Shown here: one piece after another, positions 1 through 50,888 of the stretch
Layout of the letters: each line of letters begins with the position of its first letter
Position numbering within the stretch: the first letter of the stretch is position 1
Assembly: GCA_003221985.1 (NCBI GenBank)
Contig: QHUQ01000051.1
Location: 1 to 50,888 of the forward strand
DNA length: 50,888 nucleotides
Reading direction: 5' to 3'
DNA from: Gemmatimonadota bacterium
GTDB lineage: Bacteria; Gemmatimonadota; Gemmatimonadetes; Gemmatimonadales; GWC2-71-9
Notes under the pieces: generated by a model
The model's database searches: none
What the model saw: the letters and a program-made list of their open reading frames with translations, nothing else
What the model was told of the DNA's origin: nothing
Translations under genes and position numbers: made by a program

Positions 1-367
1 AGACGTCGCCGGCGACGAGCAGCTGCGGAACGGCGCGCTTCACCGCGCGGATCGCCTGCTGCACGATCCCCTGCTCGTCGTGCGCTTCCGAGCCGGTGGC
101 GTCTTTCGCGGCCGGAATGCCGAACAGGATGATGCCGCCGAGCCCCAGCGACGCCGCGCGCTCGGCCTCCTGCACCAGGACATCGACGGAGAGCTGGGCG
201 ACACCGGGCATCGCCTCGACCGGGCGCCGCAGGCCTTCACCGTGCGCGACAAACAGGGGCCAGATCAGCTGCGACGGAACGACGTGCGTTTCCTGCACCA
301 GACGGCGCAGCGCCGGCGTGCGGCGCAGCCGGCGCATGCGACGGATCGGGAATTGGGCTGAGCTCAT
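1..367 (-). CDS. hemB: Delta-aminolevulinic acid dehydratase (porphobilinogen synthase), 5' part only
   Basis: HemB condenses two 5-aminolevulinate molecules to porphobilinogen in the cytoplasm. Only the first ~122 residues are present because the gene runs off the left edge. The visible part has the family N-terminus: MSSAQFPIRRMRRLRR, then an LIWPLFVAHGEG-like block, then VQEAERAASLGLGGIILFGIP. The ATG at 367 overlaps the hemC stop by four bases (ATGA), so it is the last visible gene of a hemD-hemC-hemB operon. Metal and Schiff-base residues lie outside the window. The family call is secure; catalytic competence cannot be judged. Confidence 0.93.
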   Translation of the reverse strand, partial: MSSAQFPIRRMRRLRRTPALRRLVQETHVVPSQLIWPLFVAHGEGLRRPVEAMPGVAQLSVDVLVQEAERAASLGLGGIILFGIPAAKDATGSEAHDEQGIVQQAIRAVKRAVPQLLVAGDV

Positions 368-1242
368 CGGGCGAGTAAGGTGGCCGCGCCCTCAGCCAGG
401 AGCAAGCGCGCGACGACTTCACCGGCAGCACCGGGGCGTTTCGGAACGAGATCCGCAGACGCTGTAAGCTGGGACGCACCGTCCCGCTCTGTGACGCGTC
501 CGTAGAGACGATTGCCGTCCACCCACGCAGCTACCGGCGCCTGGCAGCCTCCGCCGAGCTCAGCGAGCAGCGTGCGCTCCGCCCCGACCGCAGCGGCGCT
601 GACCGGATCATGCAGCGCTTGCAAAGCTTTTCGCGTCGTCTTGTCATCGTCCCGAATTTCTATGCCGAGGGCGCCCTGCCCCGGTGCCGGCATCACGTCG
701 AGCGGGTCGATCGCCGCGCCCTTGCCGCCGAGACCCAGTCGCTCGAGCCCCGCGATCGCGAGCAGCGCCACGTCCAGACCATCGCGCGATTCGACTTTAC
801 GAACACGCGTCGGGACGTTGCCACGCAATGGCACGACCTCGAGATCGGGGCGCAGAAAACGAACTTGGGCGATGCGGCGCAGGCTCGACGTCCCGACCCG
901 CGTGCCCGCCGGCAGATCGGTGAGTGAGGTGCCGTTGACCAGCGCTTCACGGGGATCGTGGCGCGGCGGAACCGCGGCGAGGACCAGACCGTCCGGGAGT
1001 CTCGTTGGCAGGTCCTTCAGAGAGTGGACGGCGACGTCGATACCTCCGTCCAGCAGGGCCTGTTCGATTTCCTTGGTGAAGAAGCCCGTGCCCTCGAGCT
1101 CGTGCAGCGGCCGGTCCACCTCGGCATCGCCTTGAGTCCTGATCACGACGATCTCCGCGCGGACACCGTTCGCCGCCAGGCGGTCCCGCACCCAGTCAGC
1201 CTGCCAGCGCGCCAGCTGGCTGCCGCGCGTGCCGATCCTCAC
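364..1242 (-). CDS. hemC: Porphobilinogen deaminase (hydroxymethylbilane synthase)
   Basis: HemC polymerises four porphobilinogens into hydroxymethylbilane. The 292-residue length is normal. Seen directly: the N-terminal RIGTRGSQLA motif, VHSLKDLPT with the catalytic Asp near residue 77, GTSSLRR near 117-123, and GGGCQAPVA with the dipyrromethane-cofactor Cys near residue 233. The start is a GTG at 1242 that overlaps the hemD stop (GTGA), and the stop overlaps the hemB start (ATGA), so translation is probably coupled along the three genes. All expected residues are present. Confidence 0.97.
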   Translation of the reverse strand: MRIGTRGSQLARWQADWVRDRLAANGVRAEIVVIRTQGDAEVDRPLHELEGTGFFTKEIEQALLDGGIDVAVHSLKDLPTRLPDGLVLAAVPPRHDPREALVNGTSLTDLPAGTRVGTSSLRRIAQVRFLRPDLEVVPLRGNVPTRVRKVESRDGLDVALLAIAGLERLGLGGKGAAIDPLDVMPAPGQGALGIEIRDDDKTTRKALQALHDPVSAAAVGAERTLLAELGGGCQAPVAAWVDGNRLYGRVTERDGASQLTASADLVPKRPGAAGEVVARLLLAEGAATLLAR

Positions 1243-2015
1243 GGGAACCGCCGAGCGAGCGACTCCACGAGGCCGGGAACAGTATGCGGCTCGGCTTCGA
1301 TGATTTCCCGCAGACCCAGCTCTCGGGCGGTACCCGCCGTGATGGGACCGATCGTCGCGGCGACGAATCGTCCCGAGGTTGCGGCGGCGCGCCCCACGAG
1401 GTCGACGAAGCAGCGGACCGTGGAAGACGAGGTGAACGTGACGGCATCGATGCGGCCGCGCGTGATCTCGGCCGCCAGCGCGCTGAGGTCGGTCTGCAGC
1501 GGTACGGTGCGATACACGGCGATGGTCTCGACCTCCGCGCCGTGCGCCCGCAAGCCGGCCGCGAGCGCCTCGCGCGCATCCTCGGCAGCGGGAATCAGCA
1601 CGCGGGCGCCGACGAGCGAGCCGCCGCTGCGCTGAATCAGCGCGTCTGCCAACGCTTCCGCGACGAATTCATCGGGCACGAGGGCCGGCGCGAGACCCCG
1701 CACCGCGAGTGCGTCCGCCGTGACGGAGCCAATGGCGGCTACGCTGGTGGATGAGAAGACGCGGGGGGTGAGTCCCCAGGCGACGAGACGATCGAGGACC
1801 ACTTGCACGGCGTTCTGGCTAGTGAACACGACCCAGCGATACGCCGAAAGGCCGGTGAGCGCGGCGCGCAGCGCGCCGAGATTCTCGAGCGGCTGAATGC
1901 GGATCACGGGCGCCAGCACCGGCTCGGCGCCACGCGCTTCCAGCGCCCGCGCCAGCTCACCGGCTTGCTCGCGCGCGCGCGTGACCACGATGCGGCGCCC
2001 TTTCAACGATGCCAT
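1239..2015 (-). CDS. hemD: Uroporphyrinogen-III synthase
   Basis: HemD cyclises hydroxymethylbilane with inversion of ring D to give uroporphyrinogen III. HemD sequences diverge strongly. The call rests on the N-terminal KGRRIVVTRAREQAGELARALE pattern split over the motif, the VVFTSQNAV block, the VTFTSSSTVR block, and its place directly before hemC. I chose the ATG at 2015 (258 aa) because the conserved N-terminus begins there; an in-frame extension to an ATG at 2048 or TTG at 2054 is possible. It is first in a hemDCB operon and its 5' region faces the TPR gene across about 40 bp. Confidence 0.9.
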   Translation of the reverse strand: MASLKGRRIVVTRAREQAGELARALEARGAEPVLAPVIRIQPLENLGALRAALTGLSAYRWVVFTSQNAVQVVLDRLVAWGLTPRVFSSTSVAAIGSVTADALAVRGLAPALVPDEFVAEALADALIQRSGGSLVGARVLIPAAEDAREALAAGLRAHGAEVETIAVYRTVPLQTDLSALAAEITRGRIDAVTFTSSSTVRCFVDLVGRAAATSGRFVAATIGPITAGTARELGLREIIEAEPHTVPGLVESLARRFP

Positions 2016-2057
2016 GCGCCGTTGCAATCTCACCGTGGCTCTCCCCATTATCAAGCA

Positions 2058-2654
2058 ATGCTCCGGTCACTTCGCGCTGCGCTGGCCCGCTTTTGCGCGC
2101 GCCGCGCCGCCGCCTGCCAGCGCGATGCCCCGCACCGCGCCCTTGCCTGGCTCCGGCTCGGCTGCAAGCTCGCACCCGGCTTCGCCGACACCTTTCCCGC
2201 GCTCGTGCACCTGTCGCGGGCGCTCGATGACCGATGGGGCGCGGTCGAGGCCGCACGCGCCGCCAGCATTCGCTTCCCCGACCATGCCGATGCCTGGATG
2301 TTGCTGGGCGAGGCGCTGCAGATGGTGTTCCGGCAGGATGAGGCGCTCGGCGCGTTCGAGCAGGCGCTGGCGCTGGAGGAACGCGCCGATGCCGCCATGG
2401 CTGCCGGCACGCTCTACCAGCGCGTGGGGCAGTTTCCCGAGGCGGCGGCCCGCTTCGCGCGCGCGTACGCCGCAGGTGGCGGAGCCACGGCGCTGTGGAA
2501 CAACGCGCAGGCGCTCTACGATGCGGGAGATCACGGCGCGGCCGACGAGGCGCTCAATCTGTGGGCGACACAAGTGCCGGATGGGCACGAGCGCCTGCCC
2601 CAGGCGCGCGCCGAGTTACGGGCGAAGGCTGCGGCGCGCGCGCAGGTACAGTGA
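2058..2654 (+). CDS. Tetratricopeptide-repeat protein
   Basis: A 198-residue protein built mainly of TPR-like helical pairs, for example DAWMLLGEALQMVFRQDEAL and AAMAAGTLYQRVGQFPEAAA. No signal peptide or membrane segment is evident, so it is probably a cytoplasmic scaffold. It sits between hemDCB and ccmABCD, both minus strand, so a role near heme metabolism is only a guess by position. Its last 39 bases overlap ccmD tail-to-tail. A TTGCAA and CATTAT pair lies just before the ATG and could be a promoter with almost no leader. Confidence 0.75.
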   Translation: MLRSLRAALARFCARRAAACQRDAPHRALAWLRLGCKLAPGFADTFPALVHLSRALDDRWGAVEAARAASIRFPDHADAWMLLGEALQMVFRQDEALGAFEQALALEERADAAMAAGTLYQRVGQFPEAAARFARAYAAGGGATALWNNAQALYDAGDHGAADEALNLWATQVPDGHERLPQARAELRAKAAARAQVQ

Positions 2655-2726
2655 CAGCGCGTAACCCACGATGATCACGGCGGCCACCACGTACGCCGCG
2701 ATCATGTAGCCGCCGTTCTCAGGCAT
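2616..2726 (-). CDS. ccmD: Heme exporter protein D (small single-TM protein)
   Basis: A 36-residue ORF: MPENGGYMIAAYVVAAVIIV followed by a Tyr, a short hydrophobic end and a basic tail (RARRSLRP). A single membrane helix covers roughly residues 8-27. CcmD in other bacteria is a tiny one-helix protein that helps release holo-CcmE from the CcmABC complex. The position right after ccmC, with an 8-base overlap of the ccmC stop, supports the call. Its 3' third lies antisense to the TPR gene. The usual next gene ccmE is not here. Confidence 0.85.
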   Translation of the reverse strand: MPENGGYMIAAYVVAAVIIVGYALSLYLRARRSLRP

Positions 2727-3408
2727 GTCCTTGTGCCCCCTCGCCCGCCGCTTCCAACTGCTCACCCAAATAACTCAGCGCGTACCGCTGGACCACAAAA
2801 CCCACATAGAGCAGCGTGAACACGCCGACCGAAAACAGCGACGTGACGACCATGCTCCCGGGCATCGATGGAGGACTCGGCTTCATCATGATTGGCATCG
2901 GGTGCAGCGTAGGAAACAGGTAGACGCTGAAGTGAATGAAGGGCACCAAGCACATGCCGCAGATGCCGAGCACCGCCGCATAGCGAGCTCTGGTAGCCGG
3001 ATCCCCCACCGCGCTGCGCAGCAGCAAGTACCCGACATAAAGAAGGAAGAGGAACAGCATGGACGTCAGCCGCGCATCCCACGTCCACCAGGTTCCCCAA
3101 ATCGGCTTCCCCCAGATCGGGCCCGTCGTGAGTACGACACCCGCAAACACGATTCCGACTTCGGCCGACGCCGCAGCGAAGCGGTCCAGCCGAGGATCCT
3201 TCAGGAAGAGATAGAACGCACTGGCGAGGCCGACGAGCACTATCGCCGTTTCCGTCCAGATCGCTGCAGGGACGTGAAGGTAATAGATCTTCTGCGCGAG
3301 TCCCTGCAGCCGCTCGACGGGTGTGAACACCAGCGCGCGTATGTAGACCCCAACCAGTAACAGCAAGGCGATGCCCGTAATCCATCGCCCGACCCGCAGC
3401 ATTCTCAT
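2719..3408 (-). CDS. ccmC: Heme ABC transporter permease CcmC
   Basis: CcmC is the membrane protein that presents heme to CcmE in cytochrome c maturation. The 229-residue protein has about six hydrophobic segments and the tryptophan-rich heme-handling motif WGTWWTWDARLTS near residues 104-116. His residues sit in the expected loops (YYLHVPAA near 45 and FPTLHP). The start overlaps the ccmB stop (ATGA) and the end overlaps ccmD by 8 bases. All signature parts are present. Confidence 0.96.
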   Translation of the reverse strand: MRMLRVGRWITGIALLLLVGVYIRALVFTPVERLQGLAQKIYYLHVPAAIWTETAIVLVGLASAFYLFLKDPRLDRFAAASAEVGIVFAGVVLTTGPIWGKPIWGTWWTWDARLTSMLFLFLLYVGYLLLRSAVGDPATRARYAAVLGICGMCLVPFIHFSVYLFPTLHPMPIMMKPSPPSMPGSMVVTSLFSVGVFTLLYVGFVVQRYALSYLGEQLEAAGEGAQGHA

Positions 3409-4091
3409 TCGTTCACCGTGGCGGGAAACAGCAGCAGCGCGATCGTAACGAACACGACGTCATAGACCGCCAGCATGTTAAGCCAGCCCGCCACCTCGCT
3501 CAAGGGACGGCTCGCGAGCAGGCGTCCGGTCGCGAGCACCGCCCACCACAGTGGTAGAATCATGAACGGCAACAACAACACGGGCAGCAGCAGCTCGGCA
3601 AAGCGCGTGCGCACGGTCATCGCGCTGAACAACGTACCGACCGCGACGAATCCCACCGTTGCGAGCGCGATGGTCGCGGCGAGCGGCCCGAGAAATGGCA
3701 GCACCGGCACATTGAAGAAGAGCGCCAGCAACGGCAGCCCAATCAGCTCGATCGTCGCCACGAAGGCCAGATTCGCGATCAGCTTACCGAGATAGATGCT
3801 GCCGCGGCCGATTGGCGCCAGCAGCAGCCCTTCGAGCGCCTGGTTCTCGAGCTCGAGTTGAAAGGCCCGGTTCAAAGCCAGAATCGCCGCAAAGGTGAAG
3901 GTCACCCATAAGATGCTTGGCGCCAGGTCGAAGTTGGAAACCGCAGTCGGGTCGTGGCCGAATTGGAACACCACGAACACGAGCACGACGAAGACGGCGA
4001 CCGAGACAATCGCCGTGCGCGAGCGGAACTCCACACGCAGGTCCTTCGAAGCGACGGCCCAGGCGTGGCGGAGCAGGTCAGGCGATCGCAT
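3405..4091 (-). CDS. ccmB: Heme exporter protein CcmB
   Basis: CcmB is the permease partner of the ATPase CcmA in the Ccm heme-handling ABC complex. The protein has 228 residues and six predicted membrane helices. Family features include ELENQALEGLLLAPIGRGSIYLGK in pieces (LEGLLLAP, YLGKL) and a C-terminal hydrophobic pair. The reading frame stays open well upstream of 4091, but that stretch is a shadow of ccmA; the ATG at 4091 fits MRSPDLLRHAWAVASKDLR, where homology begins. It overlaps ccmA by 14 bases. Confidence 0.95.
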   Translation of the reverse strand: MRSPDLLRHAWAVASKDLRVEFRSRTAIVSVAVFVVLVFVVFQFGHDPTAVSNFDLAPSILWVTFTFAAILALNRAFQLELENQALEGLLLAPIGRGSIYLGKLIANLAFVATIELIGLPLLALFFNVPVLPFLGPLAATIALATVGFVAVGTLFSAMTVRTRFAELLLPVLLLPFMILPLWWAVLATGRLLASRPLSEVAGWLNMLAVYDVVFVTIALLLFPATVNE

Positions 4092-4734
4092 TGCGATAAT
4101 CCTCGGCCACCTGCGCCGGCCCGCGCGCGCCGCGTGGCGCGAAATGCACGAAGCGGCCGGCGCGCATGAATGCGACCTCGGTCGCGAGTCCTGTTCCTTC
4201 TTCCACGTTGTGGGTGACCAGCACTGACGCGCGGCCCGCGGCGGCATGCTGGGCGAGCAGGCGGCTGAACGCTTCCGCCGCGGTGCGATCGAGTCCGGTG
4301 AACGGCTCGTCCAACAGGAGGACGGCCGGGTCATGCACCAGGGCGCGCGCGATCGCGACGCGCTGGGTGAGACCGCGCGACAGGGCACGCACCGGCCGAT
4401 CGGCATGCTCGGCGAGACCCAGCCGGGGGAGTAGATCGTGGGGCGGTTGCACGTCGTAGAGCGAAGCCCAGAACCGGAGATTTTCGCGAACGGTAAGCTG
4501 GGCGTAGAGTTGGGGTTGATGGCCGATCCAGCCGATGGCGCGCCGGCCGCCGTCCACTTGTGCGCGCCCGCCCTGCGGCTGGATGAGGCCTGCGAGTACT
4601 TTGAGGAGCGTGGTCTTCCCGGCCCCGTTGGGACCGAAGACCGCGAGCGTGTGGCCGGGCTGTACGCTGAAGGAGACGTCGTCGAGAGCCGTCACGGCAC
4701 CGAAGCGATGCCGCAGCCGCTCAGCCAGCAGCAT
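4078..4734 (-). CDS. ccmA: Cytochrome c biogenesis ABC transporter ATP-binding protein CcmA
   Basis: CcmA hydrolyses ATP to drive release of holo-CcmE from CcmB/CcmC. In 218 residues it shows a Walker A GPNGAGKT (34-41), an ABC signature in the variant form LSRGLTQR (118-125), a Walker B AVLLLDEP (137-144) and an H-loop VLVTHN near 176. The signature deviates from LSGGQ but remains of the CcmA kind. It overlaps the response regulator gene upstream by 14 bases and ccmB downstream by 14 bases. Confidence 0.96.
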   Translation of the reverse strand: MLLAERLRHRFGAVTALDDVSFSVQPGHTLAVFGPNGAGKTTLLKVLAGLIQPQGGRAQVDGGRRAIGWIGHQPQLYAQLTVRENLRFWASLYDVQPPHDLLPRLGLAEHADRPVRALSRGLTQRVAIARALVHDPAVLLLDEPFTGLDRTAAEAFSRLLAQHAAAGRASVLVTHNVEEGTGLATEVAFMRAGRFVHFAPRGARGPAQVAEDYRNAIA

Positions 4735-5077
4735 CGATGGCGGCCGCGAGCTCGCTCAGTTCGTAGGGTTTGACGAGGTAGCGGCTGTGCCCCAGGTCGA
4801 GCACGTTCATCAGCGGCTCCATGCTCACGTAGGCAGTCGTCACGACGACCGGGAGCGTTGGCCACGTCTCGCGAATGCGTTGCAGCAGCGCGATCCCGTC
4901 GGTGTCCGGGAGCCGCATGTCGAGGACCAGGACGTCCGGCGCGAAATTGTTGAGCTGGCGCATCGCCTCGGCGCCGTTGGGCGCATAGGCCATGGCGTAC
5001 TTGCCCTGGAAGAACCGCTCATAGGAGTATTGCAGAGCGGCTTCATCTTCGACGAAAAGGACCTTCCGCGGCGGCAT
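4721..5077 (-). CDS. Single-domain response regulator (receiver only)
   Basis: A 118-residue CheY-like receiver with no output domain. Seen: acidic pair VEDE at the N-terminus, phospho-acceptor Asp in VLVLDMRLPD, Thr in VVTTAY and the conserved Lys in YLVKPYE. It presumably passes a phosphoryl signal to another protein. It overlaps ccmA by 14 bases, so it may be cotranscribed with ccm. A promoter with TAGATT six bases before the ATG sits in the tail of the STAS gene. No kinase is adjacent. Confidence 0.9.
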   Translation of the reverse strand: MPPRKVLFVEDEAALQYSYERFFQGKYAMAYAPNGAEAMRQLNNFAPDVLVLDMRLPDTDGIALLQRIRETWPTLPVVVTTAYVSMEPLMNVLDLGHSRYLVKPYELSELAAAIDAAG

Positions 5078-5083
5078 CGCGCC

Positions 5084-5112
5084 AATCTACGTCAGGAAAC
5101 GCCAGTCTCCAA
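5084..5112 (-). promoter_or_regulatory. Predicted promoter of the receiver gene, apparently leaderless
   Basis: On the minus strand TTGGAG (5112-5107), a 17-base spacer and TAGATT (5089-5084) are followed after six bases by the ATG at 5077. The start point expected for such a -10 box falls at or within a base or two of the ATG. It lies over the 3' end of the STAS gene. Confidence 0.5.
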
Positions 5113-5433
5113 TTCAAACAGGTCGTCCAGCTTGGTGAGCACAAGAAGGAAACGCAGCTCTTCGTTGGCGCCCCGCAGGCACACCGTCTGGCGGCGCTCG
5201 GCGGCCTTGCGCTGGATCAGCATCAGCGCACCGAGACCGGCGCTGTCGACCGAGCGCGTCCCCGACAGATCGATCACCAGGCGGCCGGCCCCCTCAGCAA
5301 GCAGGTCCAGCACCTCCCCGGCGGCGCGGCGAAACGCGGTGCGGGACTCGAGATCGAGCCGCTCCGGGGCCGCCATAGTCTTCTCCATCGGGCGCGTCGA
5401 CATCAGTGTGTTCTCCATGGGCATTGGTGACAT
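5092..5433 (-). CDS. STAS-domain protein (anti-sigma-factor antagonist type)
   Basis: A 113-residue STAS fold protein. The key segment RLVIDLSGTRSVDSAGLGAL carries the DSAGLGAL motif, whose first Ser is the usual phosphorylation site of SpoIIAA/RsbV-type antagonists. The N-terminus is Met-rich and looks nonstandard (several in-frame ATGs); the ATG at 5433 is preceded by a clear GGAGGAG ribosome binding site. The receiver gene follows 14 bases later, so the two may belong to one phosphorylation-controlled switch. No anti-sigma kinase is visible nearby. Confidence 0.85.
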   Translation of the reverse strand: MSPMPMENTLMSTRPMEKTMAAPERLDLESRTAFRRAAGEVLDLLAEGAGRLVIDLSGTRSVDSAGLGALMLIQRKAAERRQTVCLRGANEELRFLLVLTKLDDLFELETGVS

Positions 5434-5511
5434 AGCTCCTCCGCTGCCTGCTTATGCCACTCCAATGCCATGTCTGCTAAGACGCGCTGCATCAATTGCT
5501 TGGCACAAACT

Positions 5512-5527
5512 GGTGAGCGCGCTCACC
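5512..5527. repeat. Perfect 16-bp palindrome between the STAS gene and acs
   Basis: GGTGAGCGCGCTCACC is a perfect palindrome of eight-base arms with no spacer. It lies in the 167-bp divergent region, about 38 bases before the putative acs -35 box. The symmetry and position suit an operator for a dimeric regulator, but no regulator can be named. Confidence 0.4.
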
Positions 5528-5564
5528 CTTACTTCTTGCCGCAATGCGAGCGGCGCGGTGCAAC

Positions 5565-5592
5565 TTGCTAGAGTCCTCCTCTTCATTAATAT
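5565..5592 (+). promoter_or_regulatory. Predicted acs promoter, apparently leaderless
   Basis: TTGCTA (5565-5570), 16 bases, TAATAT (5587-5592), then eight bases to the ATG at 5601. No Shine-Dalgarno sequence precedes the ATG. The spacing suggests transcription begins at or next to the start codon. Confidence 0.5.
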
Positions 5593-5600
5593 CCCGAATC

Positions 5601-7547
5601 ATGGCTACTGACCGGATTGAAACCCTGCTCGACGAGCAGCGACGCTTTCCGCCCCCCGACAGCTTCAAGACCCAAGCGCATGTGCGCGACCTCACACCCT
5701 ACGAGCGCGCCCGGCGGGACCCGGAAGGATATTGGGCGGACTGGGCGAAGCAACTCGAGTGGAGCCGTCCGTGGACCCAAGTCCTCGACTGGAAGCCGCC
5801 CCACGCGAAATGGTTCCTCGGCGGCAAACTCAACGCCTCGGTGAATTGTCTCGACCGGCACGTGCGCGCCGGCCGAGGCGGGCGGGTCGCCCTCATCTGG
5901 GAGGGCGAGCCGCCCGGTGAGGTACGGCGCATCACCTACGGCGAGCTGCACGCCGACGTCAACAAGTTCGCGAACGTCCTGAAGGGGCTGGGCGTGGCGC
6001 GCGGCGATCGCGTCGCGATCTATCTGCCGATGGTCCCCGAAGTCGCGGTCGCGATGCTCGCCTGCGCGCGCATCGGCGCCGTCCACACGGTGGTATTCGG
6101 TGGCTTCTCCGCCGAGTCATTGCGCGACCGGATCAACGACGCCGGCGCGAAGCTGCTGATCACCGCGGACGGAGGCTACCGCCGCGGCGCGATCGTGCCG
6201 CTGAAACAGAACGCCGATGACGCCGTCGCCGGGACGCCGAGCATCGAGCACGTAATCGTGCTGCGCCGCACCGGCCAGACCGTTTCGTTCAAGACGGCAC
6301 GCGATCTCTGGTGGTCGGAGCTGATGGCAAAGGCGGCGCTCGATTGCCCGCCCGAAGCGATGGATGCGGAAGATCCGTTGTACATCCTCTACACGTCGGG
6401 CACGACGGGGAAGCCGAAAGGGATTCTGCATACGACCGGCGGCTATCTGACGCACGTCTACGCAACGACCAAATGGGTGTTCGACCTCAAGGATTCGGAC
6501 GTGTTCTGGTGCACCGCGGACGTCGGTTGGGTCACTGGGCACTCGTACGTCGTCTACGGGCCGCTCGCGCTCGGCGTTACGGAGGTCATGTATGAAGGCG
6601 CACCGGACCATCCCGGCAAGGACCGCTTCTGGGCGATCTGCGCGCAGCACGGCGTCACCGTTTTCTACACGGCGCCGACCGCGATCCGCGCATTCATGAA
6701 ATGGGGGTCGGAGCTCCCCGCGCGTCACGACCTTTCGAAGCTACGGCTGCTCGGCACGGTTGGTGAGCCGATCAATCCGGAAGCGTGGATGTGGTATCAG
6801 GAACACATCGGCGGCAAGCGCTGTCCGATCGTCGACACGTGGTGGCAGACGGAGACCGGCGGCATCATGATCACGCCGTTGCCGGGTGTCACCGCGACAA
6901 AACCGGGCTCGACGACGGTCCCCTTCCCCGGCATCGAAGCGGTGCTGCTCGACGGCGAGGGCACAGAGGTAATGGTCGGCGGCGGCTATCTCGCGATTCC
7001 CAAACCCTGGCCCGGCATGTTGCGGACGATCTGGGGCGACGACGAACGCTACCGCCAGGTCTACTGGAGCAAATGGAAGAACAGGTACTTTCCCGGCGAC
7101 GGCGCAAAGCGGGACGAGGACGGCTACTTCTGGATTCTGGGTCGAGTGGACGACGTGCTGAACGTTGCAGGACACCGCATCGGCACGATGGAAGTCGAGA
7201 GCGCGCTGGTGGACCACTCCGCGGTCGCCGAAGCGGCCGTGGTGGGACGCGCGCACGATCTGAAGGGCCAGGCGCTCGCGGCGTTCGTCACGCTAAAAGA
7301 AGGACGTCAAGCCAGCGATGCGTTGCGCGAAGAGCTGAAACAGCACGTCTCCAAGAAAATCGGCGCGCTCGCCAAGCCCGATGACATTCTGTTTTCGGCG
7401 GACCTGCCGAAGACCCGCAGCGGCAAAATCATGCGGCGCCTGCTGAAGGACATTGCCGAAGGCCGAGCCCTCGGTGATACGACTACACTCGCGGATCCGG
7501 CTGTGGTTGCGAAGCTGCGGGATCAGTACGAGGCGCAGGAGTCCTGA
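5601..7547 (+). CDS. acs: Acetyl-CoA synthetase (AMP-forming)
   Basis: Acs activates acetate to acetyl-CoA through acetyl-AMP. The 648-residue length matches the family. Motifs: [11 protein letters not shown] (P-loop-like, from about residue 264), WWQTETGG, the hinge region [13 protein letters not shown], and [11 protein letters not shown] near 604-614, whose Lys is the site of inhibitory acetylation in Acs of other bacteria. The frame is open to 5544, but the ATG at 5601 begins the conserved N-terminus. Its last 65 bases overlap the VKOR gene tail-to-tail. Also possible is propionyl-CoA activity. Confidence 0.96.
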
Positions 7548-7953
7548 GCGACAGCAGCGAGACGATCCAGATCGCCGCAATGATCACCGCGCTGCCGACA
7601 CACCAGCGGCAGATCGCGTGGATCACGAAAAGCTCGAGATAGGTGAGATATGCGGTAAAGAGCACGCCCACCGTCGCGAGACTCACCAACATCACGTTCC
7701 AGTTGCTCTGCGTGAGCGCTGCCGGTCGCAGCGCCGCCAGCGCGACAATCAGGATCGCCAGGTAACCGGCGACGCCGTACAGCGCGACTGGCCGGCCGAG
7801 GAACACGGCCCATTGGCTGGTCTGCACGGTCTCGCACCCGCCCGCTGCGCCGCACTTGATCGCGCCACCGAAGCCGAGCGCGTGGAGCCAGAGATAGAGG
7901 GCGACGAACAGGCCGACGAGCGCGAGCAGCGCGATCGCCTGGCGGTGGCGCAT
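7483..7953 (-). CDS. Vitamin K epoxide reductase (VKOR) family protein
   Basis: Bacterial VKOR reoxidises DsbA-like proteins by passing electrons to quinone and so replaces DsbB. The 156-residue protein has about four membrane helices, the loop cysteines C34 and C40, and the CxxC active site CRWC near 115-118. It lacks its own thioredoxin domain, but the gene just upstream encodes one and the two overlap by a single base (TGATG). The C-terminal tail is Pro-rich, runs antisense to the end of acs and may be nonessential. Confidence 0.93.
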
Positions 7954-8624
7954 CAGTGCCGAACGGCGGCGATGCTGTCCACGACAGCTTTGAAGTCGTC
8001 GGAGTTCGGCAGGCGCCGGAAATTCGTGAACAACTTCGTCCCGTTCGCGTAGAACGTCGGCGTACCATCCACCAACCGCTGCTCACCTTCCTGGCGGCTG
8101 AACTCGACGCGGGCCGCAAACTGGCCCTTCTCCATGCACGAGTCGTAGGCAGTGAGATCGACGGCCGAGGCCCGCGCGAAACCGCGAAACAGCGCCGCGG
8201 GATCCTTGCCGGTCTGCGCCCATTGATGGTGGTAGAAGAGCTGATCCTGCATCTCGAAGAACTTTCCCTGCGCGCCCGCGCATTGCGCCGCATGGGCGGC
8301 AAAGCGTGAATACTTGTGAATCGGCAATGGGTAGTCGCGGAAGCGCCAGCGCACGCGCCCCGTATTGATCAGCTGCTCCTTGATCGTCGGTATCTGGATA
8401 GTGGCGAACGTGGCGCACACGGGACACTCGTAATCCAGGTACTCCGTGATTTCGACCGGTGCCGTGTTCGACCCCAGCGTGTAGCCGCGGAAGCCGTCAT
8501 CGACGACGGTCGGCGGCGGACCGGCTGCGGCCGCCGACGCGCCGCCGCCCGTCTTCAGCAACGCGAACACCGCGGCCGCCAGCACGACGGCCAGCACTCC
8601 CACCACGACATAGAATCGATTCAT
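7953..8624 (-). CDS. DsbA-like membrane-anchored thiol oxidase
   Basis: A 223-residue protein with an N-terminal membrane anchor (about residues 5-23) and a DsbA/DSBA_oxidoreductase-type thioredoxin domain. The active site is CPVC (67-70) within EYLDYECPVC, and a cis-Pro lies in VDGTPTF. It would introduce disulfides into exported proteins and be recycled by the adjacent VKOR. The ATG at 8624 was chosen because the hydrophobic anchor starts there. It overlaps the upstream small gene by ATGA. Confidence 0.93.
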   Translation of the reverse strand: MNRFYVVVGVLAVVLAAAVFALLKTGGGASAAAAGPPPTVVDDGFRGYTLGSNTAPVEITEYLDYECPVCATFATIQIPTIKEQLINTGRVRWRFRDYPLPIHKYSRFAAHAAQCAGAQGKFFEMQDQLFYHHQWAQTGKDPAALFRGFARASAVDLTAYDSCMEKGQFAARVEFSRQEGEQRLVDGTPTFYANGTKLFTNFRRLPNSDDFKAVVDSIAAVRH

Positions 8625-8914
8625 GCCTGCGGATCCCTTCGCCACGGCTCATCGTCGTCCGGCTCGTCCAGCGACAGCTCGCCCATCGCGTCCTCGACGA
8701 TGCGGCGGCGCTCCGCGACGTCCGGCGTGTCGTACGTGCTGCGCACTTCGTAGTGAAACAACTCGCTGCGCGCATTCCCCAGCAGCTTCTGCAGCTCCGG
8801 CGCCGCCTCGAGCAGCCGGCCCGTCTGGTCCAGCTCTTGTATGCGCTCGGCTAAAGACCGAAGCAGCGCGACGAGCCGCTGCGCGCGTTCGGGCCCGTAA
8901 ACTTCTTCGCTCAT
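8621..8914 (-). CDS. Small acidic protein of unknown function
   Basis: A 97-residue soluble, helical, acidic protein (tail ELSLDEPDDDEPW). I do not recognise a family. The ATG at 8914 follows a GGGAGGAAGC ribosome binding site, and the stop overlaps the DsbA-like start (ATGA), so it is the first gene of a three-gene unit with DsbA-like and VKOR. The coupling suggests cotranslation but not a function. The 121-bp region to the divergent 9036 gene holds AT-rich candidates for both promoters. Confidence 0.7.
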   Translation of the reverse strand: MSEEVYGPERAQRLVALLRSLAERIQELDQTGRLLEAAPELQKLLGNARSELFHYEVRSTYDTPDVAERRRIVEDAMGELSLDEPDDDEPWRRDPQA

Positions 8915-9035
8915 TGCTTCCTCCCGGAACACGGGAACCCGCGCTCCTGCGGTGGCATTATACCACACAACCCATTATCTTGCGGCGCCGTTTCCCAGAC
9001 GTTCAGACGTCTTCATCCGAAAGGAAGTCCCCTGC

Positions 9036-9305
9036 ATGGCCAAAAAGCGTGGTGAGCCCCGGAAGTACGCGATCCCGACGAGCTTCGAACAGGCACGCGA
9101 CGAGTTGTTCTCCCACATTCTCCGCTGTGGCGTGTTGGAAGCCACACCCGAGCATCAAAAGGAATGGTTCGACGACACGTTGCTGTATCTCGCGGATCGC
9201 TTCACCGACCTGACCGAGACCGAGCTGAACGAGTTGCGCGTGCTGGGCGAGCGCTATTGCCGCCCCGTCCTGGCGCGCACCGCCCCCGTGGGCGCGGACG
9301 CCTAG
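9036..9305 (+). CDS. Small conserved-looking protein of unknown function
   Basis: An 89-residue soluble protein with a basic N-terminus (MAKKRGEPRKYAIP) and a helical body (FEQARDELFSHILRCG, LTETELNELRVLGERY). No motif is recognised. It has an AAGGAAG ribosome binding site before the ATG at 9036. A TTATCTTG box at 8975-8982 is the likely -10, giving a leader of about 45-50 bases. It faces the minus-strand cluster at 9312 across six bases. Confidence 0.7.
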   Translation: MAKKRGEPRKYAIPTSFEQARDELFSHILRCGVLEATPEHQKEWFDDTLLYLADRFTDLTETELNELRVLGERYCRPVLARTAPVGADA

Positions 9306-9311
9306 CCTGGC

Positions 9312-9782
9312 CTAGTCTCCGCGCCACCACGGCGGGAAGCGGCGCATCCGCCAGCCCAGCGCGGCGCGCACGCCGCCCGCGAGCCCCAGCTCCGCATACC
9401 ACCCCTGCCGTCGTCCCGGCATCTGTTCAACTCCCAACAGCACCGCCAAAAACCCCTGTCCCGGTGAGCCGCGTCGCGCGGTGAATGCCGCTCCCACGCC
9501 GGCATACATCCCCAGTCCCGAGCGCGCGGCGGGATTGACGAGCAACTGCAGCGTCAGCTGCGCCCGTGCGGCCGCTCGGCTCGCGATCGTGCCGCCCGCG
9601 AGATCGAGACTGATGCGGCTTTCGGCGCTGGGCCGATGCGCCACGCCGAGCTCCGCGCCGGCGAATGTCTGCCGCGCCATCGCGGCCGCGCCGCCCAGGC
9701 TCAGCTCGGTCGCCGTCAACTCTTGTGCATGTGCGATGAGGGGGAGGCACGTCGCCAGGCCGGCGAGCGCGACGCTACGCAA
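9312..9782 (-). CDS. Exported protein with beta-barrel-like composition
   Basis: About 156 residues: a signal peptide (RSVALAGLATCLPLIAHAQ), then alternating short Gly/Ala-rich strands (RISLDLAGGTIASRA, GLGMYAGVGAAFTARR, WYAELGLAGGVRAALGW) typical of small outer-membrane barrels. No clear ATG begins at the signal peptide; a TTG at 9782, overlapping the OsmC-like stop by eight bases, is the best start. A longer frame extends to 9866 inside the OsmC-like gene. Function unknown. Confidence 0.6.
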   Translation of the reverse strand: MRSVALAGLATCLPLIAHAQELTATELSLGGAAAMARQTFAGAELGVAHRPSAESRISLDLAGGTIASRAAARAQLTLQLLVNPAARSGLGMYAGVGAAFTARRGSPGQGFLAVLLGVEQMPGRRQGWYAELGLAGGVRAALGWRMRRFPPWWRGD

Positions 9783-10182
9783 TGGCGACGTCGTAACTGA
9801 TCGCGATGTCGGGCGCGAGCGACGCAACGACGGAGCAGTATTTCGCGAGCGAGAGATCGACGGCACGCCGCACCTTCACGTCGTCGGCACCCTCGCCGCG
9901 CACGGCGAAATGCAACGCCATGGCCGTGAACCGCCGCGGCTCCGTCTCGCGGCGCGTGCCGTGCACCGACACGTCCAGGGCCTCGAGCTTGACCCGTTGT
10001 TTCTGGAGAATGATCACGACGTCCGATGCGGTGCACGTGGCGGCGGCGAGGAGCAGCAGCTCGACGGGCGACGTGGCGGCCGTTGCATCGCCGTCCACTA
10101 GAATCGCCGGACGGCCGACGCCACTGCCTTCAAACTGCAGGTTGCGCAGCCAGCGCATCGTTACCTCGGCCGTCCGCGCCAT
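9775..10182 (-). CDS. OsmC-family protein
   Basis: OsmC/Ohr proteins reduce organic hydroperoxides through two cysteines. This 135-residue protein has the Cys near 50 in LLAAATCTASDV and the second near 116 in LAKYCSVVAS, at the usual places. It is closest to the OsmC/YhfA side of the family rather than Ohr, but that split is uncertain from sequence alone. It follows the 10184-10702 gene by one base and precedes an exported protein, inside a four-gene minus-strand cluster. Confidence 0.9.
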   Translation of the reverse strand: MARTAEVTMRWLRNLQFEGSGVGRPAILVDGDATAATSPVELLLLAAATCTASDVVIILQKQRVKLEALDVSVHGTRRETEPRRFTAMALHFAVRGEGADDVKVRRAVDLSLAKYCSVVASLAPDIAISYDVAIA

Positions 10183-10183
10183 G

Positions 10184-10702
10184 CTAGTTGCCCCGCCGCG
10201 TCGTGAGTCCGATCAAGAAGCGGCGCCGGCGCAACCGGTCCATGCCGTGGTACTCGAGGATCCAGTTGAACGTCGAGCGGTAGCGCAGCTCGAAACCGAA
10301 TGCCGTGTTGAGCCAGAGCCCCGGGCAGCCCGGATCGGCCCCGCATCCGTCGCGACCTGCCAGGCCGACGCCCGCCCCGATGTACGGCGTCGCGACCTCT
10401 TCATCGTTGGTGAACCGCCACAACAATTCGAAATTCCCGACGTAGGTATTGGGCCCATTGAACACGCCGATTTCCGCCGAGGGGCGGAGCCGGAGGCGAT
10501 TCGAGAACAGATCGCCGATGTCCAGTGTCGAGCCCAGCACCAGCTGGCCGGAGCGGCGGAAGTCCACGCCCCCGCGCACGCCGAAGCCGAACAGTCCGAT
10601 GCGCGTGCCGCCATGCCCGCCGTTCTTCGGCGGCTGAAACTGCTGCGCCGCTGCCGCATGCGTGGCAAGTACACCGATGAGCGCGAGCACCACGATTCGC
10701 AT
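10184..10702 (-). CDS. Exported outer-membrane-barrel-like protein
   Basis: 172 residues with a signal peptide (MRIVVLALIGVLATHAAAAQ) and then alternating strands and Gly-rich turns such as GTRIGLFGFGVRGGVDF and TPYIGAGVGLAG, and a C-terminal RRRRFLIGLTTRRGN. Two cysteines near CGADPGC may form a disulfide in a surface loop. It looks like an OmpA/OprD-like small barrel but no exact family is claimed. It lies between a phosphatidyltransferase and an OsmC-like gene on the same strand. Confidence 0.7.
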   Translation of the reverse strand: MRIVVLALIGVLATHAAAAQQFQPPKNGGHGGTRIGLFGFGVRGGVDFRRSGQLVLGSTLDIGDLFSNRLRLRPSAEIGVFNGPNTYVGNFELLWRFTNDEEVATPYIGAGVGLAGRDGCGADPGCPGLWLNTAFGFELRYRSTFNWILEYHGMDRLRRRRFLIGLTTRRGN

Positions 10703-10722
10703 GCCTGTCCCCGCTCCCCGAT

Positions 10723-11244
10723 TCAGTGTGAGGCCCCCGAGGCTGTCTTACGCGCCGCCGTGCGTCCATAATCCCAGATTGCGTACACTGCAATGGCCGC
10801 GGTGGCCCACGCGAGATGCCGAACGTAGGCGGATTCGGCGATCGCCGCGACCAGCGTGAGCAACTGGGCGACCGTCACGGCCTTGCCGCCGGCGCGCGCC
10901 GGCAGCGCGACCGGCCGCCGCAGCCGCCACGTGGCCACGAATCCCAGGACCGCCAGGATATCGCGCAGCAACACGCCTGCCAATTCGTACCACGCGAGCA
11001 GCCCGCGGCGCGCCACGGTGATGAACGCGACCGCCATGAAGGCCTTGTCCGCGATGGGATCGAGCACGGTGCCCGCGCGAGAGGCCCCGAAGCGCCGCGC
11101 CAGCAGGCCGTCGGCCACGTCGCTCGCCGCCGCCGCCGCGACGATCGCGAGCTGCCACGCCGGCGAGTGGACAAACGGAAACAGCGCCGCGAGCGGAAAA
11201 CGCAGCGCCGTGAGGGCATCAGCTACCGCGAAACGCGGTTTCAC
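10723..11244 (-). CDS. CDP-alcohol phosphatidyltransferase family protein
   Basis: These membrane enzymes exchange CMP of a CDP-lipid for an alcohol in phospholipid synthesis. The 173-residue protein has several membrane helices and the catalytic signature D45-G46-x2-A49-R50-x7-G58-x3-D62-x3-D66 in VADGLLARRFGASRAGTVLD. The spacing before the Gly is one residue shorter than the usual eight. It resembles PgsA but the acceptor alcohol cannot be told. The start is a GTG at 11244, preceded by GGAGG. It diverges from the cNMP-binding gene across 15 bp. Confidence 0.88.
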   Translation of the reverse strand: MKPRFAVADALTALRFPLAALFPFVHSPAWQLAIVAAAAASDVADGLLARRFGASRAGTVLDPIADKAFMAVAFITVARRGLLAWYELAGVLLRDILAVLGFVATWRLRRPVALPARAGGKAVTVAQLLTLVAAIAESAYVRHLAWATAAIAVYAIWDYGRTAARKTASGASH

Positions 11245-11259
11245 CGTACCTTAGCCTCC

Positions 11260-11718
11260 GTGGACGTCAAGCTGCTCAAACAGGCGGCCATCTTCCAGGA
11301 TCTGGATGACGGCGAGTTGGCCCGCGTGACGGAAGTCTGCCGCGAGCAGAAGTTCACCATCGGCCAATACGTCTTCAAGGAAGGCGAGCCGGGGAACCGT
11401 CTCTTTCTCATCGCCGAAGGGGAGGTCCGGATTTCCCGGACGATTCCCGGCTCCGGCGAAGAAGCCCTGGCCGTGCTCAAGCCGGGATCGTGTTTCGGGG
11501 AAATGTCGATCTTCGATCGGTCCGAGCGCTCCACCGACGCCATCGCCAATACCGCCTGCACGCTGATCACGATCTCCCGCTCCGACTTCGAGCTGCTCCT
11601 CGACTTCAACCGCGACGTGGCGTACAAGATTCTGTGGTCGGTCGTGCGGCTCCTCTCCGCCCGGCTGCGCGTGACGAACGACAATCTGCGGTCGTTCCTC
11701 GCGATGTCCATGTTTTAG
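11260..11718 (+). CDS. Cyclic-nucleotide-binding domain protein
   Basis: A 152-residue single cNMP-binding domain without a DNA-binding helix-turn-helix. The phosphate-binding cassette is FGEMSIFDRSERSTDAIA (about 79-96), and the N-terminal barrel has VFKEGEPGNRLFLIAEGEV. It may sense cAMP or c-di-GMP, or act as a regulatory subunit. The GTG at 11260 is the only fitting start; it has no ribosome binding site and lies seven bases after TACCTT, which hints at a leaderless message. DoxX follows nine bases later. Confidence 0.88.
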   Translation: MDVKLLKQAAIFQDLDDGELARVTEVCREQKFTIGQYVFKEGEPGNRLFLIAEGEVRISRTIPGSGEEALAVLKPGSCFGEMSIFDRSERSTDAIANTACTLITISRSDFELLLDFNRDVAYKILWSVVRLLSARLRVTNDNLRSFLAMSMF

Positions 11719-11727
11719 GGAGACTGC

Positions 11728-12087
11728 GTGAACTCACTGGCGCCGTACGCCGCGTTTTTCATGCGGCTGGCTGTGGGGGGCGTGTTCCTGAGCCGCGGCA
11801 TCGACCGGATCCAGGGCGGCATCCCGCACCTGTCGTTGGGCGCCATCGTGGTGCTGGTGGTGATCGCGATCGAGACGGTCGGGGCGGTGTGTGTGCTGCT
11901 CGGCATGTGGACCCGCATGTGGGCCACGGCGATGGCCGTGTTCATGGCGGTGACGATCATCGCCACCAAACTGCCTCATCACGCCAATATCGAGCTCGAG
12001 GCGCTGCTGCTCGCCGGCTCGGTCACCCTCATGGCGCTGGGCGACGGGCCCCTCTCGATCGGCATCCGCTTCAAGAAGACGGTCTAG
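11728..12087 (+). CDS. DoxX-family membrane protein
   Basis: 119 residues with four hydrophobic segments in the DoxX arrangement: an N-terminal helix ending FLSRGIDRIQGGIPHL, AIVVLVVIAIETVGAVCVLLG, AMAVFMAVTIIATKL and a last segment ending GDGPLSIG. DoxX proteins are quinone-linked or redox-stress membrane proteins whose roles are poorly defined. The start is a GTG at 11728 after AGGGAGA. The stop codon shares the palindrome CTAG with the stop of the TPR gene on the other strand. Confidence 0.88.
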   Translation: MNSLAPYAAFFMRLAVGGVFLSRGIDRIQGGIPHLSLGAIVVLVVIAIETVGAVCVLLGMWTRMWATAMAVFMAVTIIATKLPHHANIELEALLLAGSVTLMALGDGPLSIGIRFKKTV

Positions 12088-13217
12088 TGCAGGATTCTTA
12101 GAACGCCCGCGTCGGCGCCCGCCCGGAGAAAACTCTCTGGATCGGTCGCCGGAATCGCCACTCCGGTCTGCTTACGCCAGCGTTTCGCGCTGGCTTCCAT
12201 GTACTCCTCGAGCGAACCCGCGATCCACTCGGCGGCATCGTCCTTCATCTGCCGGACGATGTCTTCCCAGGTACCGACATACGTGGAGCCGGATACCGTG
12301 CTCACGCGGTGCACCTCCGTGCCGCCCGTGCCGTCAATGCCGCCGTTGTTTTTCATTCCCTGCAGCTCGGTGAGCAGCGTGCCGAACAGCTCCAGCTGGC
12401 GCGGATCGCGCATCTGGCCGTCCGGCCGCATCGCTTCGATTTCCGCGAGCAAGAGGTCCTCCGGAGCCGCGTCGCCCGCGAGCTCAGTGAGGCGCTCGTT
12501 CCAGGGCACCAGCTCGGGATCCTCGTCGGGAAGGCGGTACACGCTCTTCTTCAGCTCGACCAGCCGCCAGATCGCGAGCGCGTCGTAGTGCTCCTCGGGC
12601 CCGGTGCGCTCGAGATGAAACAGGGCGGCTTCGTATTCGCCGCGGTCGTACAGCAGGTTCGCGAGGTAGATGCGTGCCTCGCCCAGGCTCGGGTCCAGCT
12701 CGAGCGCGCGGCGCAGCCAGTGCAGGCTGCCGCCCTCGTCGGCCAGTCGATGCGCGGCATAGCCGACGCAGGCGGCGGCGTCGGCGGAGTCGGGGTGCGC
12801 GCGTAACGCACCCTCGAAGAACCGGCGCGCCTGATCGAGGACGCCTTCGCGGAACAGCGCGCGCCCGATTTGCAACATCAGGTCGTGGTCGTCCTGGAAT
12901 CCCAGCGCCAACACGTGCTCGAAGCACGCCAGCGCGGCGGCGCGCTCGCCGAACTTGAGCAGGACTTCGCCCAGTCCGGCGAGTGTGTCCTCGTGATCCG
13001 GATCGAGGCCGCGCGCCTCTTCGAACGCGCGCCGCGCCCACGCAAACTCTTCACGCGCGAGCCGGGCGTAGCCCATTCCGACATGCAGCTCGACGGCGTG
13101 GGGGTACAACCCCAGGCCTTCCCGCAGGGTATCTATGGCCTCGTCGTATTGTCCTTCGTTGTAGAGCTGATGTGCACGTTCGTCGTATTCGTCGGAACTG
13201 AGAAACGGATCCGACAT
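12084..13217 (-). CDS. Large TPR protein
   Basis: 377 residues. The N-terminal two thirds are TPR units, e.g. AHQLYNEGQYDEAIDTLREG and HVGMGYARLAREEFAWARRA. The C-terminal third is not TPR and ends with an unassigned domain containing GSTYVGTWEDIVRQMKDD and a helical EYMEASAKRWRKQTG block. No signal peptide is visible. The ATG at 13217 follows CGGAGGG. The upstream 87 bp is shared with argJ, whose promoter points the other way. Function unknown; TPRs suggest protein partners. Confidence 0.8.
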   Translation of the reverse strand: MSDPFLSSDEYDERAHQLYNEGQYDEAIDTLREGLGLYPHAVELHVGMGYARLAREEFAWARRAFEEARGLDPDHEDTLAGLGEVLLKFGERAAALACFEHVLALGFQDDHDLMLQIGRALFREGVLDQARRFFEGALRAHPDSADAAACVGYAAHRLADEGGSLHWLRRALELDPSLGEARIYLANLLYDRGEYEAALFHLERTGPEEHYDALAIWRLVELKKSVYRLPDEDPELVPWNERLTELAGDAAPEDLLLAEIEAMRPDGQMRDPRQLELFGTLLTELQGMKNNGGIDGTGGTEVHRVSTVSGSTYVGTWEDIVRQMKDDAAEWIAGSLEEYMEASAKRWRKQTGVAIPATDPESFLRAGADAGVLRILH

Positions 13218-13267
13218 CGAACGAGACCCTCCGGGATGGTTGCGCTATGATAAGAAACGGAGTGCGG

Positions 13268-13296
13268 TTACACAAGCGACCCGCGCCCGCTATGTT
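13268..13296 (+). promoter_or_regulatory. Predicted argJ promoter, apparently leaderless
   Basis: TTACAC (13268-13273), an exact 17-base spacer and TATGTT (13291-13296) are followed after eight bases by the ATG at 13305. There is no room for a ribosome binding site downstream of the expected start point. Confidence 0.6.
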
Positions 13297-13304
13297 GACC
13301 CGCG

Positions 13305-14537
13305 ATGCCTGGCACGTTCACCGTCATTCCTGACGGTTCCGCAACTTCACCGGGCGGCTTTACCGCCGCCGCGGCGCACGCCGGTCTGAAAGCGGACGGT
13401 GCGCTCGACGTCGCGCTGCTGGTCAGCGCCACGAGCTGCGCGACCGCCGGCGTGTTCACTCGCAACGCGCTGCGCGCCGCGCCGGTGATTTACGATGCCG
13501 ACCTCCTCAGCGAGCGTCCCGGACGCATGCGCGCCGTGGCGATGAACGCTCGCGTCGCGAACGCGTGTACAGGCGCCGCCGGCCTCGAAGCCGCGCGCGC
13601 CATGGCCCGTTGCGCCGAAGAGGCAGCCGGCCTGCCACCGCGGACGGCTCTGGTGCTTTCGACCGGCGTGATCGGCGTGCCGCTCCCTGTGGATAAAGTC
13701 GAGCGCGGGTTGCGGCAGGCGGCGACCAAGCTCTCGCCGGCGGGCGGCGCGGATGCTGCTCGCGCGATCATGACCACCGACACGCGCCCCAAGCACTGCG
13801 CGGTTCGTCTCGAAACGCCGGGGGGCCCCATCACGATCGGCGGCATGGCGAAGGGGGCCGGCATGATCCATCCCGACATGGCCACGCTGCTTGGCGTGCT
13901 CACCACCGACGCCGTTTCGGAGCCGGGCGTGCTGCAACCGTTCTGGAAGCGGGTGGCCGACCGCACGTTCAACTCGATCTCCGTGGACGGCGACACCAGC
14001 ACCAATGACACAGTGCTGCTCCTGGCCAATGGGCATGCGGGGATCGATCCATCGCGCGACGGCGCGACCTGGAAGCTGTTTGAGGAGGCGGTCACCGAGG
14101 TTGCGCGCAAGCTGGCGCTGGCCGTTGTGGAAGATGGTGAAGGAGCGACCAAACAGCTCGAGATTCACATCACCGGGGCACAGACCGAGACGCACGCGCG
14201 TGAAGTCGGGATGGCGATCGCGCGCTCGACCCTCGTGAAGACGGCGATTTATGGCGGCGATCCCAACTGGGGCCGCGTGCTCGCGGCCGCCGGCGTCGCC
14301 GGCGTGGCGCTCGTGGCGGACAAGATCACGCTGGAGGCGGCGGCCGAGAGCGGCTGGCTCACGCTGGCGAGCGGCGGTGCTACCGCGCTCGCCGATCTGG
14401 CACAGGCGCGCGCCATCTTCCGGCAAAAAACCATCCGCCTCCGTCTCGACCTGGGACTCGGTCGAGCGGAGGCGGTGGTGTGGACCTGCGATCTCTCCCC
14501 GGATTACGTCCGGATCAACTCCGACTACACGTCCTGA
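13305..14537 (+). CDS. argJ: Bifunctional ornithine acetyltransferase / N-acetylglutamate synthase
   Basis: ArgJ transfers the acetyl group from N-acetylornithine to glutamate in the cyclic arginine pathway. The 410-residue precursor has NARVANACTG (81-90), LSTGVIG (118-124) and the self-cleavage site KGAGMIHPDMATLLG, with the nucleophile Thr near residue 194. The C-terminus NSDYTS is typical. It is monocistronic here with no other arg gene near. Whether it also acetylates glutamate from acetyl-CoA (bifunctional) cannot be told. The convergent gene begins with no gap after its stop. Confidence 0.97.
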   Translation: MPGTFTVIPDGSATSPGGFTAAAAHAGLKADGALDVALLVSATSCATAGVFTRNALRAAPVIYDADLLSERPGRMRAVAMNARVANACTGAAGLEAARAMARCAEEAAGLPPRTALVLSTGVIGVPLPVDKVERGLRQAATKLSPAGGADAARAIMTTDTRPKHCAVRLETPGGPITIGGMAKGAGMIHPDMATLLGVLTTDAVSEPGVLQPFWKRVADRTFNSISVDGDTSTNDTVLLLANGHAGIDPSRDGATWKLFEEAVTEVARKLALAVVEDGEGATKQLEIHITGAQTETHAREVGMAIARSTLVKTAIYGGDPNWGRVLAAAGVAGVALVADKITLEAAAESGWLTLASGGATALADLAQARAIFRQKTIRLRLDLGLGRAEAVVWTCDLSPDYVRINSDYTS

Positions 14538-14738
14538 TTACGGCTTCGCCTTGGTCGTGTCGCGCGGCGCCGTCGTGGTAGCCGCCTTCGCCTTGTGTGC
14601 GCGACGCCGATGTGCCTTCGCCTTCGACGTATCGGCTTGCTGCGACGCGTTGGGTTTGGCGGGAGCTGCCGCCGGCTGCTGCGCCATCACGGCTGCAGGT
14701 GCGGCGAGGGTAACGATCAGCATTGCGGTACGAAACAT
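14538..14738 (-). CDS. Small exported Ala/Lys-rich protein
   Basis: 66 residues: a signal peptide (MFRTAMLIVTLAAPAAVMAQ) and then a low-complexity basic chain (SKAKAHRRRAHKAKAATTT, ending DTTKAKP). The start could also be a TTG three bases upstream. The mature part is probably disordered and polycationic. It lies convergent to argJ with no gap and after another exported-protein gene on the same strand. No family recognised. The signal sequence and the unbroken frame support a real gene. Confidence 0.55.
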   Translation of the reverse strand: MFRTAMLIVTLAAPAAVMAQQPAAAPAKPNASQQADTSKAKAHRRRAHKAKAATTTAPRDTTKAKP

Positions 14739-14764
14739 CAACGAGCCTCGGGTTAGGGTCGCTT

Positions 14765-15433
14765 TTACGACCCCTTCGTTCCACGCCGCGTCACGCCAGC
14801 CTCAGGCGCCGGTACATTCGGCAACATCGCGCGGACGCGGGCCAGCGCATCCGAGGGGGTCCGCCCCCCTCCCCGCTGCAGCTCGTGGTCGGCGGCAACC
14901 GCCACGTCGAGCAACCGCACGCCCCGCAGCCCTTTGTTGTGGGCATCCACCAGCAGGTCCGCGGCCGAATCGGGGTTGAAGCGGTGGGCGACCAGATCGG
15001 CCGCCGCGTGCAAGGCAGGTCCCGGGGGCTCGTTGGGCGCAACCGTCAGCAACCGCGCCACGATCGGGGGGGGCAGTCCACGCGCGAGCGCGGCGGCCAC
15101 CGCGGCGACGTGACCTTCCGGCACCGGTTGCCCCGGTACGGCGCGCGTGACGAGTATGCGCGCGTCACGCAGCTGCAGCAGGCCGCGCCGCACGCCGTTC
15201 ACGAGACGGTCGGCGGGAATGCCTTTGGCGCTGCCTTCCAGCGCCTTTTGCACGAGCGGCTCGCTCGGCAGACTCTCAGCGACGGCGGTAGCAATGATCG
15301 AATCGATCGCCGGCAGAGCGGCAGCAGGTACGCGGCCGGCGAGCCGGCTGGCGCTGCCGCTGCTCTGCGCGGCGAGCGGAGCCCCCCCCGCGAGTGCGGC
15401 GAGCGCCAGGGTCAGGCGAAGCCGACCGCTCAT
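14765..15433 (-). CDS. Exported protein of unknown function, third gene of the sigma-factor operon
   Basis: 222 residues with a signal peptide (LRLTLALAALAGGAPLAAQ) and an Ala-rich helical body. I do not recognise a domain. It overlaps the upstream CBM48-domain gene by ATGA, so it belongs to an operon of ECF sigma factor, membrane CBM48 protein and this exported protein. That suggests it acts in the periplasm within the same stress or sugar response. A weak hairpin (GGGTCG/CGACCC) lies just after its stop and may be the operon end. Confidence 0.7.
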   Translation of the reverse strand: MSGRLRLTLALAALAGGAPLAAQSSGSASRLAGRVPAAALPAIDSIIATAVAESLPSEPLVQKALEGSAKGIPADRLVNGVRRGLLQLRDARILVTRAVPGQPVPEGHVAAVAAALARGLPPPIVARLLTVAPNEPPGPALHAAADLVAHRFNPDSAADLLVDAHNKGLRGVRLLDVAVAADHELQRGGGRTPSDALARVRAMLPNVPAPEAGVTRRGTKGS

Positions 15434-16065
15434 GGCTGCGCGGCGGCGGCCGCCGGACGCACGATCAACAGTGAGTTCTCCTGGCCGGCGCCGAAGCCGT
15501 CATCGACATACCGGCCCGCAAGCGGGTCGGCGACCCAGCGTTCCCCGTCCACGATGAACATGTACTCGTGCTGGCCGGCCGGCAGGATGGCATCGCCATG
15601 CCAAATGCCGTCGTGATCGTCATCCTGCAGATGCAGGGCGCCGCGGCTCCAGTCGTTGAACGAGCCGACCACCTCGACCGATCGCGCCCCGGGGAAATGC
15701 CCGACGAAGCGGGCGACGCCTTCGCGGTCCCCGGGAGTGGGCGCGCCCCCGGGACCGGAGGGCAGCAGCAGAATGGCGGCCAGCCCGGCGGCCAGCGCCA
15801 GCGTCCAGACCGGCCGCAGGCGCACCGTCACCGCCCGCGGGCGGCTGAGCCAGCGGCCCAGCCGAAGCGCGGGACCGTCAGCGCGGGCCTCGAGCGCGAT
15901 CTCCCGGATCTCGGCCATGACGCGGGTCGCCACACTCAGCGGCGCTACTGCCTCGAGTAGCTGCGCCGCGGCGTGCAGCCGTGCGTACGACTCCCGCAGA
16001 TCCGCCGGCAGCTCCGCCGGATCTCGCTCCCCATCGAGCGCTTCGTGCAACCGCGGGTCGATCAT
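15430..16065 (-). CDS. Single-TM protein with glycogen-binding (AMPK/CBM48-like) domain, candidate anti-sigma factor
   Basis: 211 residues. Residues 1-85 look cytoplasmic and helical; a membrane helix lies near 86-102 (VWTLALAAGLAAILLLP); residues 117-203 form a glycan-binding fold with VEVVGSFNDWSRG, DGIWHGDAILPAG, HEYMFIVDGERWVADP. This order matches AMPK-beta/CBM48 domains. Because the gene overlaps an ECF sigma factor by ATGA, the N-terminus may bind the sigma factor, with the outer domain sensing carbohydrate. No zinc-binding anti-sigma motif is visible, so that role is an inference. Confidence 0.8.
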   Translation of the reverse strand: MIDPRLHEALDGERDPAELPADLRESYARLHAAAQLLEAVAPLSVATRVMAEIREIALEARADGPALRLGRWLSRPRAVTVRLRPVWTLALAAGLAAILLLPSGPGGAPTPGDREGVARFVGHFPGARSVEVVGSFNDWSRGALHLQDDDHDGIWHGDAILPAGQHEYMFIVDGERWVADPLAGRYVDDGFGAGQENSLLIVRPAAAAAQP

Positions 16066-16616
16066 ACGAAAGCCTCCAGTGCCGCCAACAGTGCTTCCCG
16101 CGCGCGATGCACGCGCATCTTCAGCGTGGGAATCCTGGCGCCCGTCACCACCGCCATCTCGTCGTAACTCATCCCTTCCACGTGTTTCAGGACAAACGCC
16201 TCGCGTTTTTCTTCCGGCAACGCCGCCAGCGCCCGCTCCACGAGCGCCACCTGCTCACTCCGTTCCAGCACCGCCCAGGTGTCCGACCCATCCGCTAATG
16301 CCGGCGCGGGCACCTCGCTGAGCGAGATGTCGTTCGTGTGCCGCCGCGCGAGATGACTGCGGCAGCGGTTGCCGGTGATCCGGTACAACCAGCTACGCAG
16401 CCGCACCGGGTCGCGGCACTGTGCCAAATGCCGGTACGCGCGCACGAGACTCTCGGCCACCGCATCGGCCGCGGCGTCGGGATTTCCGAGCATACGCGTC
16501 GCGAAGCGAAGTAAGCCCGGCTCATATCGCCGGATGAGAATCCCGAACGCCTCCCCATCGCCGCCCAGGACGCGGGCGACTACCTCGACATCACTCGGGG
16601 CGCTGTCGGTCACCAT
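16062..16616 (-). CDS. ECF-family RNA polymerase sigma factor
   Basis: 184 residues with region 2 (about 24-90: FGILIRRYEPGLLRFATRML, DAVAESLVRAYRHL, RSWLYRITGNRCRSHLARR) and region 4 (about 125-180: ALAALPEEKREAFVLKHVEGMS, YDEMAVVTGARIPTLKMRVHRARE). It directs transcription of an unknown regulon and heads an operon with a membrane CBM48 protein. The ATG at 16616 was chosen over upstream TTG/ATG codons in the same frame. Its leader contains a nine-C run on the coding strand within an inverted repeat. Confidence 0.93.
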   Translation of the reverse strand: MVTDSAPSDVEVVARVLGGDGEAFGILIRRYEPGLLRFATRMLGNPDAAADAVAESLVRAYRHLAQCRDPVRLRSWLYRITGNRCRSHLARRHTNDISLSEVPAPALADGSDTWAVLERSEQVALVERALAALPEEKREAFVLKHVEGMSYDEMAVVTGARIPTLKMRVHRAREALLAALEAFV

Positions 16617-16620
16617 GAGA

Positions 16621-16648
16621 GTGACCCACAAGGGGGGGGGTTGGTCAC
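16621..16648. repeat. G9 homopolymer inside an inverted repeat upstream of the sigma gene
   Basis: GTGACC (16621-16626) and GGTCAC (16643-16648) flank a run of nine G at 16632-16640. The run lies between the DUF255 gene stop and the sigma-factor start. Homopolymers of this length are prone to slippage and could vary promoter spacing, but could also be a sequencing weak spot. Confidence 0.6.
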
Positions 16649-18162
16649 GGTGTTCCCAGCGTTTCCCGGGCCGCCGCTAGGAACGTGGTCGCGCGCAGGC
16701 CCGTGCCACCCACCGTGCCGGCGAATGCCTCCAGCGTCGCCTGCGCCCGGCGCCGGTACGAGACATCGCCCGTCACCTCCGCCAGCCGCGCGAGCAGGCG
16801 CGCAGCCTCGGCATTGGGACCGGGCAACATGTCGTCGAAGACGTGCTTCGTCCGGTCGCCAAGGCCGGGCGGCGGCTCCGCGCTGTCGAAGTAGCCGCCG
16901 ATGGAGTCGGCGTAGCCGCGTTCGACGATGGCGGCGAGGTCGATCGCGACCGCGAGGTAGCGCGGCTCGTTGCTGATCTGGTGCGCCGCGAGACAGGCCG
17001 CTGCGACCTGTACCTGATCCTGCAGCAGCCCTTGCGGCGTCGAGGTCGCGGACCCGCCGGCAATCGCATGTCGCACGCCCCAACCGCGGGCGTAGGTCCG
17101 TTGCAGCAGCACGTCGAGCGCGGCGCGCGCGCGCTTTTCAACCGACGGCTCACCCAACGTGGCCGCCGCCAGGATCAGGTTCTCGATGATGAACGCCTCC
17201 TGATCCGCGAACACCGCCCCGTCGCCGGTGAGGGCCGCCAGATCGTGCAGCTCGTGCGACAAGTCACGAACCAGGGCGCGCCCGGCATCGCGATACCGTG
17301 ACTCACCGGTCACGACCCACGCCTTGGCCAGGCTCCCGACCAGCGCCGCTCGGACCAGCCGCGGCGGATCCTCGGCGGTGGCGATCGCGGTGGTATCCAG
17401 CATCAGGTCCAACGCCCGCCCGGCGACCGCCAGGGCTGCGCTGTCGCGATAACGCGCGTACTCGGTGAGGAGCAGCGACGCGGCCGCGACATGCATGACG
17501 CTTCCAGCGGTCGTGCGGGCGGCGACCGCGTCCTTGAGATCGCGCGTGAGCGTGTCGATTCCTTGCCGGATCAGCATCGCACGCAGCACGCCGCGCGACT
17601 CGCCGGTCGTCAGGACCAGCTGGCGCAGCAACGCCGCCTGCTGGAGGATGAATGGGCGCTGGTCTCGATACCGTTTGGCGATCTCGGGCAGCAGCTGCTT
17701 CAGTCCACGCCCCGTGATCGGATCGTCGCCGGGGAAATACGTGCCGCCGAAAAATGGAGAACCGTCCGCGGTGAGGAACACCGTGAGCGGCCAGCCGTGC
17801 AGACCTGCCAAACGCTCCACCGCGGCCTGATAGCGCTGGGCGACCTCGGGGCGTTCGTCGCGATCGACGCGGATCGGGACGAAGAGGGCGTTGATGAGCG
17901 AACCGATCTCGGGGTCGGTGTAGATCGCGCGGTCGGTTTCCGCGCACCAGCGGCAGGCGTCACTCCCGATGTAGAGCAGGACGGGACGGTCGAGCTTGGC
18001 GGCGAGGGCGAAGGCGTCGCGCCCCCAGGGCTGCCAGCTGACCGGCTGGCGCGCAGCGCGCGCTAGGTACCTCGTCCCCGAATGGGCCATGCGGTTGGTG
18101 AACGGACCACGCTCGGCGAGGCACGCCGTGAGGACGGCGCAGAGAACAACGAGGCCACGCAC
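16645..18162 (-). CDS. DUF255/YyaL-type thioredoxin-fold lipoprotein
   Basis: 505 residues. The N-terminus has a lipoprotein signal (VVLCAVLTAC), then a thioredoxin-like domain with GSDACRWCAETDRAIYTD (CxxC-type CRWC) and FVPIRVDRDERPEVAQRY and GWPLTVFLTADGSPFFGGTY, the signature of the spermatogenesis-associated-20/YyaL family. The rest is an alpha/alpha-barrel-like region. Family members often exceed 600 residues, so this one is short at its C-terminus. The GTG at 18162 is the most likely start because the signal peptide begins there; the frame is open far upstream. Role unknown. Confidence 0.85.
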   Translation of the reverse strand: MRGLVVLCAVLTACLAERGPFTNRMAHSGTRYLARAARQPVSWQPWGRDAFALAAKLDRPVLLYIGSDACRWCAETDRAIYTDPEIGSLINALFVPIRVDRDERPEVAQRYQAAVERLAGLHGWPLTVFLTADGSPFFGGTYFPGDDPITGRGLKQLLPEIAKRYRDQRPFILQQAALLRQLVLTTGESRGVLRAMLIRQGIDTLTRDLKDAVAARTTAGSVMHVAAASLLLTEYARYRDSAALAVAGRALDLMLDTTAIATAEDPPRLVRAALVGSLAKAWVVTGESRYRDAGRALVRDLSHELHDLAALTGDGAVFADQEAFIIENLILAAATLGEPSVEKRARAALDVLLQRTYARGWGVRHAIAGGSATSTPQGLLQDQVQVAAACLAAHQISNEPRYLAVAIDLAAIVERGYADSIGGYFDSAEPPPGLGDRTKHVFDDMLPGPNAEAARLLARLAEVTGDVSYRRRAQATLEAFAGTVGGTGLRATTFLAAARETLGTP

Positions 18163-18210
18163 GCGAGAGATACCCCGCCGGCGGGAGAACCGTGCCGCTA
18201 TATTCGCGGG

Positions 18211-18438
18211 ATGACCCAGGTGACCATAACTCCCAAGTCGAACGGCCCCCTCATTATCGAGGGTCCGGTGCGGATCGTGACGCCTGACGGGACCGAATTG
18301 ACGCCCCCACCCCGCAAAGACGGCAAACCGGCGGAAGTCGTTGTGCTGTGCAGATGTGGGGGTTCGGCGACGAAACCCTTCTGTGACGGAACGCACAAAC
18401 GCAATGGGTTTCACGACGGTCCGGTTACCACCGGCTAG
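18211..18438 (+). CDS. CDGSH iron-sulfur domain protein
   Basis: 75 residues ending in a CDGSH zinc-finger-like motif, CRCGGSATKPFCDGTHKRNGF, in which three Cys and one His bind a 2Fe-2S cluster. Such proteins are small redox or cluster-transfer factors. The ATG at 18211 follows TATATT (18199-18204) by six bases with no ribosome binding site, suggesting a leaderless message. It diverges from the DUF255 gene across 48 bp. Confidence 0.92.
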   Translation: MTQVTITPKSNGPLIIEGPVRIVTPDGTELTPPPRKDGKPAEVVVLCRCGGSATKPFCDGTHKRNGFHDGPVTTG

Positions 18439-18515
18439 CGGGACCCTATTATGTTGTCTGGCGCTTGCAGCTTCCCGTTCCCAGCCGTGCCCCTGAACTG
18501 GAGGAGCGACCGACA

Positions 18516-18692
18516 ATGGCAAAGGGAAAGAGCCCAATGGCCGCGGATGAAGGTTACTGTGTGAAGTGTAAGGCAAAGCGCAAGATCTCGAACGCCCAGC
18601 AGGTGAAGATGGCCAACGGCCGCCCCGCGCTCAAAGGTGTCTGTCCTGTGTGCGGAACGGGAATGTTCAAGATCCTGCCGCCCAACAAGTAA
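18516..18692 (+). CDS. Small zinc-ribbon protein (DUF5679-like)
   Basis: 58 residues: GYCVKCKAKRKI, then VKMANGRPALKGVCPVCGTGMFKIL. Two CxxC pairs make a compact zinc ribbon as in DUF5679, a domain also seen at the end of some topoisomerases. It has a GGAGGAG ribosome binding site (18500-18506) and a TTATGTTG box at 18449-18456. A strong hairpin follows its stop. The role, perhaps nucleic-acid binding, is an inference from the fold. Confidence 0.85.
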   Translation: MAKGKSPMAADEGYCVKCKAKRKISNAQQVKMANGRPALKGVCPVCGTGMFKILPPNK

Positions 18693-18704
18693 CCGCCCGG
18701 TCTC

Positions 18705-19226
18705 TCATTTACGTGCCCCCGACGATGCTGGTCGGGGGCGCGTTGTTTTGTAGCGGATCGTGTAGCAGGCCGGACCGACCTGGCGGCAGTAGTACGCGAG
18801 GATCTCGAGTTTCGCGAATTCGCCCGCGGCGGTACGCACGGCGTAGACGTGGTGCCTGGATGTCAGCAGGTGGGACCACATGCTGTAGTCGTACCATTTA
18901 CCGATCGCCGCGTTGACCGTGTCGGCCGTGAAGCTCGTCGCGACGTAGCCTTCCGCCGGAACTTCCGCTACCGAATCGAATGTCACCGCACCCAGATCGA
19001 CAGCTCCAGCTCCAGGCGCCGTGATTACGTGATTGCGTCTGAAGCCGACGTCCCTCCACCAACGCCACTCGTCACCACGTGAAGCATCGAGCGTGTAGGT
19101 GCTGTCGGGATGGGGGCCAAGCGCGTACGGCGGGAATTCCGGTTTTGAGAACGACCCGATCAGCAACGACGCAACGAGCAGCAGGAACGCGGCCGCCAAC
19201 GCCCACACCAGGATCGGGGCCTTCAA
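18705..19226 (-). CDS. HmuY-like (heme-binding-type) membrane-anchored protein
   Basis: 173 residues with an N-terminal membrane helix (about 4-24) and then a domain with the HmuY pattern: WRWWRDVGFRRNHVIT, GKWYDYSMWSHLL, HHVYAVRTAAGEFAKLEILAYY, CYTIRYK. HmuY proteins bind heme at the cell surface. The usual His ligands were not verified, so heme binding is an inference. No ATG fits; a TTG at 19226 overlaps the P5C dehydrogenase stop (TTGA) behind GGAGG. It is translationally coupled to the dehydrogenase. Confidence 0.65.
   Translation of the reverse strand: MKAPILVWALAAAFLLLVASLLIGSFSKPEFPPYALGPHPDSTYTLDASRGDEWRWWRDVGFRRNHVITAPGAGAVDLGAVTFDSVAEVPAEGYVATSFTADTVNAAIGKWYDYSMWSHLLTSRHHVYAVRTAAGEFAKLEILAYYCRQVGPACYTIRYKTTRPRPASSGARK
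18715..18746 (+). terminator. Rho-independent-type terminator after the zinc-ribbon gene
   Basis: A perfect nine-base stem GCCCCCGAC (18715-18723) and GTCGGGGGC (18731-18739) with a seven-base loop is followed by GCGTTGTTTT. It lies within the last codons of the minus-strand HmuY-like gene, so one DNA segment serves both. Confidence 0.7.
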
Positions 19227-20854
19227 GCCTCCGCCATGAACGGATACCAGGGATCGCGCGGCGGGACGAAGTTTTCCTTGATCGCCCGGGCGCTGGTCCA
19301 GCGGATCAGATTGAGCAGGCTCCCGGCCTTGTCGTTCGTGCCGCTGGCTCGCGCGCCCCCGAAGGGCTGCTGGCCGACCACGGCTCCCGTCGGCTTGTCG
19401 TTGCGATAGAAGTTGCCGGCGGCGTAGCGCAGCGCGGCATCCGCTTCCGCGAGCGCGGCGCGATCCTGCGCAAACACTCCCCCGGTCAGCGCGTAGGGCG
19501 ACGTGCGATCGACCAGCGCGAGCGTCTCCTTCCACTGTTTGTCGGGATACACGTAGAGCGACAGGACCGGGCCGAAGATCTCCTCGCACATCGTGCGGTA
19601 CGTCGGGTCTTCGACCTGAATCACGGTCGGCTGCACGAAATAACCGTCGGCGTCGTCACACTCGCCGCCGAACAGCAGCGTGGCTTTCGGATCGCGCTTC
19701 GCTTGCTCGATGTACTGCTTGATCTTGTCGAATGATTTTCGGTCGATCACCGCGCCCATGAAGTTGCGGAAGTCCGCCGGATCGCCGACGCGCACGTCCG
19801 CCAGCATCCCCAGCACCCGCTCGCGCACCTTGGGCCAGAGTGACTCGGGCACGTAGGCGCGGGAGGCGGCGCTGCACTTCTGGCCCTGATATTCGAACGC
19901 GCCGCGCACGATTGCGGTGGCGAGCGCGTCGACGTCGGCGCTCGCGTGCGCGAGGATGAAATCCTTGCCGCCCGTTTCGCCGACGAGCCGCGGGTAATCG
20001 GCGTAGCCCGTCAGATTGGTCGCCACCTGCTTCCACAGCGTCTGAAAGACTTCGGTGGAACCGGTGAAGTGGATGCCGCCGAGGTGGCGGTCGGCCAGCA
20101 GACGCTCGCTGATGACGGTGGCCGGACCGGGGACGAAGTTGATCACGCCCGGCGGCAGCCCCGCCTCCTGCAGCAGCCGGAACAGCAGGTAGTTCGAGTA
20201 GGCGGCGGTGGCCGCCGGTTTCCAGACCACCGTACACCCCATGATCGCCGGGGCCGTCGGCAGGTTGCCGCCGATCGACGTGAAGTTGAACGGCGTGATG
20301 GCGTAGACGAAGCCTTCGAGGCCGCGGTAATCGAGCGCGTTCCATGTCCCCCCTCCGGGGGGCGACAGCGGTTGCACCGCGTGAATCTGCTCGGCGTAGT
20401 GGACATTGAAGCGCCAGAAGTCGATCAGCTCGCAGGCGGCGTCGATCTCGGCCTGAAATGCCGTCTTGCTTTGGCCCAGCATCGTGGCCGCGTTGACCAT
20501 CGCGCGCCAGCGCGTGGCGAGGAGGTCGGCGGCCTTGAGGAAGACGGCGGCACGGTCGGGGAGACTCCACGTGGACCATTCGCGCCACGCGTCGCGCGCG
20601 GCCTGGATCGCGGCGGGGACATCTTCGGGACCCGCCTGATGCACCTTGGCAAGCACGTGACGGTGGCAATGCGGCATGACCGTATCGGCGGTCTTGCCCG
20701 TTCGGATCTCTTTGCCGCCGATGACGACCGGGATTTCGATTTGCCGACCGCCGAGGTCCTTGATTGCCGCCTTTAGGTCGCCGCGCTCGCGCGAGCCGGG
20801 AGCGTAGGCGAGCACCGGCTCGTTGCCGGGGGTAGGAATTCTGGCTGCGTTCAT
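19223..20854 (-). CDS. pruA: 1-pyrroline-5-carboxylate dehydrogenase
   Basis: Oxidises glutamate-gamma-semialdehyde to glutamate, the second step of proline breakdown. In 543 residues it shows VGETGGKDFILAHASAD with the general-base Glu, and FEYQGQKCSAASRAYVP with the catalytic Cys. AITPFNFTSIGGN and PFGGARASGTNDKAG are typical of the PutA/P5CDH branch of aldehyde dehydrogenases. The start at 20854 has TACATT seven bases before it. The partner proline dehydrogenase is at 48250, about 27 kb away. A HmuY-like gene is coupled at its 3' end. Confidence 0.95.
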   Translation of the reverse strand: MNAARIPTPGNEPVLAYAPGSRERGDLKAAIKDLGGRQIEIPVVIGGKEIRTGKTADTVMPHCHRHVLAKVHQAGPEDVPAAIQAARDAWREWSTWSLPDRAAVFLKAADLLATRWRAMVNAATMLGQSKTAFQAEIDAACELIDFWRFNVHYAEQIHAVQPLSPPGGGTWNALDYRGLEGFVYAITPFNFTSIGGNLPTAPAIMGCTVVWKPAATAAYSNYLLFRLLQEAGLPPGVINFVPGPATVISERLLADRHLGGIHFTGSTEVFQTLWKQVATNLTGYADYPRLVGETGGKDFILAHASADVDALATAIVRGAFEYQGQKCSAASRAYVPESLWPKVRERVLGMLADVRVGDPADFRNFMGAVIDRKSFDKIKQYIEQAKRDPKATLLFGGECDDADGYFVQPTVIQVEDPTYRTMCEEIFGPVLSLYVYPDKQWKETLALVDRTSPYALTGGVFAQDRAALAEADAALRYAAGNFYRNDKPTGAVVGQQPFGGARASGTNDKAGSLLNLIRWTSARAIKENFVPPRDPWYPFMAEA

Positions 20855-20899
20855 GCGGGGAAATGTAACCGGGGAACCTGAGAGTGTTTCGGGGATGTG

Positions 20900-21370
20900 A
20901 TGACCATCGATCCGCGCACCAGAATCGGCCACGTCCATCTCACCGTAAGCGACCTGGACCGGTCGCTGGCGTTTTACCGCGACGTGCTCGGCTTCGAGGT
21001 CACGGCTCGCTACGGTCCGGACGCCGTCTTTCTGTCTGCCGGCGGCTACCACCATCACATCGCCCTCAATACGTGGGCGGGGCGAGGCGCGCCGCGCCCG
21101 CCCGCGGGAACCACGGGCCTCTATCATTTCGCGATCCTGTTTGCCGACCGTGCCGCCCTTGGCGCCATGGTGCGCCGGGTGATCGAACATGGCGTGCCTC
21201 TGGAAGGCGCTTCGGATCATGGCGTGAGTGAGGCGGTCTATCTCCGCGATCCCGACGGCAACGGCATCGAGCTCTACCGCGATCGGCCGGAAAACGAATG
21301 GCCGCGCGGCCCGGACGGCGCCATCCGGATGCACACGCGGCCACTCGATCTCGAGGCGCTCGTTTCTTAA
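20900..21370 (+). CDS. VOC-superfamily (glyoxalase/dioxygenase-fold) protein
   Basis: 156 residues with GHVHLTVSDLDRSLAFYRDVLG at the start and EAVYLRDPDGNGIELYRDRP toward the end, the two metal-ligand segments of the vicinal-oxygen-chelate fold. It resembles CatE/YfiE-type catechol-2,3-dioxygenase-like proteins but is about half their length, so the reaction is unknown. The start is GTG 20897 or ATG 20900. The stop TAA shares TTAA with the stop of the histidine kinase gene on the other strand. Confidence 0.88.
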   Translation: MTIDPRTRIGHVHLTVSDLDRSLAFYRDVLGFEVTARYGPDAVFLSAGGYHHHIALNTWAGRGAPRPPAGTTGLYHFAILFADRAALGAMVRRVIEHGVPLEGASDHGVSEAVYLRDPDGNGIELYRDRPENEWPRGPDGAIRMHTRPLDLEALVS

Positions 21371-22377
21371 GGCTGTCGCTGCGGCGGCAGGGGCAGCGCG
21401 ATCGTAAACGTCGTCCCCGTCGCCAACGCCGATTCCACGGCGACGCTGCCTCCAAACGTCGTCTCGGCTACGCTGCGTACTTTCGCCAGGTTCGCCGCGG
21501 TGCCGCGGCCGTGCACGATGATCTCGAGGTCCTTCCCCTTTTGTCCGAGCTGCACCGAGACCGGTGCCGGCATCTCACCGCCTGCATCCGCGGCGTTGCG
21601 CACGAGGTTCACGAGCAGATCGAACAGCGCGTTCGGATCACCCTTGATGTAGGTGGATTCGAGTGCCGTCGTGAAGTCGAGCTCGATGCCGCGGTCCCGC
21701 AACAGCCGCCGCTCGAGCGTGAGGCAGGAGCGAATGACGCGGACGGCATCGAAGCGCTCGGGGCGTGTCGAGGGACCGGCCCCGCGCGTCGTGCCGTAGT
21801 CGCGCACGGCGCGCAACAGCTCGGACGTGCGATCGATGTCCTCGAGCACCTGACCCAGATCGTCGAGCAGCGCCAGCCGCCGGTCCGCCGCGAGATCGAC
21901 CCAGCGCCCGATCGACTCCATCGCGAGCTGCAGACCGGCGCGCGCGGCCGTGAGGGGATTGCTCGCCTGATGGGCCAGCATCCCGGACGGCACGCCGGTC
22001 GCATCTTGTGCCGGGCTGCCGATCAGCCCAAGGGCGAGGCCCGCGAGCTCGAGCGCGAGTCGTTCCCTGCTCCGCCGCTCGCGGCCGCCGGGCGGCGGAG
22101 CGGGAGGCCGCGACCGCACCGGGGCGATGACCCAGGCGTCGGGCGTGGCGCCGGGCGAGGCCACCCAGCGAGATCCCACCGGGATGGCGACGTTCCACCG
22201 ACGCAAGGTCTTTTCGAGATCGAATTTGGGGAGCGACGCGGTGGCGTCGGGATCGCTACTGGCACGCGCAACGACATCGTGAGCACCGGTCACTTCCCAG
22301 AGGATGACCGGCCGGCCCACGACAGCGCTTGCCTGGCGAAGCACTTCACCTGCGTTCAACGAGTCCTCCATCGGCAT
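21367..22377 (-). CDS. Degenerate sensor histidine kinase-like protein
   Basis: 336 residues without a membrane helix. It has an N-terminal GAF-like sensing region (about 10-100), a DHp-like segment with His in GMLAHQASNPLTAARAG, and an ATPase domain with an intact N-box (LLVNLVRNAADAG). The G1 box (usually DxGxG) is replaced by IVHGRGTAA, so ATP binding is doubtful. It may be a pseudokinase or adaptor. The ATG at 22377 begins MPMEDSLN. No receiver gene is adjacent. Confidence 0.75.
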   Translation of the reverse strand: MPMEDSLNAGEVLRQASAVVGRPVILWEVTGAHDVVARASSDPDATASLPKFDLEKTLRRWNVAIPVGSRWVASPGATPDAWVIAPVRSRPPAPPPGGRERRSRERLALELAGLALGLIGSPAQDATGVPSGMLAHQASNPLTAARAGLQLAMESIGRWVDLAADRRLALLDDLGQVLEDIDRTSELLRAVRDYGTTRGAGPSTRPERFDAVRVIRSCLTLERRLLRDRGIELDFTTALESTYIKGDPNALFDLLVNLVRNAADAGGEMPAPVSVQLGQKGKDLEIIVHGRGTAANLAKVRSVAETTFGGSVAVESALATGTTFTIALPLPPQRQP

Positions 22378-22451
22378 CCCTATGCTACTCGGGGGTGTCT
22401 GGTGGGGGCGCAGGATAGAAATTGCGTGCCGCGCGCGCGCCGTCAAGCGCA

Positions 22452-22480
22452 TTGACACCTCTAAAGACCGACACTAGCGT
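22452..22480 (+). promoter_or_regulatory. Consensus-like promoter for the 22487 gene, apparently leaderless
   Basis: TTGACA (22452-22457, perfect -35), a 17-base spacer and TAGCGT (22475-22480), then six bases to the ATG at 22487. No Shine-Dalgarno sequence can fit. This is among the clearest leaderless candidates of the window. Confidence 0.65.
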
Positions 22481-22486
22481 GGGCCC

Positions 22487-23125
22487 ATGGCTACACCGCC
22501 CCCTGCTTCCCCCTCCCGTCCCTCGGTCGGCCGCTCGTCGTTTGCGGTCGCGATGAAGGATTACACGTTCGTCCGGCCCGGCATCGCGGTAACAATCAGT
22601 GCGGTCACGCTGGCGGGCGCCCTGGTGATCGGGTTGTGGCTGATCTTTTCGCTGCAACAGGCCGCAGCGACGGTGGCCCGCGGGGCGACCACTTCCGAGA
22701 CCCTGCATCGTTACAACGCGGGGCTCGAGGTGTGGCGTGAAATGGCGACCGGCACCGACCCCAGGCTCCAGCGGGTCGAGGCGGTCGCGCAGCGGGACAG
22801 CCTGGGGCGCATGTTGCGGGTTCAACTCTCCGAGCTGTCGAACTCCATGGCCGACGACCGCGAGAAGGATCTCGTGCAGACCGTGCTCGGTGGGCTGACC
22901 AGTAGCAGCACGAACGTCGGGACCGAGGCACGGCAGGCGATGATCGTGCTGCTCGCCAGGCAGGATTCGGCGATGTTTCATGCCGCCCAGGCGTCGCAAC
23001 AGGCGGTGCTGCTCTCCGCCGTTCTGCTGGCGCTCACGATCATCGCCGCCGGCATGCTGATCGTCCCGATGGCCTGGCTGTACGTGCGCTACAAGCGCGG
23101 GGCAACGATCGAAGTGAAGGTGTAG
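22487..23125 (+). CDS. Two-TM membrane protein with a helical extracytoplasmic segment
   Basis: 212 residues: a short Pro/Ser-rich cytoplasmic end, a membrane helix near 32-55, about 110 residues of helical extracytoplasmic sequence, and a second helix near 168-192 followed by a basic tail. The shape resembles the sensing half of a chemoreceptor or sensor kinase (4-helix-bundle type), but no output domain follows. Its stop abuts the start of the NagB/PIG-L gene with no gap. Function unknown. Confidence 0.7.
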   Translation: MATPPPASPSRPSVGRSSFAVAMKDYTFVRPGIAVTISAVTLAGALVIGLWLIFSLQQAAATVARGATTSETLHRYNAGLEVWREMATGTDPRLQRVEAVAQRDSLGRMLRVQLSELSNSMADDREKDLVQTVLGGLTSSSTNVGTEARQAMIVLLARQDSAMFHAAQASQQAVLLSAVLLALTIIAAGMLIVPMAWLYVRYKRGATIEVKV

Positions 23126-25015
23126 ATGGCCAAGACCGCCGCGCGCCGGTCGCCCCCGACGACCATCGAGAGCTCGCGCGACCGCGAGCGGCTGCGCACC
23201 GTCGTATTCCCCGAGCACTCCGACCTTGCCGTCTCGGTCGCCGAGCGGATCGTCGAGGTCATTCATCGCGAGACACGCGCCAAAGGCCGGGCGGTGCTCG
23301 GTCTCGCCACCGGCAGCACGCCCCTGGGCGTCTATGAAGAATTGATTCGCCGCCACCAGGCGGGCGACGTCGATTTCTCGCACGTCATCACGTTCAATCT
23401 CGACGAGTACTACCCGATGACGCCCGACAGTCCCCACAGCTACCAGCGCTACATGTGGGAGAACTTCTTCGCGCACGTGAACATCGCGAAGCAGAACGTC
23501 CACATCCCCGACGGCACGATTCCGCGCGAGCGCGTGGCGGAAGCGTGCACCGCATATGAAGAAGCGATTCGGACGGCCGGCGGCATCGACTTCCAGCTGC
23601 TCGGCATCGGCAAGACGGGGCACGTCGGATTCAACGAGCCCGGGTCCGACGCGACCTCGCGGACCCGCATCGTCACGCTCGACACGCTGACGCGAAAGGA
23701 CGCCGCCGCCGACTTCTTCGGCGTGGAGAACGTCCCGCGGGAAGCGCTCACTATGGGCGTCGCCACGATTCTCGATGGCAAGGAGATCGCCCTGCTCGCG
23801 ACCGGCGAGCACAAGGCGGCGATCGTGGCGCGCGCCGTCGAGGGCGACATCTCGACCGACGTGGCCGCGACCTTCCTGCAGCGCCACCAGAGCGTCACGG
23901 TCTATCTCGACCTCCCCGCCGCCGCGGAGCTTACGCGGATCAAGACGCCGTGGATCCTCGAGGGCATCGACTGGACGCCCGCGATGGTCGAGCGGTCGGT
24001 CGTGTGGCTCGCGGAACGGAGCGGTAAGGCGGTCCTCAAGCTGTCGGCGCGCGATTACGCCGAGAATCAGCTCAGCCCGCTGCTCGCGCGCGCCGGCTCG
24101 GCCGGCCCCATCAACGGCCAGGTCTTCAACCGGCTGCGCGACAAGATTCGTGGCCGGGCCAAGCTCCCGGCGCACGAGCGGGTGCTCGTCTTCTCGCCCC
24201 ATCCCGATGACGACGTCATCTCGATGGGCGGCATTCTCCGCAAGCTGTGGGAAAACGAAAACCAGATCGTCGTCGCGTACATGACGAGCGGCAACATCGC
24301 CGTGTTCGATCACGACGTGACGCGTCATCTCGACTTCGTGGAGCGGGCCGCCGCAGCGCTGGGGCTCGACGCGTCGACGCTGCAACGCGCCCGCAGCAGT
24401 GTCAATGAGGGCATGGAGCAAAAGGCGCCGGGGGACATCGACATCCCGGTCGTGCAGAATCTCAAGAAGTTCATCCGCGAATCGGAAGCGATTGCCGCGC
24501 TCGCGGCGGTCGGGATTCCGCCGAGCGCCGCGCGGTTCCTGGACCTGCCCTTCTATCGGACCGGCGAGGTGCGGAAGCGGCCGCTGGGCGACGAGGACAT
24601 CGCGATCGTGCAACGCCTGATCGAAGAGACAAAGCCCGATCTCGTCTTTGTCGCGGGCGATCTCTCCGATCCGCACGGCACGCACCGCACCTGCAAGGCG
24701 GCCGTCGAGCGGGCGCTCGAGCGGTATCAAGGGCAGCGGCCGGAGATCTGGCTGTATCGCGGCGCCTGGCAGGAGTGGTCGCTCACCGAGGCCGACGTGC
24801 TGGTACCGCTGTCGCAGGACGAGCTGCGGGCCAAGATCCTCGCAATCTTCCGGCATCAATCCCAGAAGGATACGGCGCCCTTCCCCGGCGGATACGACGA
24901 GCGAGAGTTCTGGCAGCGGGTGGAGGCCCGGAATCTGGAGACCGCGGCGCGCGCCGACCGCCTCGGGCTGCCCGAGTATTACGCCATGGAAGCCTATGTA
25001 ATTCAACGCGTTTAG
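23126..25015 (+). CDS. Glucosamine-6-phosphate deaminase-like / PIG-L deacetylase-like fusion
   Basis: 629 residues joining two enzymes. Residues about 20-300 are NagB-like: LATGSTPLGVYEELI, FNLDEYYP and GKTGHVGFNEPG with His and Glu kept but Thr where E. coli has the catalytic Asp141. Residues about 350-600 are PIG-L/LmbE-like: VFSPHPDDDVISMGG (zinc ligands) and DPHGTHRTC. PIG-L domains remove N-acetyl groups from sugars, NagB removes the amino group as ammonia, so consecutive steps on GlcNAc-6-phosphate are plausible. Such fusions occur in Bacteroidetes and relatives. Substrate is not proven. Confidence 0.88.
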   Translation: MAKTAARRSPPTTIESSRDRERLRTVVFPEHSDLAVSVAERIVEVIHRETRAKGRAVLGLATGSTPLGVYEELIRRHQAGDVDFSHVITFNLDEYYPMTPDSPHSYQRYMWENFFAHVNIAKQNVHIPDGTIPRERVAEACTAYEEAIRTAGGIDFQLLGIGKTGHVGFNEPGSDATSRTRIVTLDTLTRKDAAADFFGVENVPREALTMGVATILDGKEIALLATGEHKAAIVARAVEGDISTDVAATFLQRHQSVTVYLDLPAAAELTRIKTPWILEGIDWTPAMVERSVVWLAERSGKAVLKLSARDYAENQLSPLLARAGSAGPINGQVFNRLRDKIRGRAKLPAHERVLVFSPHPDDDVISMGGILRKLWENENQIVVAYMTSGNIAVFDHDVTRHLDFVERAAAALGLDASTLQRARSSVNEGMEQKAPGDIDIPVVQNLKKFIRESEAIAALAAVGIPPSAARFLDLPFYRTGEVRKRPLGDEDIAIVQRLIEETKPDLVFVAGDLSDPHGTHRTCKAAVERALERYQGQRPEIWLYRGAWQEWSLTEADVLVPLSQDELRAKILAIFRHQSQKDTAPFPGGYDEREFWQRVEARNLETAARADRLGLPEYYAMEAYVIQRV

Positions 25016-25025
25016 CCGCACGGCG

Positions 25026-25055
25026 TTGCACCCTGCAGTGTCCGTTCATTATGTT
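25026..25055 (+). promoter_or_regulatory. Predicted promoter of the 25093 gene
   Basis: TTGCAC (25026-25031), 18 bases, TATGTT (25050-25055). Unlike many neighbours, this unit has a leader of about 30 bases with a strong AGGAGGAGG ribosome binding site (25076-25084) before the ATG at 25093. Confidence 0.55.
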
Positions 25056-25092
25056 GGCGCCGGATTCCCCCTTCTAGGAGGAGGCCCGACAG

Positions 25093-25581
25093 ATGAGCTC
25101 GTCAACTACCAAAGCACTCAGCCTGGCGATCGTAGCGGCCCTATGGGCCGTCATTTCGCACTTCGGCAAACTGCCGTTGCAGCTGTGGCCTGTACTCATC
25201 GGACTCGCCTGCTTCGTAGGGGCGGGCGGCGGCATGATGGGGCTGCAGAAGTCGATTCTCGGTTCGGCGTCCGGAGTCGTCTGGGCGTTGCTCTATGCCG
25301 CCGTGTCGACTGCGCTCAGCCGGAACGACCTGCTGGACGCCCTGCTACTCGGGGCTGCCGTGTTCGGCATGGTGTACCAGGCGCGCATCCCGCTGTTGTC
25401 GTATACCACGGGTGCACTCGTCGGCGCCGCCACCGCCATGGGTGCGCGCGCCGTCGCCATCAACGGCGGTATCCGAATCGCGATCGCGCTGGCGATCGGC
25501 TGTGCACTGGGGATCGTGGCCGAGCGCGTCGGCGAGATGCTTGGTAAGATGCGGGTCGTGCCGTCGATGTCGAGGGGCTAG
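25093..25581 (+). CDS. Small integral membrane protein (DUF1097-like)
   Basis: 162 residues, nearly all hydrophobic, with four to five helices, e.g. LSLAIVAALWAVISHFG, WPVLIGLACFVGAGGGMMG and RIAIALAIGCALGIVAERVG. The pattern fits DUF1097 inner-membrane proteins, whose function is unknown. It has its own promoter and ribosome binding site. It is followed by a 208-bp region with several hairpins. Confidence 0.7.
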   Translation: MSSSTTKALSLAIVAALWAVISHFGKLPLQLWPVLIGLACFVGAGGGMMGLQKSILGSASGVVWALLYAAVSTALSRNDLLDALLLGAAVFGMVYQARIPLLSYTTGALVGAATAMGARAVAINGGIRIAIALAIGCALGIVAERVGEMLGKMRVVPSMSRG

Positions 25582-25586
25582 AAAAA

Positions 25587-25721
25587 CCAAACCCGGAGCC
25601 ACGCGCTGCACTCCGGGTTGGCGAGGCCGGGCCAAGTGGCCGTCGACACTTGAGCCGCGACCTACACTCCGAATGTAGGATCACACGCCGCGGCAGAGAT
25701 TGCCGCGGCGTGTGCGTTTTG
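25587..25721 (+). ncRNA. Candidate structured RNA or multi-hairpin 3' region
   Basis: Within 135 bases four hairpins follow one another: ACCCGGAG/CTCCGGGT (25591-25618), GGCC-AAGT-GGCC (25630-25641), CCTACA/TGTAGG (25661-25679) and a perfect 14-base terminator-like stem (25682-25714) followed by TTTT. It may be the processed tail of the upstream message or an independent small RNA. No known RNA family was recognised and no clear promoter was found inside. The rest of 25582-25789 holds only the ribosome binding site of the next gene. Confidence 0.35.
25682..25720 (+). terminator. Rho-independent terminator
   Basis: Stem CACACGCCGCGGCA (25682-25695) pairs perfectly with 25701-25714; the loop is GAGAT; CGTTTT follows. 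It ends transcription from the 25093 gene or from the candidate RNA. Confidence 0.8.
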
Positions 25722-25789
25722 TCAGAGATCGGTCCAGCCGAGTTCGCCAACTGTTGCCGGGTGAGCGGTCTGGAGGGATTCTTCAGTTC

Positions 25790-27412
25790 ATGAAGTGGCT
25801 TCCCACGTCAGGACGTTTGCGGGTGAGACGCGGCGCCGTCGTCGCGGTGCTGCTCGTGCTGGCGTTCGGCGTCGCCGCCGCGCTGGGTATCCAGGCGTAC
25901 CGGACCGCCCGCTACCACCGCGCACAAGCGGACCGCGTACTGAGCGATTACGCGGCACTGGCGGCAGCGCGGGTGGCGCAACGCAGTGCCTACGAAATCT
26001 ACTGGGCGGTCATGCCCCCGCTGAAGGCGATCCAGCACGCGCATGAGGTGGCGCCACACAAGCCGTTGCCGACGCCAGGTGCGCTGCATTTCGACGCCAT
26101 GGAGCGTGAGTTCTCTCTCGCGCCCTACATCCGATTCACGTTTCGCATGGATCTCAAGTCGGGGCGGCTGGAGCCATCGGGTCCAACAATCCCGTCTTCG
26201 GTGCGCGCCTGGTTAGTCGACACGCTGCCGGTGCACGCGCGCACGATCTACGACACGTCGTGGCACATGGGCACGGTGCTCGGCCAGCCCGGCGGCGATC
26301 GCCGCTACGTCGCGTACACCCTGTTGCGGGACTCCCAGGGGACGCTGCGCACGGCGCTGGGATTCGAGGCGAAGCCTGCCGCGCTGCGGCCGCTCGTCAT
26401 TCAGGCGACCGAGAAGTTTCCGCTGCTGCCGCGTCCGCTCACCGGAGGCGTGCAGTACGACTCGATGGGCTCGGTCATCATCACCGACCGCTGGGGCATC
26501 GAGATCTACCGCTCCGGCGTGCAGTACACGTCACCGTTCACGGCGCGGGACACGATCGGCACCGACATGGGCGACCTGTATGCGCAGGCAACCTTGCGGG
26601 CCGAGGTCGCCGACCAGTTGATCATCGGAGGGGTGCCACGGTCGCGGTTGCCTCTCATTCTCGGCCTGCTGGCGTTGACGGCGGCCCTGATCGGGACGGC
26701 GCTGGTGCAGCTGCGGCGCGAATCGCAGCTCACGCGACTGCGCACCGATTTCATCTCCGGCGTGTCGCACGAGCTGCGGACGCCGCTCGCGCAGATCCGC
26801 ATGTTCTCCGAGACGCTGACACTCGGGCGTGTGCGGTCCGATGAAGAACGCCGCCGCTCGCTCGCCATCATCGATCAGGAAGCCCGGCGCCTCACCCATC
26901 TGGTCGAGAATCTGCTGCACTTCTCCCGCTCGGAGCGGCGGACGGCGCACATCACGCCCGAGCCGACCGCCCTGGCCCCGCTCGTTCAGGAAGTGATCGA
27001 CGGCTTTGCGCCGCTCGCCGCGGCGCGCGGTGCGACAGTATCCGCCTCCGTCCCGGAGGATCTCGTCGTTCCCGCCGACCCCGGGGCGGTGCGCCAGATG
27101 CTCCTCAACCTGCTCGACAACGCGGTGAAGTACGGCCCGGCCGGTCAGGAAGTACGGATCGGCGCGACGCGCGAGAACGGCGTCGCCCGGCTGTGGGTCG
27201 ACGACGGCGGACCGGGCATCCCGCGAGCCGACCGCGAGCGCGTGTGGGAGCGGTTCTGGCGGTTGGAGCGGGACCGCGAATCATCCGTCGCCGGCAGCGG
27301 GATCGGCCTCGCGGTCGTCCGCGAGCTGGCGAGCCTGCATCACGGCCGCGCCTGGATCGACGAGTCCGGCGTCGCCGGGGGGACCCGCGTCGTAATCGAG
27401 TTGCCCGCATGA
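25790..27412 (+). CDS. Membrane sensor histidine kinase
   Basis: 540 residues. A helix near 15-37 and another near 282-302 bracket an extracytoplasmic sensor. The kinase core has the H-box SGVSHELRTPLAQIR (His about 327), N-box LLNLLDNAVKYG, G1 VDDGGPGIP and G2 GSGIGLAVVREL. No HAMP domain is obvious. The ATG at 25790 follows GGAGGGA. It overlaps the response regulator by ATGA, forming a two-gene system. The signal sensed is unknown. Confidence 0.93.
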   Translation: MKWLPTSGRLRVRRGAVVAVLLVLAFGVAAALGIQAYRTARYHRAQADRVLSDYAALAAARVAQRSAYEIYWAVMPPLKAIQHAHEVAPHKPLPTPGALHFDAMEREFSLAPYIRFTFRMDLKSGRLEPSGPTIPSSVRAWLVDTLPVHARTIYDTSWHMGTVLGQPGGDRRYVAYTLLRDSQGTLRTALGFEAKPAALRPLVIQATEKFPLLPRPLTGGVQYDSMGSVIITDRWGIEIYRSGVQYTSPFTARDTIGTDMGDLYAQATLRAEVADQLIIGGVPRSRLPLILGLLALTAALIGTALVQLRRESQLTRLRTDFISGVSHELRTPLAQIRMFSETLTLGRVRSDEERRRSLAIIDQEARRLTHLVENLLHFSRSERRTAHITPEPTALAPLVQEVIDGFAPLAAARGATVSASVPEDLVVPADPGAVRQMLLNLLDNAVKYGPAGQEVRIGATRENGVARLWVDDGGPGIPRADRERVWERFWRLERDRESSVAGSGIGLAVVRELASLHHGRAWIDESGVAGGTRVVIELPA

Positions 27413-28131
27413 TCGAACCGACGACCGGCCCCAAGCGGATTCTGGTGATCGAGGATAACCCCGACCTGGCCTACGGCCTCCGCAACAACCTCGAGATCGA
27501 GGGCTACGAGGTGGAAGTCGCCAGGGACGGCACGAAGGGCCTGTCGCGCGCGCGCACGGCGAAGCCCCCACCCGACCTCATCGTGCTCGACCTGATGCTG
27601 CCGGGGATGGATGGCTTCCGCGTGCTGCGCGCCCTGCGCGAGGACGGCCACGGCATGCCGGTGCTGATCCTCACCGCCCGAGGCGAGGAAGCCGACAAGG
27701 TCCGCGGCCTGCGGCTCGGCGCCGACGACTACGTCACGAAGCCGTTCGGCGTGCTCGAGCTGCTGGCGCGCATCGAGGCGCTGCTGCGTCGCGTCATGGC
27801 GCCGCGCAAAAACGGCGGGCCGCCCACACCCGCATTCGAGAAGTTCGGCGACATCGAAATCCTCACGCCGTCCCGCACGGTGCTCCGCGACGGCGCGCCG
27901 GTCGCTCTCACGCCCAAGGAATACGACCTGCTGCTGGCGCTGCTCCGGCGCGACGGCGCCTGCATCACGCGCTCCGAGCTCCTGACCGAGGTGTGGGGTT
28001 ACAGCGCGGAAGTGATGAGTCGCACGGTCGACACCCACGTGGCGGAGCTACGCCGCAAGCTGGAGCGCGATCCCGCCAACCCCCAGCACATCCTCACCGT
28101 TCGTAAAACCGGTTACCGCCTGGCGAGGTGA
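27409..28131 (+). CDS. OmpR/PhoB-family response regulator
   Basis: 240 residues: a receiver with acidic residues in VIEDNPD, phospho-Asp near 61 in IVLDLMLPGMDG, Thr in LILTAR and Lys in YVTKPFG; then a winged-helix DNA-binding domain with LTPKEYDLLLALLRRDG, VWGYSAEVMSRTVDTHVAELRRKLE and TVRKTGYRLAR. It is the partner of the histidine kinase with which it overlaps by ATGA. The target genes are not evident from the window. Confidence 0.96.
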   Translation: MIEPTTGPKRILVIEDNPDLAYGLRNNLEIEGYEVEVARDGTKGLSRARTAKPPPDLIVLDLMLPGMDGFRVLRALREDGHGMPVLILTARGEEADKVRGLRLGADDYVTKPFGVLELLARIEALLRRVMAPRKNGGPPTPAFEKFGDIEILTPSRTVLRDGAPVALTPKEYDLLLALLRRDGACITRSELLTEVWGYSAEVMSRTVDTHVAELRRKLERDPANPQHILTVRKTGYRLAR

Positions 28132-28147
28132 TATGGAAGACGGCGCG

Positions 28148-29245
28148 CTAAGGTCCCGTTGCCCGGGTCGCCGCTGAATCGAACACCAGCCGGATCTCCG
28201 CCGCCGCATCGATCCGCGCGTCGCTGAGGTTGGTCACCAGCGCGATCACGACGCGGGAGTCGCGATCGATTCCGAACATCGTCGTGCCGCCCACCGAGCT
28301 ACCGCCGTGGTACGCCGTGCGGTGAGCAAGGGTGTCGGTCGCCACGAACCAGCCAATCCCATAGGGCGTCGCCTCGCCTGAGGTCGTGTGCTGCGGCGTA
28401 AACAGCAGCTCCAGCGTCGCCGCCTTGAGGTAACCAGGCGAGAGATGTGCGGAGCCGAAGCGCACGAGGTCTTCAGCGGTCGAGAGAAATCCCCCACCGG
28501 CCCACTTGTAGCTGTTGTCCACGGCCGGTGCCGGGACGAATTGACCGCTGCCAGTCCGTTGGTAGAATCGCGTGCGGTTGGGAATCAGGCTGTCGTTCTT
28601 GTCCGGGGCGGTGCTGGTCATTCCCAGCGGTCTGAAGACGTGGCGGCTCATGTACGCCAGGAACTGCTCTCCGGACGCGCCCTCCACCACCGCGCTGATC
28701 AGATCGAATCCGTAAGTCGAGTACGAGTAGCGCGTCCCAGGGGGCGCCACCAGCGGGTCGTTCTGAAAGATGGCTAATCCTGCCGTAACGGTCGGGAATC
28801 GCTGGTTGAGCAGGAACTCATTCCCCTGGTAGTGCCGGATCCCCGCGAGGTGACCGCCGAGCAGACGCGTGGTGATGGGCGCGCCCTTGTCGGGGAATGT
28901 CGCCACGTAACGCTGCACCGGCGCGTCGAGATCGAGCTTACCGGCCTCGTAGAGCTGCGCCACCGCGTCGGCCGTCAATGGCTTCGACACGCTGCCGATG
29001 CGGAACTGCGTCGCCGTGGTCGCCGGGCGTTTGGCATCGAGGTCCGCGTATCCGAACGCCTCCGACCAGACCAGCTTGCCGTCAACCGCGACGGCGAGGG
29101 CGAAGCCGGGAATGTTGGGCGCCAGCTTTTCGCAGGCGATGGCGTGCGCGCGGGTGCGGGCGGCTGACCAGCGTGGCGCGACGGACGGGAGCGTCGCGGG
29201 CTGGGAAATGCAGGACGTCTGAAGGATGAACAAAGCAAGACGCAC
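28148..29245 (-). CDS. Serine beta-lactamase-like hydrolase
   Basis: 365 residues of the class C beta-lactamase/penicillin-binding-protein fold. Active-site parts: SVSK near 85-88 (Ser nucleophile and Lys), YST in YSYSTYGFDL in place of YxN, and HGGSSVGG in place of KTG. It is more likely a peptidase or esterase than an antibiotic resistance enzyme. The GTG at 29245 gives an N-terminal hydrophobic export signal with a Cys at residue 12. An ATG at 29287 would add 14 residues but would sit on the start codon of the divergent gene. Confidence 0.88.
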   Translation of the reverse strand: MRLALFILQTSCISQPATLPSVAPRWSAARTRAHAIACEKLAPNIPGFALAVAVDGKLVWSEAFGYADLDAKRPATTATQFRIGSVSKPLTADAVAQLYEAGKLDLDAPVQRYVATFPDKGAPITTRLLGGHLAGIRHYQGNEFLLNQRFPTVTAGLAIFQNDPLVAPPGTRYSYSTYGFDLISAVVEGASGEQFLAYMSRHVFRPLGMTSTAPDKNDSLIPNRTRFYQRTGSGQFVPAPAVDNSYKWAGGGFLSTAEDLVRFGSAHLSPGYLKAATLELLFTPQHTTSGEATPYGIGWFVATDTLAHRTAYHGGSSVGGTTMFGIDRDSRVVIALVTNLSDARIDAAAEIRLVFDSAATRATGP

Positions 29246-29248
29246 GCT

Positions 29249-29277
29249 TTGACTCCGCTCGAGGAGTTGGTAAGATA
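29249..29277. promoter_or_regulatory. Divergent promoter region with one symmetric -10 box
   Basis: Forward: TTGACT (29249-29254), 16 bases, TAAGAT (29271-29276), then nine bases to the ATG at 29286. Reverse: TATCTT, the complement of 29272-29277, which would serve the serine hydrolase with a leader of about 20 bases. The heptamer TAAGATA thus reads as a -10 on both strands. Confidence 0.5.
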
Positions 29278-29285
29278 CCCCGCGC

Positions 29286-30101
29286 ATGAAGGAAAAGGCC
29301 GAGCGTCTTCGTCAGCTCCATGTCCAGGGACCGATGCTGGTGTTACCCAATGCCTGGGACGCCGGCAGTGCCCGGATCTTTGTCGAAGCGGGCTTCACGG
29401 CGCTCGCGACGACCAGCGCGGGCATTGCGTTCAGCCTCGGCCTGCCCGACGGCGAGCGCATCAGCCGGGACGAAATGCTCGCCGCCGTTGCGCGGATCAC
29501 GCGTCGCATTTCCGTTCCGATCACCGCCGACATGGAAGCGGGCTACGGAATGACACCGGACGCGGTCGCCGAGACTGCGCGCCGCGTCATCGACGCGGGC
29601 GCGGTCGGGATGAATCTCGAGGATCGAGTTGCCGAGCAGCATTTGATCGACTTCGCACTCGCCGTGGAACGCGTACGGGCGGCGCGCTCCGCCGCCGACG
29701 CGGCGGGCGTCTCGATCGTGATCAATGCCCGGACCGACGTCTTCGAGGCACCCGAAATCCCACGGCACGAGCGCGTCGCCGAGGCGGTGCGCCGCGGCAA
29801 CGCGTTCCGCGATGCCGGCGCCGATTCGGTGTTCGTGCCGTTCGTCGGCGACCGCGATACGATCGAGCAGTTGGCCCAGCAGATCCGCGCGCCGCTGAAC
29901 ATCCTCGGCACACCCAACGCGCCTACCCTGAAGGAGCTCGCCGCGCTCGGCGTGCGCAGGGTGACGTTTGGCTCAGCCCCAATGCGGGCGACCTTGGGTC
30001 TGGTGCGGCGGATGGCGAAAGAATGGAAGGAGAGAGGCACGTACGGGACGCTCGAGGCGTACGGGATCCCGTTCGCTGATTTGCAGAAGCTGTTCGCCTA
30101 G
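29286..30101 (+). CDS. Isocitrate lyase / PEP mutase family enzyme
   Basis: 271 residues of the PEP-mutase-like TIM-barrel family: LVLPNAWDAGSARIF, ATTSAGIAFSLG, ADMEAGYG (metal-site Asp/Glu) and GMNLEDR, INARTDVF. The lyase-type KKCGH loop is absent, so it is not a true isocitrate lyase; oxaloacetate decarboxylase- or carboxyphosphonoenolpyruvate-like activity is possible. It has a good promoter and no ribosome binding site. Its stop shares CTAG with the convergent gene. Confidence 0.88.
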   Translation: MKEKAERLRQLHVQGPMLVLPNAWDAGSARIFVEAGFTALATTSAGIAFSLGLPDGERISRDEMLAAVARITRRISVPITADMEAGYGMTPDAVAETARRVIDAGAVGMNLEDRVAEQHLIDFALAVERVRAARSAADAAGVSIVINARTDVFEAPEIPRHERVAEAVRRGNAFRDAGADSVFVPFVGDRDTIEQLAQQIRAPLNILGTPNAPTLKELAALGVRRVTFGSAPMRATLGLVRRMAKEWKERGTYGTLEAYGIPFADLQKLFA

Positions 30102-30853
30102 TTCAGCTCGACGTGGAGATGGTCCGCAGTGCCGACGTGCCGCCGGGTTTCGAACCCCATCAGCCAGAAGTAAAACTGCACGCCGCGGTTCTTGATGACG
30201 CCGCGTCCCGTCGTGCGCAGATCGACGGCGTGAATCCACCCGTCCGCCTGCTTGTAGTGGCGCGTGCGGCTGTTCGTCGGCAGTCCCATCCGGCCGTAGT
30301 CCTCAGGCAGCCGCCCGGAGTCGGTGATCAGCATGTCGCGGTCCACCAGGATCAGCGTGGACAGCGCCAGGCGGAGCAGCGGATGCACCGACCGGTAGTA
30401 CGCGCGGACCGGCTCGGACTTTGCGTTCACGCTTGCCAGATAGACTAGGGAATAGCCGCAGTAGAAAACGACCAGCGGCAACGCCACCCACTTCGCGAGC
30501 GGCATGATCAGGGCCCTGCCTCCCCGGCCCCCTCGGCTCGTGAATTTGCGGGCGAGCCACACGGCGTACGCGGTAACCACACCACCGCTCAGGAACGCGG
30601 CGGTCAGCACCGCCGGCCAAACGGAGGTCTGGCCGTGCTGGTAGATGAACACCGAGCCGCGCACCAAGACGGCAAATGGCAATGCAATGATCAGGAAGAT
30701 TCTCAAGAGGCCGGCAGCGACCGCTCCGGCCAGGGCCCGCCATTCAGCGGAGGTTGCCGGCGCCGCCTGGCGCAATTTCTGGCGCCATTTGCGCTTCCAT
30801 TCCCGGGCGGCTTCGCGTTTCAGGCGCTCGAGCTTTACAGCAATGCCATCCAT
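30098..30853 (-). CDS. Membrane protein with a His/Asp-rich C-terminal domain
   Basis: 251 residues: a basic helical N-terminus (about 1-40), membrane helices near 45-65, 77-100 and 112-130, then a C-terminal domain containing DGWIHAVDLRTTGRG and a last segment DHLHVELN. The HAVD...DHLH pattern recalls zinc D-alanyl-D-alanine peptidases (M15-like), but this is not firm. The ATG at 30853 stands six bases after TAGATT. No name is given. Confidence 0.65.
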   Translation of the reverse strand: MDGIAVKLERLKREAAREWKRKWRQKLRQAAPATSAEWRALAGAVAAGLLRIFLIIALPFAVLVRGSVFIYQHGQTSVWPAVLTAAFLSGGVVTAYAVWLARKFTSRGGRGGRALIMPLAKWVALPLVVFYCGYSLVYLASVNAKSEPVRAYYRSVHPLLRLALSTLILVDRDMLITDSGRLPEDYGRMGLPTNSRTRHYKQADGWIHAVDLRTTGRGVIKNRGVQFYFWLMGFETRRHVGTADHLHVELN

Positions 30854-30972
30854 ATGGGCAATCTACGTTCATCCAACCGCCATGTTTCCGTGTGCGACTG
30901 ATCATGTGGAGATGTGCATCCGGCCATACAAACGCCGTCTCTTTCGGATAATCCTCCACCTGGAGCATTCTC

Positions 30973-31863
30973 ATGAGACCGCGTTCGATTACCCTCCTCT
31001 GCGTAGCAAGCCTCCTCGGATGTGGAACTGATCAAGCACCTGTGGCCGCTGATTCGTCGGGTATCGAGTATCTCCAGCGGAATCAACAGGAAGGCTACAG
31101 TGGACGAGTAGCAACGCTCGCACAGCACGCTGCGCCGGCGGTAAACGGAGTCGTAGTCACCAGCGCCGAGGAGTTCCGGCCGCTCATACCACCTGATGCG
31201 ATCTCCAACATGGTCATTCGAACCGCCACGGCGTCGGTCGAGGTGGACTCTCTGGAGGCGGCAATCGTCCAGGTGAAGGACCTCGCGATCCGGCTGGGAG
31301 GGTACGTCGCCAATTCCGGCATTGAGGCGGGCAGGAAACGGCTACGCCAGGCCTCGATGGAAGTGAAGATCCCTGCCGGGCGGTTCGACGACGTTGTCGC
31401 CGGACTCACGCCAATCGGCAGACTTGAAACCATCAATGTCAGTGCGCAGGACGTGGGCGAGGAATACGTAGACGTCACGGCTCGCATGGAGAATGCGCGA
31501 CGTCTCGAGCGCCGCTTCATCGAGCTGCTCGCGACGCGGGCGGGGAGACTCAAGGACGTTCTCGACGTCGAACAAGCGCTCGCGCGCGTGCGGGAGGAAA
31601 TCGAACGCTACGAAGGACGGATGCGCTATCTCCGCGCCCACACAGCGATGAGTACACTCAGCATCACCGTGCATGAGCCCCTGCCCGTTGTTGGCAGCGC
31701 TGGGCGGAGCATCATGGGCGAGGCCTTCCGGGCGGCATGGCGCAATTTCGTGGTGCTTGTTTCGCTCGCCGTGCAGTCGCTTGGCGTGGTGATTCCGCTG
31801 GGAGCGGTCGCGGTCGTGGTGTGGGTCGGTCGACGCCGTGTAATGAAGCAGCGGGCTGCATGA
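30973..31863 (+). CDS. DUF4349 lipoprotein
   Basis: 296 residues with a lipobox (SLLGC, Cys near 17), a central domain with MVIRTATASVEVDSLEAAI, LGGYVANSG, MEVKIPAGRFDDVV and EEYVDVTARMENARRLERR, a coiled-coil (about 165-220), and a C-terminal membrane helix near 255-285. This is the DUF4349 architecture, of unknown function. A GGAG stands eight bases before the ATG. The frame and signal support the start. Confidence 0.88.
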   Translation: MRPRSITLLCVASLLGCGTDQAPVAADSSGIEYLQRNQQEGYSGRVATLAQHAAPAVNGVVVTSAEEFRPLIPPDAISNMVIRTATASVEVDSLEAAIVQVKDLAIRLGGYVANSGIEAGRKRLRQASMEVKIPAGRFDDVVAGLTPIGRLETINVSAQDVGEEYVDVTARMENARRLERRFIELLATRAGRLKDVLDVEQALARVREEIERYEGRMRYLRAHTAMSTLSITVHEPLPVVGSAGRSIMGEAFRAAWRNFVVLVSLAVQSLGVVIPLGAVAVVVWVGRRRVMKQRAA

Positions 31864-31962
31864 CCTGAGTCAATCAGGAGCCGCCGGGGATGGTGAACGA
31901 ACGCTGGTTGCCAGAGGCCGACATTCGAGCGAGGCTTGAGGGACCCTGCTCGAGGAGCACCC

Positions 31963-32370
31963 ATGGACACCATCCGCAAAGCCGAGTACTACTACGTCAC
32001 GATCCCCGATAAGCCTGGAGAGGGAGAACGCCTGTTCGGCGCGCTGCGCGACGCGGGCGTAAACCTGCTGGCGGTCCACGCCTTCCCGAGTGCGCGCCGC
32101 TCCCAGATCGACCTCGTGCCCTCGGACGCCGCGGCATTTCTCGCGGCGGCCAAAGCCGCGAAGCTCAAAGTCTCGAAACCGAAGACGGTGTTCCTCATCG
32201 AAGGTGACGATCGCGTCGGCGCGATGGCGCAGCTGCTGGCCCGGCTCGGCGCCGCGGGAATCAACGTGACCGCGACGAGTGCCACCCGCACGGGGATGGG
32301 CCGCTACGGCGCCCTGTTATGGGTTAAGCCCCGCGACGTCAAGAAGGCCGCCGAAGTGCTCGGCGCGTGA
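31963..32370 (+). CDS. ACT-domain protein
   Basis: 135 residues with two ACT-like folds: YVTIPDKPGEGERLFGALRDAGVN and LIEGDDRVGAMAQLLARLGAAGIN. ACT domains bind amino acids and regulate enzymes. No catalytic domain is attached, so it is a stand-alone sensor. A GAGGAG site precedes the ATG. It probably shares a transcript with the basic protein at 32430. Confidence 0.85.
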   Translation: MDTIRKAEYYYVTIPDKPGEGERLFGALRDAGVNLLAVHAFPSARRSQIDLVPSDAAAFLAAAKAAKLKVSKPKTVFLIEGDDRVGAMAQLLARLGAAGINVTATSATRTGMGRYGALLWVKPRDVKKAAEVLGA

Positions 32371-32429
32371 CGGCTCCAACCGACCGCAGTGGCGTATCAA
32401 GGGGCGACCCTCAGCTCTGGAGGATCCAC

Positions 32430-32708
32430 ATGGCTTCACGAACCGAGCGCTTCAAAACAGCAGCGGTCAAGGCAGCCAGGACGGCCAGGAAGTGGGCGCA
32501 GACTGCTGCACGAGAGGCCGACCGGTTGCTGCAGGAAGCGCAGAAACGCGCCAAGACGGACGAGCGGCAGCGGCGCATCAAGGCGGCGTTGCGCCGCACC
32601 GGGAAGGTGCTGAAAGCCGCGGGCCGCGCGGCGATCGTCGCCGGCGTCGCGGCCGGCATTGCCTCGGCGCGGGCGGAGAACCGCAAACTGAGAAAGAAGA
32701 GGGGCTAG
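32430..32708 (+). CDS. Small Ala/Lys/Arg-rich helical protein
   Basis: 92 residues, strongly basic and Ala-rich, for example FKTAAVKAARTARKWAQTAA and GKVLKAAGRAAIVAGVAAG, with a basic end RKLRKKRG. It resembles neither a known histone-like family nor a clear membrane protein, although the middle could lie on a membrane. A GGAGG site precedes the ATG at 32430. Its stop TAG shares CTAG with the stop of the EVE gene. Confidence 0.6.
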   Translation: MASRTERFKTAAVKAARTARKWAQTAAREADRLLQEAQKRAKTDERQRRIKAALRRTGKVLKAAGRAAIVAGVAAGIASARAENRKLRKKRG

Positions 32709-33121
32709 TCGTCCGCACCGCCGAGCTGCAGTACTCGTTTCCACTGGGGCGCCGTTACTGGACTCACTGACAGGCGCCCCTGTCTTACAATGGGCAGGTC
32801 GGCAAACGTCCTGTCCGACTTGATCTGCGCCAGCGTCACCGCTTGCGGCAGGCGGCGATGGGCCTTGAGATCGATCACGACCAACTTCGGATCCTGCTTT
32901 TTGGGATCTGCATACGGTGCCGACACGACGGTCGCCCACCCGACGACGGCTTTTTCGTCTCCCGTGTGATAGACGAGTACCTGATCGCCGGCGTGCATCG
33001 CCCGCATGTTTCGCAGTGCCACGGGATTCTTCACACCGTCCCAGACCGCCGTCTGCTCGCGTTCCAGGTCATCGTAGCTGTACGTGCTCGGCTCGGTCTT
33101 GAGCAACCAGAAGTTAGGCAC
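32705..33121 (-). CDS. EVE-domain protein
   Basis: 138 residues, one EVE domain (PUA-related fold that binds modified bases): FWLLKTEPSTYSYDDLE, WDGVKNPVALRNMRAMHAGDQVLVYHTGDEKAVVG and FADLPIVRQGRLSVSPVT. Homologues are often found near DNA-modification or restriction genes or as single proteins; here it is linked only to an alpha/beta hydrolase with which it overlaps by eight bases. The start is a GTG at 33121 after GAGGAG. Confidence 0.93.
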   Translation of the reverse strand: MPNFWLLKTEPSTYSYDDLEREQTAVWDGVKNPVALRNMRAMHAGDQVLVYHTGDEKAVVGWATVVSAPYADPKKQDPKLVVIDLKAHRRLPQAVTLAQIKSDRTFADLPIVRQGRLSVSPVTAPQWKRVLQLGGADD

Positions 33122-33758
33122 TCTCGCTCCTCGCGCTGACGCTGACGAACCACGTTTCGACTGCGTGTGCGAGCTCCCGGATCACGTCTGCCTCCGTCTT
33201 GCCCGTGCGCTTCGGCACCTTGAACGAATGGTCGCCGTCGTCGACCAGATGCACGGTAGCCCGCCTCCCCAGGTTGTCGATGACGCCCCGCAACAGCTCG
33301 CGCGTCGCAAATTCGTCGCGCGTCCCCTGAAGAAACAACATCGGCACCTGCACCTGCGACAAGTGCTCGGCCCGAGCAGTGCTGGGGCGTCCCGGCGGAT
33401 GGAGCGGGAAACCGAAGAAGACGAGGCCCCGTACGCCGGCGAGCGCCGCGTTGGCCTGCGCCTGAGACGTCATCCGCCCGCCAAACGATTTGCCACCGGC
33501 CAGCAGGGGCAGGCCCGGGGCGGCGCGCGCCGCCTCCGCTACGGCCTCACGCACGCGCGCCTCGGCAACGGCTGGAGGATCGGGTCGTTGCGCGTGACGC
33601 TCCATGTAGGGGAACTCATACCGGTAGGTCGCAATCCGAGAGGCCGCGAGGGCGGCTGCCGCGCGCTCAAGGAAGGGATGCCGCATTCCAGCTCCCGCAC
33701 CGTGCGCAAGCACGAGCAGTGCTCGCGCATCGGGCGGGACGTTCAGCAGGTGCTCCAT
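33114..33758 (-). CDS. Alpha/beta hydrolase (KANL3/Tex30-like)
   Basis: 214 residues with the hydrolase core: [16 protein letters not shown] (oxyanion region), nucleophile Ser near 91 in [10 protein letters not shown], acid in LQGTRDEF and His in DDGDHSF. This layout is that of small Tex30/KANL3-like hydrolases, whose substrates are unknown. It overlaps the EVE gene and follows the large lipoprotein gene by six bases. Confidence 0.9.
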
Positions 33759-33764
33759 ACGCCA

Positions 33765-35453
33765 TCACTGCGTGACGGTGGCACATCCCTTCTTGCAGGC
33801 GGGAGAGCTGACGCTGCGCGCGTTGCTGTTTCCACCGCTCCAAACTCTACCGGCCGACGAGACAGCGTCCGCCGCGTCCGGCTGAGCGCGCCGCGCCGCT
33901 ACGTCCGCCGCAGCGGCGGCGGCGTTGCTGCGGAGTTGATCGAGGCTTTCGCCCGCAACGATCGCGAGCCAGAACTGCGTCGCTGCCCCTCGCGCCAACG
34001 TGATCGGGCCGATCGATTGGACGTAGCGGTGATCGCCGGGTTCGTCGGCTGACGGATTGGTGAAGTCGCCCGCCAGGGCCGCGACTATTTCATCCTTTGT
34101 CTGCCCGAAATCAGTAAAGAACGCCGTTCCCGCCACCGGGGCGTCGCTGATGATCAATGAGCCGGCGGCGACGTTGCTTTCGAAGTCCCCGAAGTTTTTC
34201 ATGTACATGAGGCGACCCTCGGTCGCGCCGATATCGCCTTGGAAGTCATCGTCGATGTCCCAATCAGCGAAGAAACCGGGATAGATCGTCACGGGCGCCG
34301 CGCCACCGTTCGTAATGGTGAACCGGAACAGTACGTAATCCGCCGGCGGCACGCCGTCGTAGGACTTCTGGACCACCTTCAGTCCCACTCCTTCTGATGA
34401 CGAAGCGTCCGAGTACTGCCACGTCACCTTCTTGCCGAACTGGGGCGAGGAAGTGAAATGCAAACGACCATCGGGCCCGAACGCTCGGCAGTTGCCGCAC
34501 TGGATGTAGCCATTCAGCTCGTTCGCGCTGAGAATGCGGTTGGGTCGAATGCCGATGATCAGCCCGCCCACAAAGAGCTGCGAGACCGTGATGTCTCCAA
34601 TCCGCGGCTGTTCACCCGGAGTCACCGGGAATTGCACGCCCCAACCGTTGCCGAGTTCCGGTGAAAAAGCCAACTGCCCCGCCCCGACGTCCCCGACGCC
34701 AGGCGTCACGACCAGCCTAGTGCGATCGTGCGAGAATTCGCGAGCGGCTGAGGCAACCGCGTCGCACGAGATCGCGCTCTTCTCATACGGGAACACGAAG
34801 GGCTCGTAGGACACCGCGGTGAGTAGCCTGGTTCCGAGAAAATCGCAGAGAATGGCCGGCGTGACGCGCAGCCCGTTCTGGACGATCGTCTGGGGCCGCC
34901 CGATGACTTCGTCCCATCCGCCGGCCGCCGCGCTGGTGGAGATGCTGACCCCGAACAACGGGGCGTCGGCATGAACCAGCGAGAGAATGATGCCTTCGAG
35001 CGGCTGGCCATCGACTGTGACTCCGCCACCGAGCGCGGTTCCTGGTGTCACCGTCATGTCGGCAGTAACGTCGGCAGCCAGCTCGACGGGCGTCAGGAGA
35101 TAGCTTTGCCATGGAAAGCCGCCGGCAATCGCTCCTGGAATGGGAAGTCGCACGCGCACGAGATAGCTGCTTGGGCGAAGCGAGAACGAGTACGTATTCT
35201 GCGGGCAAGTAACGTTTTGGACACCCGCCGGAGAGCCGGACGCACCCATGTCAATCACACGAACCTGCAACGTGCCGCCACCTTCGAGCGAGTTACAGAT
35301 ATTGCCGCCATCCGGTCCCAAAACGCTTCCGCTCAGGACAGGGTCTCCCATGACCTCGAACGATGGGGCAGTCGCGACTGGTCGATCGGGACGACTACAA
35401 GCGGCAACTGAGGACGCGACGACAGCAACAACGAACCAGCGTTGGAGTGTCAT
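33765..35453 (-). CDS. Large exported lipoprotein of unknown function
   Basis: 562 residues. The lipobox is SVAAC (Cys near 19). The mature part is rich in beta structure, with a region resembling a carboxypeptidase-regulatory-type fold (GGGVTVDGQPLEGIILSLV) and a later part including FADWDIDDDFQGD, which may bind calcium. Two Cys pairs (CGNC in the middle and CKKGC near the end) may be disulfides. The ATG at 35453 follows AAGGA. No family is claimed. It lies downstream of ligD with a gap of 93 bp. Confidence 0.75.
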   Translation of the reverse strand: MTLQRWFVVAVVASSVAACSRPDRPVATAPSFEVMGDPVLSGSVLGPDGGNICNSLEGGGTLQVRVIDMGASGSPAGVQNVTCPQNTYSFSLRPSSYLVRVRLPIPGAIAGGFPWQSYLLTPVELAADVTADMTVTPGTALGGGVTVDGQPLEGIILSLVHADAPLFGVSISTSAAAGGWDEVIGRPQTIVQNGLRVTPAILCDFLGTRLLTAVSYEPFVFPYEKSAISCDAVASAAREFSHDRTRLVVTPGVGDVGAGQLAFSPELGNGWGVQFPVTPGEQPRIGDITVSQLFVGGLIIGIRPNRILSANELNGYIQCGNCRAFGPDGRLHFTSSPQFGKKVTWQYSDASSSEGVGLKVVQKSYDGVPPADYVLFRFTITNGGAAPVTIYPGFFADWDIDDDFQGDIGATEGRLMYMKNFGDFESNVAAGSLIISDAPVAGTAFFTDFGQTKDEIVAALAGDFTNPSADEPGDHRYVQSIGPITLARGAATQFWLAIVAGESLDQLRSNAAAAAADVAARRAQPDAADAVSSAGRVWSGGNSNARSVSSPACKKGCATVTQ

Positions 35454-35546
35454 ACGAGCCTTCCTTGAGGGGATGTGCTGCTGGCAGTACACCAAAGGAG
35501 CTAGAACTCCCCACCAAGGCGCGCCAAGCGTCATAATGACGAACCG

Positions 35547-38117
35547 TCACTGCAGCCGTTCGTTCAGCCGCTCCAATACCCCCATCAAGTCCGGTTTGAG
35601 CTCCAACAGGGGCAGCACCGGATCGTGCCCGAGCTTCTGCATGCGCTTCAGCGCATTGGCGATCGTGAACTTGCTGTTATGGAGCTTGCCGTTGACTTCG
35701 TCCCACTCGATCGGCATCGACATCGGCGCGCCCGGCGACGGCCGCACGCTGTAGGGCGCGACCATGAGCTGGCCGGCGCGATTCTGGAACGCATCGACGT
35801 ACACTTTGCCCTCGCGTTTGCTGATCGTGCGCTGCGTCGTCGCTAGGTCCGGATGACGATCGGTGACGAGACGGGCGAACAGCATCGCGAGCTGCAAGCA
35901 CTGCGCATACGTGAGCTGCCGGCCAAGGGGCAGCATGATGTGCAGGCCCGACTTGCCGGTTGTCTTGACGAACGCGGGCATGACGACCTCGTCGCACACT
36001 TGCTTCATCGTCTTCGCGAGCACGATCACGTCGGCGAACGGCGCGTCTTTCGGGTCGAGATCGATGAGACACCAGTCGGGCTTCGTGAGATCGGTGATGC
36101 GACTGCCCCAGACGTGCAGCGGGATCGTGCCGAGGTTTACGAGATAGACGAGAGACTCCACGTCATTGCAGACGAAGTAATCGATGTCGCGTTGCGTGTC
36201 CTCGCTCCAGATCGGAATCGTCTGGATCCAGTCGGGCACGAAGCCGGGCGCGTCCTTCTGGTAGAACGATTTGCCGTTGATGCCGTCAGGGTAGCGCGTG
36301 AGCACGACGGGGCGGTCTTTGAGGTACGGCAGCAGCCAGGGCGCTATGCTGCGGTAGTATTCAATCAGGTCGCCCTTGGTGTACTTCTCCTCGGGCCAGA
36401 AGACTTTGTCGAGATTGGAAAGCTTTACTTCGCGATGCGGGATGCGGGATGCGGGATGCGTGACGGACGGTTCAGGTTCTTTCGCATCCCGCATCTCGCT
36501 TCCCGCATCCCGCGTTCCCGGCATTTGGACGTCCTCAGGTTTCTTATCATCCCGAAACCGCACGAACACGGATTGGCGCAGCAGTCCGTCCGGCGTGAAC
36601 TCCTTGTACCGCACGTCGCACACGAGACGCGGCTCGACCCAGTTGTGATCCGGCCCCTTTGGAAGTGCGCCGTGCTCGGGCGGCTCGCACGGCGGCGTCT
36701 CGCGCACCAGTTGGTTCAAGGTGGCGCTGATCTCGTCGAGCTGCGCGCCGCTGAACCCCGAGCCGGCGCGCCCGCAATAGATAAGCTTGCCGTCCTTGTA
36801 GGCGCCGACGTGCAGTGAGCCGAAGCCGCCGCGCGATCCTTTGGGCTTCGAGAACCCGACGACGACGAAGTCGTCGATGCGGTCGGCGCGAATCTTCAGC
36901 CAATCGGCGGAGCGGCCGCTGCGATACGGGCTGTCCGCCTTCTTCGCCATGATGCCTTCGAGTCCCAGCCTCACGACCTGCTCGTACAACGCCTCGCCGT
37001 TCTTCTCGAAGTGCTCGGAGTACCGTAACGGCCCGGTCCGGGGCAGCACCTGCTGGAGAATCTGCTTGCGTTTGACGAGCGGGAGTTTGCGCAGGTCATA
37101 GCCGGCGAACGCCAGCAGGTCGAATACATACAGCGTTGCCGGCGATTCGATGGCCGCGCGTTTCGCTTCGCGGGCGCCCAGCTTGGCACGCACCTGCAGC
37201 TTGTTGAAGCTGGGATGGCCGGATTCGTTCAGCACGACGAGCTCGCCGTCCAGAATCACGCCGTCGAACGGCAGGGCTTTGACCGCGCGCGTGATTTCCG
37301 GAAATGCTTCCGTGTAGTCCAGGCCCTTCCGGGAGTAGAGGATTGCCTCGCCGTCCTGACACGCGGCGCGCATCCGGTACCCGTCGAGCTTCACCTCGAA
37401 CAGCCACCCGTCCTTGCTGAAGGGCTCGGCGCGCGTCTCCGCCAGCATCAACTCTGTGTCTTCCACGCGCAGAGCGCGTTTCGGCGCACCCAGCTTCTCC
37501 AACTCCTGCTTGATCGGCTCGGCGCGCTGTTTGGCATTACGCAGCTCGTCGTTGGTCAGCCCTGAGAGCACCGACTCATCCGAGTACGGCTCGGTCGAGA
37601 CGTACTCATCGCGCTCCTTGATGAGCAGCCATTCTTTCTCGGTCTTCTTGAGCTTGATCAGCGTCCAGCGGCCGTGCAGCTTGTAGCCTCGCAGCTCGAA
37701 CAGCAGCTTCCCTTTAGCGAATCCTGCGCGCACGTCCTCGAGCGGGACCCACACCCCGCGGTCCCAGACGATGACCGTTCCGGCGCCGTAGTTTCCTTCC
37801 GGAATGATCCCCTCGAAGTCGCCGTACTCGAGCGGGTGATCTTCGACTTTGACGGCGAGCCGTTTGTCGGCCGGGTTGGCGGAGGGGCCCTTGGGGACCG
37901 CCCAGGATCTGAGTACGCCATCCATCTCGAGCCGCAGGTCCCAATGCAGGCGCGTGGCGTCGTGCATATGAACAATGAACAACCCGCCCGGTTGTGGACC
38001 GGGTTTTGGGACTAGGCCTCCAGGCTCCGGCGTCTCATCGAATGCGCGCTTCGCCCGATAGGTGCTGAGCGAGTCGCCTCCGCCTTCCTCCGGGCGGGGC
38101 TTCCGACGAGTAGGCAT
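35547..38117 (-). CDS. ligD: ATP-dependent DNA ligase LigD (phosphoesterase-ligase-polymerase)
   Basis: 856 residues in the order 3'-phosphoesterase (about 40-160, FIVHMHDATRLHWDLRLEMD, VPKGPS), ATP-dependent ligase (about 220-520, nucleotidyl Lys near 243 in FEVKLDGYR) and primase-polymerase (about 565-850, SNLDKVFWPEEKYTKG, WCLIDLDPKDAP). It fills, cleans and seals ends in non-homologous end joining together with Ku. The linker between ligase and polymerase (about 535-562) is formed by a palindromic repeat. It diverges from ku across 21 bp and probably has a leaderless message. Confidence 0.97.
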   Translation of the reverse strand: MPTRRKPRPEEGGGDSLSTYRAKRAFDETPEPGGLVPKPGPQPGGLFIVHMHDATRLHWDLRLEMDGVLRSWAVPKGPSANPADKRLAVKVEDHPLEYGDFEGIIPEGNYGAGTVIVWDRGVWVPLEDVRAGFAKGKLLFELRGYKLHGRWTLIKLKKTEKEWLLIKERDEYVSTEPYSDESVLSGLTNDELRNAKQRAEPIKQELEKLGAPKRALRVEDTELMLAETRAEPFSKDGWLFEVKLDGYRMRAACQDGEAILYSRKGLDYTEAFPEITRAVKALPFDGVILDGELVVLNESGHPSFNKLQVRAKLGAREAKRAAIESPATLYVFDLLAFAGYDLRKLPLVKRKQILQQVLPRTGPLRYSEHFEKNGEALYEQVVRLGLEGIMAKKADSPYRSGRSADWLKIRADRIDDFVVVGFSKPKGSRGGFGSLHVGAYKDGKLIYCGRAGSGFSGAQLDEISATLNQLVRETPPCEPPEHGALPKGPDHNWVEPRLVCDVRYKEFTPDGLLRQSVFVRFRDDKKPEDVQMPGTRDAGSEMRDAKEPEPSVTHPASRIPHREVKLSNLDKVFWPEEKYTKGDLIEYYRSIAPWLLPYLKDRPVVLTRYPDGINGKSFYQKDAPGFVPDWIQTIPIWSEDTQRDIDYFVCNDVESLVYLVNLGTIPLHVWGSRITDLTKPDWCLIDLDPKDAPFADVIVLAKTMKQVCDEVVMPAFVKTTGKSGLHIMLPLGRQLTYAQCLQLAMLFARLVTDRHPDLATTQRTISKREGKVYVDAFQNRAGQLMVAPYSVRPSPGAPMSMPIEWDEVNGKLHNSKFTIANALKRMQKLGHDPVLPLLELKPDLMGVLERLNERLQ
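36432..36514. repeat. In-frame palindromic repeat within ligD
   Basis: The left arm (36432-36460) is a run of GGGATGC-type units; the right arm (36483-36514) is its near-complement; the loop is about 22 bases. On the ligD strand it encodes TRDAGSEMRDAKE, then THPASRIPHRE, joining the ligase and polymerase domains. The arms keep the reading frame. A degraded relative lies at 44293-44346. Confidence 0.75.
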
Positions 38118-38138
38118 GAGGGCGTATCATACTCCGAT
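38118..38138. promoter_or_regulatory. 21-bp divergent ku/ligD promoter with a shared -10
   Basis: The heptamer TATCATA (38125-38131) contains TATCAT for ku, eight bases before its ATG at 38139, and on the other strand TATGAT for ligD, eight bases before its ATG at 38117. No Shine-Dalgarno sequence fits on either side. Weak -35 candidates lie inside the opposing genes (TTCCGA at 38101-38106 for ku). Confidence 0.55.
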
Positions 38139-38960
38139 ATGGCCGCCCATTCCATCGGTTCCGCCACGGTTTCGTTCGGCCTCGTGTCCGTGCCCGTGCA
38201 GCTGTTCGCTGCCGGCGAGTCGAAGGCCGCGATCTCGTTCAACTGGCTCCATAAGAAGGATGGGGCCCGCCTGAAGCAGCAGTACGTTTGCTCCGCAGAC
38301 GGCGAAAAAGTCGAACGCAGCGACATGATCAAGGGCTACGAGTTCCAGAAGGGGCAGTACGTGACCTTCACGCCCGAGGAGCTCAAGGCGCTCGAAGAGC
38401 GCGCCACCGGCGCGATCGACATCGTGGAGTTTCTGCCCGCCGAGCAGGTGGACCGCATTTATCTCGACCGCACCTATTTCCTGGGACCCGACAAGGGCGG
38501 CGAGCGCGCGTACAAGCTGCTGACGGAGGCGCTCGAGAAGACCAAGCGCGTGGCGATCGGCCAGTATGCCGCGCGCGGCAAGCAATACCTGATCATGGTC
38601 CGTCCGATGGACGGCGGCCTGGTGATGGAGCAGCTGCGCTACGCCGACGAGATCCGCGACATCGCCGAAGTGCCGATTCCCAAGACCGAGGTCAAGAAGC
38701 CCGAGCTCGACCTCGCGATCAAATTGATCGACCAGGCCGCGACCGAGGAATTCCATCCGGAGAAATACAAGGACAACGTGCGCGAGCGGATGCAGGAGCA
38801 GATCGACCGCAAGGTGGAAGGCAAGCAGATCACCGAGGAGCCGGAGGAAGCGCCGAAGACCAGGGTGCTCGACCTGATGCAGGCGCTGAAGCAGAGCCTC
38901 AGTGCTCCGGCGGCGGAGGAGAAGCCGGCCAAGCGCAAAAAAGTCGCGGGCAAGCGCTAA
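38139..38960 (+). CDS. ku: Bacterial Ku, non-homologous end-joining protein
   Basis: 273 residues of the Ku core: SIGSATVSFGLVSVPVQLF, FNWLHKKDGARLKQQYVCSADG, IEIVEF-like IDIVEFLPAEQVDRIY and YFLGPDKGGERAY. The tail is Lys-rich (EKPAKRKKVAGKR), as in Ku proteins with a DNA-binding extension. It binds broken ends and recruits LigD, encoded divergently next to it. Both parts of the repair system are intact by sequence. Confidence 0.96.
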   Translation: MAAHSIGSATVSFGLVSVPVQLFAAGESKAAISFNWLHKKDGARLKQQYVCSADGEKVERSDMIKGYEFQKGQYVTFTPEELKALEERATGAIDIVEFLPAEQVDRIYLDRTYFLGPDKGGERAYKLLTEALEKTKRVAIGQYAARGKQYLIMVRPMDGGLVMEQLRYADEIRDIAEVPIPKTEVKKPELDLAIKLIDQAATEEFHPEKYKDNVRERMQEQIDRKVEGKQITEEPEEAPKTRVLDLMQALKQSLSAPAAEEKPAKRKKVAGKR

Positions 38961-39000
38961 AGCATTATCTTGGGGCGACCCTCACCCCGAGGTTGCCGCC

Positions 39001-39390
39001 GTGCAAGACACGTTCCCGACGAGTACACAAGGGCCCGGTCCGGTATTCTGGATCGTCATGTGCGCCCTCATTGTCCTCGAGATCGCCGCGATGTGGAAGG
39101 TGTTTGAGAAGGCAGGCCAACCCGGTTGGGCTGCGATCATCCCCATTTATAACGTGATCGTGCTCATCCAAATCGCCGGCAAGCCGGTGTGGTGGATTCT
39201 CCTCTACCTCATTCCCGTCGTCAGCTTCATCATCGCGATCATCGTGCTGCACAACATCTCGGTGAATTTCGGGAAGGGTGTCGGCTTCACGCTGGGTCTC
39301 CTGTTCCTGAGTCCGATTTTCTTTCCGATTCTGGCGTGGGGAGATGCGGAGTATCGTGGGCCAGCTGCAGGAAGTCCCGGGCCAGCTTAG
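39001..39390 (+). CDS. Small membrane protein, DUF5684-like
   Basis: 129 residues with three or four hydrophobic segments. PVFWIVMCALIVLEIAAMWKVFEKAGQPGWAAIIPIYN in pieces (MWKVFEKAGQPGW, IPIYN) and GKPVWWILLYLIP match DUF5684-type proteins. The start is a GTG at 39001; TTATCTTG at 38965-38972 is the probable -10. The last 104 bases overlap the DUF72 gene on the other strand. Function unknown. Confidence 0.82.
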   Translation: MQDTFPTSTQGPGPVFWIVMCALIVLEIAAMWKVFEKAGQPGWAAIIPIYNVIVLIQIAGKPVWWILLYLIPVVSFIIAIIVLHNISVNFGKGVGFTLGLLFLSPIFFPILAWGDAEYRGPAAGSPGPA

Positions 39391-40063
39391 GGCCCATCCC
39401 CTGCTCTTCGTGCTTGAAAAAGATGTACGCATCGGTCCAGGCGCCTCCCAGCGCCTGGATCTTTTTTGCCCACTCCCCCAGCGCCTCCGCCCCGTAGCCC
39501 TCATCCCGTAGCCGCACGTAGCCGAAGTCGGCGGTCACCTCGAGCGGCGTCGTCCCTTCCTCTGTATCCGCGATGCACAACGCCGTGTTGGTGCTCCGCA
39601 GCAGCTCGTAGACGTCGTCTGACCACCACGAAGCGTGACGGAACTCACACGCCGCGCGGACGTCCATCGGGAACTGGGTAAGTAGGTCACCGAGTTTGTC
39701 GAGGTCTTTCGTAAAATTGGGGGGTAATTGAAATAGAACCGATCCCAGTTTGGTGTTAAGCTTTCGAATGGTGTCGAGGAAGATGCGGAGTGGTTCGTCG
39801 ATGTTTCGCAGGCGCATGAAGTGCGTTATTCGTTGTGGAGCTTTCAAAACAAACGTGAACCCCGCCGGGGTCGCCGCATCCCACCCGGCGACCGTTTTGG
39901 CGCTGGGCATGCGATAAAACGTGTAATTGATCTCGACGGTGCCCAGCTGCTGGGCGTAGTACTCGAGCCACTTCGCGCTCGGGAGCTTGGGCGGATAGAA
40001 GCTGCCTTTCCACTCGGGGAAGTTGTAACCGGACGTACCGACGCGCAGCCGCACGGGAGGCAT
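39287..40063 (-). CDS. DUF72 domain protein
   Basis: 258 residues of the DUF72 TIM-barrel family: VGTSGYNFPEWKGSFYPPKL, VEINYTFYRMPS, FQLPPNF, EFRHASWW and AYIFFKHEEQG. The biochemical role is not established. The conserved fold ends about residue 235; the Ser/Asp-rich tail overlaps the 39001 gene. TAGGTT stands seven bases before the ATG at 40063, without a ribosome binding site. Confidence 0.93.
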   Translation of the reverse strand: MPPVRLRVGTSGYNFPEWKGSFYPPKLPSAKWLEYYAQQLGTVEINYTFYRMPSAKTVAGWDAATPAGFTFVLKAPQRITHFMRLRNIDEPLRIFLDTIRKLNTKLGSVLFQLPPNFTKDLDKLGDLLTQFPMDVRAACEFRHASWWSDDVYELLRSTNTALCIADTEEGTTPLEVTADFGYVRLRDEGYGAEALGEWAKKIQALGGAWTDAYIFFKHEEQGMGPKLARDFLQLAHDTPHLPTPESERKSDSGTGDPA

Positions 40064-40107
40064 CGCGTCAAACCTAGTTTCACCACTCTCGATGGGGGAG
40101 TCGTCGT

Positions 40108-40886
40108 ATGACGAAGCTCAAGTTCACGGCCGCCGCGCTGGCGTTCGCAGTCGCCGCCTGCGGCACCTCGGCCGAAACCGAGCGGAAGCTCGCCGAGCTG
40201 GAGCAGGCCAACGCGCAGAAGGACAGCCTGATGCAGGAAGTGGCGATCAGCTCGCGGCTCATCAGCGACGTCAACACCGAGCTCGCCAAGGCGAAGATCC
40301 GCAACAACCGCCTGCACGTCTCCAGTGAGAGCCCGATCACCGCGTCCACCGATACGCTGATGGCGAGACTGCGGTACGTCGTGGCGCGCGTCCGGGAGAC
40401 GGAGAGCGCGCTGAGCGCGAGCCGGGAGCGGATCAAAGGGTTGACGTCGCTGTCGGACAGCCTGCGGACAGCCTGTCGACCGGCTACTACGTGATCGGCA
40501 CCCGCGCTGAGCTCAAGAAGAAGGGCATTCTCACCGAGCAGGGCGGTGGGCGCGTCTTGTTCATCCTGTGGCGGACGGGCAAGACTCTGCAGCCGGCGCG
40601 CAACCTCGATCCCAGGCTGTTCACGGCGATCGACACGCGGCAGGTGACCCAGATTCCGCTGCCGAGCGCGACCGCGGAGTATCGGGTCGCGTCGCTGCAG
40701 GATCTCGACTACGTGGCCGAAGAGCGCCACGACAACAGGTACTCCGGCGTGCCGAGCCTCACGATTACGTCGCCCGTGGATTTCTGGCGCACCTCGAAGT
40801 TCCTGATCATCATACTCGAGGGATCGTCGGGCACGGTGGCCGACCGGCCTGTGACGAGCTCGGAGCAGCAAGCCGTCAGTCGCTAA
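40108..40886 (+). pseudogene. Frameshifted coiled-coil lipoprotein gene
   Basis: The first frame (40108-40494) encodes a lipoprotein signal (AVAACGTS), a coiled-coil (about 24-70) and stops early after SLRTACRPATT. The second frame continues as LSTGYYVIGTRAELKKKG to 40886. Removing one copy of an exact 11-bp tandem duplication (40454-40475) restores a single frame of 255 residues. A GGGGGAG site precedes the ATG. The gene is therefore recently broken, or switchable, or a sequencing error. The intact product would be an envelope protein of unknown role. Confidence 0.85.
40454..40475. repeat. Exact 11-bp tandem duplication causing a frameshift
   Basis: CGGACAGCCTG occurs twice without a gap (40454-40464 and 40465-40475). 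Since 11 is not a multiple of three, the second copy shifts the frame of the lipoprotein gene. With one copy the sequence reads SDSLSTGYYVIG through the junction. Confidence 0.95.
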
Positions 40887-40901
40887 AGGAGTTGCCGCAA
40901 G

Positions 40902-40938
40902 AAGCAAGAGGCCAGCGATTGTGCTGGCCTCTTTGCTT
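40902..40938 (+). terminator. Rho-independent-type terminator before tag
   Basis: A 15-base stem (40902-40916 with 40923-40938, one bulged T) has the loop GATTGT. The T-rich 3' arm (CTCTTTGCTT) stands in for a T-tract. It ends the broken lipoprotein gene only a few bases before the tag promoter. Confidence 0.65.
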
Positions 40939-40955
40939 GGGTGGTATGCTTAGGC

Positions 40956-41576
40956 ATGGACAACCGCTGCGGCTGGTCAACGTCCAATGAGCAGATGATC
41001 GCGTATCACGACACGGAATGGGGCGTGCCGGTCCATGATGATCGCCAACTCTTTGGCAAGCTGGTGCTCGACGGATTTCAGGCCGGCCTGTCGTGGGCCA
41101 TCATCCTGCGCAAGCGCGACGCGTTCTTGCACGCCTTCGAAGGCTTCGACCCCGACAAGATGGCCCGGTATGACGCGCGACGCGTCGCCAAGATCCTCAG
41201 AGATCCGGGAATCGTTCGCAACAAGCAGAAGGTGAAATCGGCGGTCGGCAACGCGCGCGCCTTCCTGAACATGAAGGACGCGGGCGAGTCATTCGATCGG
41301 TTTCTCTGGCAATTCGTGGGCGGCAAGCCGAAGGTCAACGCCTGGAAGACGCTGAAACGGGTTCCCGCTGAAACCAGGGAATCGATCGCGATGAGTAAGG
41401 CGCTGGTCGAGCGCGGCTTTCGCTTTGTGGGACCGACGATCGTGTACGCGTTCATGCAGGCGGTGGGAATGGTCAACGACCATTTGGTGTCCTGCTTCCG
41501 CTACCCTGTGCTTACTTCGCCCGCTCCAGATACTGGCCCGACCGCGGGTCGACGCGCACCTTCTCGCCCGGGCTGA
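40956..41576 (+). CDS. tag: DNA-3-methyladenine glycosylase I
   Basis: Tag removes 3-methyladenine from alkylated DNA. In 206 residues it has the N-terminal RCGW with a zinc-ligand Cys, YHDTEWGVP, the helix-hairpin-helix core, and the C-terminal NDHLVSCFRY with His and Cys of the zinc snap. TGGTATGCT, an extended -10, ends five bases before the ATG. The last 65 bases, a nonconserved Pro-rich tail, overlap the end of efp. Together with ku and ligD it adds to a repair-rich neighbourhood. Confidence 0.95.
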   Translation: MDNRCGWSTSNEQMIAYHDTEWGVPVHDDRQLFGKLVLDGFQAGLSWAIILRKRDAFLHAFEGFDPDKMARYDARRVAKILRDPGIVRNKQKVKSAVGNARAFLNMKDAGESFDRFLWQFVGGKPKVNAWKTLKRVPAETRESIAMSKALVERGFRFVGPTIVYAFMQAVGMVNDHLVSCFRYPVLTSPAPDTGPTAGRRAPSRPG

Positions 41577-42069
41577 TAAACTCCGGCACCTGCACCGTCA
41601 CACCGTTCGACAGTTTCGCAGGCTTGGTGCTCGCGGTCTTCGTCGCCGTCTTCATCACCGGGGACGTCTCGACGACTTTCAGCTCGATCACCGGCGGCAG
41701 CTCGATGGCGATGGGCCGTCCCTCCAGCCATTCCACCTGCACCACCATTTCCGGCTGCAGCCACGGCGTGTCCTCGCCCACGGCGCGCTCGTCGAGCGTG
41801 AACTGCTCGTAGGTCTGCTGATCCATCACGTGCACGCCGCCGTGATCCTGATAGAGCACCTGCATCTCTTTGGTGTCGAGACGCGCTTCATTGAGGAAGT
41901 CGGTGGCGGCGAGGCGCTGATCGAACGTGTTGCCCGAAACCAGATTGCGAAAGCGCATCTGCACGAACGCGCGCAGGTTGCCCGGAGTCCGATGCGTGAA
42001 ATCCATGACGCGGCACGGCTGGCCGTCGATCATCAACACGTGCCCTTTGCGAATATCTGTGGCTTTCAT
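41512..42069 (-). CDS. efp: Elongation factor P with an atypical loop
   Basis: EF-P relieves ribosome stalling at proline runs. The 185-residue protein has the three-barrel layout, e.g. IRKGHVLMIDGQPCRVMDF and VQVPEFISPGEKVRVDPRSGQYLERAK. The domain I loop reads HRTPGNLRAF: Asn31 stands where E. coli has the modified Lys34, and an Arg follows two residues later. An unmodified or differently modified factor is implied. The message looks leaderless (TATGTT nine bases before the ATG). A CIRCE-type operator overlaps its -35. Confidence 0.94.
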   Translation of the reverse strand: MKATDIRKGHVLMIDGQPCRVMDFTHRTPGNLRAFVQMRFRNLVSGNTFDQRLAATDFLNEARLDTKEMQVLYQDHGGVHVMDQQTYEQFTLDERAVGEDTPWLQPEMVVQVEWLEGRPIAIELPPVIELKVVETSPVMKTATKTASTKPAKLSNGVTVQVPEFISPGEKVRVDPRSGQYLERAK

Positions 42070-42078
42070 AGGAGCGGG

Positions 42079-42106
42079 AACATAAACCGGTCGCCTTAGC
42101 ACTCAA
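42079..42106 (-). promoter_or_regulatory. Predicted efp promoter
   Basis: On the minus strand TTGAGT (42106-42101), 16 bases, TATGTT (42084-42079), then nine bases to the ATG at 42069. The -35 lies inside the CIRCE-type inverted repeat. Confidence 0.55.
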
Positions 42107-42122
42107 AGGGGCCGAGTGCTAT
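42096..42122. promoter_or_regulatory. CIRCE-type operator (HrcA binding site)
   Basis: TTAGCACTC (42096-42104), nine bases, GAGTGCTAT (42114-42122). The CIRCE consensus is TTAGCACTC-N9-GAGTGCTAA, so 17 of 18 arm bases match, with the exact spacer length. It overlaps the -35 of efp and lies just upstream of a possible forward promoter (TTGCCT 42127-42132, 17 bases, TAGCGT 42150-42155) for the 42312 gene. In known cases HrcA represses chaperone genes until heat shock. Confidence 0.85.
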
Positions 42123-42311
42123 CGGCTTGCCTGAGGGGCGGCCGTTTACTAGCGTGAGCAGCCTCACACTCGACTGCTGTGTCGGATTGCAGCTTTCCGT
42201 AGCACCGTGTCCCAACGTTAGCGAACGGTTTCGAGCCTAAGGCTTTGCGTAACAGTCGGATAGATGAGCGGCACCATCTTTGCCTCTCTAAATGCCGTAA
42301 GGGAGGGAAGC

Positions 42312-43028
42312 ATGATCAGGCCTATCATCCATCGTCAGCTGACCCGCGGCGACCTCGCCTGCCTCGTCGACGAGATCGCGCGGATGGATGTCTCCGAAGG
42401 TCGTGAAGCCGACCAGGCGCTGCAGGCCGGCGCGGTCGATATTGTCCTCGATTCCCCCGCGGCCCTCGAAGCGGTACTCGGCCGCGGCGGTGCCCCTGCG
42501 CCGCTCCCCCTGACCCTCCTGTGGTACGTCCCGATTCGCGCCCAACTGCGCAACCGCGGCGTAACCGACATTCTGCTGGCGGACTATGCCGCGACACTCC
42601 CGGTCGTGTTCGCCAGCTCGCATTCTCAGAGCGCCATCGCGCGGGGTGAGAACGGCATGGAGGATTGGTGGCGCTTCGTCGCCGCGCTGCCGCAAGGCAC
42701 CGTTGCCCAAGCCGAGGCCGCCGCTGACGCCGCGGCGCTGGCGCTGTGGTGGGCCGGTTGTTTCCCTGAATGGGTCGAACGTGGCGGCGCGGGACATGGG
42801 ATGGTGCGCGCCTACGTGACGTTCGCCGGCCGGATGCTGGCACTCGCCGCCGATTTGCTCGAGGCATCCGCGCCCGAGGAGGCCGCACTCTGCGCCCGTG
42901 CCGCGGAAGCTCGCACCGAGCTCCATGCCGCCCTTATCGAGGCGCGCGCCGACTACATCGGTGAGGATCCGCACAGCAGCGAAAGCCGCCTCAATCGGTT
43001 CTTGAGGCGGCTTTCGGAAAACAATTGA
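42312..43028 (+). CDS. Protein of unknown function
   Basis: 238 residues, Ala-rich and helical, without signal or membrane segment. Parts such as LTLLWYVPIRAQLRNRGVTDILLADYAA and AGRMLALAADLLEAS look like a folded helical domain, but I recognise no family. The ATG at 42312 follows GGGAGGGAAGC; an in-frame ATG at 42264 lacks a site. The leader may be about 150 bases if the promoter at 42127 is used. A 14-base hairpin lies within its last codons. Confidence 0.75.
   Translation: MIRPIIHRQLTRGDLACLVDEIARMDVSEGREADQALQAGAVDIVLDSPAALEAVLGRGGAPAPLPLTLLWYVPIRAQLRNRGVTDILLADYAATLPVVFASSHSQSAIARGENGMEDWWRFVAALPQGTVAQAEAAADAAALALWWAGCFPEWVERGGAGHGMVRAYVTFAGRMLALAADLLEASAPEEAALCARAAEARTELHAALIEARADYIGEDPHSSESRLNRFLRRLSENN
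42981..43015. terminator. Strong hairpin inside the 3' end of the 42312 coding region
   Basis: A perfect 14-base stem (42981-42994 with 43002-43015) with a seven-base loop lies within codons for SRLNRFLRRLS. No T-run follows on the plus strand (GGAAAACAATTG). On the minus strand the hairpin is preceded by TTTT. It may protect the mRNA end or stop convergent transcription. Confidence 0.6.
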
Positions 43029-43032
43029 CGTA

Positions 43033-43055
43033 CGGGCACGCCAATGGCGTGCCCG
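43033..43055. terminator. Second hairpin between convergent genes
   Basis: CGGGCACGCC (43033-43042), AAT, GGCGTGCCCG (43046-43055), a perfect ten-base stem just after the stop of the minus-strand TPR gene. On the minus strand TACGTCAATTGTTTT follows, so it may end that gene's transcript. Confidence 0.6.
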
Positions 43056-43061
43056 CTACGT

Positions 43062-44009
43062 TTACCATTTGGAAACCTCTCCCTGAAACGATTTCGACCG
43101 CTCCGCCAGATCCACCGGCGTGACTGACGGATCCTGCTTCACCAGCTCGACACGCTGCAGGTTGGCAACCGCCTTCCCGTAGGTCCCCTCGATCGCCAGC
43201 GCCGCGCGATATTGCTCGATCGCGATATCGAAGCGGCCGGTCAATTCGAGCGCCATGCCGAGGTTGTTGTGGAACGTGGCGACCTTGTCGTTGAGCTCGA
43301 CCGCGCGCGCCAGCGGACCGATCGCGTCTTCAAACCGCTGCACCCGCATGTAGAGCGCGCCGAGGTTGTTCATCGCCCAGACGTCGCTGTCGTCTTTCAC
43401 GATCGCATGCTGGTAGGCGACGATCGCATCGTCGTTTTTGTCCTGGGCCTCGAACGCGCGGCCCTGCAGGCGCAGCGGCTCGCTCGACGTCGAGTCGAGG
43501 GCGATGGCGGCTTCGATGTGCTGCAACGCGCTGTCGGGCTTCCCGGACTCGAGCAGGACGCGGGCCAGATTGAGATGACTCTTCACGTGCGTGGAATCGA
43601 GCGAGAGTGCTTGAACGAACGCGCTCTCGGCCTGCTCGCGATCCCCCGACTTCCAGGCCGACAGGCCGAGCATGTAGAACCCCCACGGGTTGGTGGGCCG
43701 GTCTGCCGCGTAGGTCTTGAAGAGCGTGGTGGCGTCGCCGAAGCGGCGATCACGGTAAGCAGAGTCCGCCATCTCGAAAGTCACCGGGCCGCTGATGACG
43801 AGCGCCGGCTTTTCGGTGCTGGCGTTGCCGACCGGCACGGTGCTCGTCGTTGTGCTGACGGGCTCACCGGCACGCGCCTGGTCGGGGTTGCGGTCGCCGC
43901 ACGCGGCAAACGCGTATGCGGCGATCACGGTGCACACGATCGCGGCCATCAGAATGACCGGGAATCGCAGCGAACGGTTGGACTGATCCAGCTCGAATTG
44001 GTATGACAT
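43062..44009 (-). CDS. Membrane-anchored TPR protein
   Basis: 315 residues. A hydrophobic segment near 16-37 ends in FAACGDRN, which could be a membrane anchor or a late lipobox. After a Thr/Ser/Val-rich linker come six or so TPR units, e.g. GFYMLGLSAWKSGDREQAES, SHLNLARVLLESGKPDSAL, MNNLGALYMRVQRFEDA. It is likely an envelope protein-interaction scaffold. The ATG at 44009 follows GGAGGAG. The 121 bp upstream to 44131 holds AT-rich sequence but no gene. Confidence 0.82.
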   Translation of the reverse strand: MSYQFELDQSNRSLRFPVILMAAIVCTVIAAYAFAACGDRNPDQARAGEPVSTTTSTVPVGNASTEKPALVISGPVTFEMADSAYRDRRFGDATTLFKTYAADRPTNPWGFYMLGLSAWKSGDREQAESAFVQALSLDSTHVKSHLNLARVLLESGKPDSALQHIEAAIALDSTSSEPLRLQGRAFEAQDKNDDAIVAYQHAIVKDDSDVWAMNNLGALYMRVQRFEDAIGPLARAVELNDKVATFHNNLGMALELTGRFDIAIEQYRAALAIEGTYGKAVANLQRVELVKQDPSVTPVDLAERSKSFQGEVSKW

Positions 44010-44130
44010 GGCTCCTCCGGGAGCAGGGGTTCGCCCGGAGGAAAGGCACGCTGCGGACCGCGAGTTAAGTCGTTGATTTACAACGTTGTTTTTTGACGAT
44101 TGTGTTTCGACGTACTCGTATCACGGTTTT

Positions 44131-45495
44131 CTATGTGTCCCGCTGAACACCGAGGCGGCGCATGATTTTCAAGAGACTGGCGTGGTCGGAGAGGCCCAGC
44201 TGCTTCGCCGTCTTCGTGACGTGCCACTCGTTGCGCTCTAACGCCTGAATGACGATTTGCCGCTCGGCTTCCTGCTTCTGCTCCTCGAAACTGCGGGATG
44301 CGAGATGGGGGATGCGGGACGCGCCGCGATGATCCCGGATCTCGGCTGGGACCGCAGCCTTCGTCAGCTCGTCGCCGTCAGTCGCGATGATCATCCGCTC
44401 GATCACGTTGCGCAGCTCGCGAATGTTGTTGCGCCGCCAGTCATAGGCCATCAGCGCCTCGACGGCTTCCGGTACGACGGCCTTCGGCTTCATGCCGAAT
44501 CGCTCACAGGTCGCGGCGACCAGGTGCTCTACCAACGCCGGCACGTCGGACAGGCGATCGCGCAGCGGCGGCACCCGCAGCACATGCACGTTGAGCCGGT
44601 AGAACAGGTCCTCGCGGAACCGGCCTTCAGCGACCTCCTTCTCGAGATCGCGGTGTGTCGCCGCGACGACTCGGGTGTTTACCTCGATCGGCTTGTTGCC
44701 GCCGAGGCGGGTGACTTTACGCTCTTCGAGCACGCGCAACAGCTTCGCCTGCGCCGCCGGCGGCAGGTCGCCGATCTCGTCCAGGAACAGCGTTCCGCCG
44801 CTTGCCGCCTCGAACGCGCCTTTGCGCGTGGCGTTAGCGCCGGTAAAGGCGCCGCGCTCGTGGCCGAACAGCTCGCTCTCCACGAGCTCGTGCGGCAGCG
44901 CCGCGCTGTTAATTGCGACGAAGGGCCCCTTGGGATTGGCGCCGAGGCGGTGCAGCTCGCGCGCGACCAGCTCCTTCCCTGTACCACTCTCTCCGACGAC
45001 GAGTGCGGGGCTTGGCACCGGCGCCACCCGCACGATGCCCTCTTTGAGTTTCGCGAGCGCGGGGCTCGTGCCGACAAGCGGCGATTCGAGCCCGAACCCG
45101 TGCCGCAGCAACGTGACCTCGGCGCTCAGCCGGCGCCGTTCGATGGCGTTCTCAACTTCCTGCGCCACACGCTCCATCGGCTCCGCCTTGTCGATGAAGC
45201 TGTAGGCCCCGAGCCGTATCGCCTGCGCGCAGCGGTCGTAGTCGCCCGTGCCCGTATAAACGATGATCGGGACGCGCAGGCCGAGCCGCTCAACGGAGCG
45301 CAGCACCTCGAACCCGTCCATGCCCGGCATCTCGAGGTCGAGAATCACGCAGTCCACCGAGTCACGCGTGAGACTCTCGAGCGCCGTGCGGCCGCTCTTC
45401 GCGACCAGCGTTTCATAGCCCCGCAGGCGCTTGAGGTCGTAGGCGTACTGCTCGGCCATGGCCGGGACATCGTCCACGATCAAGACCAGTGTCAT
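44131..45495 (-). CDS. Sigma-54-dependent response regulator (NtrC family)
   Basis: 454 residues: a receiver with phospho-Asp near 53 in VILDLEMPGMDG, an AAA+ domain with Walker A GESGTGKE (about 165-172), the sigma-54 loop GAFTGA (about 217), LFLDEIGDLP, and a C-terminal Fis-type helix-turn-helix (VTKTAKQLGLSDHASLLKIMRRLG). It activates sigma-54 promoters on phosphorylation by the kinase encoded just upstream (ATGA overlap). Residues about 383-401 are encoded by a decayed copy of the palindromic repeat. Confidence 0.95.
   Translation of the reverse strand: MTLVLIVDDVPAMAEQYAYDLKRLRGYETLVAKSGRTALESLTRDSVDCVILDLEMPGMDGFEVLRSVERLGLRVPIIVYTGTGDYDRCAQAIRLGAYSFIDKAEPMERVAQEVENAIERRRLSAEVTLLRHGFGLESPLVGTSPALAKLKEGIVRVAPVPSPALVVGESGTGKELVARELHRLGANPKGPFVAINSAALPHELVESELFGHERGAFTGANATRKGAFEAASGGTLFLDEIGDLPPAAQAKLLRVLEERKVTRLGGNKPIEVNTRVVAATHRDLEKEVAEGRFREDLFYRLNVHVLRVPPLRDRLSDVPALVEHLVAATCERFGMKPKAVVPEAVEALMAYDWRRNNIRELRNVIERMIIATDGDELTKAAVPAEIRDHRGASRIPHLASRSFEEQKQEAERQIVIQALERNEWHVTKTAKQLGLSDHASLLKIMRRLGVQRDT
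44293..44346. repeat. Degraded copy of the ligD-type palindromic repeat
   Basis: The arm 44293-44323 has GGGATGC/GAGATG units like 36432-36460. The other arm (44326-44346) is decayed but still has GATCCCGGATCTCG. On the coding strand it gives EIRDHRGASRIPHLASRS, sharing SRIPH and RD with the ligD copy. It lies in the linker between the AAA+ and DNA-binding domains. Confidence 0.65.
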
Positions 45496-46964
45496 GAGAG
45501 GATTGGGATCTCCACGATGAACGTCGACCCCTGCCCCAGCTCGGTCTCGACGTTGAGGGAGCCATTCGAGTCGAGCACGAGGCGCCTCACGATCGAGAGG
45601 CCGAGCCCGGTCCCACCTGACTTGGTCGTGTAGAAGTCGTCGAAGGCTCGGTCCAGCTCCGCCTTGCTCATGCCGCGGCCGGTATCGCTTACGGCGATGC
45701 GCACCATGCCGTTGCCGCGCTCGGTCGTCACCGTTACGGTGCCGTTCTTCCCCTCGAGGCTATCGGCGGCGTTGCTCAACAGGTTTTCGATCACGCGCCT
45801 GAGCACCAGTGCGTCGGCCGACACCGGCGGCAGTCCCTCGGCAAGCTTGGTGCGCACGGAGCCCGAAGCGCCAATCGTCTCCCGCACGACGCTGTTCACG
45901 TCAGTCGCCTTTCGCTCCGACTGCGGCGATAGTTTGGCGTAGTTTGCGGCGAGCGTCTCGAGGTAGCTGATGCTCGATTCCACCGTCCCCTGGCGTTCGG
46001 CGAAAACCTGCGGCAGCTCGACGGGTTTGTCGCGCGCCACCTGGGTGAGATGGCGAAACACGTTGCGCAGCGGGGCCAGGCCGTTCTTGATATCGTGATT
46101 CACCTGTCGCGCGAGGTCCCCGATGGCGATGCGAGCTTCGACCGGCTCGCTGATGCGGGTCGAGAGCCAGCCTGCCAGCAGTAGAGCCGCGAGCGCGGCG
46201 ACCAGAACCGCAGCCGCAAACCAGCGATTTACGTTGCGTTGCAGCGCGGTCAGGAGCGCGGAGGAGCGGGTGACCACGAGGCGCGCCTGCTCGACGCGTC
46301 CTGGTCCTTCGGTCGCATCCACATAGGGCAGCGGCGGCAACTCGACGACGAGTGTGCCCGAATCGGCGTTGGTGGTGTCATTGGGCAGGACGAGCCCAAC
46401 GCTAAGCTCCGGATCGCGCGCGAGGCGGGCGAGAAACTGCGAATCGACGGCGATGCCACCAATGAGCCGAAAGCGGTGGCTCGCGATGCGCAGCGAATCG
46501 CTCGTCACAAGGGCGAGGAATGGTCCCTCTGCGGCAGCCGCACGCACCAGCGCGGGGCCTGAGTCGGGCACTGCCGGACCGAAGCGGTCATACTCGTTCC
46601 GGAAGTGGCCGGACGATACGACTCGCCCCTCGCCGTCCTGGATCTGCAGGAAATCGAGGCCCGCCAGGCGCATCGCATTGCCGGCGTAGTCGAGCGCGTA
46701 GGCGCGATCTTCGCCGCGCACCACCACCCCGCGGAAGCTGTTGTCGAGGGCGAGCGAGCTCTTCAGGGCGGCGAGACGGGCCGCAATGCGGTCGCTCTCC
46801 CGCGCGATATCCGCGTTGATGACGTTTAGCAGCGCCGTCACCCGGCGTTCGTCCCCGGACGTCACCCGCCGCGCCATCTCCAGCCTGATGCCAAGACCAA
46901 ACACGAGCAGCGGGACCAGCACCACCACCCCGAACGAGATGAGGAGGCGGGTGCGGAATCTCAT
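45492..46964 (-). CDS. NtrY/AtoS-like membrane histidine kinase
   Basis: 490 residues. Membrane helices near 5-27 and 250-270 bracket an extracytoplasmic sensor. The kinase core has RQVNHDIKNGLAPLRN (His about 288), N-box ENLLSNAADSLE, G1 SDTGRGM and G2 GTGLGLSIVRRL. It overlaps the regulator gene (ATGA) and the solute-binding lipoprotein gene upstream (ATGA), so the three form one operon. The kinase very probably phosphorylates the 44131 regulator. Confidence 0.95.
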   Translation of the reverse strand: MRFRTRLLISFGVVVLVPLLVFGLGIRLEMARRVTSGDERRVTALLNVINADIARESDRIAARLAALKSSLALDNSFRGVVVRGEDRAYALDYAGNAMRLAGLDFLQIQDGEGRVVSSGHFRNEYDRFGPAVPDSGPALVRAAAAEGPFLALVTSDSLRIASHRFRLIGGIAVDSQFLARLARDPELSVGLVLPNDTTNADSGTLVVELPPLPYVDATEGPGRVEQARLVVTRSSALLTALQRNVNRWFAAAVLVAALAALLLAGWLSTRISEPVEARIAIGDLARQVNHDIKNGLAPLRNVFRHLTQVARDKPVELPQVFAERQGTVESSISYLETLAANYAKLSPQSERKATDVNSVVRETIGASGSVRTKLAEGLPPVSADALVLRRVIENLLSNAADSLEGKNGTVTVTTERGNGMVRIAVSDTGRGMSKAELDRAFDDFYTTKSGGTGLGLSIVRRLVLDSNGSLNVETELGQGSTFIVEIPILS

Positions 46965-48220
46965 GGGGCGAGATGCACCGTCCCGTCCTGATCTACCGTC
47001 CAACGCGCCACGCCGCGGCGTACGATCGCGGTGGGACGCGTATCGACGAGCGCGGTGAGCGTGGCAGGCGACGAGGGCAGCAAGGCCCTGGCGGTACGGC
47101 ACGGATCGGCAGTGACTCGCGGCAACGCCACGACGTATCCCCAATCCTTCCTTGCTGCCACGGCGCTGCTGAAATCGTCGGCAGGACGGCCCGTCGCCAC
47201 CGCATGCGTCAGCGCGGCGAGGCGTCCCGCCAGCTCGCGCGCGGTCGGATCGGAGCGGGAATAGAGGATACGGTGCTGGCCGCTCGAGGCTGGCGGAGAA
47301 CTGTCCTGACCACCCCCCAACCCGCACGCGCGCAGATCGAGCCACCAGATGCCGCCTTCGGCGCGGCGCGCCTCGGCGCGCACCGCCTGCTCGAGGCCGT
47401 CGAACCGTGTCCCTGGAGCCTCGGCGGTGACGTACACATAGGTCCGATCCCATGGCAGCGCGACGACGGTGAAGTTTTGGAGCGTCGCCGCGTAATCGCG
47501 CAGCGCGCGGTCGCGCGTAACCAGCAGATCGACCCCCGCGTCGAGCAGGTCCCGTGCATCCCCGCTTGCGGCAAACTTGAACAGCAGCGTGTCGCCGCGT
47601 GAGCTGTGGGCGCGGATTTCCTGGGCCGTCGTGGTGGCGCTCGTGGCCCAGTAGGCGCCGGTGCCGATGGGCCAGCTCGAATCGGGCGCGGGCTTCACGA
47701 CGGCCAATGCGGGATCGCCCAGCACCGGCGGCACGTCGTCCTGTGACTTGGCCAGCGTCATCGTCACCACGCGAGCCTCGGGCGCGCCGAGCGTGTATCC
47801 GACGCCGCTGCGGCCGAAGACGATGTCCTGCGCCGTGACGGGTGCGCCATCCCAGAACTGCGCACCGTCGCGGAGGCGAATCGTCCAGCGCCGGCCGCCG
47901 TCATCCTTCGCCCAGTTCCCGGCGAGCTCGGGGTGCGCGTGGCCGTCGCAATCGAGACGCACCGGCGTTTCGTACAGATGCCGAAACACCAGTCGCTCGG
48001 CGTCGTTGCGCGGCAGCGGCGCGTGCCGTGGATCGACGGCGTCGGTGAGCCCGATCGTGATCGTGGCGACGCGGCCAGACACCGAGCCCGTAGAGAGCAG
48101 ACAGCTCTCGTCCGGCGCCTCCCGCGCGCCAGCGCCGCTCACACCGGTACCGACGCGCGGGTGCGCGCAGGCGGTCACGAGCGCGATGCAGGCGAGTAGC
48201 GAAATCCGATGCGCTGGCAT
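46961..48220 (-). CDS. Lipoprotein resembling extracellular solute-binding protein family 5
   Basis: 419 residues with a lipobox (ALVTAC, Cys near 18). The sequence shows the family 5 start: DPRHAPLPRNDAERLVFRHLYETPVRLD, LAGNWAKDDGGRRWTIRLRDGAQFWDGAPVTAQDIVF in parts. ABC permease genes are absent, and the gene leads into a sensor kinase, so it may bind a peptide-like ligand and report to the kinase. The ATG at 48220 has TATCGT six bases before it. Confidence 0.82.
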   Translation of the reverse strand: MPAHRISLLACIALVTACAHPRVGTGVSGAGAREAPDESCLLSTGSVSGRVATITIGLTDAVDPRHAPLPRNDAERLVFRHLYETPVRLDCDGHAHPELAGNWAKDDGGRRWTIRLRDGAQFWDGAPVTAQDIVFGRSGVGYTLGAPEARVVTMTLAKSQDDVPPVLGDPALAVVKPAPDSSWPIGTGAYWATSATTTAQEIRAHSSRGDTLLFKFAASGDARDLLDAGVDLLVTRDRALRDYAATLQNFTVVALPWDRTYVYVTAEAPGTRFDGLEQAVRAEARRAEGGIWWLDLRACGLGGGQDSSPPASSGQHRILYSRSDPTARELAGRLAALTHAVATGRPADDFSSAVAARKDWGYVVALPRVTADPCRTARALLPSSPATLTALVDTRPTAIVRRGVARWTVDQDGTVHLAP

Positions 48221-48249
48221 GAAATAACGATACACTACACTATCTCTAC

Positions 48250-49173
48250 ATGGGATTCGCACGCAGCATCCTCCTCAAGGCATCCCGCAGTCAATGGCTC
48301 GCCCGGCAGTTACGTGAGCGCCGCTTCTTCCAGCGAGCCGCGCGCCGCTTCATGCCCGGCGAGACGCTGGACTCGGCGCTCGACGCCGCGGCGCAATTCG
48401 GCAAGGCCGGTCTCGGCAGCGTGCTCACCGAGCTGGGTGAGCAGGTGACGAGTCGCGGTGAAGCGGAAGCGGTGCGGGATCATTACCTCGGAGTGCTCGA
48501 CAAGATCCAACGCCGCAAGCTGCCGGCGCAGATTTCCGTCAAGCTCACGCACCTCGGCCTCGACGGCGACCGCGGCGCGTGCGTGGAGGACGTGCTGGCG
48601 CTGGCCCGCAAAGCGGAGCAGGCGCGTTCGTTTCTCTGGATCGACATGGAGGAATCGCGCTACACCGCCGCAACGCTCGACGTGTACCGCCGTGCGAAAG
48701 CGGAATGGTCGAACGTCGGCGTCTGCCTCCAGGCGTACTTGCGGCGCACGCCGGCGGACCTCGAGTCGCTGCTCGCGTTGTCACCGGCCATTCGCCTGGT
48801 CAAGGGAGCCTACAACGAGCCGGCCAATGTCGCATTCCCCAGGAAGCGCGACGTCGATGCAGCCTACTTCCAGCTCGCCCAGCGCTTGCTCACGGAGACC
48901 GGGCGGCAGCGCGTCAAAGCGGTGTTCGGCACGCACGACCTCGACATGATCGGGCGGATTCGCCAGGCGGCGGTCGCGCAGCGGCTCGACCCGTCCGCGT
49001 ACGAGTTCCACATGCTGTACGGGATCCGCGCCGCCGAGCAGCGCTCCCTGGCGTCGCGCGCCGCCCAGGTGCGGGTCCTGATCAGTTACGGCAGCGCCTG
49101 GTTCGCCTGGTACATGCGGCGGCTTGCCGAACGCCCCGCGAACGTCTGGTTCGTGCTCCGGAACGTCGTGTAG
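48250..49173 (+). CDS. putA: Proline dehydrogenase
   Basis: A monofunctional FAD-dependent enzyme oxidising proline to pyrroline-5-carboxylate, 307 residues. Motifs: ISVKLTHLGL, CLQAYLRRTPADL, IRLVKGAYNEPAN, FGTHDLDMI, YEFHMLYGIR and WYMRRLAERPAN, which hold FAD and substrate residues. It lacks the second domain of PutA; P5C dehydrogenase is at 19223. The intergenic gap to the divergent lipoprotein gene is 29 bp. TACACT lies eight bases before the ATG. The symbol is used loosely; prodh or pruB-type names also occur. Confidence 0.94.
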   Translation: MGFARSILLKASRSQWLARQLRERRFFQRAARRFMPGETLDSALDAAAQFGKAGLGSVLTELGEQVTSRGEAEAVRDHYLGVLDKIQRRKLPAQISVKLTHLGLDGDRGACVEDVLALARKAEQARSFLWIDMEESRYTAATLDVYRRAKAEWSNVGVCLQAYLRRTPADLESLLALSPAIRLVKGAYNEPANVAFPRKRDVDAAYFQLAQRLLTETGRQRVKAVFGTHDLDMIGRIRQAAVAQRLDPSAYEFHMLYGIRAAEQRSLASRAAQVRVLISYGSAWFAWYMRRLAERPANVWFVLRNVV

Positions 49174-49182
49174 ATTACGGGC

Positions 49183-50888
49183 ATGGTCACCTCTGCGATC
49201 TCCAGCCGGCAACGAGAAACCCGCGACTCGGTCGTGATCCGATTCGCCGGCGACTCGGGGGACGGGATGCAGGTGACCGGCAGCCAGTTCACGCTCGAGA
49301 CCGCGCTCGCCGGCAGCGATTTCTCGACGTTCCCCGATTTCCCCGCAGAGATCAGGGCCCCAACCGGCACGACGTTCGGCGTATCGGCATTCCAGATCCA
49401 CTTCGGCAGCAGCGACGTGATGACGCCGGGCGACGCCGTCGACGTACTCGTCGCGATGAACCCCGCCGCGCTCACCGTCGAGCTGCGCGATCTGAAAATC
49501 GGCGGCACGGTCATCGTCGACACCGCGGCATTCAACGAGCGCAATCTCAGCAAGGCGGCGTACGCGCGGAATCCGCTCGACGACGATTCCCTCGCCAAGT
49601 ATCAGGTGCTCCGGTTCGACATCACCAAGCTCACCGCCGATGCCGTGAAGCCGCACGGGTTGTCGTCGCGCGAGGCGCATCTCTGCCGCAACATGTGGGC
49701 GCTGGGATTGCTCCTCTGGATGTACGGGCACGAGCGGACCGCGACGATCGAATGGCTGAACCGGAAGTTCGCCAAAAAGCCGGTGATCGCCGCCGCCAAC
49801 ATCGCCGCGCTGAACGCCGGCCACGCGTTCGGCGAGACGGCGGAGATGCCGGAGCATCTGGTTGGGTACGTCGTCCCCAGAGCCGTCACGCAGCCGGGAC
49901 GCTACCGCACGGTCAGCGGGACCGAAGGCCTGGCGTGGGGACTCGTGGCCGGGTTGCGGGCCGCCGGCATCGAGAAGATGGTGTTCGCCGGCTATCCGAT
50001 CACGCCGGCCTCGGCGTTGTTGCACACGCTGGCGAATCTCCGCACCTATGGCGTCGTCACGTTCCAGGCCGAGGACGAGATCGCCGCGAGCGGCGCCGCG
50101 CTGGGTGCCGCGTATGCCGGCGCCCTCGGCGTGACGTCGAGCTCCGGACCAGGCATCGCGCTCAAGACCGAGATGCTGGGGTTGGCGATCGCGACGGAGC
50201 TGCCGCTCATCGTGATCGATTCGCAGCGCGCCGGCCCGTCCACCGGCATGCCCACCAAGGCGGAGCAGTCGGATCTGTTTCAGGCGGTGCACGGCCGCAA
50301 CGCCGACGCGCCGCTCGCGGTGCTCGCGCCGACATCGACGGCCGATTGCTTCCATATCGCGATCGAGGCGGTGCGCCTGGCCACCAAGTACATGACGCCG
50401 GTGATCGTACTGAGCGACGGCTACCTCGCGCACGCCGCCGAGCCGTGGCTCATTCCGCGCGAGGCCGAGCTGCCGCGCTTCCCCGTGTCGTATCGCACCG
50501 ATCCCGAAGGATTCCATCCGTTCCTGCGGGACGCGGAGACGTTGGCGCGGCCGTGGGTGAAGCCCGGCACCCCGCAGCTCGAGCATCGCATCGGCGGGCT
50601 CGAGAAGGATTATGACTCGGGGCACATTTCCTACGATCCCGACAATCACGCCCGCATGACGAAGGCGCGCGCCGACAAGATCGCGGGGATCGCGCGCGAC
50701 ATTCCGTTGCAGGACGCCGCGCTCGGTGACGATCACGGCAAGCTCGCGGTGGTCGGCTGGGGCTCGACCTTCGGCGCGATCCATCAGGCCGTGAAAATCG
50801 CGCGCAACGAGCAGCGCGACGTGTCGCACATTCACGTGCGCTACCTGAGCCCGTTCCCGCGCAATTTGGGCGACTTGCTCAAACGGTT
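49183..50888 (+). CDS. korA: 2-oxoacid:acceptor oxidoreductase subunit alpha (KorA type), 3' end missing
   Basis: A ferredoxin-linked enzyme part that oxidatively decarboxylates 2-oxoglutarate or another 2-oxoacid. About 568 residues are present; the frame is open to the right edge. The N-terminal gamma-type domain has VIRFAGDSGDGMQVTGSQ; then the alpha domain has VFAGYPITPAS, AEDEIAASGAALGAAYAG, SSSGPGIALKTE and GPSTGMPTKAEQSDL. The beta subunit should follow outside the window. TAGATT, which includes the stop of the proline dehydrogenase gene, lies six bases before the ATG. Confidence 0.95.
   Translation, partial: MVTSAISSRQRETRDSVVIRFAGDSGDGMQVTGSQFTLETALAGSDFSTFPDFPAEIRAPTGTTFGVSAFQIHFGSSDVMTPGDAVDVLVAMNPAALTVELRDLKIGGTVIVDTAAFNERNLSKAAYARNPLDDDSLAKYQVLRFDITKLTADAVKPHGLSSREAHLCRNMWALGLLLWMYGHERTATIEWLNRKFAKKPVIAAANIAALNAGHAFGETAEMPEHLVGYVVPRAVTQPGRYRTVSGTEGLAWGLVAGLRAAGIEKMVFAGYPITPASALLHTLANLRTYGVVTFQAEDEIAASGAALGAAYAGALGVTSSSGPGIALKTEMLGLAIATELPLIVIDSQRAGPSTGMPTKAEQSDLFQAVHGRNADAPLAVLAPTSTADCFHIAIEAVRLATKYMTPVIVLSDGYLAHAAEPWLIPREAELPRFPVSYRTDPEGFHPFLRDAETLARPWVKPGTPQLEHRIGGLEKDYDSGHISYDPDNHARMTKARADKIAGIARDIPLQDAALGDDHGKLAVVGWGSTFGAIHQAVKIARNEQRDVSHIHVRYLSPFPRNLGDLLKR

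What the first reader, a model, noticed from the sequence alone, without database searches (positions are those of the whole stretch)
42096..42122. CIRCE operator over the efp promoter: a heat-shock repressor site controlling EF-P?
The inverted repeat TTAGCACTC-N9-GAGTGCTAT matches the CIRCE consensus at 17 of 18 arm positions with the exact spacer. The putative efp -35 (42106-42101) lies inside it, so HrcA binding would block efp. CIRCE is known at groESL, dnaK and hrcA operons; none of these genes is in the window. A forward promoter for the unknown 42312 gene lies within 30 bases and could be the true or a second target. Linking proline-stall relief to the chaperone regulon would be new to me.
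Basis: partly seen in the sequence, partly recalled or inferred. Interest (0 to 1): 0.8.

Follow-up and report, generated by a model that had tools for sequence, protein, structure and literature searches.

The report
Heat-shock repressor site controlling EF-P
In one genus of soil Gemmatimonadota, the gene for the translation factor EF-P carries a DNA switch of the kind that usually controls heat-shock chaperones, suggesting that these bacteria make EF-P and the GroEL chaperone under the same repressor.

Summary
42096-42122 is a CIRCE operator (17 of 18 arm positions, N9 spacer; 0 hits in 100 shuffles), 27-53 nt upstream of the efp start codon; one arm overlaps the inferred -35 box. The window's own genome is not held, so relatives decide. 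In its genus, CIRCE sits at -53 from the efp ATG in 8 of 8 genomes with an intact efp start; a ninth lacks the start region, a tenth has no efp found. An hrcA match was found in 7 of 9 genus genomes searched. In 102 family genomes, 94 CIRCE-like sites (up to 3 mismatches) fall into 83 at groESL, 8 at efp (this genus only) and 3 elsewhere. The closest efp locus outside the genus (L010) has the promoter without CIRCE, so the operator probably arose on an existing -35 box. Best reading: HrcA represses efp alongside groESL; heat or chaperonin overload releases both. Binding and heat induction are inferred, not shown. The divergent 42312 gene as target is not supported. My paper searches found no HrcA control of efp in print.

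The parts
42096..42122 (.). CIRCE operator (HrcA site), arms 42096-42104 and 42114-42122, 9-nt spacer
   Evidence: 17 of 18 consensus positions, 0 in 100 shuffles; same site at -53 of the efp ATG in 8 related loci
42101..42106 (-). efp -35 box TTGAGT, inside the CIRCE arm and spacer (inferred)
   Evidence: 16 nt upstream of the -10; the sister locus L010 has TTGACC-16-TATGTT; 14 of 37 non-genus rows have TTG(A/C)(C/T)(C/T)-16-TAT(C/G)TT
42079..42084 (-). efp -10 box TATGTT; 9 nt lie between it and the ATG, so the mRNA is probably leaderless or nearly so (inferred)
41512..42069 (-). efp, elongation factor P (185 aa), the regulated gene
   Evidence: TIGR00038 211 bits, three EF-P Pfam domains
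42153..42168 (.). CRP-like palindrome CGTGAGCAGCCTCACA, possible second (activator) site for efp
   Evidence: in the window and the 8 CIRCE-bearing efp loci at up to 2 mismatches, not in L009 or L010; a 31-bp length difference in L003, L006, L007 moves it by about 3 helical turns
42312..43028 (+). divergent neighbour, orphan protein of 238 aa; probably not the CIRCE target
   Evidence: no Pfam match; listed homologues that bear an organism name are Gemmatimonadales; distance to CIRCE not conserved

Best explanation
The element is a working HrcA operator for efp. At rest, an HrcA dimer binds CIRCE over the -35 box and keeps RNA polymerase off a short, probably leaderless efp promoter, giving reduced basal EF-P. 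When unfolded protein occupies GroEL, HrcA loses its chaperonin support and releases CIRCE, so groESL and efp rise together. Shown here: the motif, its fixed position and conservation in a genus, its overlap with a promoter seen in relatives, HrcA genes in the genus, and that groESL is the only other clear CIRCE target found in the family. Inferred: HrcA binding, the repression, the GroEL feedback (known from other bacteria, recalled) and heat induction of EF-P.
For: Motif 1 mismatch, 0 of 100 shuffles. Same site at -53 from the ATG in 8 of 8 genus loci with an intact efp start, 1-2 mismatches each. Arms vary in 3 of 18 columns against 76 of 155 ungapped intergenic columns upstream, Fisher p = 0.011 (columns treated as independent). 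In G001-G007 the only other site at up to 3 mismatches is a perfect one at groESL; in G008 no canonical groES was found, only a weak Cpn10 match at E 5e-6. Family: 83 groESL, 8 efp, 3 other of 94 sites. HrcA matches in 7 of 9 genus genomes; G001 HrcA matches structure 1STZ at E 3e-21 and both HrcA Pfam domains. Promoter overlap and comparison with L010. PMC5138195 (passages read) says functional CIRCE in M. [quoted passage not shown]
Against: No expression or binding data. The window's own genome is not held. G009 has efp without the site, but its contig also lacks the promoter, start codon and first codons, which looks like an assembly collapse. hrcA was not found in G002 and G003, and is only partial, at contig ends, in G004, G006, G007 and G009. 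All the relatives are MAGs of one clade, so conservation may reflect one event; the columns between CIRCE and the ATG vary about as little (7 of 26) as the arms. The reversed-pattern control matched 0-2 times per genus genome at up to 3 mismatches, 5 in 10 genomes, so the family count at 3 mismatches includes chance. The efp promoter is weak by consensus: 8 of 12 in the window, 6-7 in L001-L008, and none was reported by the scan.
Confidence: 0.85

Rival explanations
1. CIRCE controls the divergent 42312 gene, or both genes, rather than efp alone.
For: The gene is divergent and lies next to efp in L001-L010.
Against: CIRCE lies 190 nt from the 42312 start; a 31-bp length difference changes that distance (gene to efp ATG 210-244 nt in L001-L008) while the distance to efp is fixed at -53. 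No forward promoter near CIRCE was found. L010 keeps the gene without CIRCE.
Confidence: 0.07
2. The site binds HrcA but hardly alters efp: a weak operator that modulates an otherwise CRP-driven promoter.
For: The arms have 1-2 mismatches, those at groESL in the same genomes none; a CRP-like site lies just upstream.
Against: Overlap with the -35 box leaves little room for RNA polymerase and HrcA together (inference); the arms vary less than the upstream region.
Confidence: 0.12
3. Chance or decaying inverted repeat without function.
For: All eight relatives belong to one genus, so shared ancestry explains part of the identity; columns between CIRCE and the ATG vary about as little as the arms.
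Against: 0 in 100 shuffles of the window; genus members at 79-84% nucleotide identity to the window keep it; arms less variable than the upstream region.
Confidence: 0.03

Closest known systems
CIRCE/HrcA control of groESL
   Same: Same 9-9-9 operator and repressor family, present in the same genomes at groESL.
   Different: At groESL the site follows the likely -10 box of a TTGACA-type promoter (read by eye); at efp one arm lies on the -35 box and the target is a translation factor, not a chaperone.
CIRCE at hrcA-grpE-dnaK-dnaJ and rpoH (Geobacter; PMC545781, passages read)
   Same: Shows that HrcA regulons can hold members beyond groESL.
   Different: In this genus the hrcA loci with readable upstream DNA (L112, L113, L114, L116, L117) show no CIRCE at up to 5 mismatches, one 6-mismatch stretch in L116; in G001 hrcA lies between a radical-SAM HemN/HemW-like gene and dnaJ. 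The extra member is efp.
CIRCE at lon and clpB in Spiroplasma melliferum (PMC5138195, passages read)
   Same: Lineage-specific members of an HrcA regulon.
   Different: Those are a protease and a disaggregase; EF-P acts on the ribosome.

Membership tests
CIRCE element (HrcA operator) | TTAGCACTC-N9-GAGTGCTAA with at most about two mismatches | tested here: met
   1 mismatch in the window; 1-2 in 8 relatives
CIRCE element (HrcA operator) | Lies at a promoter, upstream of and near the controlled gene | tested here: met
   27-53 nt upstream of the efp ATG, over the inferred -35
CIRCE element (HrcA operator) | hrcA encoded in the same genome | tested here: inconclusive
   Window genome not held; 7 of 9 genus genomes searched have a match, several partial (G024 not searched)
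CIRCE element (HrcA operator) | Bound by HrcA | not testable with these tools
   Needs a binding assay
HrcA heat-shock regulon | Target is derepressed by heat or by loss of HrcA | not testable with these tools
   No expression data
HrcA heat-shock regulon | Typical target is a chaperone or protease operon (typical, not defining of the operator) | tested here: not met
   The target is efp
CRP-type site (second element) | TGTGA-N6-TCACA palindrome | tested here: met
   9 of 10 specified bases in the window; 8-9 of 10 in L001-L008
CRP-type site (second element) | CRP-family regulator in the genome | tested here: inconclusive
   Strong PF13545 match in 9 of 10 genus genomes, window genome not held; binding not tested

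The most novel reading that the evidence does not exclude
In this genus EF-P is a true heat-shock protein: an HrcA regulon that by CIRCE sites is essentially groESL alone in the rest of the family has gained efp, so the load on the GroEL chaperonin directly sets the capacity to relieve proline stalls, with a CRP-type activator adding a second input at the same promoter.
Probability: 0.55. Interest if true: 0.75.

Novelty: new variant of a known kind. Interest (0 to 1): 0.62.

Why it matters
In the papers I read passages of, HrcA/CIRCE targets are mainly chaperones and proteases. A conserved operator on efp would tie proline-stall relief on the ribosome to protein-folding stress, and asks whether heat makes cells limited for EF-P. 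The loci also give a before-and-after picture of an operator arising on an existing -35 box (L010 against the genus).

Tried and rejected
Rejected: the 42312 gene as main target (see rivals). Rejected: CIRCE as an mRNA leader element at efp, because the inferred -10 lies downstream of it; an unseen upstream start site would reopen this. Led nowhere: own-genome search (none held); Rfam scan of the window (0 matches); consensus promoter scan (0 sites); paper searches for EF-P with heat shock, promoter control or GroEL (listings only, nothing on HrcA control of efp among the rows shown). Of the three non-groESL, non-efp sites in the family, L178 and L203 (3 mismatches, one imperfect arm each) read as chance; L202 (2 mismatches, G077) stays unexplained. 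The 24 of 102 family genomes without a site were not followed up.

Full report
OBSERVATION. The inverted repeat at 42096-42122 is real: TTAGCACTC-N9-GAGTGCTAT, one mismatch to the CIRCE consensus. It is the only site at up to 3 mismatches in 50.9 kb; none of 100 shuffles gave one. On the minus strand, efp (TIGR00038, 211 bits) starts at 42069, so the repeat occupies -53 to -27 of its ATG.

RELATIVES. No whole genome is held for the window. A scan with the EF-P protein found 202 places that encode a relative; the best 80 were kept, most of them labelled Gemmatimonadetes, Gemmatimonadales or the like. Whole-locus scanning at up to 4 mismatches found CIRCE in 8 of 80 (L001-L008), always at -53 from the efp ATG, and nowhere in the other 72. 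Two of those 72 (L039, L057) have almost no upstream sequence. The eight belong to one genus of 10 held genomes; EF-P was found in 9 of 10, not in G024. The ninth, G009/L009, lacks the promoter, start codon and first codons in its contig, which I take as an assembly fault but cannot prove. The window is 79-84% identical in its aligned pieces to L001-L009 within 36-48 kb of the window, so it is probably another species of that genus.

CONSERVATION. In the alignment of the window with L001-L008, 3 of 18 arm columns vary, 4 of 9 spacer columns, and 76 of 155 ungapped intergenic columns upstream of CIRCE (Fisher p = 0.011 for arms against upstream, ignoring relatedness). Against this, the ungapped columns between CIRCE and the ATG also vary little (83 of 181 in all less 76 of 155 upstream = 7 of 26), as a promoter would. 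L003, L006 and L007 lack a 31-bp stretch right next to CIRCE yet keep CIRCE and its distance to efp.

PROMOTER. The window has TTGAGT-16-TATGTT (42106-42101, 42084-42079), with 9 nt from the -10 to the ATG; L001-L007 read TTGGAG-17-TAAGTT and L008 TTGGAG-17-TATGTT. By consensus these are weak: 8 of 12 matches in the window, 6 or 7 in the others; the generic promoter scan of the window reported none. The sister locus L010 (EF-P 92% identical, same divergent neighbour) has TTGACC-16-TATGTT at the same place without CIRCE. Of 37 non-genus rows printed (L010-L046), 14 carry TTG(A/C)(C/T)(C/T)-16-TAT(C/G)TT, 23 do not. The operator therefore seems to have formed on an existing -35 box; loss from the L010 lineage is not excluded. 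L010 is filed under a Deltaproteobacteria bin, which I read as a binning error from its sequence.

REGULON. In G001-G007 there are two sites at up to 3 mismatches: one perfect, roughly 33-41 nt upstream of groES, and the one at efp. G008 has only the efp site; no canonical groES was found in it, only a weak Cpn10 match at E 5e-6. G009 and G024 have only the groESL site. In the family, 78 of 102 genomes have a match. I placed all 94 sites: 83 at groESL, 8 at efp, 3 elsewhere with 2-3 mismatches. The reversed-pattern control at up to 3 mismatches gave 0-2 matches per genus genome (5 in 10 genomes) and up to 5 in others, so a 3-mismatch match alone means little; the efp sites have 1-2. At groESL of these genomes CIRCE follows what looks like the -10 box. 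HrcA matched in 17 of 22 genomes searched, 7 of 9 in the genus: G001, G005 and G008 over the whole model with open frames of 346-360 aa; G006 cut at a contig end; G004, G007, G009 partial; none in G002 and G003. The five genus hrcA loci with readable upstream DNA (L112, L113, L114, L116, L117) show no CIRCE at up to 5 mismatches, and one 6-mismatch stretch in L116. In G001 hrcA sits between a radical-SAM HemN/HemW-like gene and dnaJ. HrcA of G001 matches 1STZ, an HrcA homologue structure (E 3e-21), and both HrcA Pfam domains.

SECOND ELEMENT. A CRP-like palindrome (42153-42168) is found in the window and in L001-L008 at 1-2 mismatches, not in L009 or L010. Its centre lies at -91.5 from the ATG, or -60.5 in the three loci with the 31-bp difference: about three helical turns, close to class I CRP positions known from E. 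coli (recalled, from no call). Each genus genome has 23-50 such sites at up to 1 mismatch against 6-20 for the reversed pattern, and 9 of 10 have a strong CRP-family match (one sequence). Six other efp loci (L025, L028, L030, L031, L032, L037) have a similar site at other distances; the background is 0.057 per 300 bp at up to 2 mismatches.

LITERATURE. Searches for CIRCE and HrcA with 'elongation factor P', 'efp', 'Gemmatimon' and, with 'CIRCE element', 'elongation factor' gave 0, 1, 0 and 3 papers. The one with efp (PMC5595898, passages read) reports EF-P among ribosome-related proteins changing in heat-shocked M. gallisepticum, and names CIRCE only in its references. [quoted passage not shown] PMC4989314 and PMC6843607 do not hold 'elongation factor' in their main text. 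PMC8762339 holds it twice, not for EF-P, but I did not see its list of 13 putative HrcA targets. Other HrcA regulon papers were seen as listings only. Only open-licence PMC papers were searchable and no supplements were read, so 'not in print' is bounded by these searches.

MECHANISM. Shown: motif, position, conservation, promoter overlap, HrcA genes in the genus, and groESL as the other clear CIRCE target. Inferred: that HrcA binds here, that it represses by blocking RNA polymerase at the -35, and that heat or GroEL shortage (feedback known from other bacteria, recalled) releases efp with groESL. Why EF-P should be needed under folding stress is open; that it keeps proline-rich nascent chains moving when chaperones are short is conjecture.

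VERDICT. An authentic, clade-specific CIRCE at efp: known operator, new kind of target. Functional HrcA control of efp 0.85; interest 0.62.

Noticed in passing
42153-42168; L025, L028, L030, L031, L032, L037 upstream of efp: CRP-like TGTGA-N6-TCAC sites recur at efp promoters in related loci, suggesting a CRP-type input to EF-P synthesis independent of CIRCE.
   Followed up: partly
42067-42084; also L010 and L027: efp probably has a leaderless or nearly leaderless mRNA in this genus (9-10 nt from -10 box to ATG; same in L010 and L027), while the other loci with the same promoter type have 21-81 nt.
   Followed up: no
EF-P tip loop TPGNLRA, within 41512-42069: The EF-P tip loop reads TPGNLRA in 79 of 79 sequences aligned (window and 78 of 80 loci), apparently without the lysine or arginine that is modified in well-studied EF-Ps (recalled).
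   Followed up: no
42312-43028: Orphan protein of 238 aa with 357 homologues at E up to 0.001 among 7998 capped candidates (120 listed; those with an organism name are Gemmatimonadales) and no Pfam family.
   Followed up: partly
35547-38960: Neighbouring divergent LigD and Ku genes, a bacterial non-homologous end-joining pair.
   Followed up: no
L202 position 629 (G077): CIRCE-like site with 2 mismatches that is not at groESL or efp; target unclear.
   Followed up: partly
L142-L148, L150-L156 (G078, G080, G081, G090, G096-G098): Seven family genomes carry two CIRCE-like sites 77-82 bp apart upstream of groES.
   Followed up: partly
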